Source of the DNA: Beroe forskalii
Taxonomy: Eukaryota > Ctenophora > Nuda > Beroida > Beroidae
Direction: 5' to 3'
NCBI GenBank assembly: GCA_011033025.1
Contig: WFMF01000001.1
Coordinates: 549,755 to 613,754 of the forward strand
DNA length: 64,000 nucleotides
The notes beneath the pieces are model-generated. The model searched no databases, had not been told where the DNA came from, and worked only from the letters and a program-made list of their open reading frames with translations. Positions 1 through 64,000 of this stretch are shown here, in pieces; position 1 is the stretch's first letter; each line of letters opens with the position of its first letter. The translations under genes and the position numbers were made by a program.

Positions 1-766
1 CTGGAAGAAAGTCCCTCCAACTTTCTCTATAAGTTTAGTTATATCTCAGGAGGAAGTAGAGATGGAGCTTGCTCCAATTTGTATACTCATAGGTCCAAGA
101 ATCTGAAAAACTTTTACTACCTTTGTGCTTAAAAGTGTGGAAATGTACGTTTTAGTAATGAATTTTGATTGAATATTTGTTGTTTATGAATTAATCTATT
201 TTTCATTCATATTTGATTTATATATGATATCATATGGCATCACATTACAGGGAACCTGGCTGTATGATCATCGAATGTAAACACACTAAGTTTCCCTTCC
301 TTTTGGAATAAAATTGTGTCTCACTTTTGGAAAAATGTTGGAATTTGGACTCTTGTCCAACACAAAAATCAGCCTAAAAAGCTAATAATAGGTGTTGGAC
401 TAATGTCCATGTCAGACAGATGCCCTAGAATTGTTTTCTTCATTTTTATAGACTGCTCAGATAACCTACTGGCCATGGGCCATATTTTCTCACCATGATT
501 TTCCAAACTGTATTCATTTTGCAGTTAAATCACAAATGATATTTCCTAGGATATGACAAAGCTGTGAATATTTCTCCCACATGACAGAGTCGGGAGATGA
601 AGGGGAAGTGGTTGTACATGACACTGAGGTGATAAACATTAATTCATTGATTTCTATCATGATTGAACTTGATTTAAAGCTAGATATCATTGCAATGATT
701 TTTGATAGATTGTTTGTGTTTTAGTGCTTTCCATAATTAATCATGGGTGGGATATAATATATGAAT

Positions 767-930
767 TAGGGATCATTCACATATTACGTAATCAATTTTT
801 TGCCAATTTCAACCCCCTCCCCCTTGTAATCAAGTTTACAGTAGTTGTATTTGTTACAATAACATGTAACATAATCATTCAGAAACCCCCTCCCCCCTCT
901 AGGTGATTCGGTAATATGTGAAAGATCCCT
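767..930. mobile_element. Small inverted-repeat DNA element (MITE-like), left-arm copy
   Basis: About 165 bp begin with GGGATCATTCACATATTACG and end with the imperfect reverse complement of that (AATATGTGAAAGATCCC). C-rich and T-rich stretches lie inside. It is flanked by TTA/TA, compatible with a TA or TWA target duplication. The same element is at 4866-5033 in the right arm, so it was there before the inverted duplication. A related copy lies near 25795-25910. It has no coding capacity. Confidence 0.65.
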
Positions 931-932
931 TA

Positions 933-2756
933 CGGGTATATGCCCCACAAAATAACACGCCCCACAAAATACATAATTTTCTTTTTCATCATATAAGTAA
1001 ATAAATATGATCTTTCATACTGTTGAAGTTAATAACACATAAACTAGTATCTTATGTGAAGATTTCCTGATAAAAATCATGGCTTTTAGGTGAATTTTTT
1101 TTCATTCCAATTTTTTCCCTTGAAAGTGAAAATGATGGTGATTAGGAAAATTGATTTGCATATCCTCATTATTTTTGAGAAATTTGTTATAAATCGAGTA
1201 GTTGAATACTTCTCCATTAATTTCAAATTGATATAAGAAATTCCATGATCAAATTTCGAAAAGTATAGGAATTATTCAAAAAATTGACTTAGCCCCACAA
1301 AATAATATGGGAATGCCCCACAAAATAACATAGCTAAATTCAAGGTTTTCATGAACTTCAACAAGTCTACAATGCTTATTTGACTTCATTATATGATGAA
1401 TAGTATTCAAGAAGCATGTAATTCACAATGAGACATAAAGTTTATGAAGAGAGTGTAAAAAGCCAATATTTACCATGCCCCACAAAATAACACTATATTT
1501 CAAATATGCCCCACAAAATATATCTAAGTTCCATACAAAGTTGTGGTGAAAGCAAATACAGTAAAATAAAGATGAATCATGTATGACCACTAATTGAAGG
1601 TAGTTTATATCAAAAAGCAGAAAATTGTTTGCTATGAGCATCAATATTCTTGAATTCTTGCAGATTTATCTACAGGTGACTGATAAATTTCATCAAAATC
1701 AGTGCAGTGTTAAGGTTTGAATTTGAACTTTGAAGATCAAATCAATGTGATTGAATGTGACTCTTTCACTACTACTAAAGTACTAATAAACTTAACAATT
1801 ATTTGATTCTCATGATCATCTGGTTTCATGACCTACTGTACTGTTTTCACATGTAATGATTGCAAATTGCGATAGAGGTTCCTGGCCAAAAATACCACAA
1901 ATGACATAAGCAATAGCAGAATAACCACCCAACCTGGTTTAAAATGTGTATGCAAATAAAACGTCTAATTCATGTCAATTTATAGACTGGACATAATAGC
2001 CTGAACTTTAATCAAAGGACAAAAATGCATCTGAGCAATATCCAATAAGCTAATATACATAGATGCCCCCCAACACATCATCATAATTTTTTCAGTATAA
2101 AACCCTTAAACCCTCGAACAATGATTTTCTATCTTCATAAACTTGTCAGACCAACATCTAAAGTAGTCTTGGGTGTTCGACTATACAAAATTTGAAGCTT
2201 ATAAGCTATTGCCCCACAAAATATATAACCCAAAAATTAATTTTAGGAAAACTCTGAGTTGGCATAGTGCATATGACTTGCAGTTTACGTTATTTGAGCT
2301 AATGAAGGACAAATTTATAAAAGAGAAATTTCATCTAAATCATAACTTCAAAAAATATAACGGTTTTCCTTGATTTGAGTGTCATTTTGTGGGGCTCTTA
2401 CAGCTTTCGTGGATCATGAAATCAACAGTAAAGATGATGGAATCCCAAATTGTTTAGTTTGGAGATTTGAAAAGTATCAAAATAGTATAATCGAACGAAA
2501 TTTTTGTTACGGTTAATGTTTTTGAAACAATTTCATATTTTCATGTTGTATATTTTGTGGGTCATGGCAAAAAATGAAGGGTGTTTTCACAGAAAATTTT
2601 CGTCCACTAAAAGGCTTAATTTTTGTTAAAATCGGCGTGGAAAACTTTTCTAAGCCTTTTGCTACTATAAGGAATCCTTATTAGTCACATCCTACTCAAT
2701 TTCTCTGGACAAGAGGTATTTGAAAAATCGTATATATTTTGTGGGTCAAATACCCG
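933..2756. mobile_element. Non-autonomous DNA transposon with iterated GCCCCACAAAATA motifs
   Basis: The element is 1,824 bp. Its ends are inverted: left CGGGTATATGCCCCACAAAA, and the right end read from the other strand CGGGTATTTGACCCACAAAA. TA is duplicated at 931-932 and 2757-2758. The right arm of the palindrome has the uninterrupted sequence (CCCTTAATTGTG), so the boundaries are set by comparison with an empty site. The motif GCCCCACAAAAT recurs near 942, 959, 1292, 1313, 1475, 1508 and 2211 in forward orientation, and near 2381, 2548 and 2735 in reverse. This subterminal arrangement resembles transposase-binding sites. No transposase ORF is present. The TA duplication fits Tc1/mariner-type or other TA-targeting superfamilies, but the family is not settled. 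Confidence 0.85.
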
Positions 2757-2850
2757 TAATTGTGTCCAAGAATTTTTTTAGTTCCATGGATTGATTGGTT
2801 ATAAAATTCTACAAATGTGTCAAACTAGGTACATATCTAAAGAAACTTAC

Positions 2851-3039
2851 AAAGTTACAATTATTGGCCAAGCAACCCTCCATGAGAGCAGTTTTTGCCA
2901 ATAAGTCGAAAAGCAACTGTATAAGAGCATAAGAACCTTGATCCATATCCATTAATGTGCTGATTGCAGTACTTTTGGCAGGTCTTTCCTCAAATTTGGT
3001 TAACCAAAATCTGAGATATGATAATTTAAGTTTGCTCAT
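2851..3039 (-). CDS. Exon-like segment of unknown gene (left copy)
   Basis: The frame is open on the minus strand from an ATG at 3039 to a GTAAGT donor just below 2851. It contains STLMDMDQGSYALIQLLFD and AKTALMEGCLANNCNF, with a composition typical of coding sequence. I do not recognise the domain. The 5' limit of the exon is uncertain; the ATG is simply the first one in frame. The right-arm copy at 4581-4770 differs by one base near 4645, which changes the frame upstream of STLMDMD, so at least one copy is damaged or joined differently. It is divergent from the neighbouring ankyrin exon, with about 200 bp between them. Confidence 0.45.
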
Positions 3040-3246
3040 ATTCCTCCTTTGGGGCTCTGACTTCCAGGGACTCTGTAGGGTTGTATGCTGGCCAAAAAAT
3101 GTCTCCTTCAATTTTTGGGCTACTTACACCACCATAATCTGATCCTGTATCTGAATGAATATTCTACAATTGAACGCCTCAAGAATTTTGCCATACAGAA
3201 GTACAGAACTGTGCATAAATTTCTTAATCTCCATACTTTGTTTCAG

Positions 3247-3316
3247 GTGTCAATTGATGAAATGCTCTCATTGGCATGTAGACAAGGCAAACAGGACATA
3301 GTAGAGTTGTTTTTGA
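3247..3316 (+). pseudogene. Truncated ankyrin-repeat exon (left copy)
   Basis: After a TTTCAG acceptor the sequence encodes VSIDEMLSLACRQGKQDIVEL and then leaves homology with the right-arm copy at about 3316, where the inverted repeat ends. The stop follows at once. The right-arm copy continues through LLESGASVNHRNSTG to a splice donor. This left copy has therefore lost its 3' half and its donor site at the repeat breakpoint and is probably not a functional exon. Confidence 0.7.
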
Positions 3317-4315
3317 TATAATTGGCAATATATTAGCGGTCCTAATAACTTTGAAGTTGACTTCTTATTAGACTAAATTTTAGACTAAATTAAAGAAGCT
3401 TATGAATATTCATTCATAATCTATTTGAGAATATATCAAAATAGTACAATTGAGTGGTCAACGAAAGAGGACTGAGGAAGTATACACTTAATGTAGTGAT
3501 AATTCTATAGGAAGTTTTTACACTTAAGCTATTCAAGTAATAACCCTCAGTACATCTGTGCATAATTTGATAGAAGAATAACGTGTTATGGTTATATTGA
3601 ATATTGATTTATGTTAAATATAATAAATTTTCATAAAAGAATTGTTCTAGAAAACTGATTTTCATGATGTCAATAAAGCAAAAATGTAAGAAGGGGCTTC
3701 TTGATCAAATAAATCTCATCATTTAACAGTTTTAGTCAAGATTCAATAAGAAATTCACATACAATGAATATTATACATCACCAGTACACTGTATAGTGAC
3801 ATCACCAAGCATGGACCAATTATCAAGATCTTGTATTGTATCAAAATGGCAGTTCGGAGTACAATACATTTTACATTTAACACATTTACGCTGCCTTTGT
3901 TATTGATCTGTTTAAAGCTGAGTAAATTTGAATTTCCTTCGAAGCAAGAGTTAAGAAGCAATTATATCATTATCCAATACTAATTGTGGTTTAGCATATT
4001 GAATCGAGCATATAGCACAATCCATGTTCCAAGATTTTAATCATAATATCGTAATTTTGGATAAATATGTGCTCTCCATTTAGTTTTGAGTATATTCTAC
4101 TCAAGTCTACTTTTAGACATTGCATCATTTGATGCATATGTTTCAGAGAAAATCATAGATATGCTTGAGTTTTTCCCCTCTGAAACAACTGGTTATGCCT
4201 TCAGTTTTCTACACAATAAATAAGTATATCTAATGCTGTGAACTGTGCTGTTGGATGCTGAATATTATAATTAAATTACCTGTACTGTTCCTGTGATTTA
4301 CACTGGCACCACTCT
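3317..4315. other. Single-copy spacer of the inverted repeat
   Basis: About 1 kb of AT-rich sequence lies between the two arms. It has no counterpart elsewhere in the window apart from the tail of the right-copy ankyrin exon at 4280-4315. I see no credible coding exon or RNA gene in 3317-4279. Confidence 0.6.
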
Positions 4316-4385
4316 CCAAAAGCAACTCTACTATGTCCTGTTTGCCTTGTCTACATGCCAATGAGAGCATTTCATCAATTGACAC
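4280..4385 (-). CDS. Ankyrin-repeat exon (right copy)
   Basis: This 106-nt minus-strand exon is bounded by a TTTCAG acceptor and a CAG|GTAATT donor and exits in phase 1. It encodes VSIDEMLSLACRQGKQDIVE followed by LLLESGASVNHRNSTG. That matches one ankyrin repeat: the first helix ends at A-x-x-G, the second is D-I-V-E-L-L-L, and then comes G-A-x-V-N. Ankyrin repeats bind other proteins, so nothing more specific about function can be said. The other exons of the gene are not visible here. The 3' third of the exon lies in the single-copy spacer. Confidence 0.65.
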
Positions 4386-5714
4386 CTGAAACAAAGTATG
4401 AAAATTAAGAAATTTATGCACAGTTCTGTATGGCAAAATTCTTGAGGCGTTCAATTATAAAATATTCATTTAGATACAGGATCAGATTATGGTGTAAGTA
4501 GCCCAAAAATTGAAGGAGACATTTTTGGCCAGCGCACAACCCTATTGAGTCCCTGGAAGTCAGAGCCCCAAAGGAGGAATATGAGCAAACTTAAATTATC
4601 ATATCTCAGCTTTTGGTTTACCAAATTTGAGGAAAGACCATACCAAAAGTACTGCAATCAGCACATTAATGGATATGGATCAAGGTTCTTATGCTCTTAT
4701 ACAATTGCTTTTCGACTTATTAGCAAAAACTGCTCTCATGGAGGGTTGCTTGGCCAATAATTGTAACTTTGTAAGTTTCTTTAGATATGTACCTAGTTTG
4801 ACACATTTGTAGAATTTTATAATCAATCAATCCATGGAAATAAAAAAATTCTTGGACACAATTAAGGGATCTTTCACATATTACGCAATCACCTAGAGGA
4901 GGGGAGGGGGTTTCGGAATGATTACGTTACATGTTATTGTAACAAATACAACTACTGTAAACTTGATTACGAGGGGGAGGGGGGGGGGTTGAAATCGGCC
5001 AAAAATTGATTATGTAATTGTGAACGATCCCTAGTTCATATTTTATATCCCACCCATGATTAATTATGGAAAACACTAAAACACAAACAATCTATCAAAA
5101 ATCATTGCAATGATATCCAGCTTTAAATCAAGTTCAATCATTATAGAAATCAATGAATCAATGTTTTTTCACCTCAGTGTCATGTACAACCACTTCCCCT
5201 TCATCTCCCGACTCTGTCATGTGGGAGAAATATTCACAGCTTTGTCATATCCTAGGAAATATCATTTGTGATTTAACAGCAAAATGAATAGTTTGTTTGG
5301 AAACTCATGGTGAGAAAATATGGCACATGGCAGTAGGTTATCCAAGCAGTCTATAAAAATGAAGAAGAACAATTCTAGGACATTTGTCTGACATGGACAT
5401 TAGTCCAACACCTATTATTAGCTTTTTAGGCTGATTTTTGTGTTGGACAAGAGTCCAAATTCCGACATTTTTCCAAAAGTCAGACACAATTTTATTCCAA
5501 AAGGAAGAGAAACTTAGTGTGTTTACATTTGATGATTATACAGCCAGGTTCCCTGTAATGTGATGCCATGTACGATATCATATATTAATCAAATATGAAT
5601 GAAAAATAGATTAATTCATAAACAACAAATTGGAGCAAGCTTCAATCTCCATCTCTACTTCCTCCTGAGATATAACTAAACTTGTAGAGAAAGTTGGAGG
5701 GACTTTCTTCCAGT
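4316..5714. repeat. Right arm of the large inverted repeat
   Basis: This is the reverse complement of 1-3316 without the 933-2756 insertion. It includes the small element at 4866-5033. The match runs to 5714, which pairs with base 1, so only the window edge ends it. With the left arm it would form a hairpin with stems of about 1.4 kb around a 1 kb loop. Such a structure is either a real inverted duplication or an assembly join of two haplotypes in opposite orientation. Confidence 0.9.
4581..4770 (+). CDS. Exon-like segment of unknown gene (right copy)
   Basis: This is the inverted duplicate of 2851-3039, ending at an AACTTT|GTAAGT donor. The STLMDMDQGSYALIQLLFD stretch is intact. Upstream of it, one extra or missing base near 4645 relative to the left copy changes the frame, so the continuous ATG-to-donor frame seen in the left copy is not present here. 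The function is unknown. Confidence 0.4.
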
Positions 5715-5789
5715 AGACTACATCTGCTCCCTCAACCAGGAGACCTTCATCCTCTGGAAAGTTGACACCTCAGAACAGACCAGAATATC

Positions 5790-6180
5790 CTTCCCTTGGG
5801 AAACTTCCTCCAATGCTGCTGCCATGGTCAGGCAGACCACCTGGAGGAGTACCAGGTCAAGAACTCACATGTCAGAGACAGATTTGCCAAGATAGGAGCC
5901 ATTGCCTTCATTCCTGTGGATGATGTTGCGCCGGGGATTTCTAAAGCCTCTTCTCCCAACAGATATGGCCATCTTCCCTTCCTACTTCGTATCAACCTGG
6001 ATTGGGACCTCCACCACACCTAAATTCAGCCACAACTTGTGGAACCAGCACAACCCTTCCCTGTGTCTCCTTCTAAACTCCTCCAACATTGCAGAAGGCT
6101 TGCATCACCACTTCCACTCCATGCTGTCATGCTCCAACCCCACTCTCTGGATGTTCCATCAGTCAAAAATTTCCCATTTG
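5790..6180 (+). pseudogene. MULE-type transposase fragment (C-terminal part)
   Basis: Two overlapping frames together carry the usual order of a Mutator-like (MULE) transposase C-terminal region. The first frame has VRDRFAKIGAIAFIPVDDV. A second frame follows with FPSYFVSTWIG, then LWNQHNPS, NSSNIAEGLHHHFHSM and SNPTLWMFHQS. These match the family pattern of AFVP-x-DV, YF-x-x-TWIG, WN-x-x-x, N-x-EG-x-H and HP-x-(I/L)W. The change of frame near 5930 means it is not an intact gene, and the N-terminal catalytic part is absent. It begins about 75 bp outside the right arm of the large inverted repeat. The family call rests on motif memory, not a search. Confidence 0.6.
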
Positions 6181-6750
6181 TCTCCGTTCCAACACACTTT
6201 TAGAATCCCATTTTATCTGTTTTATTTGTCCTATTTGTCCCACTTTTAGAATCCCATTTCATTTGTCCCAGTCCACATCCACTTATATGACTCCCATTAT
6301 TCTGTCCCATTTAATTCAATTATCCCATTTGTCCCTGTACCCATTCACTTTTTCTAGAGTTTAGGACAATTGGGACAGTGACACCCCCTCTACCCTCCTT
6401 GCCAACAAAGTTTCTCCCCAGATTTTCGTAGCCAAAAAAACTTGACCCATGGCCAGTCAGTTAGATAAGATAAAACAAAATATTTTGCCATATTAGCAAC
6501 AAAATTAGATGAGAGCAGTAATCAGCACATTTAATCATTCAATTATCTATCTATCTAAGACACTCAGATTTTCCATGATTTACAATATAATTAAGGAGCA
6601 ATCACAAACGGAGACAGAGGTTTACGATTATAAGCTAAATAACAAATTTAGTAATACAGATACCTAAGAATAATACAGATACCTAAGAAGTCCATTTCAA
6701 AAAAGAATTGCCCCCAGGTCCCAGAAAAGCATACTGGTTAACAATTGGAA
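6180..6750. other. No gene seen; short TCCCATTTGTCCC repeats
   Basis: Between 6170 and 6340 the motif TCCCATTTGTCCC and variants recur several times in a pyrimidine-rich strand. The remaining sequence to 6750 is AT-rich and without recognisable coding or RNA features. Confidence 0.5.
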
Positions 6751-6756
6751 GAAAAA

Positions 6757-7198
6757 ATGTCTAGAACTCTTCAATCTAGAAAACTCTTGGACACTTCAAT
6801 AAGTATTGGAAGAATACCATTAATCAATCAAGCAGAGTAACATTTTACAAAATACTCAAGGATGGTATCAGATGAGAGTCCTATTTTGGGGACTTGAGGA
6901 TATTTTAAAATGTTCTCGAGAATTTGCAGCAGTGTAAAAAGCTGCATATTGATCTGATACATCTAATGAATTAGCAAGTAGCCAAAAGTCTAGAATTCTT
7001 CAATCCAGGATACTCTAGTACACTTAAATAAGTATTGGGAAAATACCATTAACCACTCAAGCAGACTAACAAAAATACTCAAGGATGAGAGTCCCATATT
7101 GACGACTCATTTGCCAGGCGTTGCCTGGCCCCCTCGCGCGCAAAAAAGCTGCATATTGATTTGCTAGATCCAATGAAATAGCAGGTAGCAATGAGATT
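6757..7198. repeat. Direct tandem duplication of about 215 bp
   Basis: 6757-6972 and 6988-7198 share the order GTCTAGAA..CTTCAATC, AAGTATTGG, AATACCATTAA, CTCAAGCAGA, ATACTCAAGGATG, GAGAGTCC and AAAGCTGCATATTGAT. In the second copy the middle has been replaced or invaded by a GC-rich piece (GCCAGGCGTTGCCTGGCCCC) related to the GC-rich mosaic that follows. No coding capacity was found. Confidence 0.75.
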
Positions 7199-7199
7199 A

Positions 7200-8900
7200 T
7201 TTTGATGATTCAAGATTCAAGAATAGTAAATCAATATATTGTATTGGTTTTTAAATTCGTGGTTGCCCTAACCAGCGCCCTTGATGGATTTCTCCCATCC
7301 CTGCGCGCAACACTCGGAGGTTTGGAGGGTCGTGTTGCATACGCGGAAAATCTTGTGTGCGCGGCGGAGGGTAGGGCAACATCCTACAACCAGCGCCCTG
7401 GTTTCGCGCACGGAGTGCGCGGCGCGACGCCCCTGGTTAGGGGAATTCGTGCCAACACATTGCTAAACTGTAAACACGTAAATCCCTGTTTGCGTTGCGG
7501 GTTGCCCTAACCAGGGCCCTGGTTACGCGCACGGAGTTGTCAGGCGTTGCCTGACCCCTTCGCGCGCGCGAAGCGCGCGCGCCACGACTCGCAGAGTCAT
7601 TATTTAAACTTTTAAATAATTGGTCTGACGACGTCAGACAAGCACGGAGTGCGCGTACCGTATCGACACCCCTGGTTAGGGGAACGTTGCGGGCTAGGGC
7701 TTAGGAAACCTTAACCAACGCATTGTCATTCAAGATTGCATCAGCAGTTGCTTAACACCTGTTACACTTACCAGAGCCCTCTTTTGTGCGCGGCGCGCGC
7801 CGTCGATCGGCGTCAGTATGTAGTACCTGGTTAGGTAAATATATCCCTGTTTGCGTTGCGCGGCGCGCGTACACACATCTATTTGGGCTTAGGAATCATG
7901 TTTCGGTATTATTGGGTCCCGATCCCATATATAACTTCGCCTTGTCTGACGTCGTCAGACCCATTATTTAATTTAAAATTTAAAATTTAAAATTTTATTT
8001 AAAATAAGGGGACTCTTCGATGTTCGAGTCGTGGCGCGCGCGAGAGGGTCAGGCAACGCTTGACAAACTTCGGTAGGTCTAGATCTCCCATATAAACGGG
8101 AGCCTTGGCCTTCATTATCTATGACATAATGACGTCACTCAGAAAAATATGATTAAGCGCACCTAGCGCTTTAAGGACTAGGGTTAGGGTCAAGATTAGA
8201 TTCAAGATTTGTTAGGGTTAGGATTAAGGTTAGGGTTTTGGTTAGGGTTATGGGTCAGTCTCCCATATAAACGGGAGCCTTCATTATCTATGACAATGAC
8301 GTCACTCAGAAAAATATAATTAAGCGCATCTAGCGCTTTAAGCAGTAAGGTTAGGATTCTGGCAAGGGTCAGGATTTGTTAGGTTTAGGGTTAGGATTAA
8401 GGTTAGGGTTTTAGTTAGGGCAATGGTTAGGTTTAGGATACAGAAAAATTGACGTTTAGATCTGTGACGTCACTCAGAGCCGTTTATATGGGAGACATAC
8501 CGGGTTATGGTTAGGTTTAAGATACAGAAAAATTGACGTTTAGATCTGTGACGTCACTCAGAGCCGTTTATATGGGAGAGATACCCAAACTTCGCCGCGC
8601 CGCGTTCCCCAAAGCTGAGCGCCGCGCGCGTAGAACTAGGGATTTCGTTAGACTAACTTAGAGCAAGGCAAGGCACCGCACTGGTTAAGGGGGTTTGAAA
8701 AGCGCTGGTTAGGGGCCGGGGGTCTCGTTTGAAAAGCTCAAGCTTGCTCTAACCACTAACCAGATCCCGAGTTTTACGCGCGCCGCCTTGCTCCAAACCA
8801 GGAGCAACCGAGCAAAGCGCCAAAGCGCCCTTGTTTCGTGACAACGCGACGCCCCCTGGCTAGGGGAAGCTCAATCATTACTGTAACCCGAGCCCTCTTT
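7200..8900. repeat. GC-rich mosaic of short direct and inverted repeats
   Basis: This region is visibly richer in G, C and CpG than its surroundings. It is built from recurring phrases such as CCCTGGTTAGGG, GTTTGCGTTGCG, GCGCACGGAGT and CGGCGCGCG. 7536-7650 is an imperfect reverse complement of 7938-8070, with shared GTCAGGCGTTGCCTGACCC, CGCGCGCGCCACGACTC and GTCTGACGACGTCAGAC. GTCTCCCATATAAACGGGAG occurs near 8082 and 8258, and its inverted form GCCGTTTATATGGGAGA near 8483 and 8562. Short open frames here are by-products of composition. Confidence 0.75.
8165..8450 (+). repeat. Degenerate TTAGGG telomere-like tracts
   Basis: Irregular runs of TTAGGG, TTAGGA and TTAAGG variants occur around 8176-8254 and 8346-8445, for example GTTAGGGTTAGGATTAAGG. 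TTAGGG is the standard animal telomere repeat. The tracts are short and degenerate, and both sides continue into ordinary sequence, so they are interstitial and not a chromosome end. Confidence 0.7.
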
Positions 8901-9012
8901 TGCGCGCGCCGTCGTTTCACTCCTCAAAAGAGAACAGGCGTTAGCACCTGGTTAGATGAAGCTCTAGCAAGCATTCATCACAAGCATGCGCAGGCAGCAC
9001 GCATGCTAATCA

Positions 9013-9785
9013 GAGAAGTGCAAATTCTATCAGAGAATGCGCAGCATATCTAACGTGTGCAGCACGCATCTTGTCAGAAACGTGCCCAGCACGCATCTAG
9101 TCAGAAAAGTGCGCCGCACGCATCTAGCCAGGAACGTGCGCAGGATGCATCTAGCCAGAAACGTGCGCAGCACGCATCCAACCAGAAACGTGCCCAGCAC
9201 GCATCTAGCCAGAAACGTGCCCAGCACGCATCTAGCCAGAAACGTGGCCAGCACGCATCTAGCCAGAAACGTGCTTAGCACGCATCTAGCCAGAGCGTGC
9301 CCAGCACGCATCTAGCCAGAAACGTGCCAGCACGCATCAAGCCAGAAACGTGCCCAGCACGCATCAAGCCAGAAACGTGCCCAGCACGCATCAAGCCAGA
9401 AACGTGCGCAGCACGCATCAAGCCAGAAACGTGCGCAGCACGCATCTAGCCAGAAACGTGCGCAGCACGCATCTAGCCAGAAACGTGCCCAGCACGCATC
9501 TAGCCAGAAACGTGGCCAGCACGCATCTAGCCAGAAACGTGCGCAGCACGCTTGTCAGCACTTCTTGTAAGAGAAGTACAAATACTATCAGAGAATGCGC
9601 AGCATATCTACTTCTAGTCAGAAACATGCGCAGCACGCATCTAGTTAGAAACGTGCGTAGCACGCATCTAGCCAGAAACGTGCGCAGCACGCATCTAGTC
9701 AGAAACGTGCCCAGCACGCATCTTGCTAGAAACGTGCCCAGCACGCATCTGGCAAGAAACGTGCGCAGCCCGCATCTAAGAGACG
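9013..9785. repeat. 27-bp minisatellite in two blocks
   Basis: The unit is close to GCAGCACGCATCTAGCCAGAAACGTGC without indels. Roughly 18 copies lie at about 9053-9557 and 6 at about 9617-9780. Each block is preceded by the same roughly 40-bp leader (ending GAGAATGCGCAGCATATCTA) at 9013-9052 and 9570-9611, so leader plus array was duplicated as a higher-order unit. Because 27 is divisible by three, long repetitive frames stay open on both strands. I treat them as artefacts. Confidence 0.92.
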
Positions 9786-10960
9786 CGTGTGCCGTGTAGC
9801 CTATCAGTATCATTGCTTCTTTAAGTTTGATAGACGAGAAAAGACAATAGAATAGTCTTGAAATTATTTGACAGTTGAAAAATTACAATTCAAACGTTCA
9901 ATTTCAAATTCAACTTCAAAACATCAAAACAACGTCGACAAGTTGTGTAGAGTTATACGTAGGTGAATGTCATTACATCGATACATATCAAATATGCGTA
10001 TGAATTAAATGTAAAACGAAAAGAAGTTAAGAATGTAAAATTCAAGGCAGATTTAAGAAACATAACAGCCACTCTCCATTCCATTTAAAGTGATGGTCAT
10101 TTAAATGCAATACTGAAGCGCTATATACCCCTAAAAGGCTTAATGTAATTTAAATCAGTTCCTGTTAAACTGAATTTGTTTGTGGCACTATTGCTGATTG
10201 CGTGCGACCGGGTTTCGAAGGTGTAATTTTCTGGGAAAATATTTGACTTCAGAGCGTTTTTCTGCCATAAATTTAAAATCACGATATTCATTGTTCGATT
10301 TTATAAAGAAGAGAGTAAAATTCATATGCTTTTAAAGCAACTAAGTGAGGGTGATGCTGGTTTTACGACTCCTACAAGTATAAGTGAGTGCCTTAAGTAT
10401 TAGCAATTAACATCAACGCAAATCATCATCAATCTGTACTTAAAAGGATAAATACAGAAGGTATTGAGTCTTCAGAGAGTCTTAACGGTGTACAAAAATA
10501 AATGCTTCTAACCGAAAATAGGCAGTTCAACGTCACCAACTCAACGAAATGTAGATAATGATAGAGGTTCCAGCCGCCGCCTATGCTATCGAACAACCTT
10601 ACCGCTGACTGCTGACCATTATATATTTAAAAGGATTGATTGAGCGGTGTGAGCTTGGGATTCAGCGTTCGGAACTATAGTTTGTTTGATGGTGTTCTAT
10701 ACCTTCGACTCTTCGGTTGAATAGATTCATCATTGCCACACCGTGCTCCTCAATTGTTACAATGGGGATATTTTCAAACACAAGTAAATATGTTTTAGAT
10801 TATGATAAGAAGCCAAAACTGGCTCTACCATTCGATTTTTTTTCATGCGTTGTTCCACTGCACCATGATAAATTATTATGAACTACAGTGCGTAATTTGT
10901 TAATTTCGTCTGGCAGTTATTAACAGAAATTTGCAGAAATTTGTCAATTATAGTTTGTTT
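9786..10960. other. No gene seen
   Basis: This is moderately AT-rich sequence without a convincing exon, RNA gene or transposon. No open frame longer than 60 codons stands out. Confidence 0.5.
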
Positions 10961-10962
10961 AA

Positions 10963-11245
10963 TTAATGCATGTATGTATGTATGTATGTATGCATGTATG
11001 TATGTATGTATGTATGTATGTATGTATGTATGTATGTATGTATGTATGTATGTATGTATGTATGTATGCATGCATGTATGTATGTATGTATGTATGTATG
11101 TATGTATGTATGTATGTATGTTTGTATGTATGTATGTATGTATGTATGTATGTATGTATGTATGTATGTATGTATGTATGTATGTATGTATGTATGTATG
11201 TATGTATGTATGTATGTATGTATGTGTGGATGCATGTCTGTATGT
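10963..11245. repeat. TATG tetranucleotide microsatellite
   Basis: About 280 bp of (TATG)n have a few interruptions (GCATGCATG near 11067, TTTG near 11119). All the repetitive frames over it (Met-Tyr-Val-Cys, or His-Thr-Tyr-Ile on the other strand) follow from the repeat. Confidence 0.97.
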
Positions 11246-11279
11246 ATTATGAAACTGAATGTATGCATATGTATTAATC

Positions 11280-12260
11280 ATTGTACCTACGTCCTACATT
11301 TTTGGTATTTAAAATAATTGCATCGGTCCTAAAATCCCGAAAAACCACGAAATTTCGCTCCCCATATACCTCTAATACAATATACTATACCACCGTATTT
11401 ATTACTATAATCTAATAATACTCATAAGTGTTGAAATTAAAACCGAGACGCAGTATTATTACTTCACCACTTTAAACTACGTATTAAAATATTTTGGAAT
11501 TGAAATATAACTCGCAGCTATATTATACTTTGCATTTATATAGGTATTATATTGTGAACATAACCTTTGCCCGATAACGTTTATATATACGTACAATTAA
11601 TATAGAGTCGGTAGTGGATGATGTCATTATTAGGGGTTAAAATGGTGAACTGATGACGACATTATCGGAGAATAGAACAATTAATTGGTTGCATATATTA
11701 TTATCATCCACTTGTACCGTTTGCACGTTTTTTTATTGTGACTTAGTTCAGAGAGCTATTTACAAATTACAGGTATCGTATGAATTTAATTTTTAAGACA
11801 GAGAACCTTGTACTTTCTTTGTACTGTCGCGTACACCACATTTTGAATGATTCTCTTCTCTTCTGGTGAATTTGTGATTATTGTTATAGTGTTAAAAACT
11901 AAAATAGATTGAAATTTGGATATTTCTGCCGATTACTCGGGTATTTTCATATTAACCTTGGTTGTTTCTGATTAACTTAATTATAACGGTCGTTGTGAAC
12001 GTGAGTTTTCACCTCACTAAAAGTTTCGAAATTCAAAATTGCCTGCGCGCACGAATTTCTAAAACATCCCGAAAATCAACTCTTCTCCAATAACTTCTGA
12101 GATATGCCCTTGATACTTGGTAGCTATGTTCTTGGGCATATAAAAACTGAAAATATTCTAGCCGATTTTTGATTTAGGCCTCAGATATGCATTTGCAAAT
12201 ATATCTTTGTGAACTTTGAAAATAATCTTTTTTGGTGTTTTCTGAAAGTTAATATTTTCG
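11280..12260. other. No gene seen; AT-rich sequence
   Basis: This AT-rich non-coding sequence contains one of the recurrent paired TGACG motifs (11617-11655, see 18050). Confidence 0.5.
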
Positions 12261-12264
12261 CAGC

Positions 12265-12360
12265 AGGGACACCATGGAATATAGGCAGTGGCGGAATCCG
12301 GACTGCTTCTCCACCTTCTGTTCCTACTACAGTGCCCTCATCAACTCCCGAGACAACAAG
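12265..12360 (+). CDS. Orphan exon candidate
   Basis: A TTTTCGCAG acceptor at 12256-12264 and an AAG|GTGGGT donor after 12360 bracket about 96 bp with a GC content and codon pattern unlike the surrounding AT-rich DNA. One frame reads MEYRQWRNPDCFSTFCSYYS then ALINSRDNK up to the donor. No homologous family comes to mind and no companion exon was found within several kilobases. It could be a lone exon of a gene with very long introns or a stranded gene fragment. Confidence 0.35.
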
Positions 12361-12369
12361 GTGGGTCAG

Positions 12370-15300
12370 GAGTGATTCGGATTTACTTATGTTAAGGATT
12401 CTAATATGGCAGTCGATAGCTTTAGCACTGTGGCCACATTTGTGTGACTCAGGCATTTGAATTGCAATGTTTCGATTTACTTTGTTCCTAAAGAACGATG
12501 AAATAAGAAAAATCTCTATTCTTTAATATCTATTTTATTTCACATCTATTTTATTTTATCACCTCGTAATTTTAACCAAAGTTTTAATCGAAGCACAATA
12601 AATAATCATATTTTGCATTGAAGATTCCATAATTTACGGTTCTTTAGAAATATCCCGACTTCTTGCCTCATTAAATAACACGTGTGGGAGGTGAAATGTT
12701 GTACAATGTTTTCATATTTGGGGGAGAACCAACATGACTCGTGCCCTTCTTTAGATGTTGTCAATTCACACACCAACCAAGTTTGCGCTCATACTACATA
12801 GGTACCTATATTATCTATATCTACACACGCAAACACGTCGTTACGAGATGCTGTGAATGTTTTGATGCTCCTGAACCCTAAGCAAGCAGAACGCGGGAAT
12901 TAATGATGTCATCATCACAGCTCATAACGGGGAATTGGCGAGGTTAAAAGGCATTTTCAGGAGCGCGGGGGGATCGAAATAAAAGTCAAAATCCAATGAG
13001 AATTCGCCGTGTAGTACATATTATTATTATGCAGAGTACATTTAACATTATACCCAGCCCTTTACAAAATACTAAATATATAATAGTGGTCTATAAACTC
13101 TGTATTTTTGGCAGTTTCCTGATTTAAACGCTGTGTTTATGACGTCATCAATTCACTGCTTAGCACCATGAATATGATGTCACCCTATCCCGCCCATTGC
13201 ACACTGCACAGCACAATACAGACAGCTATAGAAGGAATATATCTCTGCTCTCAGTAAAATTCATATAATAGTGAATTAGGTGTTAGGGGGTGTGCTTTTA
13301 CGTTTTCGATTTTTGTGGGTGCACTGCGTTGTGTGTTAACATTTATATTCCGAATTTTTGCAATTTTTCTTAATTTTTCTTAATTTTTCTTAATTTTTCA
13401 GAATTTTATTACTAAAATTTTTCACCTTTTTATGTTTATGAATTCTCTTTCAAACTAATTATTACTTATGATTATTACTTACAAGGCCAGTAAAATTGTA
13501 AAAACATTCTCTCCAAAATAAGTAGGGGTGTTTGATATATAAGTGTTCCCAATTGCTAATTTAATGGGAAGGCGTTCCAGATGACGTTATTATCACAGGA
13601 CAAAGCAGTACGTTGATGACGTATTGGACATCTATTCCTTGCATCCAGGGGTAATTTGTAGAGCAACATAGTATTGTGTATACTAGGTTTTATAAGGCTT
13701 AAGTACCTTACAATTCACTTTGTTTAAACCTTAATTACCATTCCTTCGTCGCGAGAATAACTTACGAACTATAGGTTAAGTAGAATAAATTATCTTAACC
13801 TTTATATATGTGTTACCCAATTGTTTTACGTTTGTAAAACGAAAGCCGATCCCTTACTACCTTATCGCCCCTTACTAAACCGCTCTTTTAACAAACATTT
13901 TACTAAATAATAGCTAATTTACATTTCTAACTTTATAAGTAGATGGGCGTTTCTATGTCGCAAACTATTTAAAACAGTGATAATGGCATCGCTCTAAACA
14001 ATCTATAATCCTACGTGGTGTCTTATTGAATGTCCAATGTTGAAAAACAGCAGAGTGTCATCCTCAAATTCCACCCTTCGTCAGACTCTCAACAATCGGG
14101 AGGTTTAACGTATCCAACTCACCACACTCAGCTATGATGATGACGTCATCAACTCTCCACACTCAGCTATGATGATGACGTCACCAAACCCTCGTATCTT
14201 TTAATTCCCGTTAGTCAGCTCATGTTCGTCGTCTCAATCAGCCACAATTCTGATACACTGAAACAGTTCAATTTTAACTGTTTCATAATTTAAAATTCGG
14301 ATATAATATTCCAATATAATATATTATGTAGAAATTATTTCCTTGTGTTCTACTAGAGCATAGGAAGTAGAGACCAATGGTCAGCATATTACAGGCTTGA
14401 CTGAATTTAATTACTTAATTACAGTAATTACAGGCCGTAACTTCCTTGAGCTAATGTTCTGCGTATGTAATCTAGAAGTATATTATCTCATGATCGAGTT
14501 TATTACTATAAAAGTTTGCGGCGGTTATATTATGTCTTATTTTGACTTGGTCTGTTTTGACTCGGACATGGGATTATTGCACCGCGGGTGTGAGTATCAA
14601 TAATAGAATAATGGCAAGTTGAAGGGATGTCACTATAATGTTTATAAATAAGAACTCTAAATTTTATTCGGTAGCGCGCAGCGCCGTATTTTTTCACGTA
14701 TTAAGACCTGGTGTTGACGATGACATTTCTTGTCGCGTATTTTTGAAAAAAATATGCTTACTTTTCTCCAGGAGCTGAGCGAATACGACGTTTCTTTGCA
14801 CGTATTTTAAAACCCTGCCAGCGGCAGGTTGGGGCAAAGATCGCGGTTCCAGTGAATCTTTCAACGCAGTGTACCTGCTACTATTATCCAGAGTTCAGTT
14901 ATGACGTCATTATCAGGTTTCAGACTGAAGAATTGATGACGTTGAACAGACTATTTATCTCGTACCAATGTCAACTCCTATATTAGATGTTATACGGTCA
15001 TGGTAACATGTTTAGTACCGTTTATGTTACAATCCGATCTGCTAACAATAACTGCTTTGTTGTTTTATCTTGTTATTGCTTGTGACACTGTATTCTAGGC
15101 CCCCTAGCAAACAGTAACTGCATTCTACAAGTTGTTTTATCTAGTTGTTGCTTGTGACACTAGGGCGCCTAGAGGCATTAGATTTTTTTAATCAGAATCA
15201 GAGGGACGGTTTCTTCATTCTGTAAGACTAATCAATGAACTGGGTGTATTGCCGTGTAAGTTTGCCTTATAACTCAATGAGCGCGTAGTTTTGCAAGGTC

Positions 15301-15580
15301 CCTCATTGGGGTTGAAGTGACATCGTTTTGAGCTTTTTCAATAGATACCAATAACTTATTTCTGCAAGTCCAGCTATTTTACGGATAAAGCATTGTTTAT
15401 AATATGTGTCATCTATTCCATTAACTGCAGATATAAACGCAATATATACTACCCAAGTCATGCACCATCTTGCCACTTTATCACTTTATCAGTTTATCAG
15501 GTACTATTTGTACCTTATAAGGTTCTTATATTAAACTACTTATATCATCACCAAGAATGATAGTGCCCGTAAAATGGTTT
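12370..15580. other. No gene seen; AT-rich with repeated TGACGTCA motifs
   Basis: There is no convincing exon in 3.2 kb. TGACGTCA or near variants occur at about 12903, 13140, 13580, 13615, 14140, 14170, 14902 and 14934, often as pairs 30-50 bp apart. A short direct repeat TTCTTAATTTTTC lies near 13375-13400. The stretch may be intergenic or intron. Confidence 0.5.
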
Positions 15581-15591
15581 GTTATAACGGT

Positions 15592-15733
15592 GGTGTCTCG
15601 ACCTTTCGAGGCGCGGCGTATTACGCCGCGCTTGGGTGCTTTTTTAATGCGCGTTGCATTGAAAGTACTTTGCACGCAGCAAAAAAGCACCCAGGCGCGG
15701 CATAATACGCCACGCCTTAAAAGGTCGAGACAC
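15592..15733. mobile_element. Foldback MITE with about 55-bp arms
   Basis: The left arm starts GGTGTCTCGACCTT and continues AGGCGCGGCGTATTACGCC then GGGTGCTTTTTT. The right arm is its near-perfect complement, ending AAGGTCGAGACACC. The whole is about 142 bp and would form a stable hairpin. It is GC-rich, in contrast to its flanks, and non-coding. Confidence 0.8.
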
Positions 15734-15949
15734 CTGGGTAAGACTCAGGTATAGCGCGTATGCTATAACGTTGTACGGCTATCGTCGCGAGTTTGAGAAT
15801 CATTCCCAAATTTCTGAGATGCGCCGCGCACGTTACACGTGCATATACTGTACGCATCAATGCAGCTAATGTATGGAAATTTCAAAAGGCGTTCTCAGAA
15901 CTCGCGACATCTGCCAAATACCATAAAGTCTGAGCCTCACGGTGTTAAT

Positions 15950-16130
15950 ATAGAACTATAGGTCGAAGGAGTAACCTAATACCACATATATGTAGTGAGC
16001 GCGAAGCGCGAACTATATATAGACGCATTATTGGCCGAAGCGAAGCTGAGGCCAATAATGGTTTGTTTTGGACGAGGCGAAGCCGAGTTCAAAACAATGT
16101 GGTATTAGGTACTCCTGAGACCTATGGTGA
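15950..16130. mobile_element. Nested hairpin element with GGCGAAGCC loop, copy 1
   Basis: Outer inverted repeats GGAGTAACCTAATACCACAT and ATGTGGTATTAGGTACTCC enclose three further hairpins, each with a loop of GCGAAGC type: GAGCGCGAAGCGCG, GGCCGAAGCGAAGCTGAGGCC, and GACGAGGCGAAGCCGAGTTC flanked by TTTTG and CAAAA. It is therefore a palindrome made of smaller palindromes. No coding capacity. Confidence 0.7.
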
Positions 16131-16484
16131 TATTACATGGCGAAATTACATAAATTATGTGGTGGAAACTCATAAGAAATATGAAACATGACGTCTCATA
16201 GTTGTACGTGTATCAGGCGTCATGGTAAGAATGCTCTCGCCGGTAATTGCATTTTTGTCGGGCCTCAAGACATGTACTTGTAGACATATGTCGATGGAAT
16301 GCATATTGTGATGCCAAGTAGCAATTTACCACAGTGAAGCAAGATAACGGCGTCATTTGAACAGCCTGTTGATCATTGGAGTCTCAAATACCACAAAATT
16401 CGAATATCTGCGTTCCAACCAAATTATTCAAATTGAATTGGCACTTGAGGCGGCAGGTATCGTTACTCGTGTAATGGTCCGCAA

Positions 16485-16735
16485 ACAAATGTAGACAACT
16501 CACGTCATAAACTTTCTTATTGAATCTACGACGATGTCATCATTGTAAATACCCTATCAACTCTTGGAAAATCCTATAACATGGGGTTATAGGATCCGAA
16601 CGACTCTAAAAAGATATGTAGGCGACTCACGTCATAAACTTTCATATTGAATCTACGTCGGAGTCATCACTGTAAACACAGCTTATAGGGTCGGAAACGA
16701 CCACATAACATGGGGTTATAGGATCCATCCCGACC
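16485..16735. repeat. Tandem duplication with small hairpins
   Basis: ACTCACGTCATAAACTTTC is followed by ATTGAATCTACG at 16499 and again at 16626, about 127 bp apart. Each copy ends near the hairpin CCTATAACATGGGGTTATAGG (near 16572 and 16701). Non-coding. Confidence 0.75.
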
Positions 16736-16789
16736 CTATAATATTGAAATAACCCGATGTATATGGTTGCAAATAAGGGCTTATGAGCC

Positions 16790-16912
16790 ATGTAATATAT
16801 AACTATAGGACAGCATTGAGATGCATATTAGTGCATATTGTACGAGGCGAAGCCGAGTTCAATATGCACAATATGCATCGAAATGATGTCCTATAGTTAT
16901 ATTATAGGGTGA
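16790..16912. mobile_element. Nested hairpin element with GGCGAAGCC loop, copy 2
   Basis: Outer inverted repeats TATAACTATAGGACAGCAT and ATGATGTCCTATAGTTATA enclose a second stem (GTGCATATTG/CAATATGCAC) around the loop GACGAGGCGAAGCCGAGTTC. That loop is identical to the loop at about 16070. The stem sequences differ from copy 1, so the loop is the conserved part. Confidence 0.7.
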
Positions 16913-17039
16913 GCAGAATATAAGTATGCATAAGCATGCATAATATGCATGTGAAAACTGAGGGAACCTTATAATAAAGCTTATAATACACAGCACCATA
17001 TCATGTAATACCATATGAGCAGTTGATTATTATCTCGAA

Positions 17040-18620
17040 GTTGATTATCATTTATCATATCAAACTCTTATCATATTATCATTATGGTTAAATCATACAT
17101 CTTGGAATCACCTTATATGTGTCCCTAACAAACTCTTATTATACTTTGGAATCACCTTATAAATGTCCCTAACAAACTCTTATTACGAGCTCATAAGGCT
17201 CTTGTGAGACTTTACCATGTATGGCGAATAATAGACCAACCTTAGCCACTTCAAAACCTGAAAATGACGTCACTCTTAACCACCTAATCAATTTACACTC
17301 GACCTTTGTAATACAAATGTCATGATGCCCCAATGATCTCCAGGCAATTTCCACGTTGCTTAGACTCCTTATAGCTGCACGTGATATGATCACGTGTTAA
17401 AATCACGTGATAAAAACTTCTTAAAATTCATGTATTCATGTATATGTGCCAGAGAGATATATTAGCCCTCCTTTATACACAAGTTCGTTAAAATTTAGGT
17501 GTTTTCGTAGCTTATTTGCATCTTAAACGTGTGCCTGCTGCATTGACATTTCCCTGAGCCCTTACAGTGGGCACTGCAGAAATATTTTATAGATTGAAAC
17601 TTTCTTATTTTCGAATCAGTGAAGTTTATTAATTTTTCCGAAATTCTGGGCTTAGTTTGAGAATCCTGAAAGCTCAGTTCCTTATTGACAGTTTCTTCTT
17701 TTAAAAACTGTGTTTATGATATGAGAATGATTATTGATTGTGACCTTTTAAATTCAGAAAGTACTTCTTTCTTTATTATCATTTTTGCCGACTAACTATA
17801 GAGACATGGATTGATCAGATTACAGCACTTCTGTACTGTGGTTTGTAGATAAAATAGATAATAGGTATATCAGGTATCATCTATCAGTTATTTCCGGTTG
17901 GAGCAATTCCGCTCTTATATATAAAGCGCAGAAGTTCAAAGCATGAATTGTATTTCTTCGTTTGAGTAGTACTTTTCTATATAATGTATTTTCTACTCAG
18001 CACGGAAATGCGTTCTTCCGTAACTCTGAGCTGGAATCATAGGCGGTAGGAAATGACGTCATTATCATGGTTTAGAATGGCGAACTGATGACGATCCCCG
18101 CTTTATCGTATTGCGGAAGCAATATGCCCATTTTGTGCCCATATTTGGGCATGGCGCCACGGCGACGCCAGTGGGTCTGGGGGTACCAAACCTGGCCAAA
18201 AATTTGACCCACGGGGTATACCTTTTGGGTCAACCGTTATCTCAGAAACGTGTTTTCCCAAAAATTTGGCTTGAACCCCCCCCCTTAAGGCCATCTTCGT
18301 AAAATACGCCGTTTAATCCATGATCCTATTCAGAAGGAGGATATAATGACGTCACTTGCAAATGTCTATTACAGGACAGTGTCCAGTGATTTCGCTCTAA
18401 TTGAATTAGCAAGGAACATCGTAACATATCTTGCCAAGTATATTGTTACCTTTTGTGCGTCGCATGGTTGTCAAAAAGTGTCTGAACATTCAACATGCTG
18501 TTCATTTTGATCTTTTACTAGTTTTGTTTCAGTTCGAGATGAATGCACTATGCAGTTTGTGTCTATGGCTCCCGGGGTGTAGGTTTCTTGTGCTAGGGAT
18601 CCGAAAAACATTTTCTCCCT
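17040..18620. other. No gene seen; short duplications and palindromes
   Basis: GGAATCACCTTATA..TGTCCCTAACAAACTCTTAT is duplicated at 17103 and 17150. CACGTGATATGATCACGTG and a further TCACGTGA lie at 17377-17410. A TGACGTCA pair occurs at 18053-18090 and another near 18346. No exon with supporting splice sites was found. Confidence 0.5.
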
Positions 18621-18629
18621 TGCCAAACT

Positions 18630-19521
18630 GATGACCTTCACTACTCACTGATGGGCTTATAACTATCATTACTCACTGATGCTGGGCTTATAACTTATAA
18701 CTATAACTACTCACTGATGCTGGGCTTATAACTATCATTACTCACTGATGCTGGGCTTATAACTATCATTACCACTGATGCTGGGCTTATAACTATCATT
18801 ACTCACTGATGCTGGGCTTATAACTATCTATCACTGACATTTATAACTATCTCACTGATGCTGGGCTTATAACTATCACTACTCACTGATGCTGGGCTTA
18901 TAACTATCACTACTCACTGATGCTGGGCTTATAATAACTATCACTTATAACTATACTACACTGATGCTGGGCTTATAACTATCATTACTCACTGACTTAT
19001 AACTATCACTACTCACTGATGCTGGGCTTATAACTATCACTACTCACTGATGCTGGGCTTATAACTATCATAACTATCACTCACTGATGCTGGGCTTATA
19101 ACTATATCATTACTCACTGATGCTGGGCTTATAACTATCACTACTCACTGATGCTGGGCTTATAACTATCATTACTCACTGATTCTGGGCTTATAACTAT
19201 CATTACTCACTGATGCTGGGCTTATAACTATCATTACTCACTGATGCTGGGCTTATAACTATCACTACTCACTGATGCTGGGCTTATAACTATCACTACT
19301 CACTGATGCTGGGCTTATAACTATCACTACTCACTGATGCTGGGCTTATAACTATCACTACTCACTGATGCTGGGCTTATAACTATCATTACTCACTGAT
19401 GCTGGGCTTATAACTATCACTACTCACTGATGCTGGGCTTATAACTATCACTACTCACTGATGCTGGGCTTATAACTATCACTACTCACTGATGCTGGGC
19501 TTATAACTATCACTACTCACT
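18630..19521. repeat. 31-bp minisatellite containing a 5' splice-site copy
   Basis: About 28 units of ACTCACTGATGCTGGGCTTA followed by TAACTATCACT, some shortened, run directly into the transglutaminase-like exon. Read on the minus strand, every unit contains CATCAGTGAGTAGTG. The exon itself ends CTCATCA and its donor begins GTGAGTAGTG, so the array appears to have grown from a segment spanning the exon-intron junction and offers about 28 look-alike donors downstream of the true one. Confidence 0.9.
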
Positions 19522-19787
19522 GATGAGAATCAGCCTCTTGTTGTCGTACTGGTCTGTGTGGTGGAGGGCCTTGTTCTCCTTGATCTGCCAGTCCACGGAG
19601 TGCACCCAGATCTTATCCGGTGCTTCCTCGTCATCCCGCACCGTGTTGCTGAGTCGTGTGAAGAAGTTAATTATGAGTCCTTGTGGTATGTGGCACTCGA
19701 CTCAAACGTGTTGAACTCCGAGTCCTCCTCGTTGCAATCAGATCCATCAGAGTCAATGTCTATAATCTCCTGAGCATCTGTTGTCAT
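19521..19787 (-). CDS. Transglutaminase-like N-terminal exon, partial
   Basis: On the minus strand the sequence encodes IWVHSVDWQIKENKALHHTD followed by QYDNKRLIL and a GTGAGT donor at 19520-19515. VxxVDxxxxxN-x-x-x-HHTD-x-Y-x-x-x-(R/K)LI is the start of the transglutaminase N-terminal beta-sandwich domain. Family enzymes crosslink glutamine to lysine side chains, but the catalytic part is not visible here. An ATG at 19787 opens an acidic frame (MTTDAQEIIDIDSDGSDCNE) that stops near 19674, while the transglutaminase frame is in another register and is closed just upstream. Either one base is wrong in the sequence or the acidic part is unrelated. Downstream exons were not found below the array. 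Confidence 0.6.
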
Positions 19788-19799
19788 TTTCAACCTAGA

Positions 19800-20435
19800 G
19801 TTTGGGAAGAAAATTGTCAGTAATTCATTAAATTATTACAATATAATCAAACTGATTCAGGTCGAAGGGTCAAAGTGCATTATCTAAATTCAAACACATG
19901 ACACGCATCTAACAGATAGAGGCTAAGAATTGTCTGTGGTGAAGCAGTATTGACGTGCATTGTGGTATGTGTATTTCGTATGATACTTGTGCTACAAATC
20001 GTGGGTTTAGTACGGAATAGGTCTATTGAACTCGTGAAGAGGGAGTAGGTAGTAATTTATTAATACAAAAACTGATATTTATTCCCAATATAGGTGTCTC
20101 TAAAGGTGGACAATAAGTAAAAGTGGACTTTTAGCAGATTATTTTTATAAGGTCACTCGAACCACGTGGATAGGTTTTCGTGAAAATGATATTAAACATT
20201 TAGACACAGAGACAGTACTACCCATTTCATTAACTCATTAATAATATTGTTAACGTATTATAAACAGCCAGAACTTTCTATTCTGATTTCAATTACATTA
20301 TGCTCGTGTGTTATGTTATTAATCATATTTTGGTCGTGGGCTGCGCTTCCAGCTAACAGATCTTCTCCCATTGATACGACTTGAAAGTAAAGGCGCCTGT
20401 CTCTTCACCAAACACCACTACAAGTGCGAATTCAG
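19800..20435. other. No gene seen
   Basis: AT-rich sequence without a convincing feature. It may be the upstream region of the transglutaminase-like exon, but no promoter element can be assigned. Confidence 0.4.
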
Positions 20436-20439
20436 TCAC

Positions 20440-21100
20440 AACGGATTCAGGTTATTAAACTCTCCAGAACGAAATCTGGACCATGGATACCTCAGATCTA
20501 AGCATGGATAATTATGGATTTGCTTGGATGACCATAGATTCATGATTACTGCAGATTTCATGTATGGATACTCATAGCCATGGATACCATATAGATTTGC
20601 CTTGGATAATTCATAGATTTGCCATGACACTTATTACTATAGATTTGCCATGGATACTCAGATTTACATGCTCATAGAATCGGGTACCCCAATAGATTTG
20701 CCATGATACCCAAAAATTTTCCATTGGGAAATAAGATTTAATTTTAGATTTCTATGGGAAACCCTAGATTTGCCAGGGAAACGGGGTTTTTCCGGGTACC
20801 CTTTGATTTCCCGGGTACCCTGGGGTTTGCCTTTGGGTAATTTAAAATTTCATGGATAATTATAGAGATTCGCCATTGGGAAACCCTAGATTTGCCATTA
20901 AATTTCCAAGGGTCCCCAAAAATTTCCATGGGAAAAAGATTTTCCTAACAGTTACAGATTTGCGGGTACAATTTTAAAAAATACCAAGCAGGAAACCCAA
21001 CAAGGGGATACTTAATTTTGCCAAGTGGGAAAAACCAAACAATTGATTTCCCCTATAGATTTATGGGCACCATGGGTTCGCCATGGATACTATAGATTTT
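20440..21100. repeat. Degenerate repeats of TAGATTTGCCATGGATA
   Basis: From about 20440 the phrase (TAGATTTGCC)ATGGATAC and variants recur every 25-35 bp. Toward 20700-21100 they become increasingly blurred, with runs of GGG, CCC and AAA replacing single bases. The copies are too divergent to give a firm unit length. Confidence 0.6.
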
Positions 21101-22150
21101 ATGGAACCAAATTAATATCCATTTTCCCCTTTTTTAATATTCTAATGAGTCGAAAACTTCATGTTCAAAAAAATCAAGAAACCCCGATATTAATAATATT
21201 TGATCTCAAGTACAGCCTGTAAAAAGGGTTTAAATTAACAGTCGAATACCTTTAAGTTCAATTAGAAATGCCAGTTCAAAGGGCAAATCAACCACAACCC
21301 TAACTTTTGATTGGGTTCCCTTAAGTTCCCGGTAATTTGACAAGGCAAAAGCCAAAAAAATTGATGATTGAGATTTTAGAAAATTTGATTTCAAAAATTA
21401 AGGGCCAAAATGTTTTATGAGCTCAAACCATCAACCTCAATTTTTCCAAAAGTGAAAAATTGAATTAACTACTGAATATGTTATGAGTGCCCAAAGGGTT
21501 TTATTTGATTTTTGGTTTTTAATCTGAGCCTAAAAAAGCAAAAAAGTTCAACCCAAAATTTATTGACAAGACCTTTTATCTGATAAAAATTTCCAAACCT
21601 ATCAACTAATTTCAGGTAATTCAGGTTCACTGACAAAAGACTTATGTTCCGATCCAAACAACCCTCCAAAAGGAACATTCACCAGCATTTCATTGGGAAC
21701 AAAAAAAAATTTAAAACCAAAAAATTTTAGAGATAAAAAAAAAAAAAATGAAACCCCTTATTAATAAAAGGGGAAAAAATTATACTTATCTGATGGTCAG
21801 ATGATTGAATATATTTCAAGGGAATATGAGGTAAGTTCCAATGATAAGAAAGAAAAATCCAAATGGGGTTCAACCATGTTTGGGGACTGAAAAATATATC
21901 TTCCCCTTTTATTTCAAATCCAGCATGCAATCAAATCCAATGCCAAATTTCGGGGGGATAAGGTTGAAAAGTTTTGGGTTTTTTCCCCAATCATAAAAAT
22001 CATCGGGAAATTTTTTTAAAACTTCGTGAGAATGGCCCCCTTTAATCCGGAAAAATAATAGTATTTAAGTGCCAATTTAAAAAAATCATAATTTGTTCAT
22101 TGTAAAAATTTAAAAGAAGCCCCAGTTTTCAAAAATTTAAAAACTTGCCC
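20690..22150. other. Sequence with swollen homopolymers, possibly low quality
   Basis: Runs of two to five identical bases dominate (AAAATTTTCC, GGGAAACCC types), unlike any other AT-rich stretch here except 32830-33830. No coding features are believable. The texture resembles error-prone base calls at read ends more than natural sequence. Confidence 0.5.
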
Positions 22151-22155
22151 AAATT

Positions 22156-22383
22156 TTGGAAAAACTTAAAGAAATTAAAAGTCATTCAGACTCCAACAAT
22201 GACTTTTATTTCTTGAAAGTTCCCCAACCATCATGCCTTGCGAAAACAGAAGCAGCATTTTCGTATTCTGCCCCTAAGATATGGAACAACTTGCCATACA
22301 ACATAAGATGTGGCTCAGAACTTGCTACCTTTAAAAGACTTTTGAAAACTCACTATTTTGAGACTGCATTTAATGGAATATAC
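22156..22383 (+). mobile_element. LINE fragment, 3' end of the reverse transcriptase ORF
   Basis: The 76-codon frame holds FSYSAPKIWNNLPYNIR then ATFKRLLKTHYFETAF and a stop. This matches the conserved C-terminal tail of many CR1/L2/Jockey-type non-LTR ORF2 proteins (F-S-x-x-(A/G)PK-(I/L)WN-x-(L/I)P, then F-K-x-x-L). The element is 5'-truncated, with only this tail recognisable. The 31 kb LINE has a different sequence for the same motif (FSVMGPKLWNSIPYHL). Confidence 0.7.
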
Positions 22384-22786
22384 TAATATAACATATTTAT
22401 GGCTTGTAAATAGGAATGTTCTATGAATGTTATGATCTGACACTTTATGATATCAAACTTTGGCCACGCTTTAATGGCAAAATATTTCCGAAGGTTATAT
22501 TAGATATTGTCTAAGCGTGTTAGAAATTCTTTAAATTTTTATTATTTAAATTTTCCTAAAGTATTTTTATCGCATCTTTGCATCATTAATAATGATCTTA
22601 TCTAACTCCTACAAACAAATAAAGCATTTAAGGGCATCAAAATTTGCATGTATCTTGCAATTTTTGTACAGTCATTTTACTGTTTTGGGTGATTGAAATT
22701 AAAAGTTAGCATTAGTAAATACATTTATAATCTACAGTGCCCTACTACTGAACATTACACAGTACATGAAGCATTCCTTTTTTCTC

Positions 22787-22839
22787 TAATACATTATACA
22801 ATTGCTGTATAACTTATACAGCAATTGTATAATGTATTA
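22787..22839. repeat. Perfect 53-bp palindrome
   Basis: Two 26-bp arms (TAATACATTATACAATTGCT.. and its exact complement) are separated by a single C. It lies 120 bp upstream of the kinase gene's first visible exon and would form an almost loopless hairpin. Confidence 0.9.
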
Positions 22840-22958
22840 TAGTCAAATGAGTCAAATTTGGCGCTGTAAATAAGGCAACCCTCTTACCCTGCTTTGCCTT
22901 TAAGTTTAGGGCACAACCACAAATTTAATACTTTTATAAAGCAAAAATACTATTTCAG

Positions 22959-27771
<4,813 letters not shown>

Positions 27772-27774
27772 ATT

Positions 27775-28355
27775 AAAAAAAACGATCAGCTAACTGAAAA
27801 TAATTCCGAAGTAAAATTGTTTAGATAAAAACACTTGAAAGGATGGAAAAAAGAAGAACCATAGACATCTTCAATATTGTGTGTTAATAGTAAGAGCGAA
27901 ACCAAAAGTCATGGCAAAATGGAAAAGGAGAATGTCAAGGAACTCTACAACTAGTCATACTGTTAGTAACACAGACACTCGAATTTGGTTTTGCTCATTA
28001 CAACAAGCCACAAAAGCAATGAGTCTCAGATTCAGAGATGTGATAGGTACACTTTCAGAGTCAGGAGTGTAATTAAGAACAAACAGACTATGCTGTCTCA
28101 GATCTCTTTCATGAATCAATTAATGTTTATGATTGAATTGATATAATTATTTAATTGTGACGATTAAATTGAAAGATAGATGGTGATCTTATTACAAACT
28201 TCTGAGGAAAAATAGAATAAAATATTTTGATTTGACATCAACAATCATTTTACAAAACAGTGTCCATGATTCAATAGGGCAGAGCGTACACACACCTATG
28301 CGGTTGCTCTAACCAGATCCCTAGGAAATATGGGACACATACCATAGTAGAGACG
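27775..28355. other. Kinase 3' flank; no other gene seen
   Basis: The sequence after the kinase stop is AT-rich. AATAAA-like strings (AGAATAAAATATTTTG near 28213) could serve as the polyadenylation signal. No other feature was recognised before the 365-bp repeat block. Confidence 0.4.
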
Positions 28356-28357
28356 CA

Positions 28358-29640
28358 AACAAATTGTTACAAATGTAAACATATGCGCGTATACGTGATA
28401 CAATTGTAAACATATGCCAGGGGTCAGAGTTCAGTCTGGATTGAAGTTTAATGATGTAAATGAGTTGTAGGGGATTGAATCGATAGTGTTGATAGGTTTA
28501 GTGCTCATTAGCCGCCATGGTGCCACCACATAGCCGCAAAAGCCACCTATTATCATACTCAAGATTACCGAATTTTCAAGCAATTTTAGCCGGTCAAAAT
28601 GGGTCATAGGTACTCAAAATGTTGCTACAGATGTCCTAGATAGTGCATCTGACCCTATTTCATCCATAAACTGCGTTGGGAATGCTTGGATGAGTGGAAC
28701 ATAGCTTCTGGAAAAGTGGAACAAATTGTTACAAATGTAAACATATACGCGTTTCCATGTTACAATTGTAAACATATGCCAGGGGTCAGAGTTCAGTCTA
28801 GACTGAAGTTTTAATGATGTAAATGAGTTGTAGGGGATTGAATCGATAGTGTTGATAGGTTTTTAGTGCTCATTAGCCGCCATGGTGCCACCACATAGCC
28901 GCAAAAGCCACCTATTATCATACTCAAGATTACCGAATTTTCAAGCAATTTTAGCCGGTCAAAATGGGTCATAGGTACTCAAAATGTTGCTACAGATGTC
29001 CTAGATAGTGCATCTGACCCTATTTCATCCATAAACTACGTTGAGAATGCTTGGAGGAGTGGAACATAGCTTCTGGGGAAAATGGAACAAATTGTTACAA
29101 ATGTAAACATATACACGTTTCCATGTTACAATTGTAAACATATGCCAGGGGTCAGAGTTCAGTCTAGACTGAAGTTTTAATGATGTAAATGAGTTGTAGG
29201 GGGATTGAATCGATAGTGTTGATAGGTTTTTAGTGCTCATTAGCCGCCATGGTGCCACCACATGTATATGTTTACATTTGTAACAATTTGTTCCATTTTT
29301 CCCAGAAGCTATGTTCCATTCCTCCAAGCATTCCCAACGTAGTTTATGTATGAAATAGGGTCAGATGCACTATCTAGGACATCTGTAGCAACATTTTGAG
29401 TACCTATGGCCCATTTTGACCGGCTAAAATTGCTTGAAAATTCGGTAATCTTGAGTATGATAATAGGTGGCTTTTGCGGCTATGTGGTGGCACCATGGCG
29501 GCTAATGAGCACTAAAAACCTATCAACACTATCGATTCAATCCCCCTACAACTCATTTACATCATTAAAACTTCAGTCTAGACTAAACTCTGACCCCTGG
29601 CATATGTTTACAATTGTAACATGGAAACGTGTATATGTTT
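28358..29640. repeat. About 365-bp repeat block, left side of a foldback structure
   Basis: Units start with AACAAATTGTTACAAATG at 28358, 28720 and 29086. The third unit stops at about 29264, where the sequence flips, and one unit in the opposite orientation fills 29265-29640. Shared phrases are AACATATGCCAGGGGTCAGA, GTCTAGACTGAAG, GCTCATTAGCCGCCATGG and TAGATAGTGCATCTGACCC. The outermost unit differs from inner ones by GCGCGTATACGTGATAC in place of GCGTTTCCATGTTAC. The same variant occurs in the outermost unit at the right end (35790-35815). Confidence 0.9.
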
Positions 29641-29859
29641 TAGGCTTTCCATTATCGGTAACAAATTTTTTATCTAGATAAACCGATAATTCCGGTTTTG
29701 GTGATAAAATTTTATCTAGATAAAATCCATCAGTTTTTATAAATTTTTTCGCCACTGTCAATCTACACTTTCGCCAAATATACGTCATTTTGATATCAAA
29801 TTGTTGGTCATCGGACTGGCGTTAGTGAAAAGTGAGGCTGTTGTCAGTGATACGTTATA

Positions 29860-30780
29860 GTTTAATAGTGGTGCCAAAGGCGCTTCCGATTGGTTTCAGA
29901 GTTCATTCAGGTTGATATGATTGATTTGTCAGTGTCAGACTGATGCCATTAATCCTATACAGCAGACTAGGTCAGAGATGCGTCCAAAAGATATCAATCA
30001 TGCATCAGACTAGATTAGTGACAGTGATACGTCAGACGGGTGTCAGTGATACGGCAGACTGTTTTCAGTGATACGGCAGACTGGTGTCAGCGATAAGTCA
30101 GACTGGTGTCAGTGATACGGCAGACTGGTGTCAGCGATACGGCAGACTGGTGTCAGCGATACGGCAGATTGGTGTCAGTGATACGGCAGACTGGTGTCAG
30201 TGATATTGATAAGGCAGACAGGTGTCAGTGATAAAGCAGACAGATGTCAGTGATACGACACACTGGTGTCAGTGATACGGCAGACAGGTGTCAGTGATAC
30301 GGACGACTGGTGTCAGTGATACGGCACGCTGCTGTCAGTGATACGGCAGACTGGTGTCAGTGATACGGAAGATTGGTGTCAGTGCTACGGCAGACTGGTG
30401 ACAGTGATACGGCAAACTGGTGTCAGTGATGCGGAAGACTGGTGTCAGTGATACGGCAGACTGGTGCCAGTGATACGGGAGACTGGTGTCACTGATAAGT
30501 CAGACTGGTTTCAGTCATCTAGCAGATTGTTAGTGTCGGTAATACGTCTTGCCAGTTTCAATGATAAATATCTGGCTTGTGTCTGTGACACGACAGAATA
30601 TTGTCACTGGTGCCAGATTTGTGTCGGTATCCGTTATTCACTAAACAAGACGTGTCAGTGATACATCAGGATAGTTTCAGCTATACATCAAATAGCTGGT
30701 GTCTGTGGTATGTCAGACTGGTGTTGGTGATTGGTCAGAAAGGGACAAGTGACATGCTAGACTGGTGGCAGTGATCCTTC
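29860..30780. repeat. 22-bp minisatellite
   Basis: GTGTCAGTGATACGGCAGACTG is repeated about 30 times, most regular between 30050 and 30490 and decaying on both sides. It lies inside the foldback structure and next to the 3' end of the LINE. Frames through it are repeat artefacts. Confidence 0.9.
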
Positions 30781-30846
30781 ATACTGGTGAAAGTTGAAAC
30801 CAGTCACCTACCTACCTATGTCACCTATGTCCAAGTCAGTTGATCT

Positions 30847-32650
30847 TCAATAAAGCCGTCTGGTGTGACCACTCCACAAGGCAGATGCCTCTTTGTCTTT
30901 ACGCCAGCAGAGGAGAGAGTCTGAGTTTGCAGGGGTGTAGCCTCGAACTGGCGGGGTATCGGGAACAGACATCAGGAACTCAGTTAATCGCATTTTGAAG
31001 AGGTCCATATCTTGAATGCTGTTGAGGTGATATGGGATGGAATTCCACAACTTAGGACCCATGACAGAGAAGGAATTCTCATATGCGGTTCGGTGAAAGG
31101 CTGATGAGTTCTTGCTGCAAACTGGGATTTTAGCGATGTTACCAAGGCGGGGTCGAGTGACAAATTCAACTTTGAGATCGTTGCTCGTCTTACAATGAAG
31201 AATTTTCCACATATTGCAGAATGATGTATCGCTCTCGTCTTCGTTGAAGTGATAACAAAGATAACGCCTCCAAGCGTTCCCAGTAATTGAGTTCAGACAT
31301 TCCACTTATTTTAGCAGTGAAAACCTTCTGGACGTTTTCAATTTCTTGTATGTCTGAAATTTTTGTTGGGCACCAAAGTGGGCAACAGTACTCCAACAAA
31401 CTTCGAACCATTGACTTGTACACTGTAAGGATAATCTCAGGTGAGCGGGAACGAAAGACACTCAAAACCCAAGCCACTTTTTGGCGAGCCTTGCTTGTAA
31501 TCTCAAGGATGTATGGAGTCCAAGACAGGTTAGCTGCCATTGTCACGCCAAGGTCGCGAAGTTGTGTACATGGACGAAGCACAGTGGAATCTGACACATG
31601 GTACTGAAACTTTTCACAGATAAATGGAAGTTCTGTGAGTGTGTTTTTCCTGTTATGTTGATATGAGATATACTCAAACTTGTCCTTGTGCAGAGACATG
31701 TTGTTACTATCAGACCACTGAATGACATTAAGGAGATCACTTTGTAGGATTGCAACATCTTCTTCTACATCCAATGGATCTTAGAAACGCGAGTGTCATC
31801 AAAACATCGAAGAATAGAATACGCAGTTAGGAATATCATTGATGAAGATAAGAAAGAGTATTGGACCCAGTACTGTTCCTTGGGGAACACCGCTGATAAT
31901 CAGAGCCAGAATGATATTTGACCATTTACAACAACCCCTGCATTCGATCACTGAGAAAGGATCAATCCAATTGATCAGTTTGGGATGAAAACCATAGAGT
32001 TGAAGTTTCTTCATAAGAATTCTATGATCAACCTTATCAAATGCCTTAGCATAGTCCAAATAAATTGAATCAAAGTCACGGTTGTTGGTGAGAGCTTCAA
32101 GGGCATCATCAAAGTGGTGAAGAAGTTGTGTCAGACAGCTGCGACCTGATCTGAAGCCGTGTTGCATACTGCAAAGTCGTTTGAATCGAGATGATCAACA
32201 ATCTTCTTCCTAATGACCCTCTCGAATACTTTGACCACATGAGACGTCAGTGAAACTGGTCTGTAGTTAGCTGGTAACGACTTACTGTCCTTCTGTGGAG
32301 TGGAAAATATGGGACATCTGTAGAAGTCAGGAACGTGGCCCTGTTCCATTGATTGAGACCAGATGAGGTGAAGAGGAACTGCCAAGGAATGCTTGCAATT
32401 TTTCAAAAGAGTAGCCGGAACTTCGTCTGGACCAGAAGCAGAACTCGGTTGAATTTCGTTGATAGCATCTATGATATCCTCCTTCGTAAAGGTTAAGGCT
32501 TCATCAGTGAATGGAACTTTGAGTGGAGGAGGTTCGAAAGAAGCAGCATCGACATTAGTCTTGGAGGGATCGCTGAACACTGAAGTGAATTGTTCTTGAA
32601 GCATATCAGCAATGTCCTTAGGGATGTTTGATTTGACCTTCCTTGTCAAT
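30847..32650 (-). mobile_element. Non-LTR retrotransposon (CR1/L2/Jockey-like LINE), decayed
   Basis: The reverse-transcriptase motifs appear in order on the minus strand: ANYRPVSLTSHVVKVFERVI (about 32240), QHGFRSGRSCLTQLL, IYLDYAKAFDKVDHRIL, SGVPQGTVLGPILFLIFIND and FDDTRVS near 31790, which has F-D-D for the usual Y/F-A-D-D. These are followed by LRDLGVTM, the connection region and the C-terminal tail with FSVMGPKLWNSIPYHL (about 31050). The frame changes at least three times, so it does not encode an intact protein. No endonuclease domain is visible upstream, so it is also 5'-truncated. It sits between the 22-bp array and blurred sequence inside the foldback structure. Confidence 0.9.
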
Positions 32651-32829
32651 TAACATGCTGATATTCTGCTTCTTCTTTGAAAACTGCTTAGCGTAACTGT
32701 AGAAGTATTTAGGTTACTTTGACCTTAGCAGCAGCTGTTTGCTCTATATTGTAAGTCCGAGTTGATTGAATCCCTAATATCAAGGTGGAGAGAGAGAGTT
32801 TGTTAACTAACGTATTTTTACAATGAAAT

Positions 32830-33830
32830 TAAAATGGGTTCGACCCCCCTTTCATCAAAAACCCTGGTTACGCTTGGGGGGAACATAAGAAAATGGGAAA
32901 AATTTGTTGCAAATAGCCAAAATAACCAAAATAGGGGGCCCCAGTTCAAGATTTTTAGTAAAATTGGGGTTGAAGATAGTGTTTATGTTTTTAGAATTGT
33001 TGCCTGGGGAAATCAATTTTTGCCACCCAAAAACCACGAAAAACCAAATTTTTAGTTATTAAAATGGTCGGGTACTCAAAAAAGAAAAATAGGCGGGAAT
33101 CCGAGACCATAAAAACCTTAGCAGGAAAAGGGGGTGGAACAAAGCTTTGAAAAAATTTAAACCCGCCACCAAAAGGGGCAGGGTTTGGCCCCGACCGGTT
33201 TTAAAGATGTAAAAGATTGCCGATTTGTTTTCGCCCTGGTGCCCTGCAAAGCCCCCCAAATTTTCAATTAACCCAAATTTTTCCGACCGGGAAAAGTAAA
33301 AAAAGTTCGAATGCATTTTGGGCCCCTTTTCCCTAAATGTTAAGTTTAACATAGCCGAAAGGAACCAGAAAAGGAAAGTTTTTCCCCAATGTTATTCCCG
33401 GGGGGGCCCCCCGAGTTTTGTAAAACGTGGGGGAGTTGGGGGAATTTGAATGTTTGAAAGCGCTTTTGCCCTTTATTTCCCTTTTGGTTTTCCATTGCCC
33501 CTTTTACCAACCGCCGGAAATTTTTGGTTTTCAAATTTTAAACAAAAAATAGGGTTTTTTAGGACAATTGGGGCATCTGACCATTAACCCCCGTTGGGTT
33601 TTGGGGGGAAGGTTTTGAATCATTAAACCCGCTTTGCCACCGAAAGCCACCCATTGTTTTGAAGTTTTCTTTAACAAAGGGCTGGAACCCAAAGGGGTTT
33701 ATAGGATTCGATGCCATTTCCCCAAAACCGGGAATTTGGGTGGCGTTTAAAGTCATATACATGTGGGGGCACATGGGGGCTAATGAGACCCCATCAAAAC
33801 CCTCGACCCCAACCCCCCAACTCATTTATA
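32830..33830. other. Blurred, homopolymer-rich sequence
   Basis: The sequence has many doubled to quintupled bases. Near 33730-33840 it can still be read as a distorted 365-bp unit (GTGGGGGCACATGGGGGCTA for GTGGTGGCACCATGGCGGCT), becoming cleaner toward 33840. This gradient suggests a low-quality read end or a collapsed assembly, not biology. Confidence 0.55.
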
Positions 33831-33834
33831 TATC

Positions 33835-35836
33835 ATTAAAACTTCAGTCTAGACTGAACTCTGACCCCTGGCATATGTTTACAATTGTAACATGGAAACG
33901 CGTATATGTTTACATTTGTAACAATTTGTTCCATTTTTCCCAGAAGCTATGTTCCACTCCTCCAAGCATTCCCAACGTAGTTTATGGATGAAATAGGGTC
34001 AGATGCACTATCTAGGACATCTGTAGCAACATTTTGAGTACCTATGACCCATTTTGACCGGCTAAAATTGCTTCAAAATTTGGCATTTTCGTGTATAATA
34101 ATAGGTGGCTTTTGCGGCTATGTGGTGGCACCATGGCGGCTAATGCGTACTAAAACCCTATCAACACTATCGATTCAATCCCCCCACAACTCATTTACAT
34201 CATTAAAACTTCAGTCTAGACTGAACTCTGACCCCTGGTATATGTTTACAATTGTAACATGGAAACGCGTATATGTTTACATTTGTAACAATTTGTTCCA
34301 TTTTTCCCAGAAGCTATGTTCCACTCCTCCAAGCATTCCCAACGTAGTTTATGGATGAAATAGGGTCAGATGCACTATCTAGGACATCTGTAGCAACATT
34401 TTGAGTACCTATGACCCATTTTGACCGGCTAAAATTGCTTGAAAATTCGGTAATCTTGAGTATGATAATAGGTGGCTTTTGCGGCTATGTGGTGGCACCA
34501 TGGCGGCTAATGAGCACTAAAAACCTATCAACACTATCGATTCAATCCCCCTTCAACTCATTTACATCATTAAAACTTCAGTCTAGACTGAACTCTGACC
34601 CCTGTATATGTTTACAATTGCATGAAACGCGTATATGTTTACATTTGTAACAATTTGTTCCATTTTTCCCAGAAGCTATGTTCCACTCCTCCAAGCATTC
34701 CCAACGTAGTTTATGGTTGAAATAGGGTCAGATGCACTATCTAGGACATCTGTAGCAACATTTTGAGTACCTATGACCCTTTTTGACCGGCTAAAATTGC
34801 TTGAAAATTCGGTAATCTTGAGTATGATAATAGGTGGCTTTTGCGGCTATGTGGTGGCACCATGGCGGCTAATGAGCACTAAAAACCTATCAACACTATC
34901 GATTCAATCCCCTACAACTCATTTACATAACATTAAAACTTCCAGCCCTCAGTCTAGACTGAACTCCCAACGTAACCCAGGGTGGCATATGACATCTGTT
35001 TAGTAATTGTAGCGAAATTCATGGATAATACGTGTATATGCACTTTCAACACTATCGATTTCCCACAACTAACAATTTGTCTAGACTGAACTCTGACCCA
35101 TTTTTTCCCAGAAGCTATGTTCCTCTCCTCCAAGCATTCCCAACGTAGTTTATGGATGAAATAGGCTCAGATGCACTATCTAGGACATCTTTAGCAACAT
35201 TTTGAGTACCTATGACCCATTTTGACCGGCTAAAATTGCTTGAAAATTCGGTAATCTTGAGTATGATAATGGGTGGCTTTTGCGGCTATGTGGTGGCACC
35301 ATGGCGGCTAATGAGCACTAAAAACCTATCAACACTATCGATTCAATCCCCCTACAACTCATTTACATCATTAAAACTTCAGTCTAGACTGAACTCTGAC
35401 CCCTGGCATATGTTTACAATTGTAACATGGAAACGCGTATATGTTTACATTTGTAACAATTTGTTCCATTTTTCCCAGAAGCTATGTTCCACTCCTCCAA
35501 GCATTCTCAACGTAGTTTATGGATGAAATAGCATCAGATGCACTATCTAGGACATCTGTAGCAACATTTTGAGTACCTATGACCCATTTTGATCGGCTAA
35601 AATTGCTTCAAAATTTGGCATTTTCGTGTATAATAATAGGTGGCTTTTGCGGCTATGTGGTGGCACCATGGCGGCTAATGAGCACTAAAAACCTATCAAC
35701 ACTATCGATTCAATCCCCCTACAACTCATTTACATCATTAAAACTTCAATCTAGACTGAACTCTGACCCCTGGCATATGTTTACAATTGTATCACGTATA
35801 CGCGCATATGTTTACATTTGTAACAATTTGTTCCAA
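33835..35836. repeat. About 365-bp repeat block, right side of the foldback structure
   Basis: About five and a half units lie in the orientation opposite to 28358-29264. The AACAATTTGTT junctions fall near 33920, 34288, 34649, 35456 and 35824. The stretch 34935-35100 is scrambled, with pieces of the unit out of order. Each clean unit contains a 104-codon frame starting MTHFDRLKLL, kept open by the identity of the units; I do not treat it as a gene. Confidence 0.9.
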
Positions 35837-35839
35837 AAT

Positions 35840-36105
35840 CGGGGAAAGATCATATGGTTTTGGCGGTAAATGTAATTTCAGGTAATTTTTGCTACAGATT
35901 CGTAAAGAAAGCTCGAGCGTAATATAACTATTTGTGACGCGCGCGCCACGCGCGGTCTTTTTATAAGCGCGTGGATTCCTTTACACGGTGCTGTGGCAGG
36001 ATCGACTTTATAATAGCTTAATAGCTTGATTGTTCAGTGTTTGAAATTTAAGCCAAGAAAGTTAGAAGTATCAAAACAGTTTGTGTAAGAAATTGGTATG
36101 CAAAT
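35840..36105. other. Flank of the foldback structure
   Basis: This short flank contains a GC-rich palindromic patch (GACGCGCGCGCCACGCGCGGTC) near 35936. No gene was seen. Confidence 0.4.
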
Positions 36106-36109
36106 TTAA

Positions 36110-36305
36110 ATGCTCGTTTGTTACAGCTTTACAGCTCATTTCACTTCAGGGACAACAAACAAGAGAAAGAATTCTAGTGATGAAGAGACGGTGTCACACT
36201 TCCTTGGAATGTTCCCTGCCCTGAGCAGTATAAGGGCGGAGTATTTCAGTAGCTATGACCTACTTCTGCATGGGACCGACATCTTCGATCAAAAGGATCG
36301 TTAGC
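36110..36305 (+). mobile_element. Possible LINE tail fragment
   Basis: The frame contains DEETVSHFLGMFPALSSIRA followed by EYFSSYDLLLHG and a stop. The pattern ET-x-x-H-x-L-x-x-x-PAL-x-x-(I/L)R resembles the zinc-binding C-terminus of some Jockey/R1-type ORF2 proteins, though the cysteines are missing. It is a weak match and could be a chance frame. Confidence 0.3.
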
Positions 36306-36309
36306 TATG

Positions 36310-37145
36310 CTCATAGGACTGGGCGACTGGGACATAGAAAAGCTGATAATGATCGTAAAAGAACTAACAATGGAATCTTCCTGGACTTGCGAAGGATGAT
36401 CCACACCTGAAGATATCTGCATCACGAGTCTCGAACCTGGTTGGGACTCTACGGTGCCCCAGATTCCTATAACACTGGGCAGGAAGTCTCTTCCTGTTAC
36501 CATGTTAGCAATCCCAATGTGCTCCCCGGCACATTGGTCCTCCTCGGGAGGTAGGGATTGGTTCCCATCCACAGTAGCCCTGGCGACTGGGACCTCCCAG
36601 CAGAGGGTCCCATGCTGAGTTTTCTGTTTGGATCTCTTGTAGCTTTGTAGATCCACCCCCGTTTTGTAGTTGTATCCCACGATATCATGGAAAGGTTGAC
36701 CCATGACTGTTGAATGTCACCAGAATACCGACAATCTTTTGCTATTTTCTCCAACTATCATGGTGTGTCAAAACTTAAAATTAAGAAGACATTGACTTAT
36801 ATTTCTAAGGATGACAGCTCGCATACTATTACCACTCTTTGAATGATGCTAATTATCTTAAGTTATTGTTTTAGAGTTTTAGGTATTTTTACTAAAATTG
36901 ATTGTTTCTGCATTTAGGCTTTCTGACAGGCGGTACCCTGGTATAGAGTCAGTCGCTGTGACAGGTTTTGGACGGGTTTACCGTGAGAGGTTGGGGGCAG
37001 GTTTAACACCGGTTGTTTAATGCTTTTTTGGGCAGGATTTGACGGGGTCCCGCCAGTCAATAGGACTATTCTGGGATTCTAAATACTTGATTTGAAATTA
37101 TTAGACACTTTGCTACACTATCGGGTTGGAAGTTTGTCTTTTTTC
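36310..37145. other. No gene seen
   Basis: One minus-strand frame (36246-36704) is open for 152 codons but has no recognisable domain and no splice context. The rest is AT-rich. Confidence 0.4.
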
Positions 37146-37149
37146 CACA

Positions 37150-38180
37150 AAATTTGGGATGGGAAGCCGTCATATTACATCCATCACTTTTTTGGCCATT
37201 TCCAACCCCCCTTGCAGGAATGAATGCAATAGACACTTAACAAAATATTGTGGACGAAAAATGCTTGAAGACATCCTAAGGATTTGAAAATTCAAAATAT
37301 TAGCTGACGCCAAAATACATCGAACTCCTCCCCCCGACATCACCTGTCAGCTTTTTGAAACCACCTCCCCTAGCCATAGAGTGATGGTATTATATGTGAC
37401 GGCTCCCTTGGTGCTTTCTTGGTCCTCATGCATTAGGCGCAGATTAGGTCCAGTGACTCCTCTGTCATCCCCATTTTCCTATATGGCATACCCTACGTTA
37501 TTATTCCATATGCCAACATCGACATTTCAATCCGTTGTAAAGATATTGCACTTTGAAGTTCCAACTGTCACGTGATCCCAAAAGTTATTGAAATAGACAT
37601 TTAAACTAAGTCGGCACAGCACCTTCAACTCTTTAGATTAAAGATGATCATTCAAAGCCCAAGAAAATCGTTCGCCTTTCATAATTATGACCTAATAATA
37701 TATTTATTATTTAGTGTATCACATTGAGTATTGAGTTAAAGTATTATATTTTGATTTCACTGTCTTTCAAATTATATAAAACTATAATTTCAAATAATGC
37801 TAATTGAATTTACAGGAACTTTATAGAATCCGCACAATTGCAATCTGCACATCGAATTTGGTATAATTATAATCATCCTACGAATTTTGATGCGACCGCA
37901 CGTGCACTTTATTTGTACAGCCTAAATATGGCAGGATATCTTTACAAGTTTGCTGCCGTTCCTTCACCTTGTGACGTTTATGTGTCTCCATACCCCCCCC
38001 CCCAAGTGATGACGTAATAATATGTGACGGCTCCCTTGGCATACCCCTATTGTATTCTTATGCTTCAGAAAAGAAAAACCACGTTCTAAATCATGCAAAA
38101 TGATACCTCCCTCCCGTCCGTTATCATTTGGAAATCCCTTCGGCTGATGACGTCATGGTATTATATTTTGACGGCACCCT
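37150..38180. mobile_element. Cluster of related inverted-repeat DNA elements
   Basis: GGGAAGCCGTCATATTACAT at 37158 is an imperfect inverted counterpart of ATTATATGTGACGGCTCCC ending near 37410, enclosing C-rich tracts and giving an element of about 255 bp. Partial copies of the same end occur at about 38010-38036 (TAATATGTGACGGCTCCCTT) and 38155-38190 (TATTTTGACGGCACCCTTAC). TGACGTCAT precedes the last one. Non-coding. Confidence 0.6.
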
Positions 38181-38483
38181 TACGACTAACATGCAGATGA
38201 GCCAAGGTTCCGAAAGGGGGCGTTACGGCAACAACTGTCGCCGGCCCGAGCTTTCCAAAATGCCAAAATATTTTCAATTACTGTATCGAGGCGGCAATTT
38301 TTACACAAGACGTTTGGCTTCTGGGGGCCACCGCCCCCAGACCCCCCGTTTAATTCTTCAATTTGAACTGTAAAACTAAATTACAATGTAGCTCGAAAAT
38401 TCCTCTGTTTTCTCACTCACAGAATGTTTGTTTTCTAGGGGTTGTTGCCCCAAGACCCCTGCCCTGAATAAGTAAATTGAATT

Positions 38484-38829
38484 AGGGGCTATCCAGAAAT
38501 GAGCTCATCACTTGGGCAAGTATGTTTTGGAAATGATGGGGCAGTATGTTTGTAGATTTGCAAAATGATGACCTCATCACTTTGAGGCGAAATTTTGACA
38601 TCAACCATTAGTTTTTAATTTGGACCCATGTTTGAATTTAGATGATCTAACTTGAATTGCAGTAGTGACGTCACTTCAGCCTTTCATACTGAATGTGTGA
38701 CGTAACATAAATCTTGAAATGATGAGATAAGGTTGGGTTATGTAATTGTATGTATCTTTCCCAAATGATGAGGTTGTAAGTTAGTTCAAAAGGCCGATAT
38801 TTGATGAGCTCATTTCTGGATGGCACCTT
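38484..38829. mobile_element. MITE with about 27-bp terminal inverted repeats
   Basis: AGGGGCTATCCAGAAATGAG plus CTCATCA at the left is matched by TGATGAGCTCATTTCTGGAT and GGCACCTTA at the right. Internal copies of CAAATGATGA run in both directions. About 345 bp, no coding capacity. Confidence 0.7.
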
Positions 38830-38837
38830 ACGAAATA

Positions 38838-38912
38838 GGCCCCTGGTGACGATGTCGTTGGACTTGGCCCTGTTTAACAGGGCCAAGTCCAACGACATCG
38901 TCACTAGGGGCC
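38838..38912. repeat. Near-perfect 75-bp hairpin
   Basis: GGCCCCTGGTGACGATGTCG continues TTGGACTTGGCCCTG, then the loop TTTAA, then the complementary arm ending CTAGGGGCC. One or two mismatches occur in arms of 35 bp. It starts 9 bp after the preceding MITE. Confidence 0.9.
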
Positions 38913-39596
38913 CTGTTTCACTTTCAGTGTCTGCACCGACAATTCACCTCCAACCTCACGGCACTTCATGATCATCTCTGATGAAGACGGCTGGGATTAG
39001 TTGGGGCCAGAGCACTGTTTATATTGCTCTTGCCACAACAACTCCCAGCCGTCTGCCGTCTTCAACATGCTCGAGAGATGCATTTCCCTTCAATGTGCAT
39101 ATTTGGTAATGAATAACGGGCAAAATTACCCGATCAAAATTACGCAAAACAAAATACAGGGAACTGGGAAATGAAAAAATAGAGCAAATCTGGAATTGTG
39201 AAGAACCGGTCCTCTGATGACGTCACCTTGATAACTAATAACTGGCTAACCAAACAAGCTGGAACCACAGGTAACGAAACCATGGAACAAAATTCGAAGA
39301 AGCACTGCACAAATGAGCTGTTACGACATCAGAGCACTCCACAGCGTTCAGCCAATCAGAGACGAGCGTCGCAAAGTTATTTAGGCACGATGAGATATTT
39401 ACGCCATGCGCGGCGCATTTTTGACAGAAATCAGTAAATTGGTCATAACTTTTGATAGGAGCATCAGAATCACATGATCTTTTTTGCGCTGTGTTACTGA
39501 GAACAAGACCTTTCGAATGGTATATAATTTGTCATAGGTTGTTCCGACACCGAGTAGCGCAAAAATCGCCCCAACGAGTGCATAGGTTTCGTAGGG

Positions 39597-39775
39597 TAGA
39601 AGTTGTAAGTTTAGTAGATGTTTTAAGTTTAGTAGATATTGTATGTTTAGTAGATGTTGTAAGTTTAGTAGAAGTTGTAAGTTTAGTAGATGTTTTAGGT
39701 TCAGTAGATATTGTATGTTAAGTAGATGTTTTATGTTAAGTAGATGTTTAGTAGAAGTTGTAAGGTTAGCAGATG
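39597..39775. repeat. 15-18-bp minisatellite (GTTTAGTAGATGTTGTAA)
   Basis: About ten copies of AGTTTAGTAGATGTTGTA and variants lie 300 bp upstream of the first visible transporter exon. Open frames over it are artefacts. Confidence 0.85.
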
Positions 39776-40073
39776 TAGAGATTCTGTCAATTTATCACCT
39801 AGATGTGTGATAATGAAGTCTTTTTCAGCCAATTTATAGACAATTAATATTTGTTATAATATTACATTTGTCCTCGGTGTATAAAAGTATAAAGTAGATC
39901 CTTTCCACTTGTCCGAATGAACATTGAAGAGCCTTATCTCTGTTTAGCTGTTGACATTTTAAATATGTAGTTGGAGGTCATCTCAATACTTTGCCAAATA
40001 CTCAAAAGTATACATTATTATAGAAAACACATAACTGACCTACATTTTTCCTATAATCTTGAAAATATTCCAG

Positions 40074-43000
40074 AAAAAAGCGCTGAAATTCTGAAGTGGA
40101 ATCACGTTAACAAGAAAATCCGGCAAGAATACGCCAAGTTAGGTAGCTTCCGGTTTCCTGAGGTAGTCCTACTGATCTTTGGGCTCATGTTGATATTCCT
40201 GTGGCTGTTTCGAGAGCTCGAGGGGATAAAGGGATGGGCTGAGGTAAGAGCCATTTAGCAGTAAAATTTGCCTGTATGTTGTGATTGAGTTATTGTAAAA
40301 TATGACTACCAACGCTAGTTCGCTTTTTTTTCTTAACCTTGTCAACCTTGTAAACCTTACGAACCTTATAAACCTCATAAACCTTATAATCCTTGTAAAC
40401 CTCATAAACCTTCGCAGCTTCACGCTGAGTACATAGGTTCCTACGACTCCAAAGGGAAGTTGAAGATCTACATTAAAGATGCCTGGGTGGTGGTGGCTCT
40501 AGCTCTCCTTCTCTTTGTAATCCCTGCTGAAAACCCCTTCCGAGGCAGGGTACTCTTCAGACCCCCACAGGTGAGAAATATGAAGGGTACTCTTCAGACC
40601 GCCCACAGGTGAGAAATATGAAGGGTACTCTTCAGACCCCCCCCCCCACTTGTGGCCTAGCAAGAAGGAGAAAAATGAGAATTATCGATCAAGTAATGTA
40701 TTTTCTTCTCATTTTTTACGGAGTTTTAATCTTCCAAAGGGGCCAGAACACATGTTTTGTGAAATTAATTAAGAATTAGAGAAGTTAGACCATTTTCAAC
40801 TCATTTTGGGTCAAAATGACAAAATTTCTATTTAAAATGCCCTCTCCGGTCCTAGAGGACACAGATTACACTGGATTTGCCATCATATAATATCGGCGTG
40901 ATTGAAAACCTGTCATCATATGATTTATACTTGGGTATTTGAATCATACAATACAATGTTCAGGCGCGGAGCGGTTCGTTAGGATAAAGCGGCTGTTGGA
41001 CCTGGAGACAGTGATGAAGAAGACTCCCTGGGATGTCCTTTTCATTCTAGGGGGAGGCTACGCTATAGCTGCCGGCTGCAAGGTACTCAAATAATAGCGG
41101 TTTAGCTCACCCTTAATATTGTTATTCCATTGACCAATAGACCAATAAGCTTTCTAGTTTTTGATAAACTCGTACCTGCCTCCATAAGAAACACCCCCCC
41201 TGGGCACCAGTTCAGCTTCCTTCACAACAGCCCCTAACCCTAACCCCCCAGGACTCAGGGCTGTCTGTGTGGATTGGGCACCAGTTCAGCTTCCTCCACA
41301 ACAGCCCCTAACCCTAACCCCCAGGACTCTGGGCTATCTGTGTGGATAGGGCACCAGTTCAGCTTCCTCCACAACAGCCCCTAACCCTAACCCCCCAGGA
41401 CTCAGGGTTTTCTGTGTGGATTGGGCACCAGTTCAGCTTCCTCCACAACAGCCCCTAACCCTAACCCCCAGGACTCAGGGTTGTCTGTGTGGATTGGGCA
41501 CCAGTTCAGCTTCCTCCACAACAGCCCCTAACCCTAACCCCCAGGACTCTGGGCTGTCTGTGTGGATTGGGCACCAGTTCAGCTTCCTTCACAACAGCAC
41601 CTACCCCCCCCCAGGACTCAGGGCTGTCTGTGTGGATTGGGCACCAGTTCAGCTTCCTGCACAACAGTCCCTAACCCTAACCCCCAGGACTCAGGGTTGT
41701 CTGTGTGGATTGGGCACCAGTTCAGCTTCCTCCACAACAGCCCCTAACCCTAACACCCCCAGGACTCAGGGTTATCTGTGTGGATTGGGCACCAGTTCAG
41801 CTTCCTGCACAACAGCCCCTAACCCCCCAGGACTCAGGGTTGTCTGTGTGGATAGGGCACCAGTTCAGCTTCCTGCACAACAGTCCCTAACCCTAACCCC
41901 CCAGGACTCAGGGTTGTCTGTGTGGATTGGGCACCAGTTCAGCTTCCTGCACAACAGCCCCTAACCCTAACCCCCAGGACTCAGGGCTGTCTGTGTGGAC
42001 TGTGGATTGGACACCAGTTCAGCTTCCTCCACAACAGCCCCTAACCCTTACCCCCCAGGACTCAGGATTGTCTGTGTGGATTGGGCACCAGTTCAGCTTC
42101 CTGCACAACAGCCACTAACCCTAACCCCCCAGGACTCAGGGTTGTCTGTATGGATTGGGCACCAGTTCAGCTTCCTCCACAACAGCCCCCACGTTGTGAT
42201 TGCCCTGGTGGTGTCTACCTTCGTAGCGATCCTCACCGAGTTCGCTTCAAACACAGCTTCTACTACCCTACTGCTACCTGTACTGGTGTCTCTCAGTCAA
42301 GCGATCAGGGTAAATACTCCTTCTTACATTATGTATTGTAGTTAGTAAACACACCTTTCACATCAGAAGCCCCCAACGGCAGTTTGCGTCTTGCGAACAT
42401 TGGACGACGAATGTAACATACGACATTTTTACTGGTCTGACTGAAATTCTTAATTCCGATTACTAATTTAATTCCGATTACTAATTTAATATCATTCGGT
42501 ACATTTCATTTACCACTCTCAAGCTCCAAACTAGGTACCGAACCGGCTAAACTCTCAACACTGTTACATATTTCCACACATTTTCAGGTGCACCCCCTGT
42601 ACCTGATGATGACGGGTACCCTCTCCGCCTCCCTCGCCTTCTGCCTACCCTCAGCCACCGGCCCTAACGCCCTGGTGTTCGCCCATCCTGAGATACGGGT
42701 TATCGACATGGTAGGTTTTATTAGGGTTATCTGCAAATTTGAAATTGAACTAGAAAACCTTGGTTCCTTGCTTTGACAACGTCATTGACTATTTATCATA
42801 CTACACTCGATTTGCATTGATTGCACGACACTCGATTGTACTTCATTTGATTGCATTGTGGTTACAGTTCGAAATACATGAGTGTGCGCGTCTTTATTGA
42901 TAAATTTATACGCCGCGCAAACTTAAGCCGCGCTCTCATAAGATGTGCAAACTGCAGTTCGAACTTCGCCCCTGCTATGTTCAATAGTACAACAACCTGT

Positions 43001-43295
43001 ATTTCAGAAAAGGACGGGACAGATCATGAACTTGATTAATAATCTATTAATTTAAGAACTTTATTTAATGTTTGCATGCTAATCACGTTTTATTTCAGTC
43101 TATAAGGACGGGTCTGATAATGAACTTTATCTGCGTGCTGATCACCATGTATTTCAGATAAGGACGGGCCTGATTATGAACTTTATCTGCGTGCTTATCA
43201 CTGTGGCAGCTACCTCAACCTGGATTTACACGATGCTCAACCTCTCAGAATACCCCTGCTGGGCGGACGATACCGACGACATCCTCTGCACTTGA
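40074..43295 (+). CDS. SLC13-type sodium/carboxylate (or sulfate) cotransporter, last six exons
   Basis: The exons are 40074-40243, 40418-40570, 40964-41082, 42133-42309, 42588-42710 and 43158-43295 (TGA). They encode the C-terminal half of a DASS-family carrier, an integral membrane protein that imports di- or tricarboxylates or sulfate with sodium. Diagnostic parts are FPEVVLLIFGLMLIFLWLF, TPWDVLFILGGGYAIAAGC, DSGLSVWIG, ILTEFASNTASTTLLLPVL (the SNT sodium/substrate motif) and SLAFCLPSATGPNALVFA (the second signature loop), then a final helix MNFICVLITVAATSTWIY. About 292 residues are visible; family members have 500-600, so the N-terminal exons are missing or lie upstream unseen. The exon 2 to exon 3 join is out of phase by one base. 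A tandem copy of the exon 2 tail (ACCGCCCACAG) has one more base than the exon's ACCCCCACAG and would restore phase, so a homopolymer error is likely. Confidence 0.93.
40330..40417 (+). repeat. Short repeats leading into the exon 2 acceptor
   Basis: AACCTTATAAACCTCATAAA-type units of 11-12 bp run for about 80 bp and end at the TTCGCAG acceptor of transporter exon 2. They form its pyrimidine-containing upstream region. Confidence 0.7.
40548..40645 (+). repeat. 38-bp tandem repeat across the exon 2 donor of the transporter
   Basis: The unit GGGTACTCTTCAGACC..CCACAG|GTGAGAAATATGAA occurs twice in full and a third time in part. It contains the last 23-24 bases of exon 2 and the first 14 of the intron, so the 5' splice site itself is duplicated. 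The third copy decays into a C run. Confidence 0.9.
41205..42192 (+). repeat. About 73-bp minisatellite copying the acceptor and start of transporter exon 4
   Basis: Thirteen copies of a CCCTAACCC-type pyrimidine tract plus CAG|GACTC are followed by about 55 bases of exon 4, at about 41250, 41324, 41397, 41470, 41543, 41613, 41686, 41759, 41829, 41902, 41975, 42058 and 42132. Only the last is followed by the rest of the exon. In each earlier copy, splicing at its CAG would read DSGLSVWIGHQFSFLHNSP and then TAA from the next tract, ending the protein. A 182-codon frame through the array is a product of the repeat. Confidence 0.95.
42866..42975. mobile_element. GCAGTTCGAACTGC-type palindromic element (copy)
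   Basis: It carries CAGTTCGAAATAC..GTGCGCGTCTTTATTGATAA, TACGCCGCGCAAACTTAAGCC and a right end GCAAACTGCAGTTCGAACTT. The same phrases recur at 45114-45200, 58566-58738 and 62096-62232. It is 110 bp of non-coding DNA in a transporter intron. Confidence 0.65.
43002..43200 (+). repeat. Three copies of the acceptor and start of transporter exon 6
   Basis: TGTATTTCAG followed by (A/T)AAGGACGGG-x-C-x-GAT-x-ATGAACTT occurs near 43006 (short copy), 43094 (with ATCTGCGTGCTGATCAC) and 43148 (the true exon). Only the third continues into the coding exon. The copies are 50-90 bp apart and diverged by several bases. Confidence 0.85.
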
Positions 43296-43299
43296 TTAA

Positions 43300-45110
43300 T
43301 TAGTAATTAATTGATTGATTAGTAATCTGGCAGTTTATTATATGATCAAGCGATAAGGCGATTAATCAATTAATTGATTAGTAATCTGACAGTTTATTAT
43401 GCCATGAGGCGATCAATAAATAAATTAATTGATTTGTACAGGGCAGTTCGAACCATGCACATTGCACAGTACAGTTCAAACTGTCGTCAGTAATTTGACA
43501 GTTTATTATATTATTTTTAGCAAACAGGAAATGAATTTTAAGTATCGATCTTTTAACTGTTTTACAAATTTTATTTGCTCTTTTGAATCCATACCTCATT
43601 TTTATACCAAATTGAAGGACATGTTCCGAACTGAATGTTATTCGAGTTAGTTAAGATTTTTTATTGTGGATACTGTGTAGGGACAAAAAAGAACAAATTT
43701 TATCGAAAAATTCAATTGCTTCAAAGTTAAAGTATAACCACATTTGAACAAAATTTTATCTGACGTCACATTGGAAACACTTTGCACTCATCACAAGTTC
43801 TCAAAATCAAATAAATTCCTTTAAACTCTTTACAAATAGAATAATGGGCTATTTACAGGTTGCTTACATCATCAATTATTAGATATTTATTATGATACAA
43901 CTTATTAGATAAGGTCTCATGGCTCATCGCCATAAAATATTTGTACACATATTTTGTTACAATTATACACGATGATTATTTTAGGTCCATGCTATCTCGG
44001 ATCTCTCAAATAATGATTTTTGCTGGAAATTTCACTTTAACCAAAGTACTTGATCTCACTGATTGAAAACATCATTACAAATAAATAGCAAATACGTTTA
44101 ATCAAATATATGGATATCAGCATGAATAAATTTAAATTAATATCAAATAAAATGAGCAGGAACCCGAAAGAAAAACACATTAATTTAAGTTGCTCAAATA
44201 TTTTGTTATGGAACGCTTTGAGATTTGAACCACCCAGAGGCAAATCGTGGATTTAAATTGAGGTTTCATGCAGTTAAACTCATTTGTATGGAGGTGCTAT
44301 TGTTCAGTTTCTGTATAACAAATCTCAAGGCGTCCCAAAATGTCAACTTCAAGACTCAGAAATTATTAACAGCAATATGACGTATTGAAGTCCATAAATA
44401 TAAACTTTGGGGCCGAAGCAAAGAAATAAGATGAAAGGGTTTAAGTCAATTTTAAATTTACCCTCTTTAATCTATATAAAGAGTATCCCTATATAAATAC
44501 TAAAGTGAAGAGTGGCAAGCAGTTGAAGTTTTGGTAATACAGAATATGTTGCGTAATATTTTGCTGGAATAAACAAAAAGTATATAATTGTTAGCATGGA
44601 AAATGGAGCATTCTGAATCCGTTAAAAAGTGTATAAAATGAAAGGGAAAGTCACGTTGAAAGAGATATATAACCTATTAAATTGTATAATTTGATATCAA
44701 CATCAATTATTCTATTTTAAGAATATCTTTGTTTTATTTGTTATGGAATAAGGTGGGCTCCTATCTCAAAAATACCAACTGATATCAAATTATAGAAACG
44801 CTTATCAATTTTTAAATTGAAATGCAGCAAAAATCGGGCCGTTCAAATGATAAATAGACCTACTTCAGAAATATAACTGGAACGGTTCAAAGCTTTGAGT
44901 GCGCGCGGTATAAGTTGGCGCCTACTTCAGAAAATATAAAAGTGGATAATTTAAACTGACTACAGAATTTGCAGCGTTAAATAAATTTTGATTTTTATGC
45001 ACTCGTTAAAACCGTTGAATTCAGAAGGGTCGTGTGGTAATACTGTTTTGTCGTATAAAAACAAACTCATTTTGATATCGAAAATTGTCAAACTCCTGAC
45101 GCCTCGTGTG
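43300..45110. other. Transporter 3' flank; no gene seen
   Basis: AT-rich sequence. TGATTAATTAGTAATTAATT-type repeats lie at 43290-43400 and a small palindromic patch (CAGTTCGAACC..CAGTTCAAACTG) near 43441. No exon, RNA gene or larger element was recognised. Confidence 0.45.
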
Positions 45111-45111
45111 A

Positions 45112-45205
45112 TAAAACATTCGTTTGTTAATCGCATAACAATATTTCTGTACGCCGCGCAAACATGAGCCGAGCACACAAAGACGGCGCTAACTGCAGTT
45201 CGAAC
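45112..45205. mobile_element. GCAGTTCGAACTGC-type palindromic element (copy)
   Basis: It contains TACGCCGCGCAAACATGAGC, ACACAAAGACGGCGC and the end AACTGCAGTTCGAACAGT, shared with 42866-42975 and the two copies near 58.6 and 62.1 kb. Truncated on the left. Confidence 0.55.
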
Positions 45206-45431
45206 AGTCACCGTTAAAGTAACTGTTTTAAGGCTGTTGCGGAACTTTCAAGACGTGGCATTTCAAAACTCAGCAATTACTTATACGATTCTAGTTCAAT
45301 TGATTTATTTCAAATTTTCGGTCTTGTATTTGCCCGTCAGAATTCAGATTACAAATACAACAACGCGGACCGATCACATTATTATAAATGGCTTTCAATC
45401 GACCTGATGCATTCTAAAAGTTTGCTGATCT

Positions 45432-45774
45432 GCTGTGGTGTGCCAACTTTTCAGTTGCGCGGCATAATGGCGCCGCGCAATGGCTCTTCGTGGCCAAAGG
45501 TCGAAAGCAACAGGGCGAAAAGTAGGTCAAAAGGACAGGTAGATTAATAAGAGCCCCAATTTGGATGGTGTTTCACAACATGAACTATACCTTTTCCCAA
45601 TCTCTTGACGATAAGCACCATGATATGCAATTGCCAAACCATGAAAGGTTTGATGTTGAGCCGTTTTTACCTACCCTTTTGACCTGTTGCTTTCACACTG
45701 ACACATACCATTGAAGCTGTGCTATCTCAAGGCGAAGTTATGCCGCTTAACCAAAAGATCGGAACACCACAGCT
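45432..45774. mobile_element. MITE of about 340 bp with GCTGTGGTGT ends
   Basis: The left end CTGTGGTGTGCCAACTTTTC then GTTGCGCGGCATAATG pairs with a right end CTTATGCCGC..CCAAAAGATCGGAACACCACAG. Inside, GAAAGCAACAGG and AGGTCAAAAGGACAGGTAG pair with CTACCCTTTTGACCTGTTGCTTTC. Non-coding; target duplication unclear. Confidence 0.75.
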
Positions 45775-45779
45775 GAATG

Positions 45780-46435
45780 AATATTCGAAAATCATATATC
45801 ACAACATTAACTCAAATAAGTTGCTCATCTGAATAAATTCCAGAACCTGTTCCAGAAGTACAATATTTCATGTTTTTAGCATATATAAAAACAGATCGTG
45901 TTTAAGTGTTATATATACCTTTTGTGGTGCTGGAGAAATCCTTGACTGTACTCGATATAGCTAGTCTTTCGATTATATAACACTTAAAATCAGCAAAAAA
46001 TGCTTGCAGTGGCAATTTCATATAACAATAAATTAAATATCACAATTGCCGATGCCTCATCAAAAACATGATATGAAAAATTGAAAGCATGATGAAAATT
46101 GATCTGGGGTTGCAGCGAAAATCTTCAGTCTAAAAACTCACTTTTTATCCGGACCATGAAATAACATTGGGACAATGTCCTAGTAGATCTGATGTTGAAC
46201 AGATCTTTAAATAATATAAAATATCATTTTCCTCTTCATGCTATATTCCTTTCACTGAAAATTTGATTCCTCGTAATAATTATAATCAACAGAAAGATGA
46301 GAAGGCTTCTTTAAACTTCATTTATATAACTTCAAAAAGATCATAAATAAAACATAACCTAAACGAAACAGAAAATTTTTACCAAAAACAACAACAACAA
46401 TAACAACACATAATACAATGGGTCGTGCGAGAAGA
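45780..46435. other. No gene seen
   Basis: AT-rich sequence between the transporter and the innexin. Two short inverted phrases (ATAACACTTAAA at 45976 and TTTAAGTGTTATATATA at 45900) form a weak hairpin. Confidence 0.4.
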
Positions 46436-46439
46436 GTAA

Positions 46440-46830
46440 GTGTTTTTAAGTGATGTACATCAACATCAGGGCTTTAAATGACATGAAATGACCATCAAAG
46501 TTTCAGGTGATTTGACACCGACATCAGAATTTCAAGTGATGTGACATGTGATTCGACATTATCAGAGTTTCAAGTGATGTGACATCAAAATCAGTTGATT
46601 AAGTGATGTGACATTAACATCAAGGCTTTAAATGATGTGACATGAACATCAGTGTTTCAAGTGTTCTAAGTGATCTGACATCAACATCAGTATTGTAAGT
46701 GATGTGAAATGAACAACAGTGTTTCAAGTGATGTGACATCAGTGTTTCAAGTGATGTGACATCAGTGTTTCAAGTGTATCAAGTGATGTGACATCAGTGT
46801 TTCAAGTGATCTGACATCACTCCTCCCACT
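46440..46830. repeat. Degenerate AAGTGATGTGACATCAGTGTTTC minisatellite
   Basis: About fifteen imperfect 20-35-bp units contain AAGTGATGTGACATCA. The array lies within 50 bp of the innexin stop codon on its 3' side, so it may fall in the 3' untranslated region. Confidence 0.85.
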
Positions 46831-46879
46831 CTTCCCACACAACACACAGACACACACATAAATAATAGTTAAATATATA

Positions 46880-49800
46880 TCAAACCGCCTTCCCGTTACC
46901 TCTGAGCTTCCGCTGTATTAACTTTGGCGCAAGCGTCAGGAGAATGTCCTCGAAGACTCTGGGAGCGGTATTGTTCGCCAGCACGTGCAGGATAAGGCGC
47001 CCGGAGGAGCCCACATTGAAGTACATGTGCTTGATGGCGGAGTCGTCCCGGAGGAATGCGGTGGAGAGGAGGCGGCGGTAACTCCCGTACGTGAAGAGGA
47101 GTTTGATGAGGGACGCGAATATGGACACGATGTTGCAGATCATCACGAAGACGAGGCAGAACCATAGGATGAGGAAGAGGTATTGGTTGATGACGTTGGG
47201 GGCTAGGACACACATGCCCTGTTCCTCCTCAATACCTGCAAAAGATGGGGTGTAATTTCTGTGGGGGAAGCAAGGGGTGTGAAGCAAGGGGTGTGAAGCA
47301 AAGGGTGTCAAACAAGGGTTGTCAAGCAAGAGGTGTCAAGCAAAGGGTGTTAAGCAAGGGGTGTCAAGCAAGGGGTGTCAAGCAAGGGGTGTCAAGCAAG
47401 GGGTGTCAAGCAAGGGTTCAAGCAAGGGGTGTCAAAGAAGGTAGATTGTCAAAAAGGGGTGTCAAAGGGGTGTCAAGCAAAGGGGTGTCAAGCAAGGGGT
47501 GTCAAGCAAGGGGTGTCAAGCAAGGGGTGTCAAGCAAGGGGTGTCAAGCAAGGGGTGTCAAGCAAGGGGTGTCAAGCAAGGGGTGTCAAGCAAGGGGTGT
47601 CAAGCAAGGGGTTTCAAGCAAGTGGTGTCAAGCAAGTGGTGTCAAGCAAGTGGTGTCAAGCAATGGGTGTCAAGCAAGGGTTGCAAGCAAGTGGTGTCAA
47701 GCAAGAGGTGTCAAGCAAAGTGTCAAGCAAGAGGTGTCAAGCTAGTGGTGTCAAGCAAGGGGTGTCAAGCAAGAGCCTCAGTGATGTCAAAATGTCAAGC
47801 AAGTGGTGTCAAGCAAGGGGTGTCAAGCAAAAGGGGTGTTTCTTATGAGGTCAAGGGGTTTCAAGGTGATTCCTCGTAGATGAAAATGTGATGCCAAAAA
47901 GCTTTCTTTTGATAAAGAGAATGGTAAACTTTAATCATGGGGTTAATTGAGTGGAAATATCCTAGCTACGTATTACATTGCCGGTGGTGTTCTACAAATT
48001 CGGAACAAAGAAGTAGGGTGAAACTGGAAATGGGGAACACAAGAGCTAGTATAATATGGCGGAACACAGAAGAGCAGTTAGTTACCTGAGGCGCCCCATC
48101 GCTTGACTTCGCAAGCCACCATCTTCGGAAAGAGCTTGTCCTTCTCCTCAGTAGCTAACGTATCCTCATACCTCAACTTCTTAATCCACTGGGACCCATA
48201 CGTCTTGAAATCCCCAATGGAGAACATCTCGGCTGTCAGGATGAAGCAGCCGAAGGAGACCGCTGCGTAGAGGATCTTCACGAAGACCATGGAGAGGCCG
48301 AGGCCGTGTTTGCGAGTCAGACTGGCCACCAGGCTCTGTTCGCTCATGTAAAGGTCGAACTTGTAGAAGAGCCAGGTGGCTGCTTTGTCTGTCATTTTCT
48401 TCAGCTCCTGGTCAGACTCAACCGGGTTGTGGAGCAACCTGAAGGGAGGAGGAGATTTAGCAATCTGAGGAGGAGGAGATTTAGGATTGCTATTGTACCT
48501 GGCATTCCCTTACATTCTCACAGCTCTTTTGTACTATTTATAGCCTTTCTGGCCTCGCTCATTTTCAGGTTTCACTCGCTTTCCTCTCGCACAGCAAGCT
48601 CAATGCACTCTAACAAGTAACATTCTTATTTCTTCTCTCTTACGTATTCTCATTAACAAATCTTCTAAATGCATATTACAGCAGCTGGCGCCGGCAAGAT
48701 TCTATTTTGAATAGCATAGGCGAGGCTCATAGCTTGCGGAAGATGTAGGTATATTAGGAACAAAGCATGTGACCTACCAAAGAGAGAATAACCCACCTAA
48801 CTAGGGGTTTGATTTCGCCCACCTAGCGAACTACCCACAAACTATAGGTGTAATATAGCCCACATGGAGAATATTACCCACCAAACTAGAGCCCACTAGA
48901 AAATAACCCACCTTACTAGAGGTTTGATATCGCCCATTCCGAAGTTCTTGTACAGGAGGTAGGGCATGAAGAAGGCGGCTGCTGCCAGCCAGAAGTAGAA
49001 GGGGACCCACTGGTACCACAGGTGGGATATCCGGGTGGGTTCCAGCAACTGGTCGGGGTCTGGACACTTCAGCCGCGTGCCATCTGGGAGGGGGCTGTTA
49101 ATCTGGGTGGGAGGTGGTGGGGAGTAGAGGTGTGGTTAGATTTATATCTTCAAGTGGTATCCTTTGCTTTCTAGAGACAGGGGGCTTCAAGGGTTTTTTG
49201 ATGAATAAAGTGGGGATTAACAAATTTACACAGGTTCAACATGACACTATTCAAACATGACACCAGTAAAACCTAACAAGGTTTAAACCTGACACCAGTT
49301 CAACTAGACACTGTTTCAGCTTGACATCAGTTCGACCTGACACCAATTTAACATGACACTGATTTGCTCTTCACCTAGATCAACCTGTCACTGGTTCAAC
49401 CTGACACTATTTCAATGTCACACCAGTTCAACCCGAAACCAGTCCAGCCTGACACCAGTTCGCCCTGACACCAGTTCACCCTGACACCAGTTCAACCCTG
49501 ACACCAGTTCACCCTGACACCAGTTCAACCTGACACCATTTCACCCTGTAAACAGTTTAACTTGACAGTGTTCAACCTGGTACCAGTTCAACCTGACACC
49601 AGTTCAACCTGAAACCAGTTCAACCTGACACCAGTTCAACCTGACACCAGTTCAACCTGACACCAGTTCAGCCAAACACCAGTTCAACTTGGCGCCATAA
49701 CAACCTAACACCAAATCAACCTGACACTTGGTCAACCAGACACAAGTTTAACCTGAGAATAGTTCAACCTGACACTTGTTTTGTTCAAACTGACACCAGT

Positions 49801-52800
49801 TCATTCTGACACCAGTTCATTTTGACACCAGTTCATTCTGACACCAGTTCAACCTGACACTAGTCCAACCTGACACTATTTCAACTTCAGGTCGGTTCAT
49901 TCTGACACCAGTTCAACCTGAAACCAGTTCAACCTGACACTAGTCCAACCTGACACTATTTCAACTTCAGGTCGGTTCAACCTGATGCCGGTTGACTGAA
50001 CCGTTCAGTTTGACAACAGTTCACTATGACACCGGGTCAGTATTACACTGATCTAGTTTCATCGTGGTTGAGTTGACTTAGGATCACTTTGACTCTTTGA
50101 TACCGGCCCAGTTTGACCATGGTTTGGACCGGGGTTCAGTTTGATACCAATCTTGTCAAGAACCACTATGGCCTGACACTGTTTCTGTCAGTCTGTCTGA
50201 TGCCAGTACAACCTGATGCCGGTTTAGTATGTTGCCACAACAAGAACAGCTTGCGTTGAGTGAAAGTAAGGTGAAAGTAGAGTATGTAAATCCCTGCATT
50301 TCAACATAAGCTTTGGTGATAAAGTTTTTGATCATAATATTGAAATGGTAGCTGCTTTTGCAATAAGATTGATACAGTACACAATACACAGTACATGAAG
50401 TGAATCACAGTGTTCTGAATCGGCATACAAACCCACAAACGCAGAGAACATGAAGCGAGAATGAGGCAGCTTTGAAATTATATTCTACTAGCGTTTGCCC
50501 GCGAAGATTCGCGGAAACAATCAACCTGCGGTTCGTTTTGTATCCAGCAGCCAACAGCAACTTGCTTCATGACGTCATCTTGGAATGTGTAAAGTGATTT
50601 GATCACCTAGGTATCACTTCAACATGCTACACCGCTTACCGAGGATTACAGATATTCGCGGAAATGCACCGTACAACATACTTTGTAATTTGAGATCACC
50701 TATATATACACACAGCATATATTAGCATTAGTAAACGCATGATATTTATTATGCTAATAACTAATTAACGGAAAGTTCAATTCAAATTTATCATAGATAT
50801 GAATAATCCTCTTAATTACAAGAAGATTTTCCCGAAAAAACGATCAAAAATATTGAATGCACTTCTTATAAACGCATCACACACACACACACACATACAT
50901 ACATACACAGACGCACGAACACTTTGAAATTATTAATATAGATTGGCAGAACAGGAACACTAGGCGGATTAAATACTGATGACGTCATCACCCAGCCTAG
51001 CTGAACTGATGACGTCACCTCGCCTACTGTCCATGTTCCCCACTGCAGTTCAGCTGTATATATATCATCTTCTCGGTTGAAACTTGAAAGCAAAGGATGC
51101 GCTAGAAGATATAATCTAAACCATACCTCGGACTCCAGTCGACCTGTTACTGACTTGAGAGAACGTATCGCTGCACGCCAGACGGAAACCCTCGGCGGGC
51201 GCGATGCCGGGGTACGGCGCGAATAGTCTCGGCAGATCGTACGCGATCTCCAGGGTGTGGAGCCCGTACGCGATGCAGTAGTCCTGCGAAGGCGAAGGAG
51301 TGAAATATGGGGGTAATAATATATCCGGGCATTGGGCCACAGACTGATGCGGCTCTCTGGAGACACATGGGGCTCTGGAGATATTGTCACTTTTAGCTTA
51401 CCTACAGGATCTCAGAAACCTGGAATCTTCTTGGCATTGACCAATCAGCCCGTGAGTTTACGATCAACTCGTGCGCTGATTGGTCAATGAAAAAACCTGT
51501 GGGTAAGCTAAAAGACACGCCCATGTGACCCAGACAGGCATCAGACTGAGGACCAATGCCCGGGGAACACAACTCACCCTTAAGTTTAACTGGCGTACAA
51601 GGCGGCGCCTCGTCGGGCAACAAGCCCGGGTATGGGATATTGTAAGCAGGTTGGTCGTAGCCCTCAAACACTGTATATAGCCCCTGGGTCCAGCAGTAGT
51701 CCTGGGCAGAATGTGGGGGGTGAAGTGGGTGCTTGGAGTGGGTGGGGAGTTGATTTGAAACTCCTGGGCAAAGTGTGGGGGTGAAGTGAGGTGTTTGGAC
51801 TTGGTGGGGAGTTGATTTGAAACTCCTGGGCAAAGGGACGGGTGTGAAGCTAAAGGTGAAAGAAATAAAGTTGATTTGAAAGAAGAGGTTAGCATGCTCA
51901 GGATGTCAGATTGGTACACTCTATATGAGTTGCAGTTTGGGGTTTTGGCAAATGAATTTGTGCATGTGTGGGTCTGACTGTGACAGTAAATTTGTGAATG
52001 AATTCATTTTGACTCCTTCATTTGTTTCAAATCAATCCCCATAATCGTCTGTCTTCATCAATCAAAAACTCCAGTTGCAAGTCATTAGATCATGCCTCTC
52101 CGTATCCACGATGGCGATCAAAAATGGCAATAATTCTGGAAACCGCTCCTAAATTAGACTTCGAAACAACAACAAGTCAAAGATCCATACCTCTGCGAAA
52201 GTTGATCCAAACTTTTTGAAGCCATCGCAACTGATAACACTACCGGTGTACTGCCGGACTGTTACCGTGGTGCCCATGACAACCAGCAAGACGAACATAA
52301 AGCTTCTGTTCAGCTGGTCCCAGCCGTCATCGATAGTTATTCCCTGCAAATATAGTCGGGTTAGATTCTAAACACAAGGAAATATTTTATTTTCTCCCAT
52401 AAATTAACGATGAAGGAGCCTTGAGTTTAGCTACATTCTTCTCACAATCACGATGATGATCATTTCAGGTCCCAGGAGCATTGGTAAAAGCAGGATATAA
52501 ACCCTTGAAACTGATTTCGTATCCGAACGCGCCGCGCATTTGAAATTGTTCACAGAATTAACAAAATCGCATTAAAATTTCAGAAAAAAGTAACTTTACA
52601 TACCCATCGGCACTGGCTGGCATAGAGGGCATTATGGCGTTTGACAACTGTACGTTTGGAAGGCATGATTCAATATAATTCGCAGAGGAAACGAGTTCGG
52701 AGCTGCTGGACCCAGGGGCTACAACAAGAGGAGAGAGAGCGAAGCGACTACTTCAACATGAGCATACACGCATAAGGAGTAAAAGAAGAGAGTACACTCT

Positions 52801-55800
52801 CGCAGTGAGAGAGCTAAGCCAGGGAGGAGATTAGCCAGTGCGTAATCGGCCCTTGTCATTGGTCACAATTACACTTGCTTGTTTGCCTCTACCCGGCTAT
52901 ATAATAGGTCGCTCTAAACCAAATACACGCGTATCTCCGCCTGCTTATAACGGATTATATACTGTTGTCAGGGTTACCATCGATTATAGGAGGAAGCCGC
53001 GAGCGGTCTTCATTATAGTATAGATCATCAACCCTTCCACAAAACATGGGTATTGTAGTGGCGAGGGAGGGGAGAGAGAGAGAGAGAGAGCTAGACGATC
53101 CCTCCCCTTGGATCGCTATTATATATTATTGCACTCAGGGAGGGACATCATGTGACATGGGGGTTATCATCTGGGACACAAAGAATCCAGGCCTTTAACT
53201 AGGTACTCCTCCAGCCACCTGGTTACTAATTGTATGCGCATTTGGTACTCCAGGGGAGAGAGCTGAGGTACTCGGGACAATGAGTGCTTCTCTAGGTAAG
53301 TGGGTAGGTTCTTCTCTAATAGGGTAATTGGGCCATTTCTTAAGAAGCTTTTTCCGGTTAAGATGGTTTCAGGCGTGGACATGAGTAATCGAGATGATGA
53401 GTAGCACTTCTCAAATACGGCAATTTGTTAAGTGGGGGTCACCCCTCATTTTTTGGAATTGGAGATATGAGTTGGCCAAGGCGTCTACAAACATTTTGAC
53501 AGTGGTCTTGAGTCCACAGGTCCAACATTGCCCATGTTAGGCTTCAGAGCAAAAATGGATTTTGCTTGCATTCGATTCGTATCGACGAGCCTATCATTTC
53601 AGTGTATTTGCTTGTCAAAATTGGATGACAAATGATGAAGTTATGGCCATGCGAAGCGCGCGCCAAAGTGGCAGTTGACCTATTTTGGGCTTAAAGATGG
53701 CCATTATGGCCACATTTTTGGAGATATGAGCTTCATATGAGGTCAAAATTGATGGGCAAACCAATTTATAAGTGAATTTTACCTTATTTGTCCATAAAAA
53801 CCGTCAAAGATCCACTAAATCATTTATTTTGCCCGAATGGACTTTTTACTTTTCGTTATAATTTTTACATTTTTCAATGTTTCTTCATGAAATTTTCAGA
53901 ATCGTTTCGAAACTAAATTCTCACTTAAGTTACTTAGCGAAATTTTGAGTTAGGCCCCCAAAATATTTTTTGGTCACCGGAGTAAAAATCCCCGGGGTTT
54001 ATTTTTGCTCCGCCATTCTTGCTTCGAGGCCTCACATGGGCAATTTTAGACCTATGAACTCAAGACCACCGTCAAAATGTTGGTACACGCCCTGGCCATC
54101 CTGGCAAACTTATATCTCAAATTCTAGTTTTCCAAAATATGAGGGGTGAACCCCCCCCTTTAAAAAGCTTTTCAGGTTGAGATGGTTCCAGGCTAGGGCA
54201 TGAATACTTGGGACACTGACAGTGAGTCATCCTCTATCGGGGTCATTTCTTAACTTGTAGCTAAGGTATGAGTACTAGAGCTGAAAAGCAGTAAGGTAAT
54301 TTATTGAGAAGCTGTTTCCGGTTGAGATGGTTTCAGGCGAGGGCAAGAATACTTGGGACAATGACTATGAGTAATTCTCTTATAGGGCCAATTCTTAAGA
54401 AGCCTTTTCCGGTTGAGATGGTTTCAAGCGAGGATATGAGAACTTTGGACAATGAATTCTTCTTCAATAGGGCTCTTTCTTAAGAAGCCTTTTCCGGTTA
54501 AGATGGTTCCAGGCGAGCAGACGGAATCTCGAGCAGTCTTTTGTAAAGTCTGTTTGGCGAATTGAAATTTGAAATGCCTATGTGCGCGCGCAGAATTATT
54601 TTGTTTTGTTAAACTTTCGTGCGGGCGCGCGGCGCCTTCTCGTACTCCAGTGCTTTCCTGAAGTATCTCCACTTGTCAACCAGCACTTCTTCAAACAAGA
54701 AAAAACTCTCCCTAAGAAACTATGGTTTGAAAACTCACCAAAACTGGTTCAACAAGCTGCCTAAGTTGTAAGTAAGGAAGCATAAAACAATGCTAATGAA
54801 ATGCCTCCAGCAGCAGCTATACTCCGAGAAAACTACAACAAGAAAATTCAATATATTTCACAGAAAACAAGTCCAAAGATGAAGACTAACCAAGATCTTG
54901 GGATTTAAAAGCCGCTGGATGTGACTGAAGAAAATCATCTTGATTTCCCTGGACAAGTGATAATCTTGACGACGATGATCAGCACCCAATAATTCTCAGC
55001 TCGATATGATATTTGCAGTCGTCCGATATATAATTAATTTCCCGCTCGATTTATAATCACGGTAGACGAAGATTTAAGCAAACTATTTGAAGGAAACACG
55101 TAGCACTAGTGTATTAAAATAATTAAAACATACGATCATACACGTATATATATATATATATAGTCAAGTAGTAGGAGTAGAAGGTTGTCAACGATCATCC
55201 TCTCAAATCTACGTGCATATACTCCAACACAACCTCACTCTCTTGACTTATATTTATATATATATATATGATTGGGATTCCAGACCAGAGGTCACGTGAG
55301 TCACGTGATACCAGGGAGATATATACGTGTATGTTTGATCTGATATCTGGAGTATTTATATTAGAAGAGATCGTTTTAAATACCTACAGGAGCGATATAT
55401 AGAGATATATACATACATCGTATAGATAGAGCTGGTTTTGTTAATTATACCGATATATATTAATGATATTAATTAATTGGTCTTTAACCATCGCCGCCAT
55501 GGGAATCTCTACATCTTTCGAGAGAGCAGGAATCGGAAGATTTTTTGGGGGAAATTCGGATTTCTCCACTTTCCAGCTCCATCAGGATACAGGATTTGTG
55601 CCGCGAACAAAGCACGTACGCCGGAGAATGAGGGGATGGCGATGGTTTGTAATGGCGAACTGATGACGTCACTCCTCCTACAATATGTGCGCGGAGCTGT
55701 GCGGAGAGTGCGGAGCTACTCCATTTGGAAGTGTCGACAAGCTAAAAGACTCTCCTTTACAACAATCATGAAGCCTATCAGCTGCGGAGGAAACCTATTG

Positions 55801-58800
55801 TATCCTAGACGAGTTTCATGCCGAGTGTACCAACCAATCACAAGGCTGTGTGGGCTTGTTTAACCAATCAGAGGGTGGCATCAGCTGGAAGAGTACCAGG
55901 GAAGAGGAAGTAGGAAGGCAATCGGAAAGGACAGTGGAATTTGAAATGTCACAAGAAGTAGAACCTAACATAGCAAGTTCGACTATTCATCATAGTGTGG
56001 AGACTTCATGGTATCAGGTAGGACTTATAGTTTTGTTCACGGTACGTAGTTTCACTGATGAGTTCAAAGATTCTTCTGCTTTTTGAGGTGTGTTTCAGTT
56101 TTATGGCTGCTAAATACGTGCTTCATCGATTTGTTCTACCGAATGAAATGTACTTTTTTTAAATGAATCATTTTCGAAAATGATGATCCCCGATTAAAAC
56201 AATGTGCAAACAAAGGAAGATGAAAGAGCACGTGTCCACTCAAGTAACTTCCTACGAATCAAGCTGATTGGGTAGACTGAATAGAGGTAAATATAAAAGA
56301 AAATGTCTTTCAAGTAGGTCAGATCATTTTTCGCAAAAAAAGATAAAACGACATATTTTCATTCGCAGAAAAGAGAACCAAATGCCCTCTCTCAGATCAT
56401 TACTTAAAAACATTTCTATTCGCATGACGCATCCCTCAGAATATAAACACACGAAACACAGCCTGAGAGCCCTCGAGCTTGACTATATATATGAAGTCCA
56501 CTTTTATCGATCTGTAGGGTATAAGAGCCGCGCACGCAGCCAATAGCCACTTCAAAGTGACGTCATAATCAGAGCACAAACAGGGAAAATTGGTGAGGAA
56601 AGCAGCCTATTTGACATACACAACCCTGCCGAGTTACAAGACTGATGTAAATTCGGAGATATGAATACTGTTTCTTTCTCCCTCCTAAAGGGCATGATGC
56701 GCCATGACGTCACATGGTAAATATGTTTTGACTTTTAGGGAGGCAGAACTTAAAACATGGCGGAAACAATAGAGGGTAATTGGACAAAATATAATATATC
56801 TGCTGCGAATAATGTAATCCCTGATTTGAAAGGCTAAATGATGGGCACAAAGTCATAATTCTCTCGTGATTACCTGCTTAGATTATCCCAAAGGCGCCAG
56901 CTTTGCCACATGGTACGAATCATTTAATTAAGCCGGATTAAAACTTTCAATGATCCACCGACTTCGGTGGAATTTTGTTTACAGTTGTTAATAAACGTTA
57001 CAATCTATTGTTCTTTAGAATTAGGATTTGATTAATTCTAACTTTCTAATAATGAATTTATATTGATTGAAATAATTCTAATTCTCAAAGTGCAACAATT
57101 CACAATTTGGTTTTTTACTTAAGACGCAACATATATTTAAACTAACAAACTGAGAATGCTTGGATTTCATAATTGAGAATTCCGTGTTTCACTGCAATGA
57201 TCAACCACATTATGTCACCACCTCACAAAAATTCTTGAAAATTTGCTATTTTCCGTTTCTCGCAAAAGTCTGCAGTTTTTCTGTTGTTGCAAGAAATTTC
57301 GAAACACGATGGTAATCTCGCAATTTTTTGCATGCTTTCAGCAAATCTTGCATTTTTTTTGCAGCGCATGCATTCTGCAAATTCCAATCTGCGTCTACAG
57401 AGTGCAACTCAAAATCGCGTAATTTAGGATGAGGTAATTACAATGCTCGATACATCCTTATAGAAAGAATTCTCAAACTTCTTGCATATTTCAAAGGAAT
57501 TTATGTGATCAAATAATATAACAAAACGCTCTCCATTCACGAAGCCTTAAGAAATGTTTTTATGCTTATTTGATAGTTAAATCATCCTTGAATATACTCT
57601 TGGAGAGGTATCCGAATTGTTGTGTGGAATGGTTTCTTACAGTCAAGAAATTGTAAATACAACCTAATATTTGTGGCAAATTTGTGCCAAGTGGACCATA
57701 TTTCATTCTCATATTACCCACAGAACACTGATCTGGTAGATGAGGTGATCTGGGACAAAAATACCCTATTGATTAATCTCTTTCAAGCTTTTTGAAACAT
57801 AATTTGTCCATATGAAATGGTTAGTACAACAGGCTGTGGTTGCATCTGCATTCCATCTGTTTATTCTCAGATTTAATGGTACGGTCGAGAAAAATTTCTA
57901 CTCACCCTGTTAAAGTAGATTTCTAGTAGACAACTTCTAAACTTGATTTACTCACCCGGTGGTTGAGAAGCATGGCCACTTGAGCACAAAAACTAAGGCC
58001 CCGCATGGACCCGTCTCACAAGACAACCAACTGCTGGGATGCCAGACATGCACCGGATACTTCACACAATATCAGACAAACACACTCAAGACAAAGCAGC
58101 AATCACAATATTCAGAGGGGTACCAGAATCTATACACCAGTAGATATAATTATAAGAGAATAAACATACACACACAATCTGAGTGCACACACCTCTATAA
58201 TCGCACTCTAAACTGCAATCATGAACCAAGACCAGCTCTCATACTCTCGTACGCATACAGAATTATTAGCCGAGGTATATATATGATTACGGGGCCCTGC
58301 CCACGCTTTATACAGCTCATTAAGTGGCTACTACTGCAGGTGTATTTTCTCATCAGGGGTTATATTGGAGTTTAGTTCGTCCATCACGCCTTGAAATGGA
58401 ATAAACTTGGTACAGGGGAACTAGACAGAGTGACGTCAGCAGGTAGCTATGCTAGACACTGTTACTAACGTCACTCAATATACCACTCGTGCACAAACGG
58501 ACGTGGGTTCGCACGTGTACACAACTTAAAGTTGAGAAGTCCATTGTTCTATTGTAGTCTTCACAGTGCGAAGTTGACATCTCGAACTGCAGTGCGCGCG
58601 TCTTTTGTATGGCTGTATGCGCCGTCTAAGTTCGTGCTGCATACATACACTTTATTCATATACGCCGCGCGAACTTAAGCCGCGCAAACAAAAGACGCGC
58701 AAGACAACATGCAGTTCGAACTGCCTTGCAATAGGGTGAGTGGAGGGCCGTGACGAGATTTGACTTCAATTTCACCATAATAAATCTGGTAGTGGCAGTC

Positions 58801-59076
58801 TGAATACCTGATTCAGAAATCCTAGCCTTGAATTATAAAATTCATCAGCACATTAATCTTGATTTGATATAATACCTTTATTACAGGATAATGGTCCAAA
58901 TTGAAGTTTATTTGACAGGCAACGTTTATTCAACATGCAAATCATAAATTGACTATAATCAAGTTGATTAATAATTAATTAATTAGTTAATTATTAATTA
59001 ATTGTTATTCATCAAACAACAAGCGACTTACTTTGAATGGAGTAACTCCTTTGAATTTTGAGAGTATGTCTAACAT
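46880..59076 (-). CDS. Innexin gap-junction/hemichannel subunit
   Basis: The exons in transcript order are 59032-59095 (ATG at 59076), 52191-52343, 51578-51701 or 51127-51283, 48912-49083, 48086-48438 and 46880-47235 (TGA). All junctions are GT-AG and in phase, giving 400 residues with the first alternative exon or 411 with the second. The protein starts MLDILSKFKGVTPFK, then helix 1 (FMFVLLVVMGTTVTV RQY) and loop 1 with Cys in VISCDGF and DYC. Helix 2 carries the innexin signature W-Y-Q-W-V-P-F, followed by GDIKPLVRLLHNP, helix 3 (VKILYAAVSFGCFILTAEMF), loop 2 with Cys in VACEVKRWG and GMCVLAPN, helix 4 (YLFLILWFCLVFVMICNIV) and a cytoplasmic C-terminus. Length and the two-plus-two cysteine layout fit the family. 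Innexins form intercellular channels or hemichannels in the plasma membrane. The start was chosen because ML-x-x-L..KG at this distance from helix 1 is the family norm. Confidence 0.93.
47250..47870. repeat. 15-16-bp minisatellite abutting the innexin last-exon acceptor
   Basis: About 38 copies of GTGTCAAGCAAGGG(G) begin 15-20 bp from the acceptor of the last innexin exon (47236). On the minus strand the unit is pyrimidine-rich (CCCTTGCTTGACAC), so the array extends the pyrimidine tract of the intron. Long open frames across it are artefacts. Confidence 0.93.
48439..48482 (-). repeat. Duplicated acceptor of innexin exon 48086-48438
   Basis: On the minus strand AAATCTCCTCCTCC(T/C)TCAG followed by (A/G)TTGCT occurs twice, about 25 bp apart. 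The second is the true acceptor. The duplication spans the intron end and the first bases of the exon. Confidence 0.8.
48785..48935 (-). repeat. Duplicated donor of innexin exon 48912-49083
   Basis: The exon end GGGCGATATCAAACCTCTAG with TAAG|GTGGGTTATT is copied at 48786-48825 (GGGCGAAATCAAACCCCTAG, TTAG|GTGGGTTATT). Poorer partial copies lie at about 48830-48900 (GGTGGGTAATATTCTC and similar). The splice donor lies inside the repeat. Confidence 0.8.
49240..50000. repeat. 16-bp minisatellite (TGACACCAGTTCAACC)
   Basis: About 40 imperfect copies lie in the innexin intron between exons 49083 and 51127, tapering to degenerate copies by 50200. A 70-bp higher-order duplication (TAGTCCAACCTGACACTATT..CTTCAGGTCGG) is present at 49862 and 49942. 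Confidence 0.92.
50200..51110. other. Innexin intron; no other gene seen
   Basis: Contents are a CA/CATA microsatellite at 50877-50905, a pair of TGACGTCA motifs at 50980-51015 and a GC-rich hairpin-like phrase (GCGAAGATTCGCGG) at 50500. No exon was recognised. Confidence 0.5.
51127..51283 (-). CDS. Innexin alternative loop-1 exon B
   Basis: This 157-nt exon has a TTCGCAG acceptor and a CGAG|GTATGG donor, enters in phase 0 and leaves in phase 1, exactly as exon A does. It encodes DYCIAYGLHTLEIAYDLPRL, then FAPYPGIAPAEGFRLACSDT and FSQVSNRSTGVR. It shares with exon A the opening DYC, G-L-x-T, YD-x-P, PYPG and a later Cys, but lacks the otherwise conserved Trp after DYC (Ile here) and is 11 codons longer. 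NRS is a possible glycosylation site, as it would face outside the cell. Using A and B together would shift the frame. Confidence 0.8.
51390..51514. repeat. Long inverted repeat in the intron between the two alternative innexin exons
   Basis: CTTTTAGCTTACCTACAGG and CATTGACCAATCAGC on the left pair with GCTGATTGGTCAATG and CCTGTGGGTAAGCTAAAAG on the right, with an inner stem of GTGAGTT/AACTCGTG around a short loop. It fills the middle of a 294-bp intron. A related shorter palindrome (CCAATCAGCG..CGCTGATTGGTCAAT) is at 60948-60998, which suggests a MITE family. Confidence 0.85.
51578..51701 (-). CDS. Innexin alternative loop-1 exon A
   Basis: This 124-nt exon has a CTGCCCAG acceptor and an AAGG|GTGAGT donor and runs phase 0 in, phase 1 out. 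It encodes DYCWTQGLYTVFEGYDQPAY followed by NIPYPGLLPDEAPPCTPVKL and K. The DYCW-x-Q-G sequence is the canonical innexin loop-1 motif, so this is presumably the ancestral form. It joins the downstream exon as K-D-G-T-R-L-K-C. Confidence 0.9.
51701..51842 (-). repeat. 62-bp repeat carrying copies of the exon A acceptor
   Basis: On the plus strand CCTGGGCA(A/G)A followed by GTGGGG..GTGAAGTG..GGTGGGGAGTTGATTTGAAACT starts at 51701, 51763 and 51825. On the transcript strand each start is TTTGCCCAG|GAGT or TTCTGCCCAG|GACT, so the acceptor and the first four exon bases are repeated two and a half times. Confidence 0.85.
52604..52666 (-). CDS. Possible alternative first exon of the innexin
   Basis: An ATG at 52666 opens 21 codons (MPSKRTVVKRHNALYASQCR, W) ending at a GG|GTATGT donor in phase 0, which would splice cleanly to the 52343 exon. 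The sequence does not resemble innexin N-termini, whereas the 59032-59095 exon does. It could be a second promoter's start exon or a chance frame. Confidence 0.25.
53050..53400. other. Innexin intron 1: GA microsatellite and repeat module
   Basis: (GA)n lies at 53072-53090. From 53190 to 53395 there is a 71-codon minus-strand frame ending in a module (TTAAGAAGC-x-TTTTCCGGTTAAG ATGGTTTCAGGCG) that is repeated at 54160-54520. I cannot assign the frame to a family. Confidence 0.4.
53434..54159. mobile_element. DNA element with about 110-bp terminal inverted repeats
   Basis: GGGGTCACCCCTCATTTTTT, GAGATATGAGTTGGCCA and ACATTTTGACAGTGGTCTTG at the left end are matched in reverse at the right end (CAAGACCACCGTCAAAATGT, GGCAAACTTATATCTCAAAT, ATGAGGGGTGAACCCCCCC). 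The arms are about 80-85% alike. The 725-bp element is non-coding and interrupts the repeat module of 53340-54520. Confidence 0.75.
54160..54530. repeat. About 80-bp tandem repeats
   Basis: Four imperfect units contain CTTAAGAAGC(C)TTTTCCGGTT, GAGATGGTTTCAGGCGAGG and ACTTGGGACAATGA. A fifth copy lies at 53330-53395 on the other side of the 53434-54159 element. The copies were therefore probably adjacent before that insertion. Confidence 0.75.
54535..58560. other. Innexin intron 1; no gene confirmed
   Basis: This contains a GC-rich patch at 54580-54640, (TA)n tracts at 55140-55160 and 55253-55270, a TGACGTCA copy with flank AATGGCGAACTGATGACGTC at 55650, and several ATG-initiated frames of 60-138 codons (55477, 55850, 56268, 57959) without recognisable domains or exon borders. 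I regard them as chance frames. Confidence 0.45.
58566..58738. mobile_element. GCAGTTCGAACTGC-type palindromic element (longest copy)
   Basis: CGAACTGCAGTGCGCGCGTC TTTTGT at the left pairs with ACAAAAGACGCGC..GCAGTTCGAACTGC at the right. An inner pair is GCGCCGTCTAAGTTCG and CGCGCGAACTTAAGCCGCGC. About 170 bp, GC-rich against AT-rich flanks, in innexin intron 1 about 300 bp from the first canonical exon. Confidence 0.75.
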
Positions 59077-62000
59077 TACGTAACGTGAACCGCTCCTGAA
59101 ATAGACAGTGGTTAGCATCGTGGTTTACGTAAATGTGAGTGCACATGGATCGATTACGAAACGCAAATTTAGACAGAAATTCTATGGAAAGTAAATTGCG
59201 CGCACTGTAATCGTACGTCTTCATCAAATCCTAAATCGATCGATGCAAGTGCACACATAGTATGGGATATGAATGAAGTCAATGTACAGCAGTCGGTTTT
59301 TTACAATTAATTTCGTTTGTCAAATGGAACTTTTTTGAGGAATTGAAAGCAATTTGTCAGTAATTTTAACAAAATTCTAAAAGTAATTCAATAGTAACAG
59401 GTATAGTAAAGATTTTTCATCATAAAAAAACCATGACAAAAACCATGATAAAACTGGTAATAATCGATAAGGTTGTAGAATGAATCTACATAATATCGTA
59501 AAAAATGATACAGATAATAATCAAAATAACAGAATTGTGCTCATCCTCATGGCGTCTTAGGCGAGCACTTATTTCCCTAGTTAAAAGTGTTAAAACAATA
59601 ATAATTCAATCCTTTTTGTCAACGTCAAGTCTGTCAGACCCAAAGATTCTGCAAAGATGATTTACTTTGAAACCCTCTTTTCCTGAGTTTCATCTTTGTC
59701 ATTGGAAGATTTGTGATCATGGTGAGATGCAGATGGGTCTATGAAAATAATTATGAAAATAATTTATTCACACGGGACTCAGCAAATATTTTGAACATCT
59801 TCATTTATGATTAAAAATCCTAAAAGTCAAGCTCTAGAACCATCATATTTCGAGATTTAACTATTTTTGTATATTGAAATTAAATTTGGAAGACAATTAA
59901 TTTCCCCTCGTCAACTCTGCTGCGTTAATTAATTAAACGACTGACGCACGAAACTTTGTGCAAATTGTAATTAATGTAGCTTCAATGCAAATTCAGGTAA
60001 TTTTGTAGATTGCAGTTTGTCAAATTCTTGCAGAAACAAAATGTAAGAGTGAACAAAAAGGAAAATCCCCAAAAAAATTCTCGACTCTTAAATCGGGATA
60101 GAACGTTTCAATTTTAAGCTTTTAGCAAGATGATTTTCCGGCAATTTTCAGGCTGGGATGCAAAAAGTTTAAAAAAGCAGAATTAAAATAAATGATCCGG
60201 GTTCATCAAATATCATCATGCCTATGCATGATGACATATTCATGATAATGACTGTCATTAATTATATCTAAGCACTATAATAATATGTCAGCAAATTATT
60301 ATGACTGTCATTAATTAAGCAGTATAATTCGTCAGCAAATGAAAATGACTGTAATTAATTAAGCACTATATTACGTCAGCAAATGATCATGACTGTCATT
60401 AATTGAGCACTATAATTCGTCAGCGAATGAAACTGACTATAATTAATCAAGCACTATAATTTCGTGAGCAATGAACCTTTTCTGAGGTGACCGTGTCATC
60501 ATATACTCGGCAACATTTGCGTTGTGATAGCTCCGGCATCAGCGACTACTACACAACGAATACACGTTCATACAGAATACCATACGTAATAATACACGGT
60601 ATATAATTAGCTAATTATATATGCGGGAGGTAGAGTTCACAGCCAATGAGATATGAGATACGAATATGTCGTGCTAAATCCAGTTTAAGTATTATGATTC
60701 AAATTTCAAACCACCAGTTAGCTTATTTTCAACTTTTTTGCAACTTTTTAGGCCTCGCGCGCGCAAGAAAGACGGGCAGTCGTCACCAATTCAAAAGATC
60801 AAGAAGCAGCACTGAACATCACTATCATACAGGTAGTATATCTCGCTCGAGTATCACCATAACAAATACTATATCTAAATCACTCATATTCCATTCCAAT
60901 ACTTATATCAGCGTATTAGCTTATCCCGAAATTATCAAATGACATTGGCCAATCAGCGAGCGAGATGAAGTTTACCTCACACGCTGATTGGTCAATCGCT
61001 GCAAACCACACACAGAATCATGCGAATCAATAGCACTCTCTCTACACGACCCAACAACTCTATATATACAGACTTGGTATACGCAATATGAAAGGCTTTA
61101 GTTTAGCTGCTTTGGTCACGACTCAGTGAGCAATATTCCTTCTCTCTCTGAGTTTTGTGAAGATTGCAGCAGCTAATGCTCTCGAAGCTTTATAAAGGAG
61201 TAAAGGATATAACGCACCGCACACACACACTATGCGCGCGCACAAATATATATTATTCTCTTCTTTTCCTGACTTTAACTCAGATAATTTGACGTGTGCA
61301 CGCAGTACGTCTGAGATCATGAACATATATTTTACACGACTTAAATATAATTATATACTCTGAGATATTCATATCAAAGTTACCTGAGCACATGTTTTCA
61401 GATAAGAGTCAGCGGCGCCGGCCGCAGCAGAAGAGATAGATAGTTGAGAACAGCGCACTTTTAAAAAACAAAAAACCTGTGCAATCAATGAATATATATC
61501 ATATATATTTATGTGTAGGTGTGCGCGGGTGAGCATGACCGATCATAGGACGTGATAATTAGCGTATAGAGCTCATGATGTGCATCCGACCTATCAGAGC
61601 TCAGGTTCTGCCGTCACGTGATCAGGTTCAGCGCACGCTATTGGTCGGTGTTAGGTCACGTGATATTATCCTAGGCATGGGATTGGCTGTTGTTATACGA
61701 GATACACGTAAATGTGAAAAGGAGCGCGCATTATGTGAAAAGGTATTCAAACAACCAGACAAACGGACAAGCTGCCAGCGGTAGCTGCAGGACAGCAGCT
61801 TGTTCACTAAAATGAGTAAAGTTATTTCAAAAGTAGGCTTTTTATTCGCATATATTCCACAGAAGTCATTTGAAATTGTCAGAAAATTACAGAGAAGTGT
61901 TGAGGTGGTTCAATCACACTACGGGATAGCAAGGTGTTCAATACTCAAATCTCCTGTGTTGGAAGAGCAAGCTATTGATCCAGTGCAGCTATTATTTATT

Positions 62001-62090
62001 AAATTTTGAAATTACCTGCATCCATGTTAAATAAAATTCTAAAATTGAGGACAGGTTTTATTAAAACTCAGTGAGTATATCTAAACTTAA
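58740..62090. other. Innexin 5' region or intron; no additional gene seen
   Basis: Apart from the exon at 59032-59095, this holds direct repeats of ATGACTGTCATTAATTA-AGCACTATAAT-TCGTCAGC at 60240-60460 (five units of about 60 bp), a CCAATCAGC palindrome at 60948-60998, and E-box type CACGTG sites at 61614 and 61657. No supported exon was found. Confidence 0.5.
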
Positions 62091-62095
62091 CAGGG

Positions 62096-62232
62096 ACAGT
62101 TCGCACGGCATTTTGCGCGTCTTTTATGCGCGCGGCTTAGGTTTGCGCGGCGTACAAACATACATAAATAACATGTCTCTATGCCGCGCAAACTTCAAAC
62201 CAAAGCCGCGCAAACTGTAGTTCGAACTGCCA
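62096..62232. mobile_element. GCAGTTCGAACTGC-type palindromic element (copy)
   Basis: CAGTTCGCACGGCATTTTGC GCGTCTTTTATGCGCGCGGC and GTTTGCGCGGCGTACAAACA at the left mirror ATGCCGCGCAAACTTC, AAAGCCGCGCAAACTGTAGT and TCGAACTG at the right. It lies just after the splice donor of the RS/His-rich exon. Confidence 0.7.
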
Positions 62233-62254
62233 CCTGAAGCTGCGCTATACTCAC

Positions 62255-62652
62255 GATTTGCTGGATTCCCCATGATGTCCCCCGTGATGCCCGCCATGAT
62301 GGTGCGAGTGATCCCTCTCCTCGTGCTCAATAATATCATGCTTAGTAAACTCATGGGGGTCTCCGAACTCATCCAACTCCTCAAATCCCTCATCCACATG
62401 ATCCCCCACATCGCTCATCCTCCCTCCCTCCGATCTGCTGCTCCGACTGCTATCCCGGCTCCGAGATCTACTGCTCCCGCTGCGCGAGCTCGCGCGCGAG
62501 GAACTACGCGACCTGCTGCTCCGAGAGCGGGATCGGGACCGACTACGGGATCGGGTGCTCCATCCACCGCGGGAAGAGACGAGAGAGAGACGACTCCCGG
62601 ACTCAGATCCAGGGTTCCCGGAGTACTCGTTCTCACCCTCGTTATTAAACAT
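62255..62652 (-). CDS. RS- and His-rich first exon, probably an innexin N-terminal extension
   Basis: An ATG at 62652, with an in-frame TAA three codons upstream, opens 132 codons to an AAATC|GTGAGT donor in phase 2. The peptide has an acidic start (MFNNEGENEYSGNPGSES), a long Arg-Ser dipeptide tract (residues about 32-78), an acidic stretch (DHVDEGFEELDEFGDP) and a His-rich end (HSHHHGGHHGGHHG). Joined to the 59032-59095 exon the frame stays open (SK-S-SGSRYV-MLDILSKF), so it would add about 139 residues before the usual innexin start and give 539 in total. RS tracts are typical of splicing factors and His clusters bind metal. Neither is known to me in innexins. It could instead belong to another gene whose later exons I cannot see. 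Confidence 0.5.
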
Positions 62653-62659
62653 AGTCTTT

Positions 62660-64000
62660 TACTTGGGAGGGGTCGGGTTTTCTCACGGAGGGTTCTTGGG
62701 ATAATGCTCCTGTGCACTTCGTTCCAGACTCTTTTTTTACAAATAGCTGTGTCTTGGAAGGATTCTGAATTCTCTTACGGGCCAGAGGAGGGGGAAATAG
62801 TCTGATTTTCTTTGAATTGAGGGGTAGAGTTTCAGTGGATAGAAGCGATGCTCGACAGTGTACAGATAGGATGGTCAGCTGACAATTCCAAAACCTTTTC
62901 CAGATGTTATGCCCAGAAAACCAGTAGCAATATCCATGCACTCAACACGTGTTTTAGGTCATATCTCCATCATAAATTCTTCAAAAACTTTAAAAATAGG
63001 AGGATATCAATACAAAGTGCAGTTCTATGAATGAGAAATTGACATGAAAAAATCAATCAATATGGCGTGAGTGAGCTCGCACACAAAGATGTATATAAAT
63101 AAAAATATCCATAAAGATCTGGAAGATTTGGTATTGTAAAAGGAGTAATGGTTACATCCATTAAGATTTTATCTCATTACCAGATGCCATTGTCAATTAT
63201 GTTTGACTTTACGAGGATCTGGAGAATAATGGCAATTATTTCTTAAAACTGCGCGCGAACACCGGCATATACGGGAAAATGGGATAATGTTTGAGCATCT
63301 GCTTTGCTAAATATATTACCGGGTGTACCAAAAAAGGTTGCAAAAAGAAAAATCCTTTCTAATTTGTGATAGAAATTGCACAATTTTCAGGGCACCATGG
63401 AACTGAATTTGAATTTCATTTTTGAAAAATCCGGTTTTTTCGTTGACAACGTTGAAATTTTGAGAGCTTAGTCCGAACATTCAGCAATCATTTTGATTTA
63501 TTGCGCATGATAGTGCCAACTGCCAGATATACATCCATATTACAATTGTTCGATGTCATAACGATTTCGAAATTCAAATTCGACATTCTATGGGAAATCA
63601 AATATGCCGCCGATATTATGCAACAATAGATAGATAGGTATGTAACTATACCAAAATCTATACAGAATTTCTGGTTGTCATTTTCTGTAAGGTGTAAACA
63701 AATCGTTGAGTACGTTCAACTCATTAAAATATTTGACTATTTGAAGAATCCTTAATTTTTGCCTTAGCCGGGACTTACTCCACTACATTTCTCAGGAATC
63801 AAGCCTTCCAAGTTCCTATACCCTTTGTTGGGAGAATTATACTTCTGGCAAAGTGTACGGAGTATAGAGCAGAGATGCATCATCTTCATGCTCGAACTCC
63901 TTCACCAATCTTCTATTGGAGAGGAGAAAAATCATAGAAATTTGCGTCACACGGCCCAATTACCTATTAGCGGACGATATTTAGTACTTAAATCAGGTGA
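62660..64000. other. Upstream flank; no gene seen
   Basis: AT-rich with no recognisable exon. If the 62652 start is real, the promoter should lie here, but no TATA or initiator element can be singled out. Confidence 0.4.

Follow-up and report, generated by a model that had tools for sequence, protein, structure and literature searches.

Two homologous exons for the second half of extracellular loop 1 in an innexin gene of Beroe forskalii: a candidate mutually exclusive pair

The innexin gene and its pair of loop-1 exons

A minus-strand innexin gene with a span of 12 kb lies in the analysed stretch of Beroe forskalii DNA (64,000 nucleotides of contig WFMF01000001.1, hereafter the window; Table 1). 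Its assignment to the innexins, proposed in an initial annotation made from the DNA letters, is borne out by the profile PF00876, which scores the two predicted isoforms, A and B, at 183.3 and 170.4 bits, both well over the curated cut-off of 25. The innexin fold was found in a structural comparison of the A form of the relative P0001 only, and the two conserved loop-1 cysteines are present, one in the CDGF motif of exon E2 and the other in the DYC motif of exon A or exon B.

The protein search, in which the 7998 candidates sharing the most words with the query were scored, gave 40 hits, of which the four that name an organism belong to the ctenophores Mnemiopsis leidyi and Bolinopsis microptera. 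The best match, P0001 (400 residues), aligns to 95% of the query at 97% identity. A junction search against this protein recovered the chain E1-E2-A-E4-E5-E6: P0001 contains exon A and starts with MLDILSKFKGVTPFK, and this start is encoded by exon E1, which has a good donor. As P0001 is encoded without interruption on contigs no longer than 3079 bases while the gene extends over 12 kb, we infer that it is probably cDNA-derived. With the start supported by P0001, isoform B has 411 residues and isoform A, by subtraction, 400, the length of P0001. A start at MPSKRT near 52.67 kb, with spliced lengths of 406 (A) and 417 (B) residues, was rejected as the main first exon because the N-terminus of P0001 is the one encoded by E1; MPSKRT is at best an alternative start.

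A candidate alternative first exon at 52604-52666 (MPSKRTVVKRHNALYASQCRW) falls within intron 1. It is in phase with E2 and has a usable donor that beats 8 of 30 true donors. Tandem-repeat-like stretches were seen by eye in the introns at 47300-47800 and 49250-50000 (TTGACACCCC.. and GTCAGGTTGAACTG..), and a foldback-like segment of ~0.7 kb between long imperfect inverted repeats, likewise noticed by eye, occupies positions 53430-54150 of the window.

Table 1. Features of the innexin gene, of the intron between exons A and B and of the exon pair on contig C509 (positions in the window unless a contig is named)
Feature	Position	Strand	Description
Exon E1	59032..59076	-	first coding exon (MLDILSKFKGVTPFK), phase 0 out; identical to P0001 N-terminus
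Exon E2	52191..52343	-	TM1 and loop-1 first half with first loop-1 Cys; phase 0 out
62-nt tandem repeats	51700..51849	-	before exon A; two complete units plus 26 nt matching a third
Exon A	51578..51701	-	loop-1 second half of canonical type (DYCWTQG..PYPG..PPC); length 124 nt; entry phase 0, exit phase 1
A-B intron	51284..51577	-	294 nt, predicted single long hairpin, -134.2 kcal/mol
Outer hairpin	51325..51563	-	arms 51538-51563 and 51325-51350 (26 nt, 88% complementary)
Inner palindromic repeat	51390..51519	-	MITE-like, ~130 nt, nested in the hairpin; ends like CGGCGTATTAGCTTACCCACAGG
Exon B	51127..51283	-	loop-1 second half of alternative type (DYCIAYG..PYPGIAP..LAC..NRS); length 157 nt; entry phase 0, exit phase 1
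N-R-S motif	51140..51148	-	inside exon B
Exon E4	48912..49083	-	loop-1 end (KCPD cysteine), TM2; phase 1 in, 2 out
Exon E5	48086..48438	-	cytoplasmic loop, TM3, loop 2
Exon E6	46880..47235	-	TM4, C-terminus, stop TGA
Exon 3a	C509:26424-26549		126 nt, phase 1 in and out
Exon 3b	C509:25842-25967		126 nt, phase 1 in and out

Either exon A or exon B encodes the latter half of extracellular loop 1, with its second cysteine. The architecture described for this pair in the initial annotation held up in a base-by-base check: CAG precedes each exon, GACTACTGC stands at the start of each, and the phase is 0 on entry and 1 on exit in both. Each exon carries the loop-1 motifs DYC and PYPG, and each joins the end of E2 (52191) and the start of E4 (49083) in frame. 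Exon B is longer than A by 33 nt, that is by 11 codons, and has Ile at the position of A's Trp as well as the NRS motif. The first 29 codons of both exons align gap-free, whereas the remainder (of 124 and 157 nt, respectively) does not. Since the frame is lost and stop codons follow when both exons are included or both are skipped, a productive mRNA would contain one of them. The acceptor region of A is itself duplicated by the 62-nt repeats, which create additional acceptor-like sites with first exon bases at 51763 and 51825. Their scores of 13.7 and 12.4 are comparable to the 13.6 of A's own acceptor, and their use would shift the frame owing to the 62-nt spacing.

Conservation and origin of exon B

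Judged from its sequence, exon B looks like a real and old exon. A profile of 17 ctenophore loop-1 sequences from which the row of B had been removed, searched against the window and 17 loci, still finds B with 42.7 bits (E 9.3e-12). The same search retrieves 15 loop-1 exons at E 2.4e-8 or better; the next match, at E 0.046, is a neighbouring exon of one detected gene, and the others have E values of at least 0.44. The donor and the acceptor of B each rank above 15 of the 30 true sites taken from five innexin genes, and on the gene strand scores at least as high as B's are reached by 1.7% of 744 GT and 1.4% of 659 AG sites (true sites included), the donor letters being identical to those of E2, which is in the training set. 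The codon score of B is 0.52 bits per codon (0.26 for A) and is matched by 2.2% of 770 stop-free stretches of B's length, which overlap, come from other loci and have true exons among them. On the profile match together with the splice-site and codon scores, a chance or intron artefact was rejected as an explanation of B.

Over the 29 shared codons, 42 of 87 sites distinguish A from B, with pS at 0.66 and pN at 0.43. Fourteen of the 29 residues are nevertheless identical, compared to a mean of 6.4 under neutral simulation, and this number was reached in none of 5000 runs. When placed by eye on 32 aligned homologues (of the 40 hits), B retains seven of the nine invariant residues (C, G, T, P, P, G and P); it has no Trp at the invariant position, and its second Cys is displaced by two residues towards the C-terminus. 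Exon B thereby has the appearance of a sequence under selection rather than of a decayed one. In a search of the 216-Mb genome (1134 contigs) the DNA of exon B matches itself only. Given this result, the near-saturated divergence and the location of both exons on one contig, we rejected alleles or duplicate assembly of one exon as the source of the pair.

The replacement of Trp by Ile had been presented as the loss of a conserved residue. Trp does follow the loop-1 cysteine in all 30 motif-matched homologues (of the 40 hits), but Phe is found in C. elegans INX-6, of which the docked channel has been solved, and Met (YCM) in a Beroe innexin on contig C414; the Trp is thus not essential to the innexin family. 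The innexin on C414 (C414:833326) consists mostly of one open frame, and its second half appears by eye to be related to P0039 and P0040.

A protein with a B-like loop was sought with the B stretch as query: none was found at E≤10 among the 11 candidates from full-length proteins, and the search of short proteins yielded zero candidates. The sole near-identical relative, P0001, carries the A form. However, the A and B isoforms are 91% identical (375 of 411 columns) and the database was clustered at 90%, so that a B form could hide in the cluster of P0001, which has four members. For the C-terminal half of B, no homologue was found. When the 30-residue core of B was compared with 14 loops, P0002 was the best match (18/30), followed by P0020 and P0024 (17/30 each), while the loop of the C414 innexin reached 16/29 and A 15/30. 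A derivation of B from the C414 innexin, the loop of which also lacks the Trp, was considered on these few data. A duplication within the gene would fit as the origin of B, on a comparison too small to settle it.

The NRS motif had been taken as a hint of a non-docking channel. The motif is indeed present in B, and an N-X-S/T site in an extracellular loop is the feature that pannexins and N-glycosylated innexins have in common with it, but the argument is weakened by the frequency of such sites: a crude motif scan of 32 of the 40 hits places N-X-S/T in loop 1 of 12 homologues and around loop 2 of 23. N-glycosylation sites are reported for 67% of ctenophore innexins, and seven innexins with such sites are reported to form gap junctions (PMC8769644). 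With sites this frequent, the motif of B alone is no sign of a non-docking channel.

A second tandem pair and the predicted intron folds

A second innexin gene, close to P0003, also has two tandem loop-1 exons (C509:25842-26549). Exons 3a and 3b are separated by a 456-nt intron and have diverged to pS 0.85 (saturated) and pN 0.22, with 28 of 41 residues identical. Their boundaries are unlike those of A and B, in that CDGF lies within the exons and PYPG marks their end; the C509 pair is thus probably an independent duplication. The frame would not enforce a choice in this gene: with 126 nt each, both exons can be included or skipped in frame, and exclusivity would need another cause. The gene is part of a cluster of three innexin genes on C509, which resembles the INXB-C-D cluster described for ctenophores (PMC9949713). 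Two loop-1 exons are thus present at two of the 13 innexin loci with a detected loop-1 exon (15 exons in total), a count that omits at least one further gene near C188:300000, which was read in part. Exon copying is not confined to loop 1: a cytoplasmic-loop exon of an innexin on C841 exists in a second, partial copy (6251-6493 of the extracted locus; 14 residues, 11 identical), and such copying may be general in this genome. Apparent exon overlaps on C504 and C347 were rejected, as they are alignments continuing into introns.

The introns between the copies of both pairs are predicted to fold into extensive hairpins. For the A-B intron, none of 200 dinucleotide shuffles was as stable as the native sequence (z -11). 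Its inner repeat has at least 77 matches in the genome, itself included (40 of 472 candidates scored), and seven copies were inspected. By contrast, the segment 51300-51388, which holds the 3' outer arm, matches itself only, and none of the matches listed for a long query that contained the 5' outer arm corresponds to this arm. The 3a-3b intron (-218.5 kcal/mol) contains copies of two other repeat families. Hairpins as extreme as that of the A-B intron occur in 3 of 326 windows of the 64-kb stretch and in 1 of 755 windows in the other innexin loci; the scale of these scans is rough, as each window was shuffled 8 times in the first and 5 times in the second and a single standard deviation was applied throughout, so that the longer intron is scored too high. 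The fold scan also reported hairpins stronger than the A-B intron near positions 9213, 15485 and 38809.

Measured between the outermost confident pairs of folds that include the exons, the effective intron lengths are 57 nt (A-B) and 73 nt (3a-3b); with the introns folded alone, they are 18 and 75 nt. Among 36 modelled introns the minimum length is 158 nt; six of these models were judged unreliable and were omitted from the splice-site scoring. A donor-to-branch-point distance below ~50 nt is described as a steric limit on splicing (PMC7969005). Given this limit and the short effective lengths, folding could block the joining of A to B. The fold that includes the exons also pairs most of A's donor (pairing 0.97-1.0 at 6 of 9 positions), and burial of this donor would hinder A's own use as well as A-to-B joining. 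The hairpins stem in part from repeats common in the genome and may be incidental. Their role in exon choice is put forward here as a hypothesis that was formed after seeing the data and that depends on modelled folds.

Interpretation and relation to known systems

The pair is best explained by two tandem homologous loop-1 exons that are used in a mutually exclusive manner, a reading to which we assign a probability of roughly 0.6. These exons could facilitate a choice between two forms of the channel in the following manner: An old duplication, probably within the gene, would have given rise to A and B as alternatives for the second half of loop 1. The productive mRNA would be either E2-A-E4 or E2-B-E4, and B would be spliced in some cell type or stage. 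The folded intron may place the donor of A and the branch point of B too close to each other (~57 nt effective), preventing A-B joining. Swapping the outer part of loop 1 may then alter the docking partners of the innexon or the behaviour of the channel mouth.

Alternatively, B may be a relic of loop-1 exon duplication that had a use in the past or was merely tolerated from the start, and splicing of which is now rare or absent. This would agree with the absence of a B-bearing protein from the results of the two B-stretch searches, with the lost Trp and displaced second Cys, and with the A form of the 97% relative P0001. Against this reading, at a pS of 0.66, near saturation, B still has its motif, its open frame and both splice sites, and only 23% of the neutral simulations of the shared 29 codons remained free of stops. 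A relic is judged unlikely, although it deserves some weight. B could also act as a regulatory "poison" exon, the inclusion of which together with A, or an unproductive choice, would lead to mRNA decay and tune the amount of A protein. The frameshift and stops that result from A plus B would serve this purpose, as would the frame-shifting acceptor-like sites at 51763 and 51825, but such an exon needs neither a loop-1 protein motif nor codon bias, both of which B has, and E2-B-E4 is fully in frame; we consider this role improbable. Less probable still is that B is part of another transcript, such as one with a start inside the gene. The possible MPSKRT start exon at 52604-52666 with its usable donor in intron 1 would provide a beginning for it, whereas B is in phase with both E2 and E4 and homologous to A over the same stretch, and an unsystematic look around B noticed nothing else that is coding.

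The folding step has a rival of its own, which leaves exclusive use of A and B untouched: the hairpin introns may be nested MITEs unrelated to exon choice, with any exclusivity due to frame and decay. The inner hairpin parts belong to repeat families, stronger hairpins exist elsewhere in the window (near 9.2, 15.5 and 38.8 kb), and the fold buries the donor of A as well. On the other hand, equal hairpins are rare in both window scans, yet both loop-1 pairs have one, and the region of the 3' outer arm is single-copy. The balance between incidental repeats and a function in splicing appears even. It is a doubtful, further-reaching proposal that ctenophore innexins evolved a switchable docking loop more than once through duplication of loop-1 exons, with exclusivity imposed by a repeat-derived hairpin that shortens the intron below the limit of the spliceosome. 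On this proposal, splicing of a single gene would yield innexons that dock with different partners, or one form that is junctional and one that is not.

The docking partners of innexons are largely set by their extracellular loops. In INX-6, the extracellular loops E1 and E2 both form the junctional interface, two E1 lobes straddling the E2 hairpins (PMC5146279). A splicing swap of the outer part of this first loop alone would amount to a natural loop-swap, in which the pore and cytoplasmic domains stay the same and the docking surface differs. Ctenophores have been described as probable sister to all remaining animals (PMC9949713), and if the exon swap takes place, coupling specificity in this group would have been diversified by splicing and not by gene duplication alone. 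The presence of two genes with a like exon pair in one genome makes the idea testable with RNA data.

As far as literature searches show, an internal tandem loop-1 pair in two innexin genes of one genome is new: no described case of an internal choice between loop-1 exons in innexins was found in the open-licence literature, which was mostly screened by listing. The A/B gene is of the same family as the ctenophore innexins INXA-INXR (Ortiz et al. 2023, PMC9949713), which are divided there into 17 families. The main text of that study leaves splicing, exons and introns unmentioned, and one representative was kept per isoform set (PMC9949713). Adjacent homologous exons with exclusive use are described for OGDH (4a/4b), insect Dscam1 and myosin heavy chain, where exclusivity is attributed to (i) frame and decay, (ii) a short distance between 5' splice site and branch point, with a threshold of ~50 nt, or (iii) RNA structure (PMC7969005, PMC8042237, PMC6071210, PMC2257972). 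These examples concern other gene families, and the choice between A and B is predicted here from the gene sequence. In OGDH, the remote position of the branch points is said to guard against transposon insertion between the exons, whereas the A-B intron is filled by a repeat-derived hairpin. Alternative splicing of the innexin coding region is reported for Aedes Inx1 and Inx3 (PMC8580445); there it alters the C-terminal end, while the Beroe pair concerns an extracellular loop.

Separate precedents exist for mutually exclusive exons and for splice variants of innexins that vary within the first third of the polypeptide. The nearest precedent for the Beroe gene is shakB, which uses alternative 5' exons or promoters. 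When paired across a synapse, the Drosophila variants ShakB(L) and ShakB(N+16) are reported to form rectifying junctions (PMC5412853). The shakB variants may differ anywhere in the N-terminal third of the protein, whereas the Beroe gene would exchange the second half of loop 1 only, by means of internal tandem exons.
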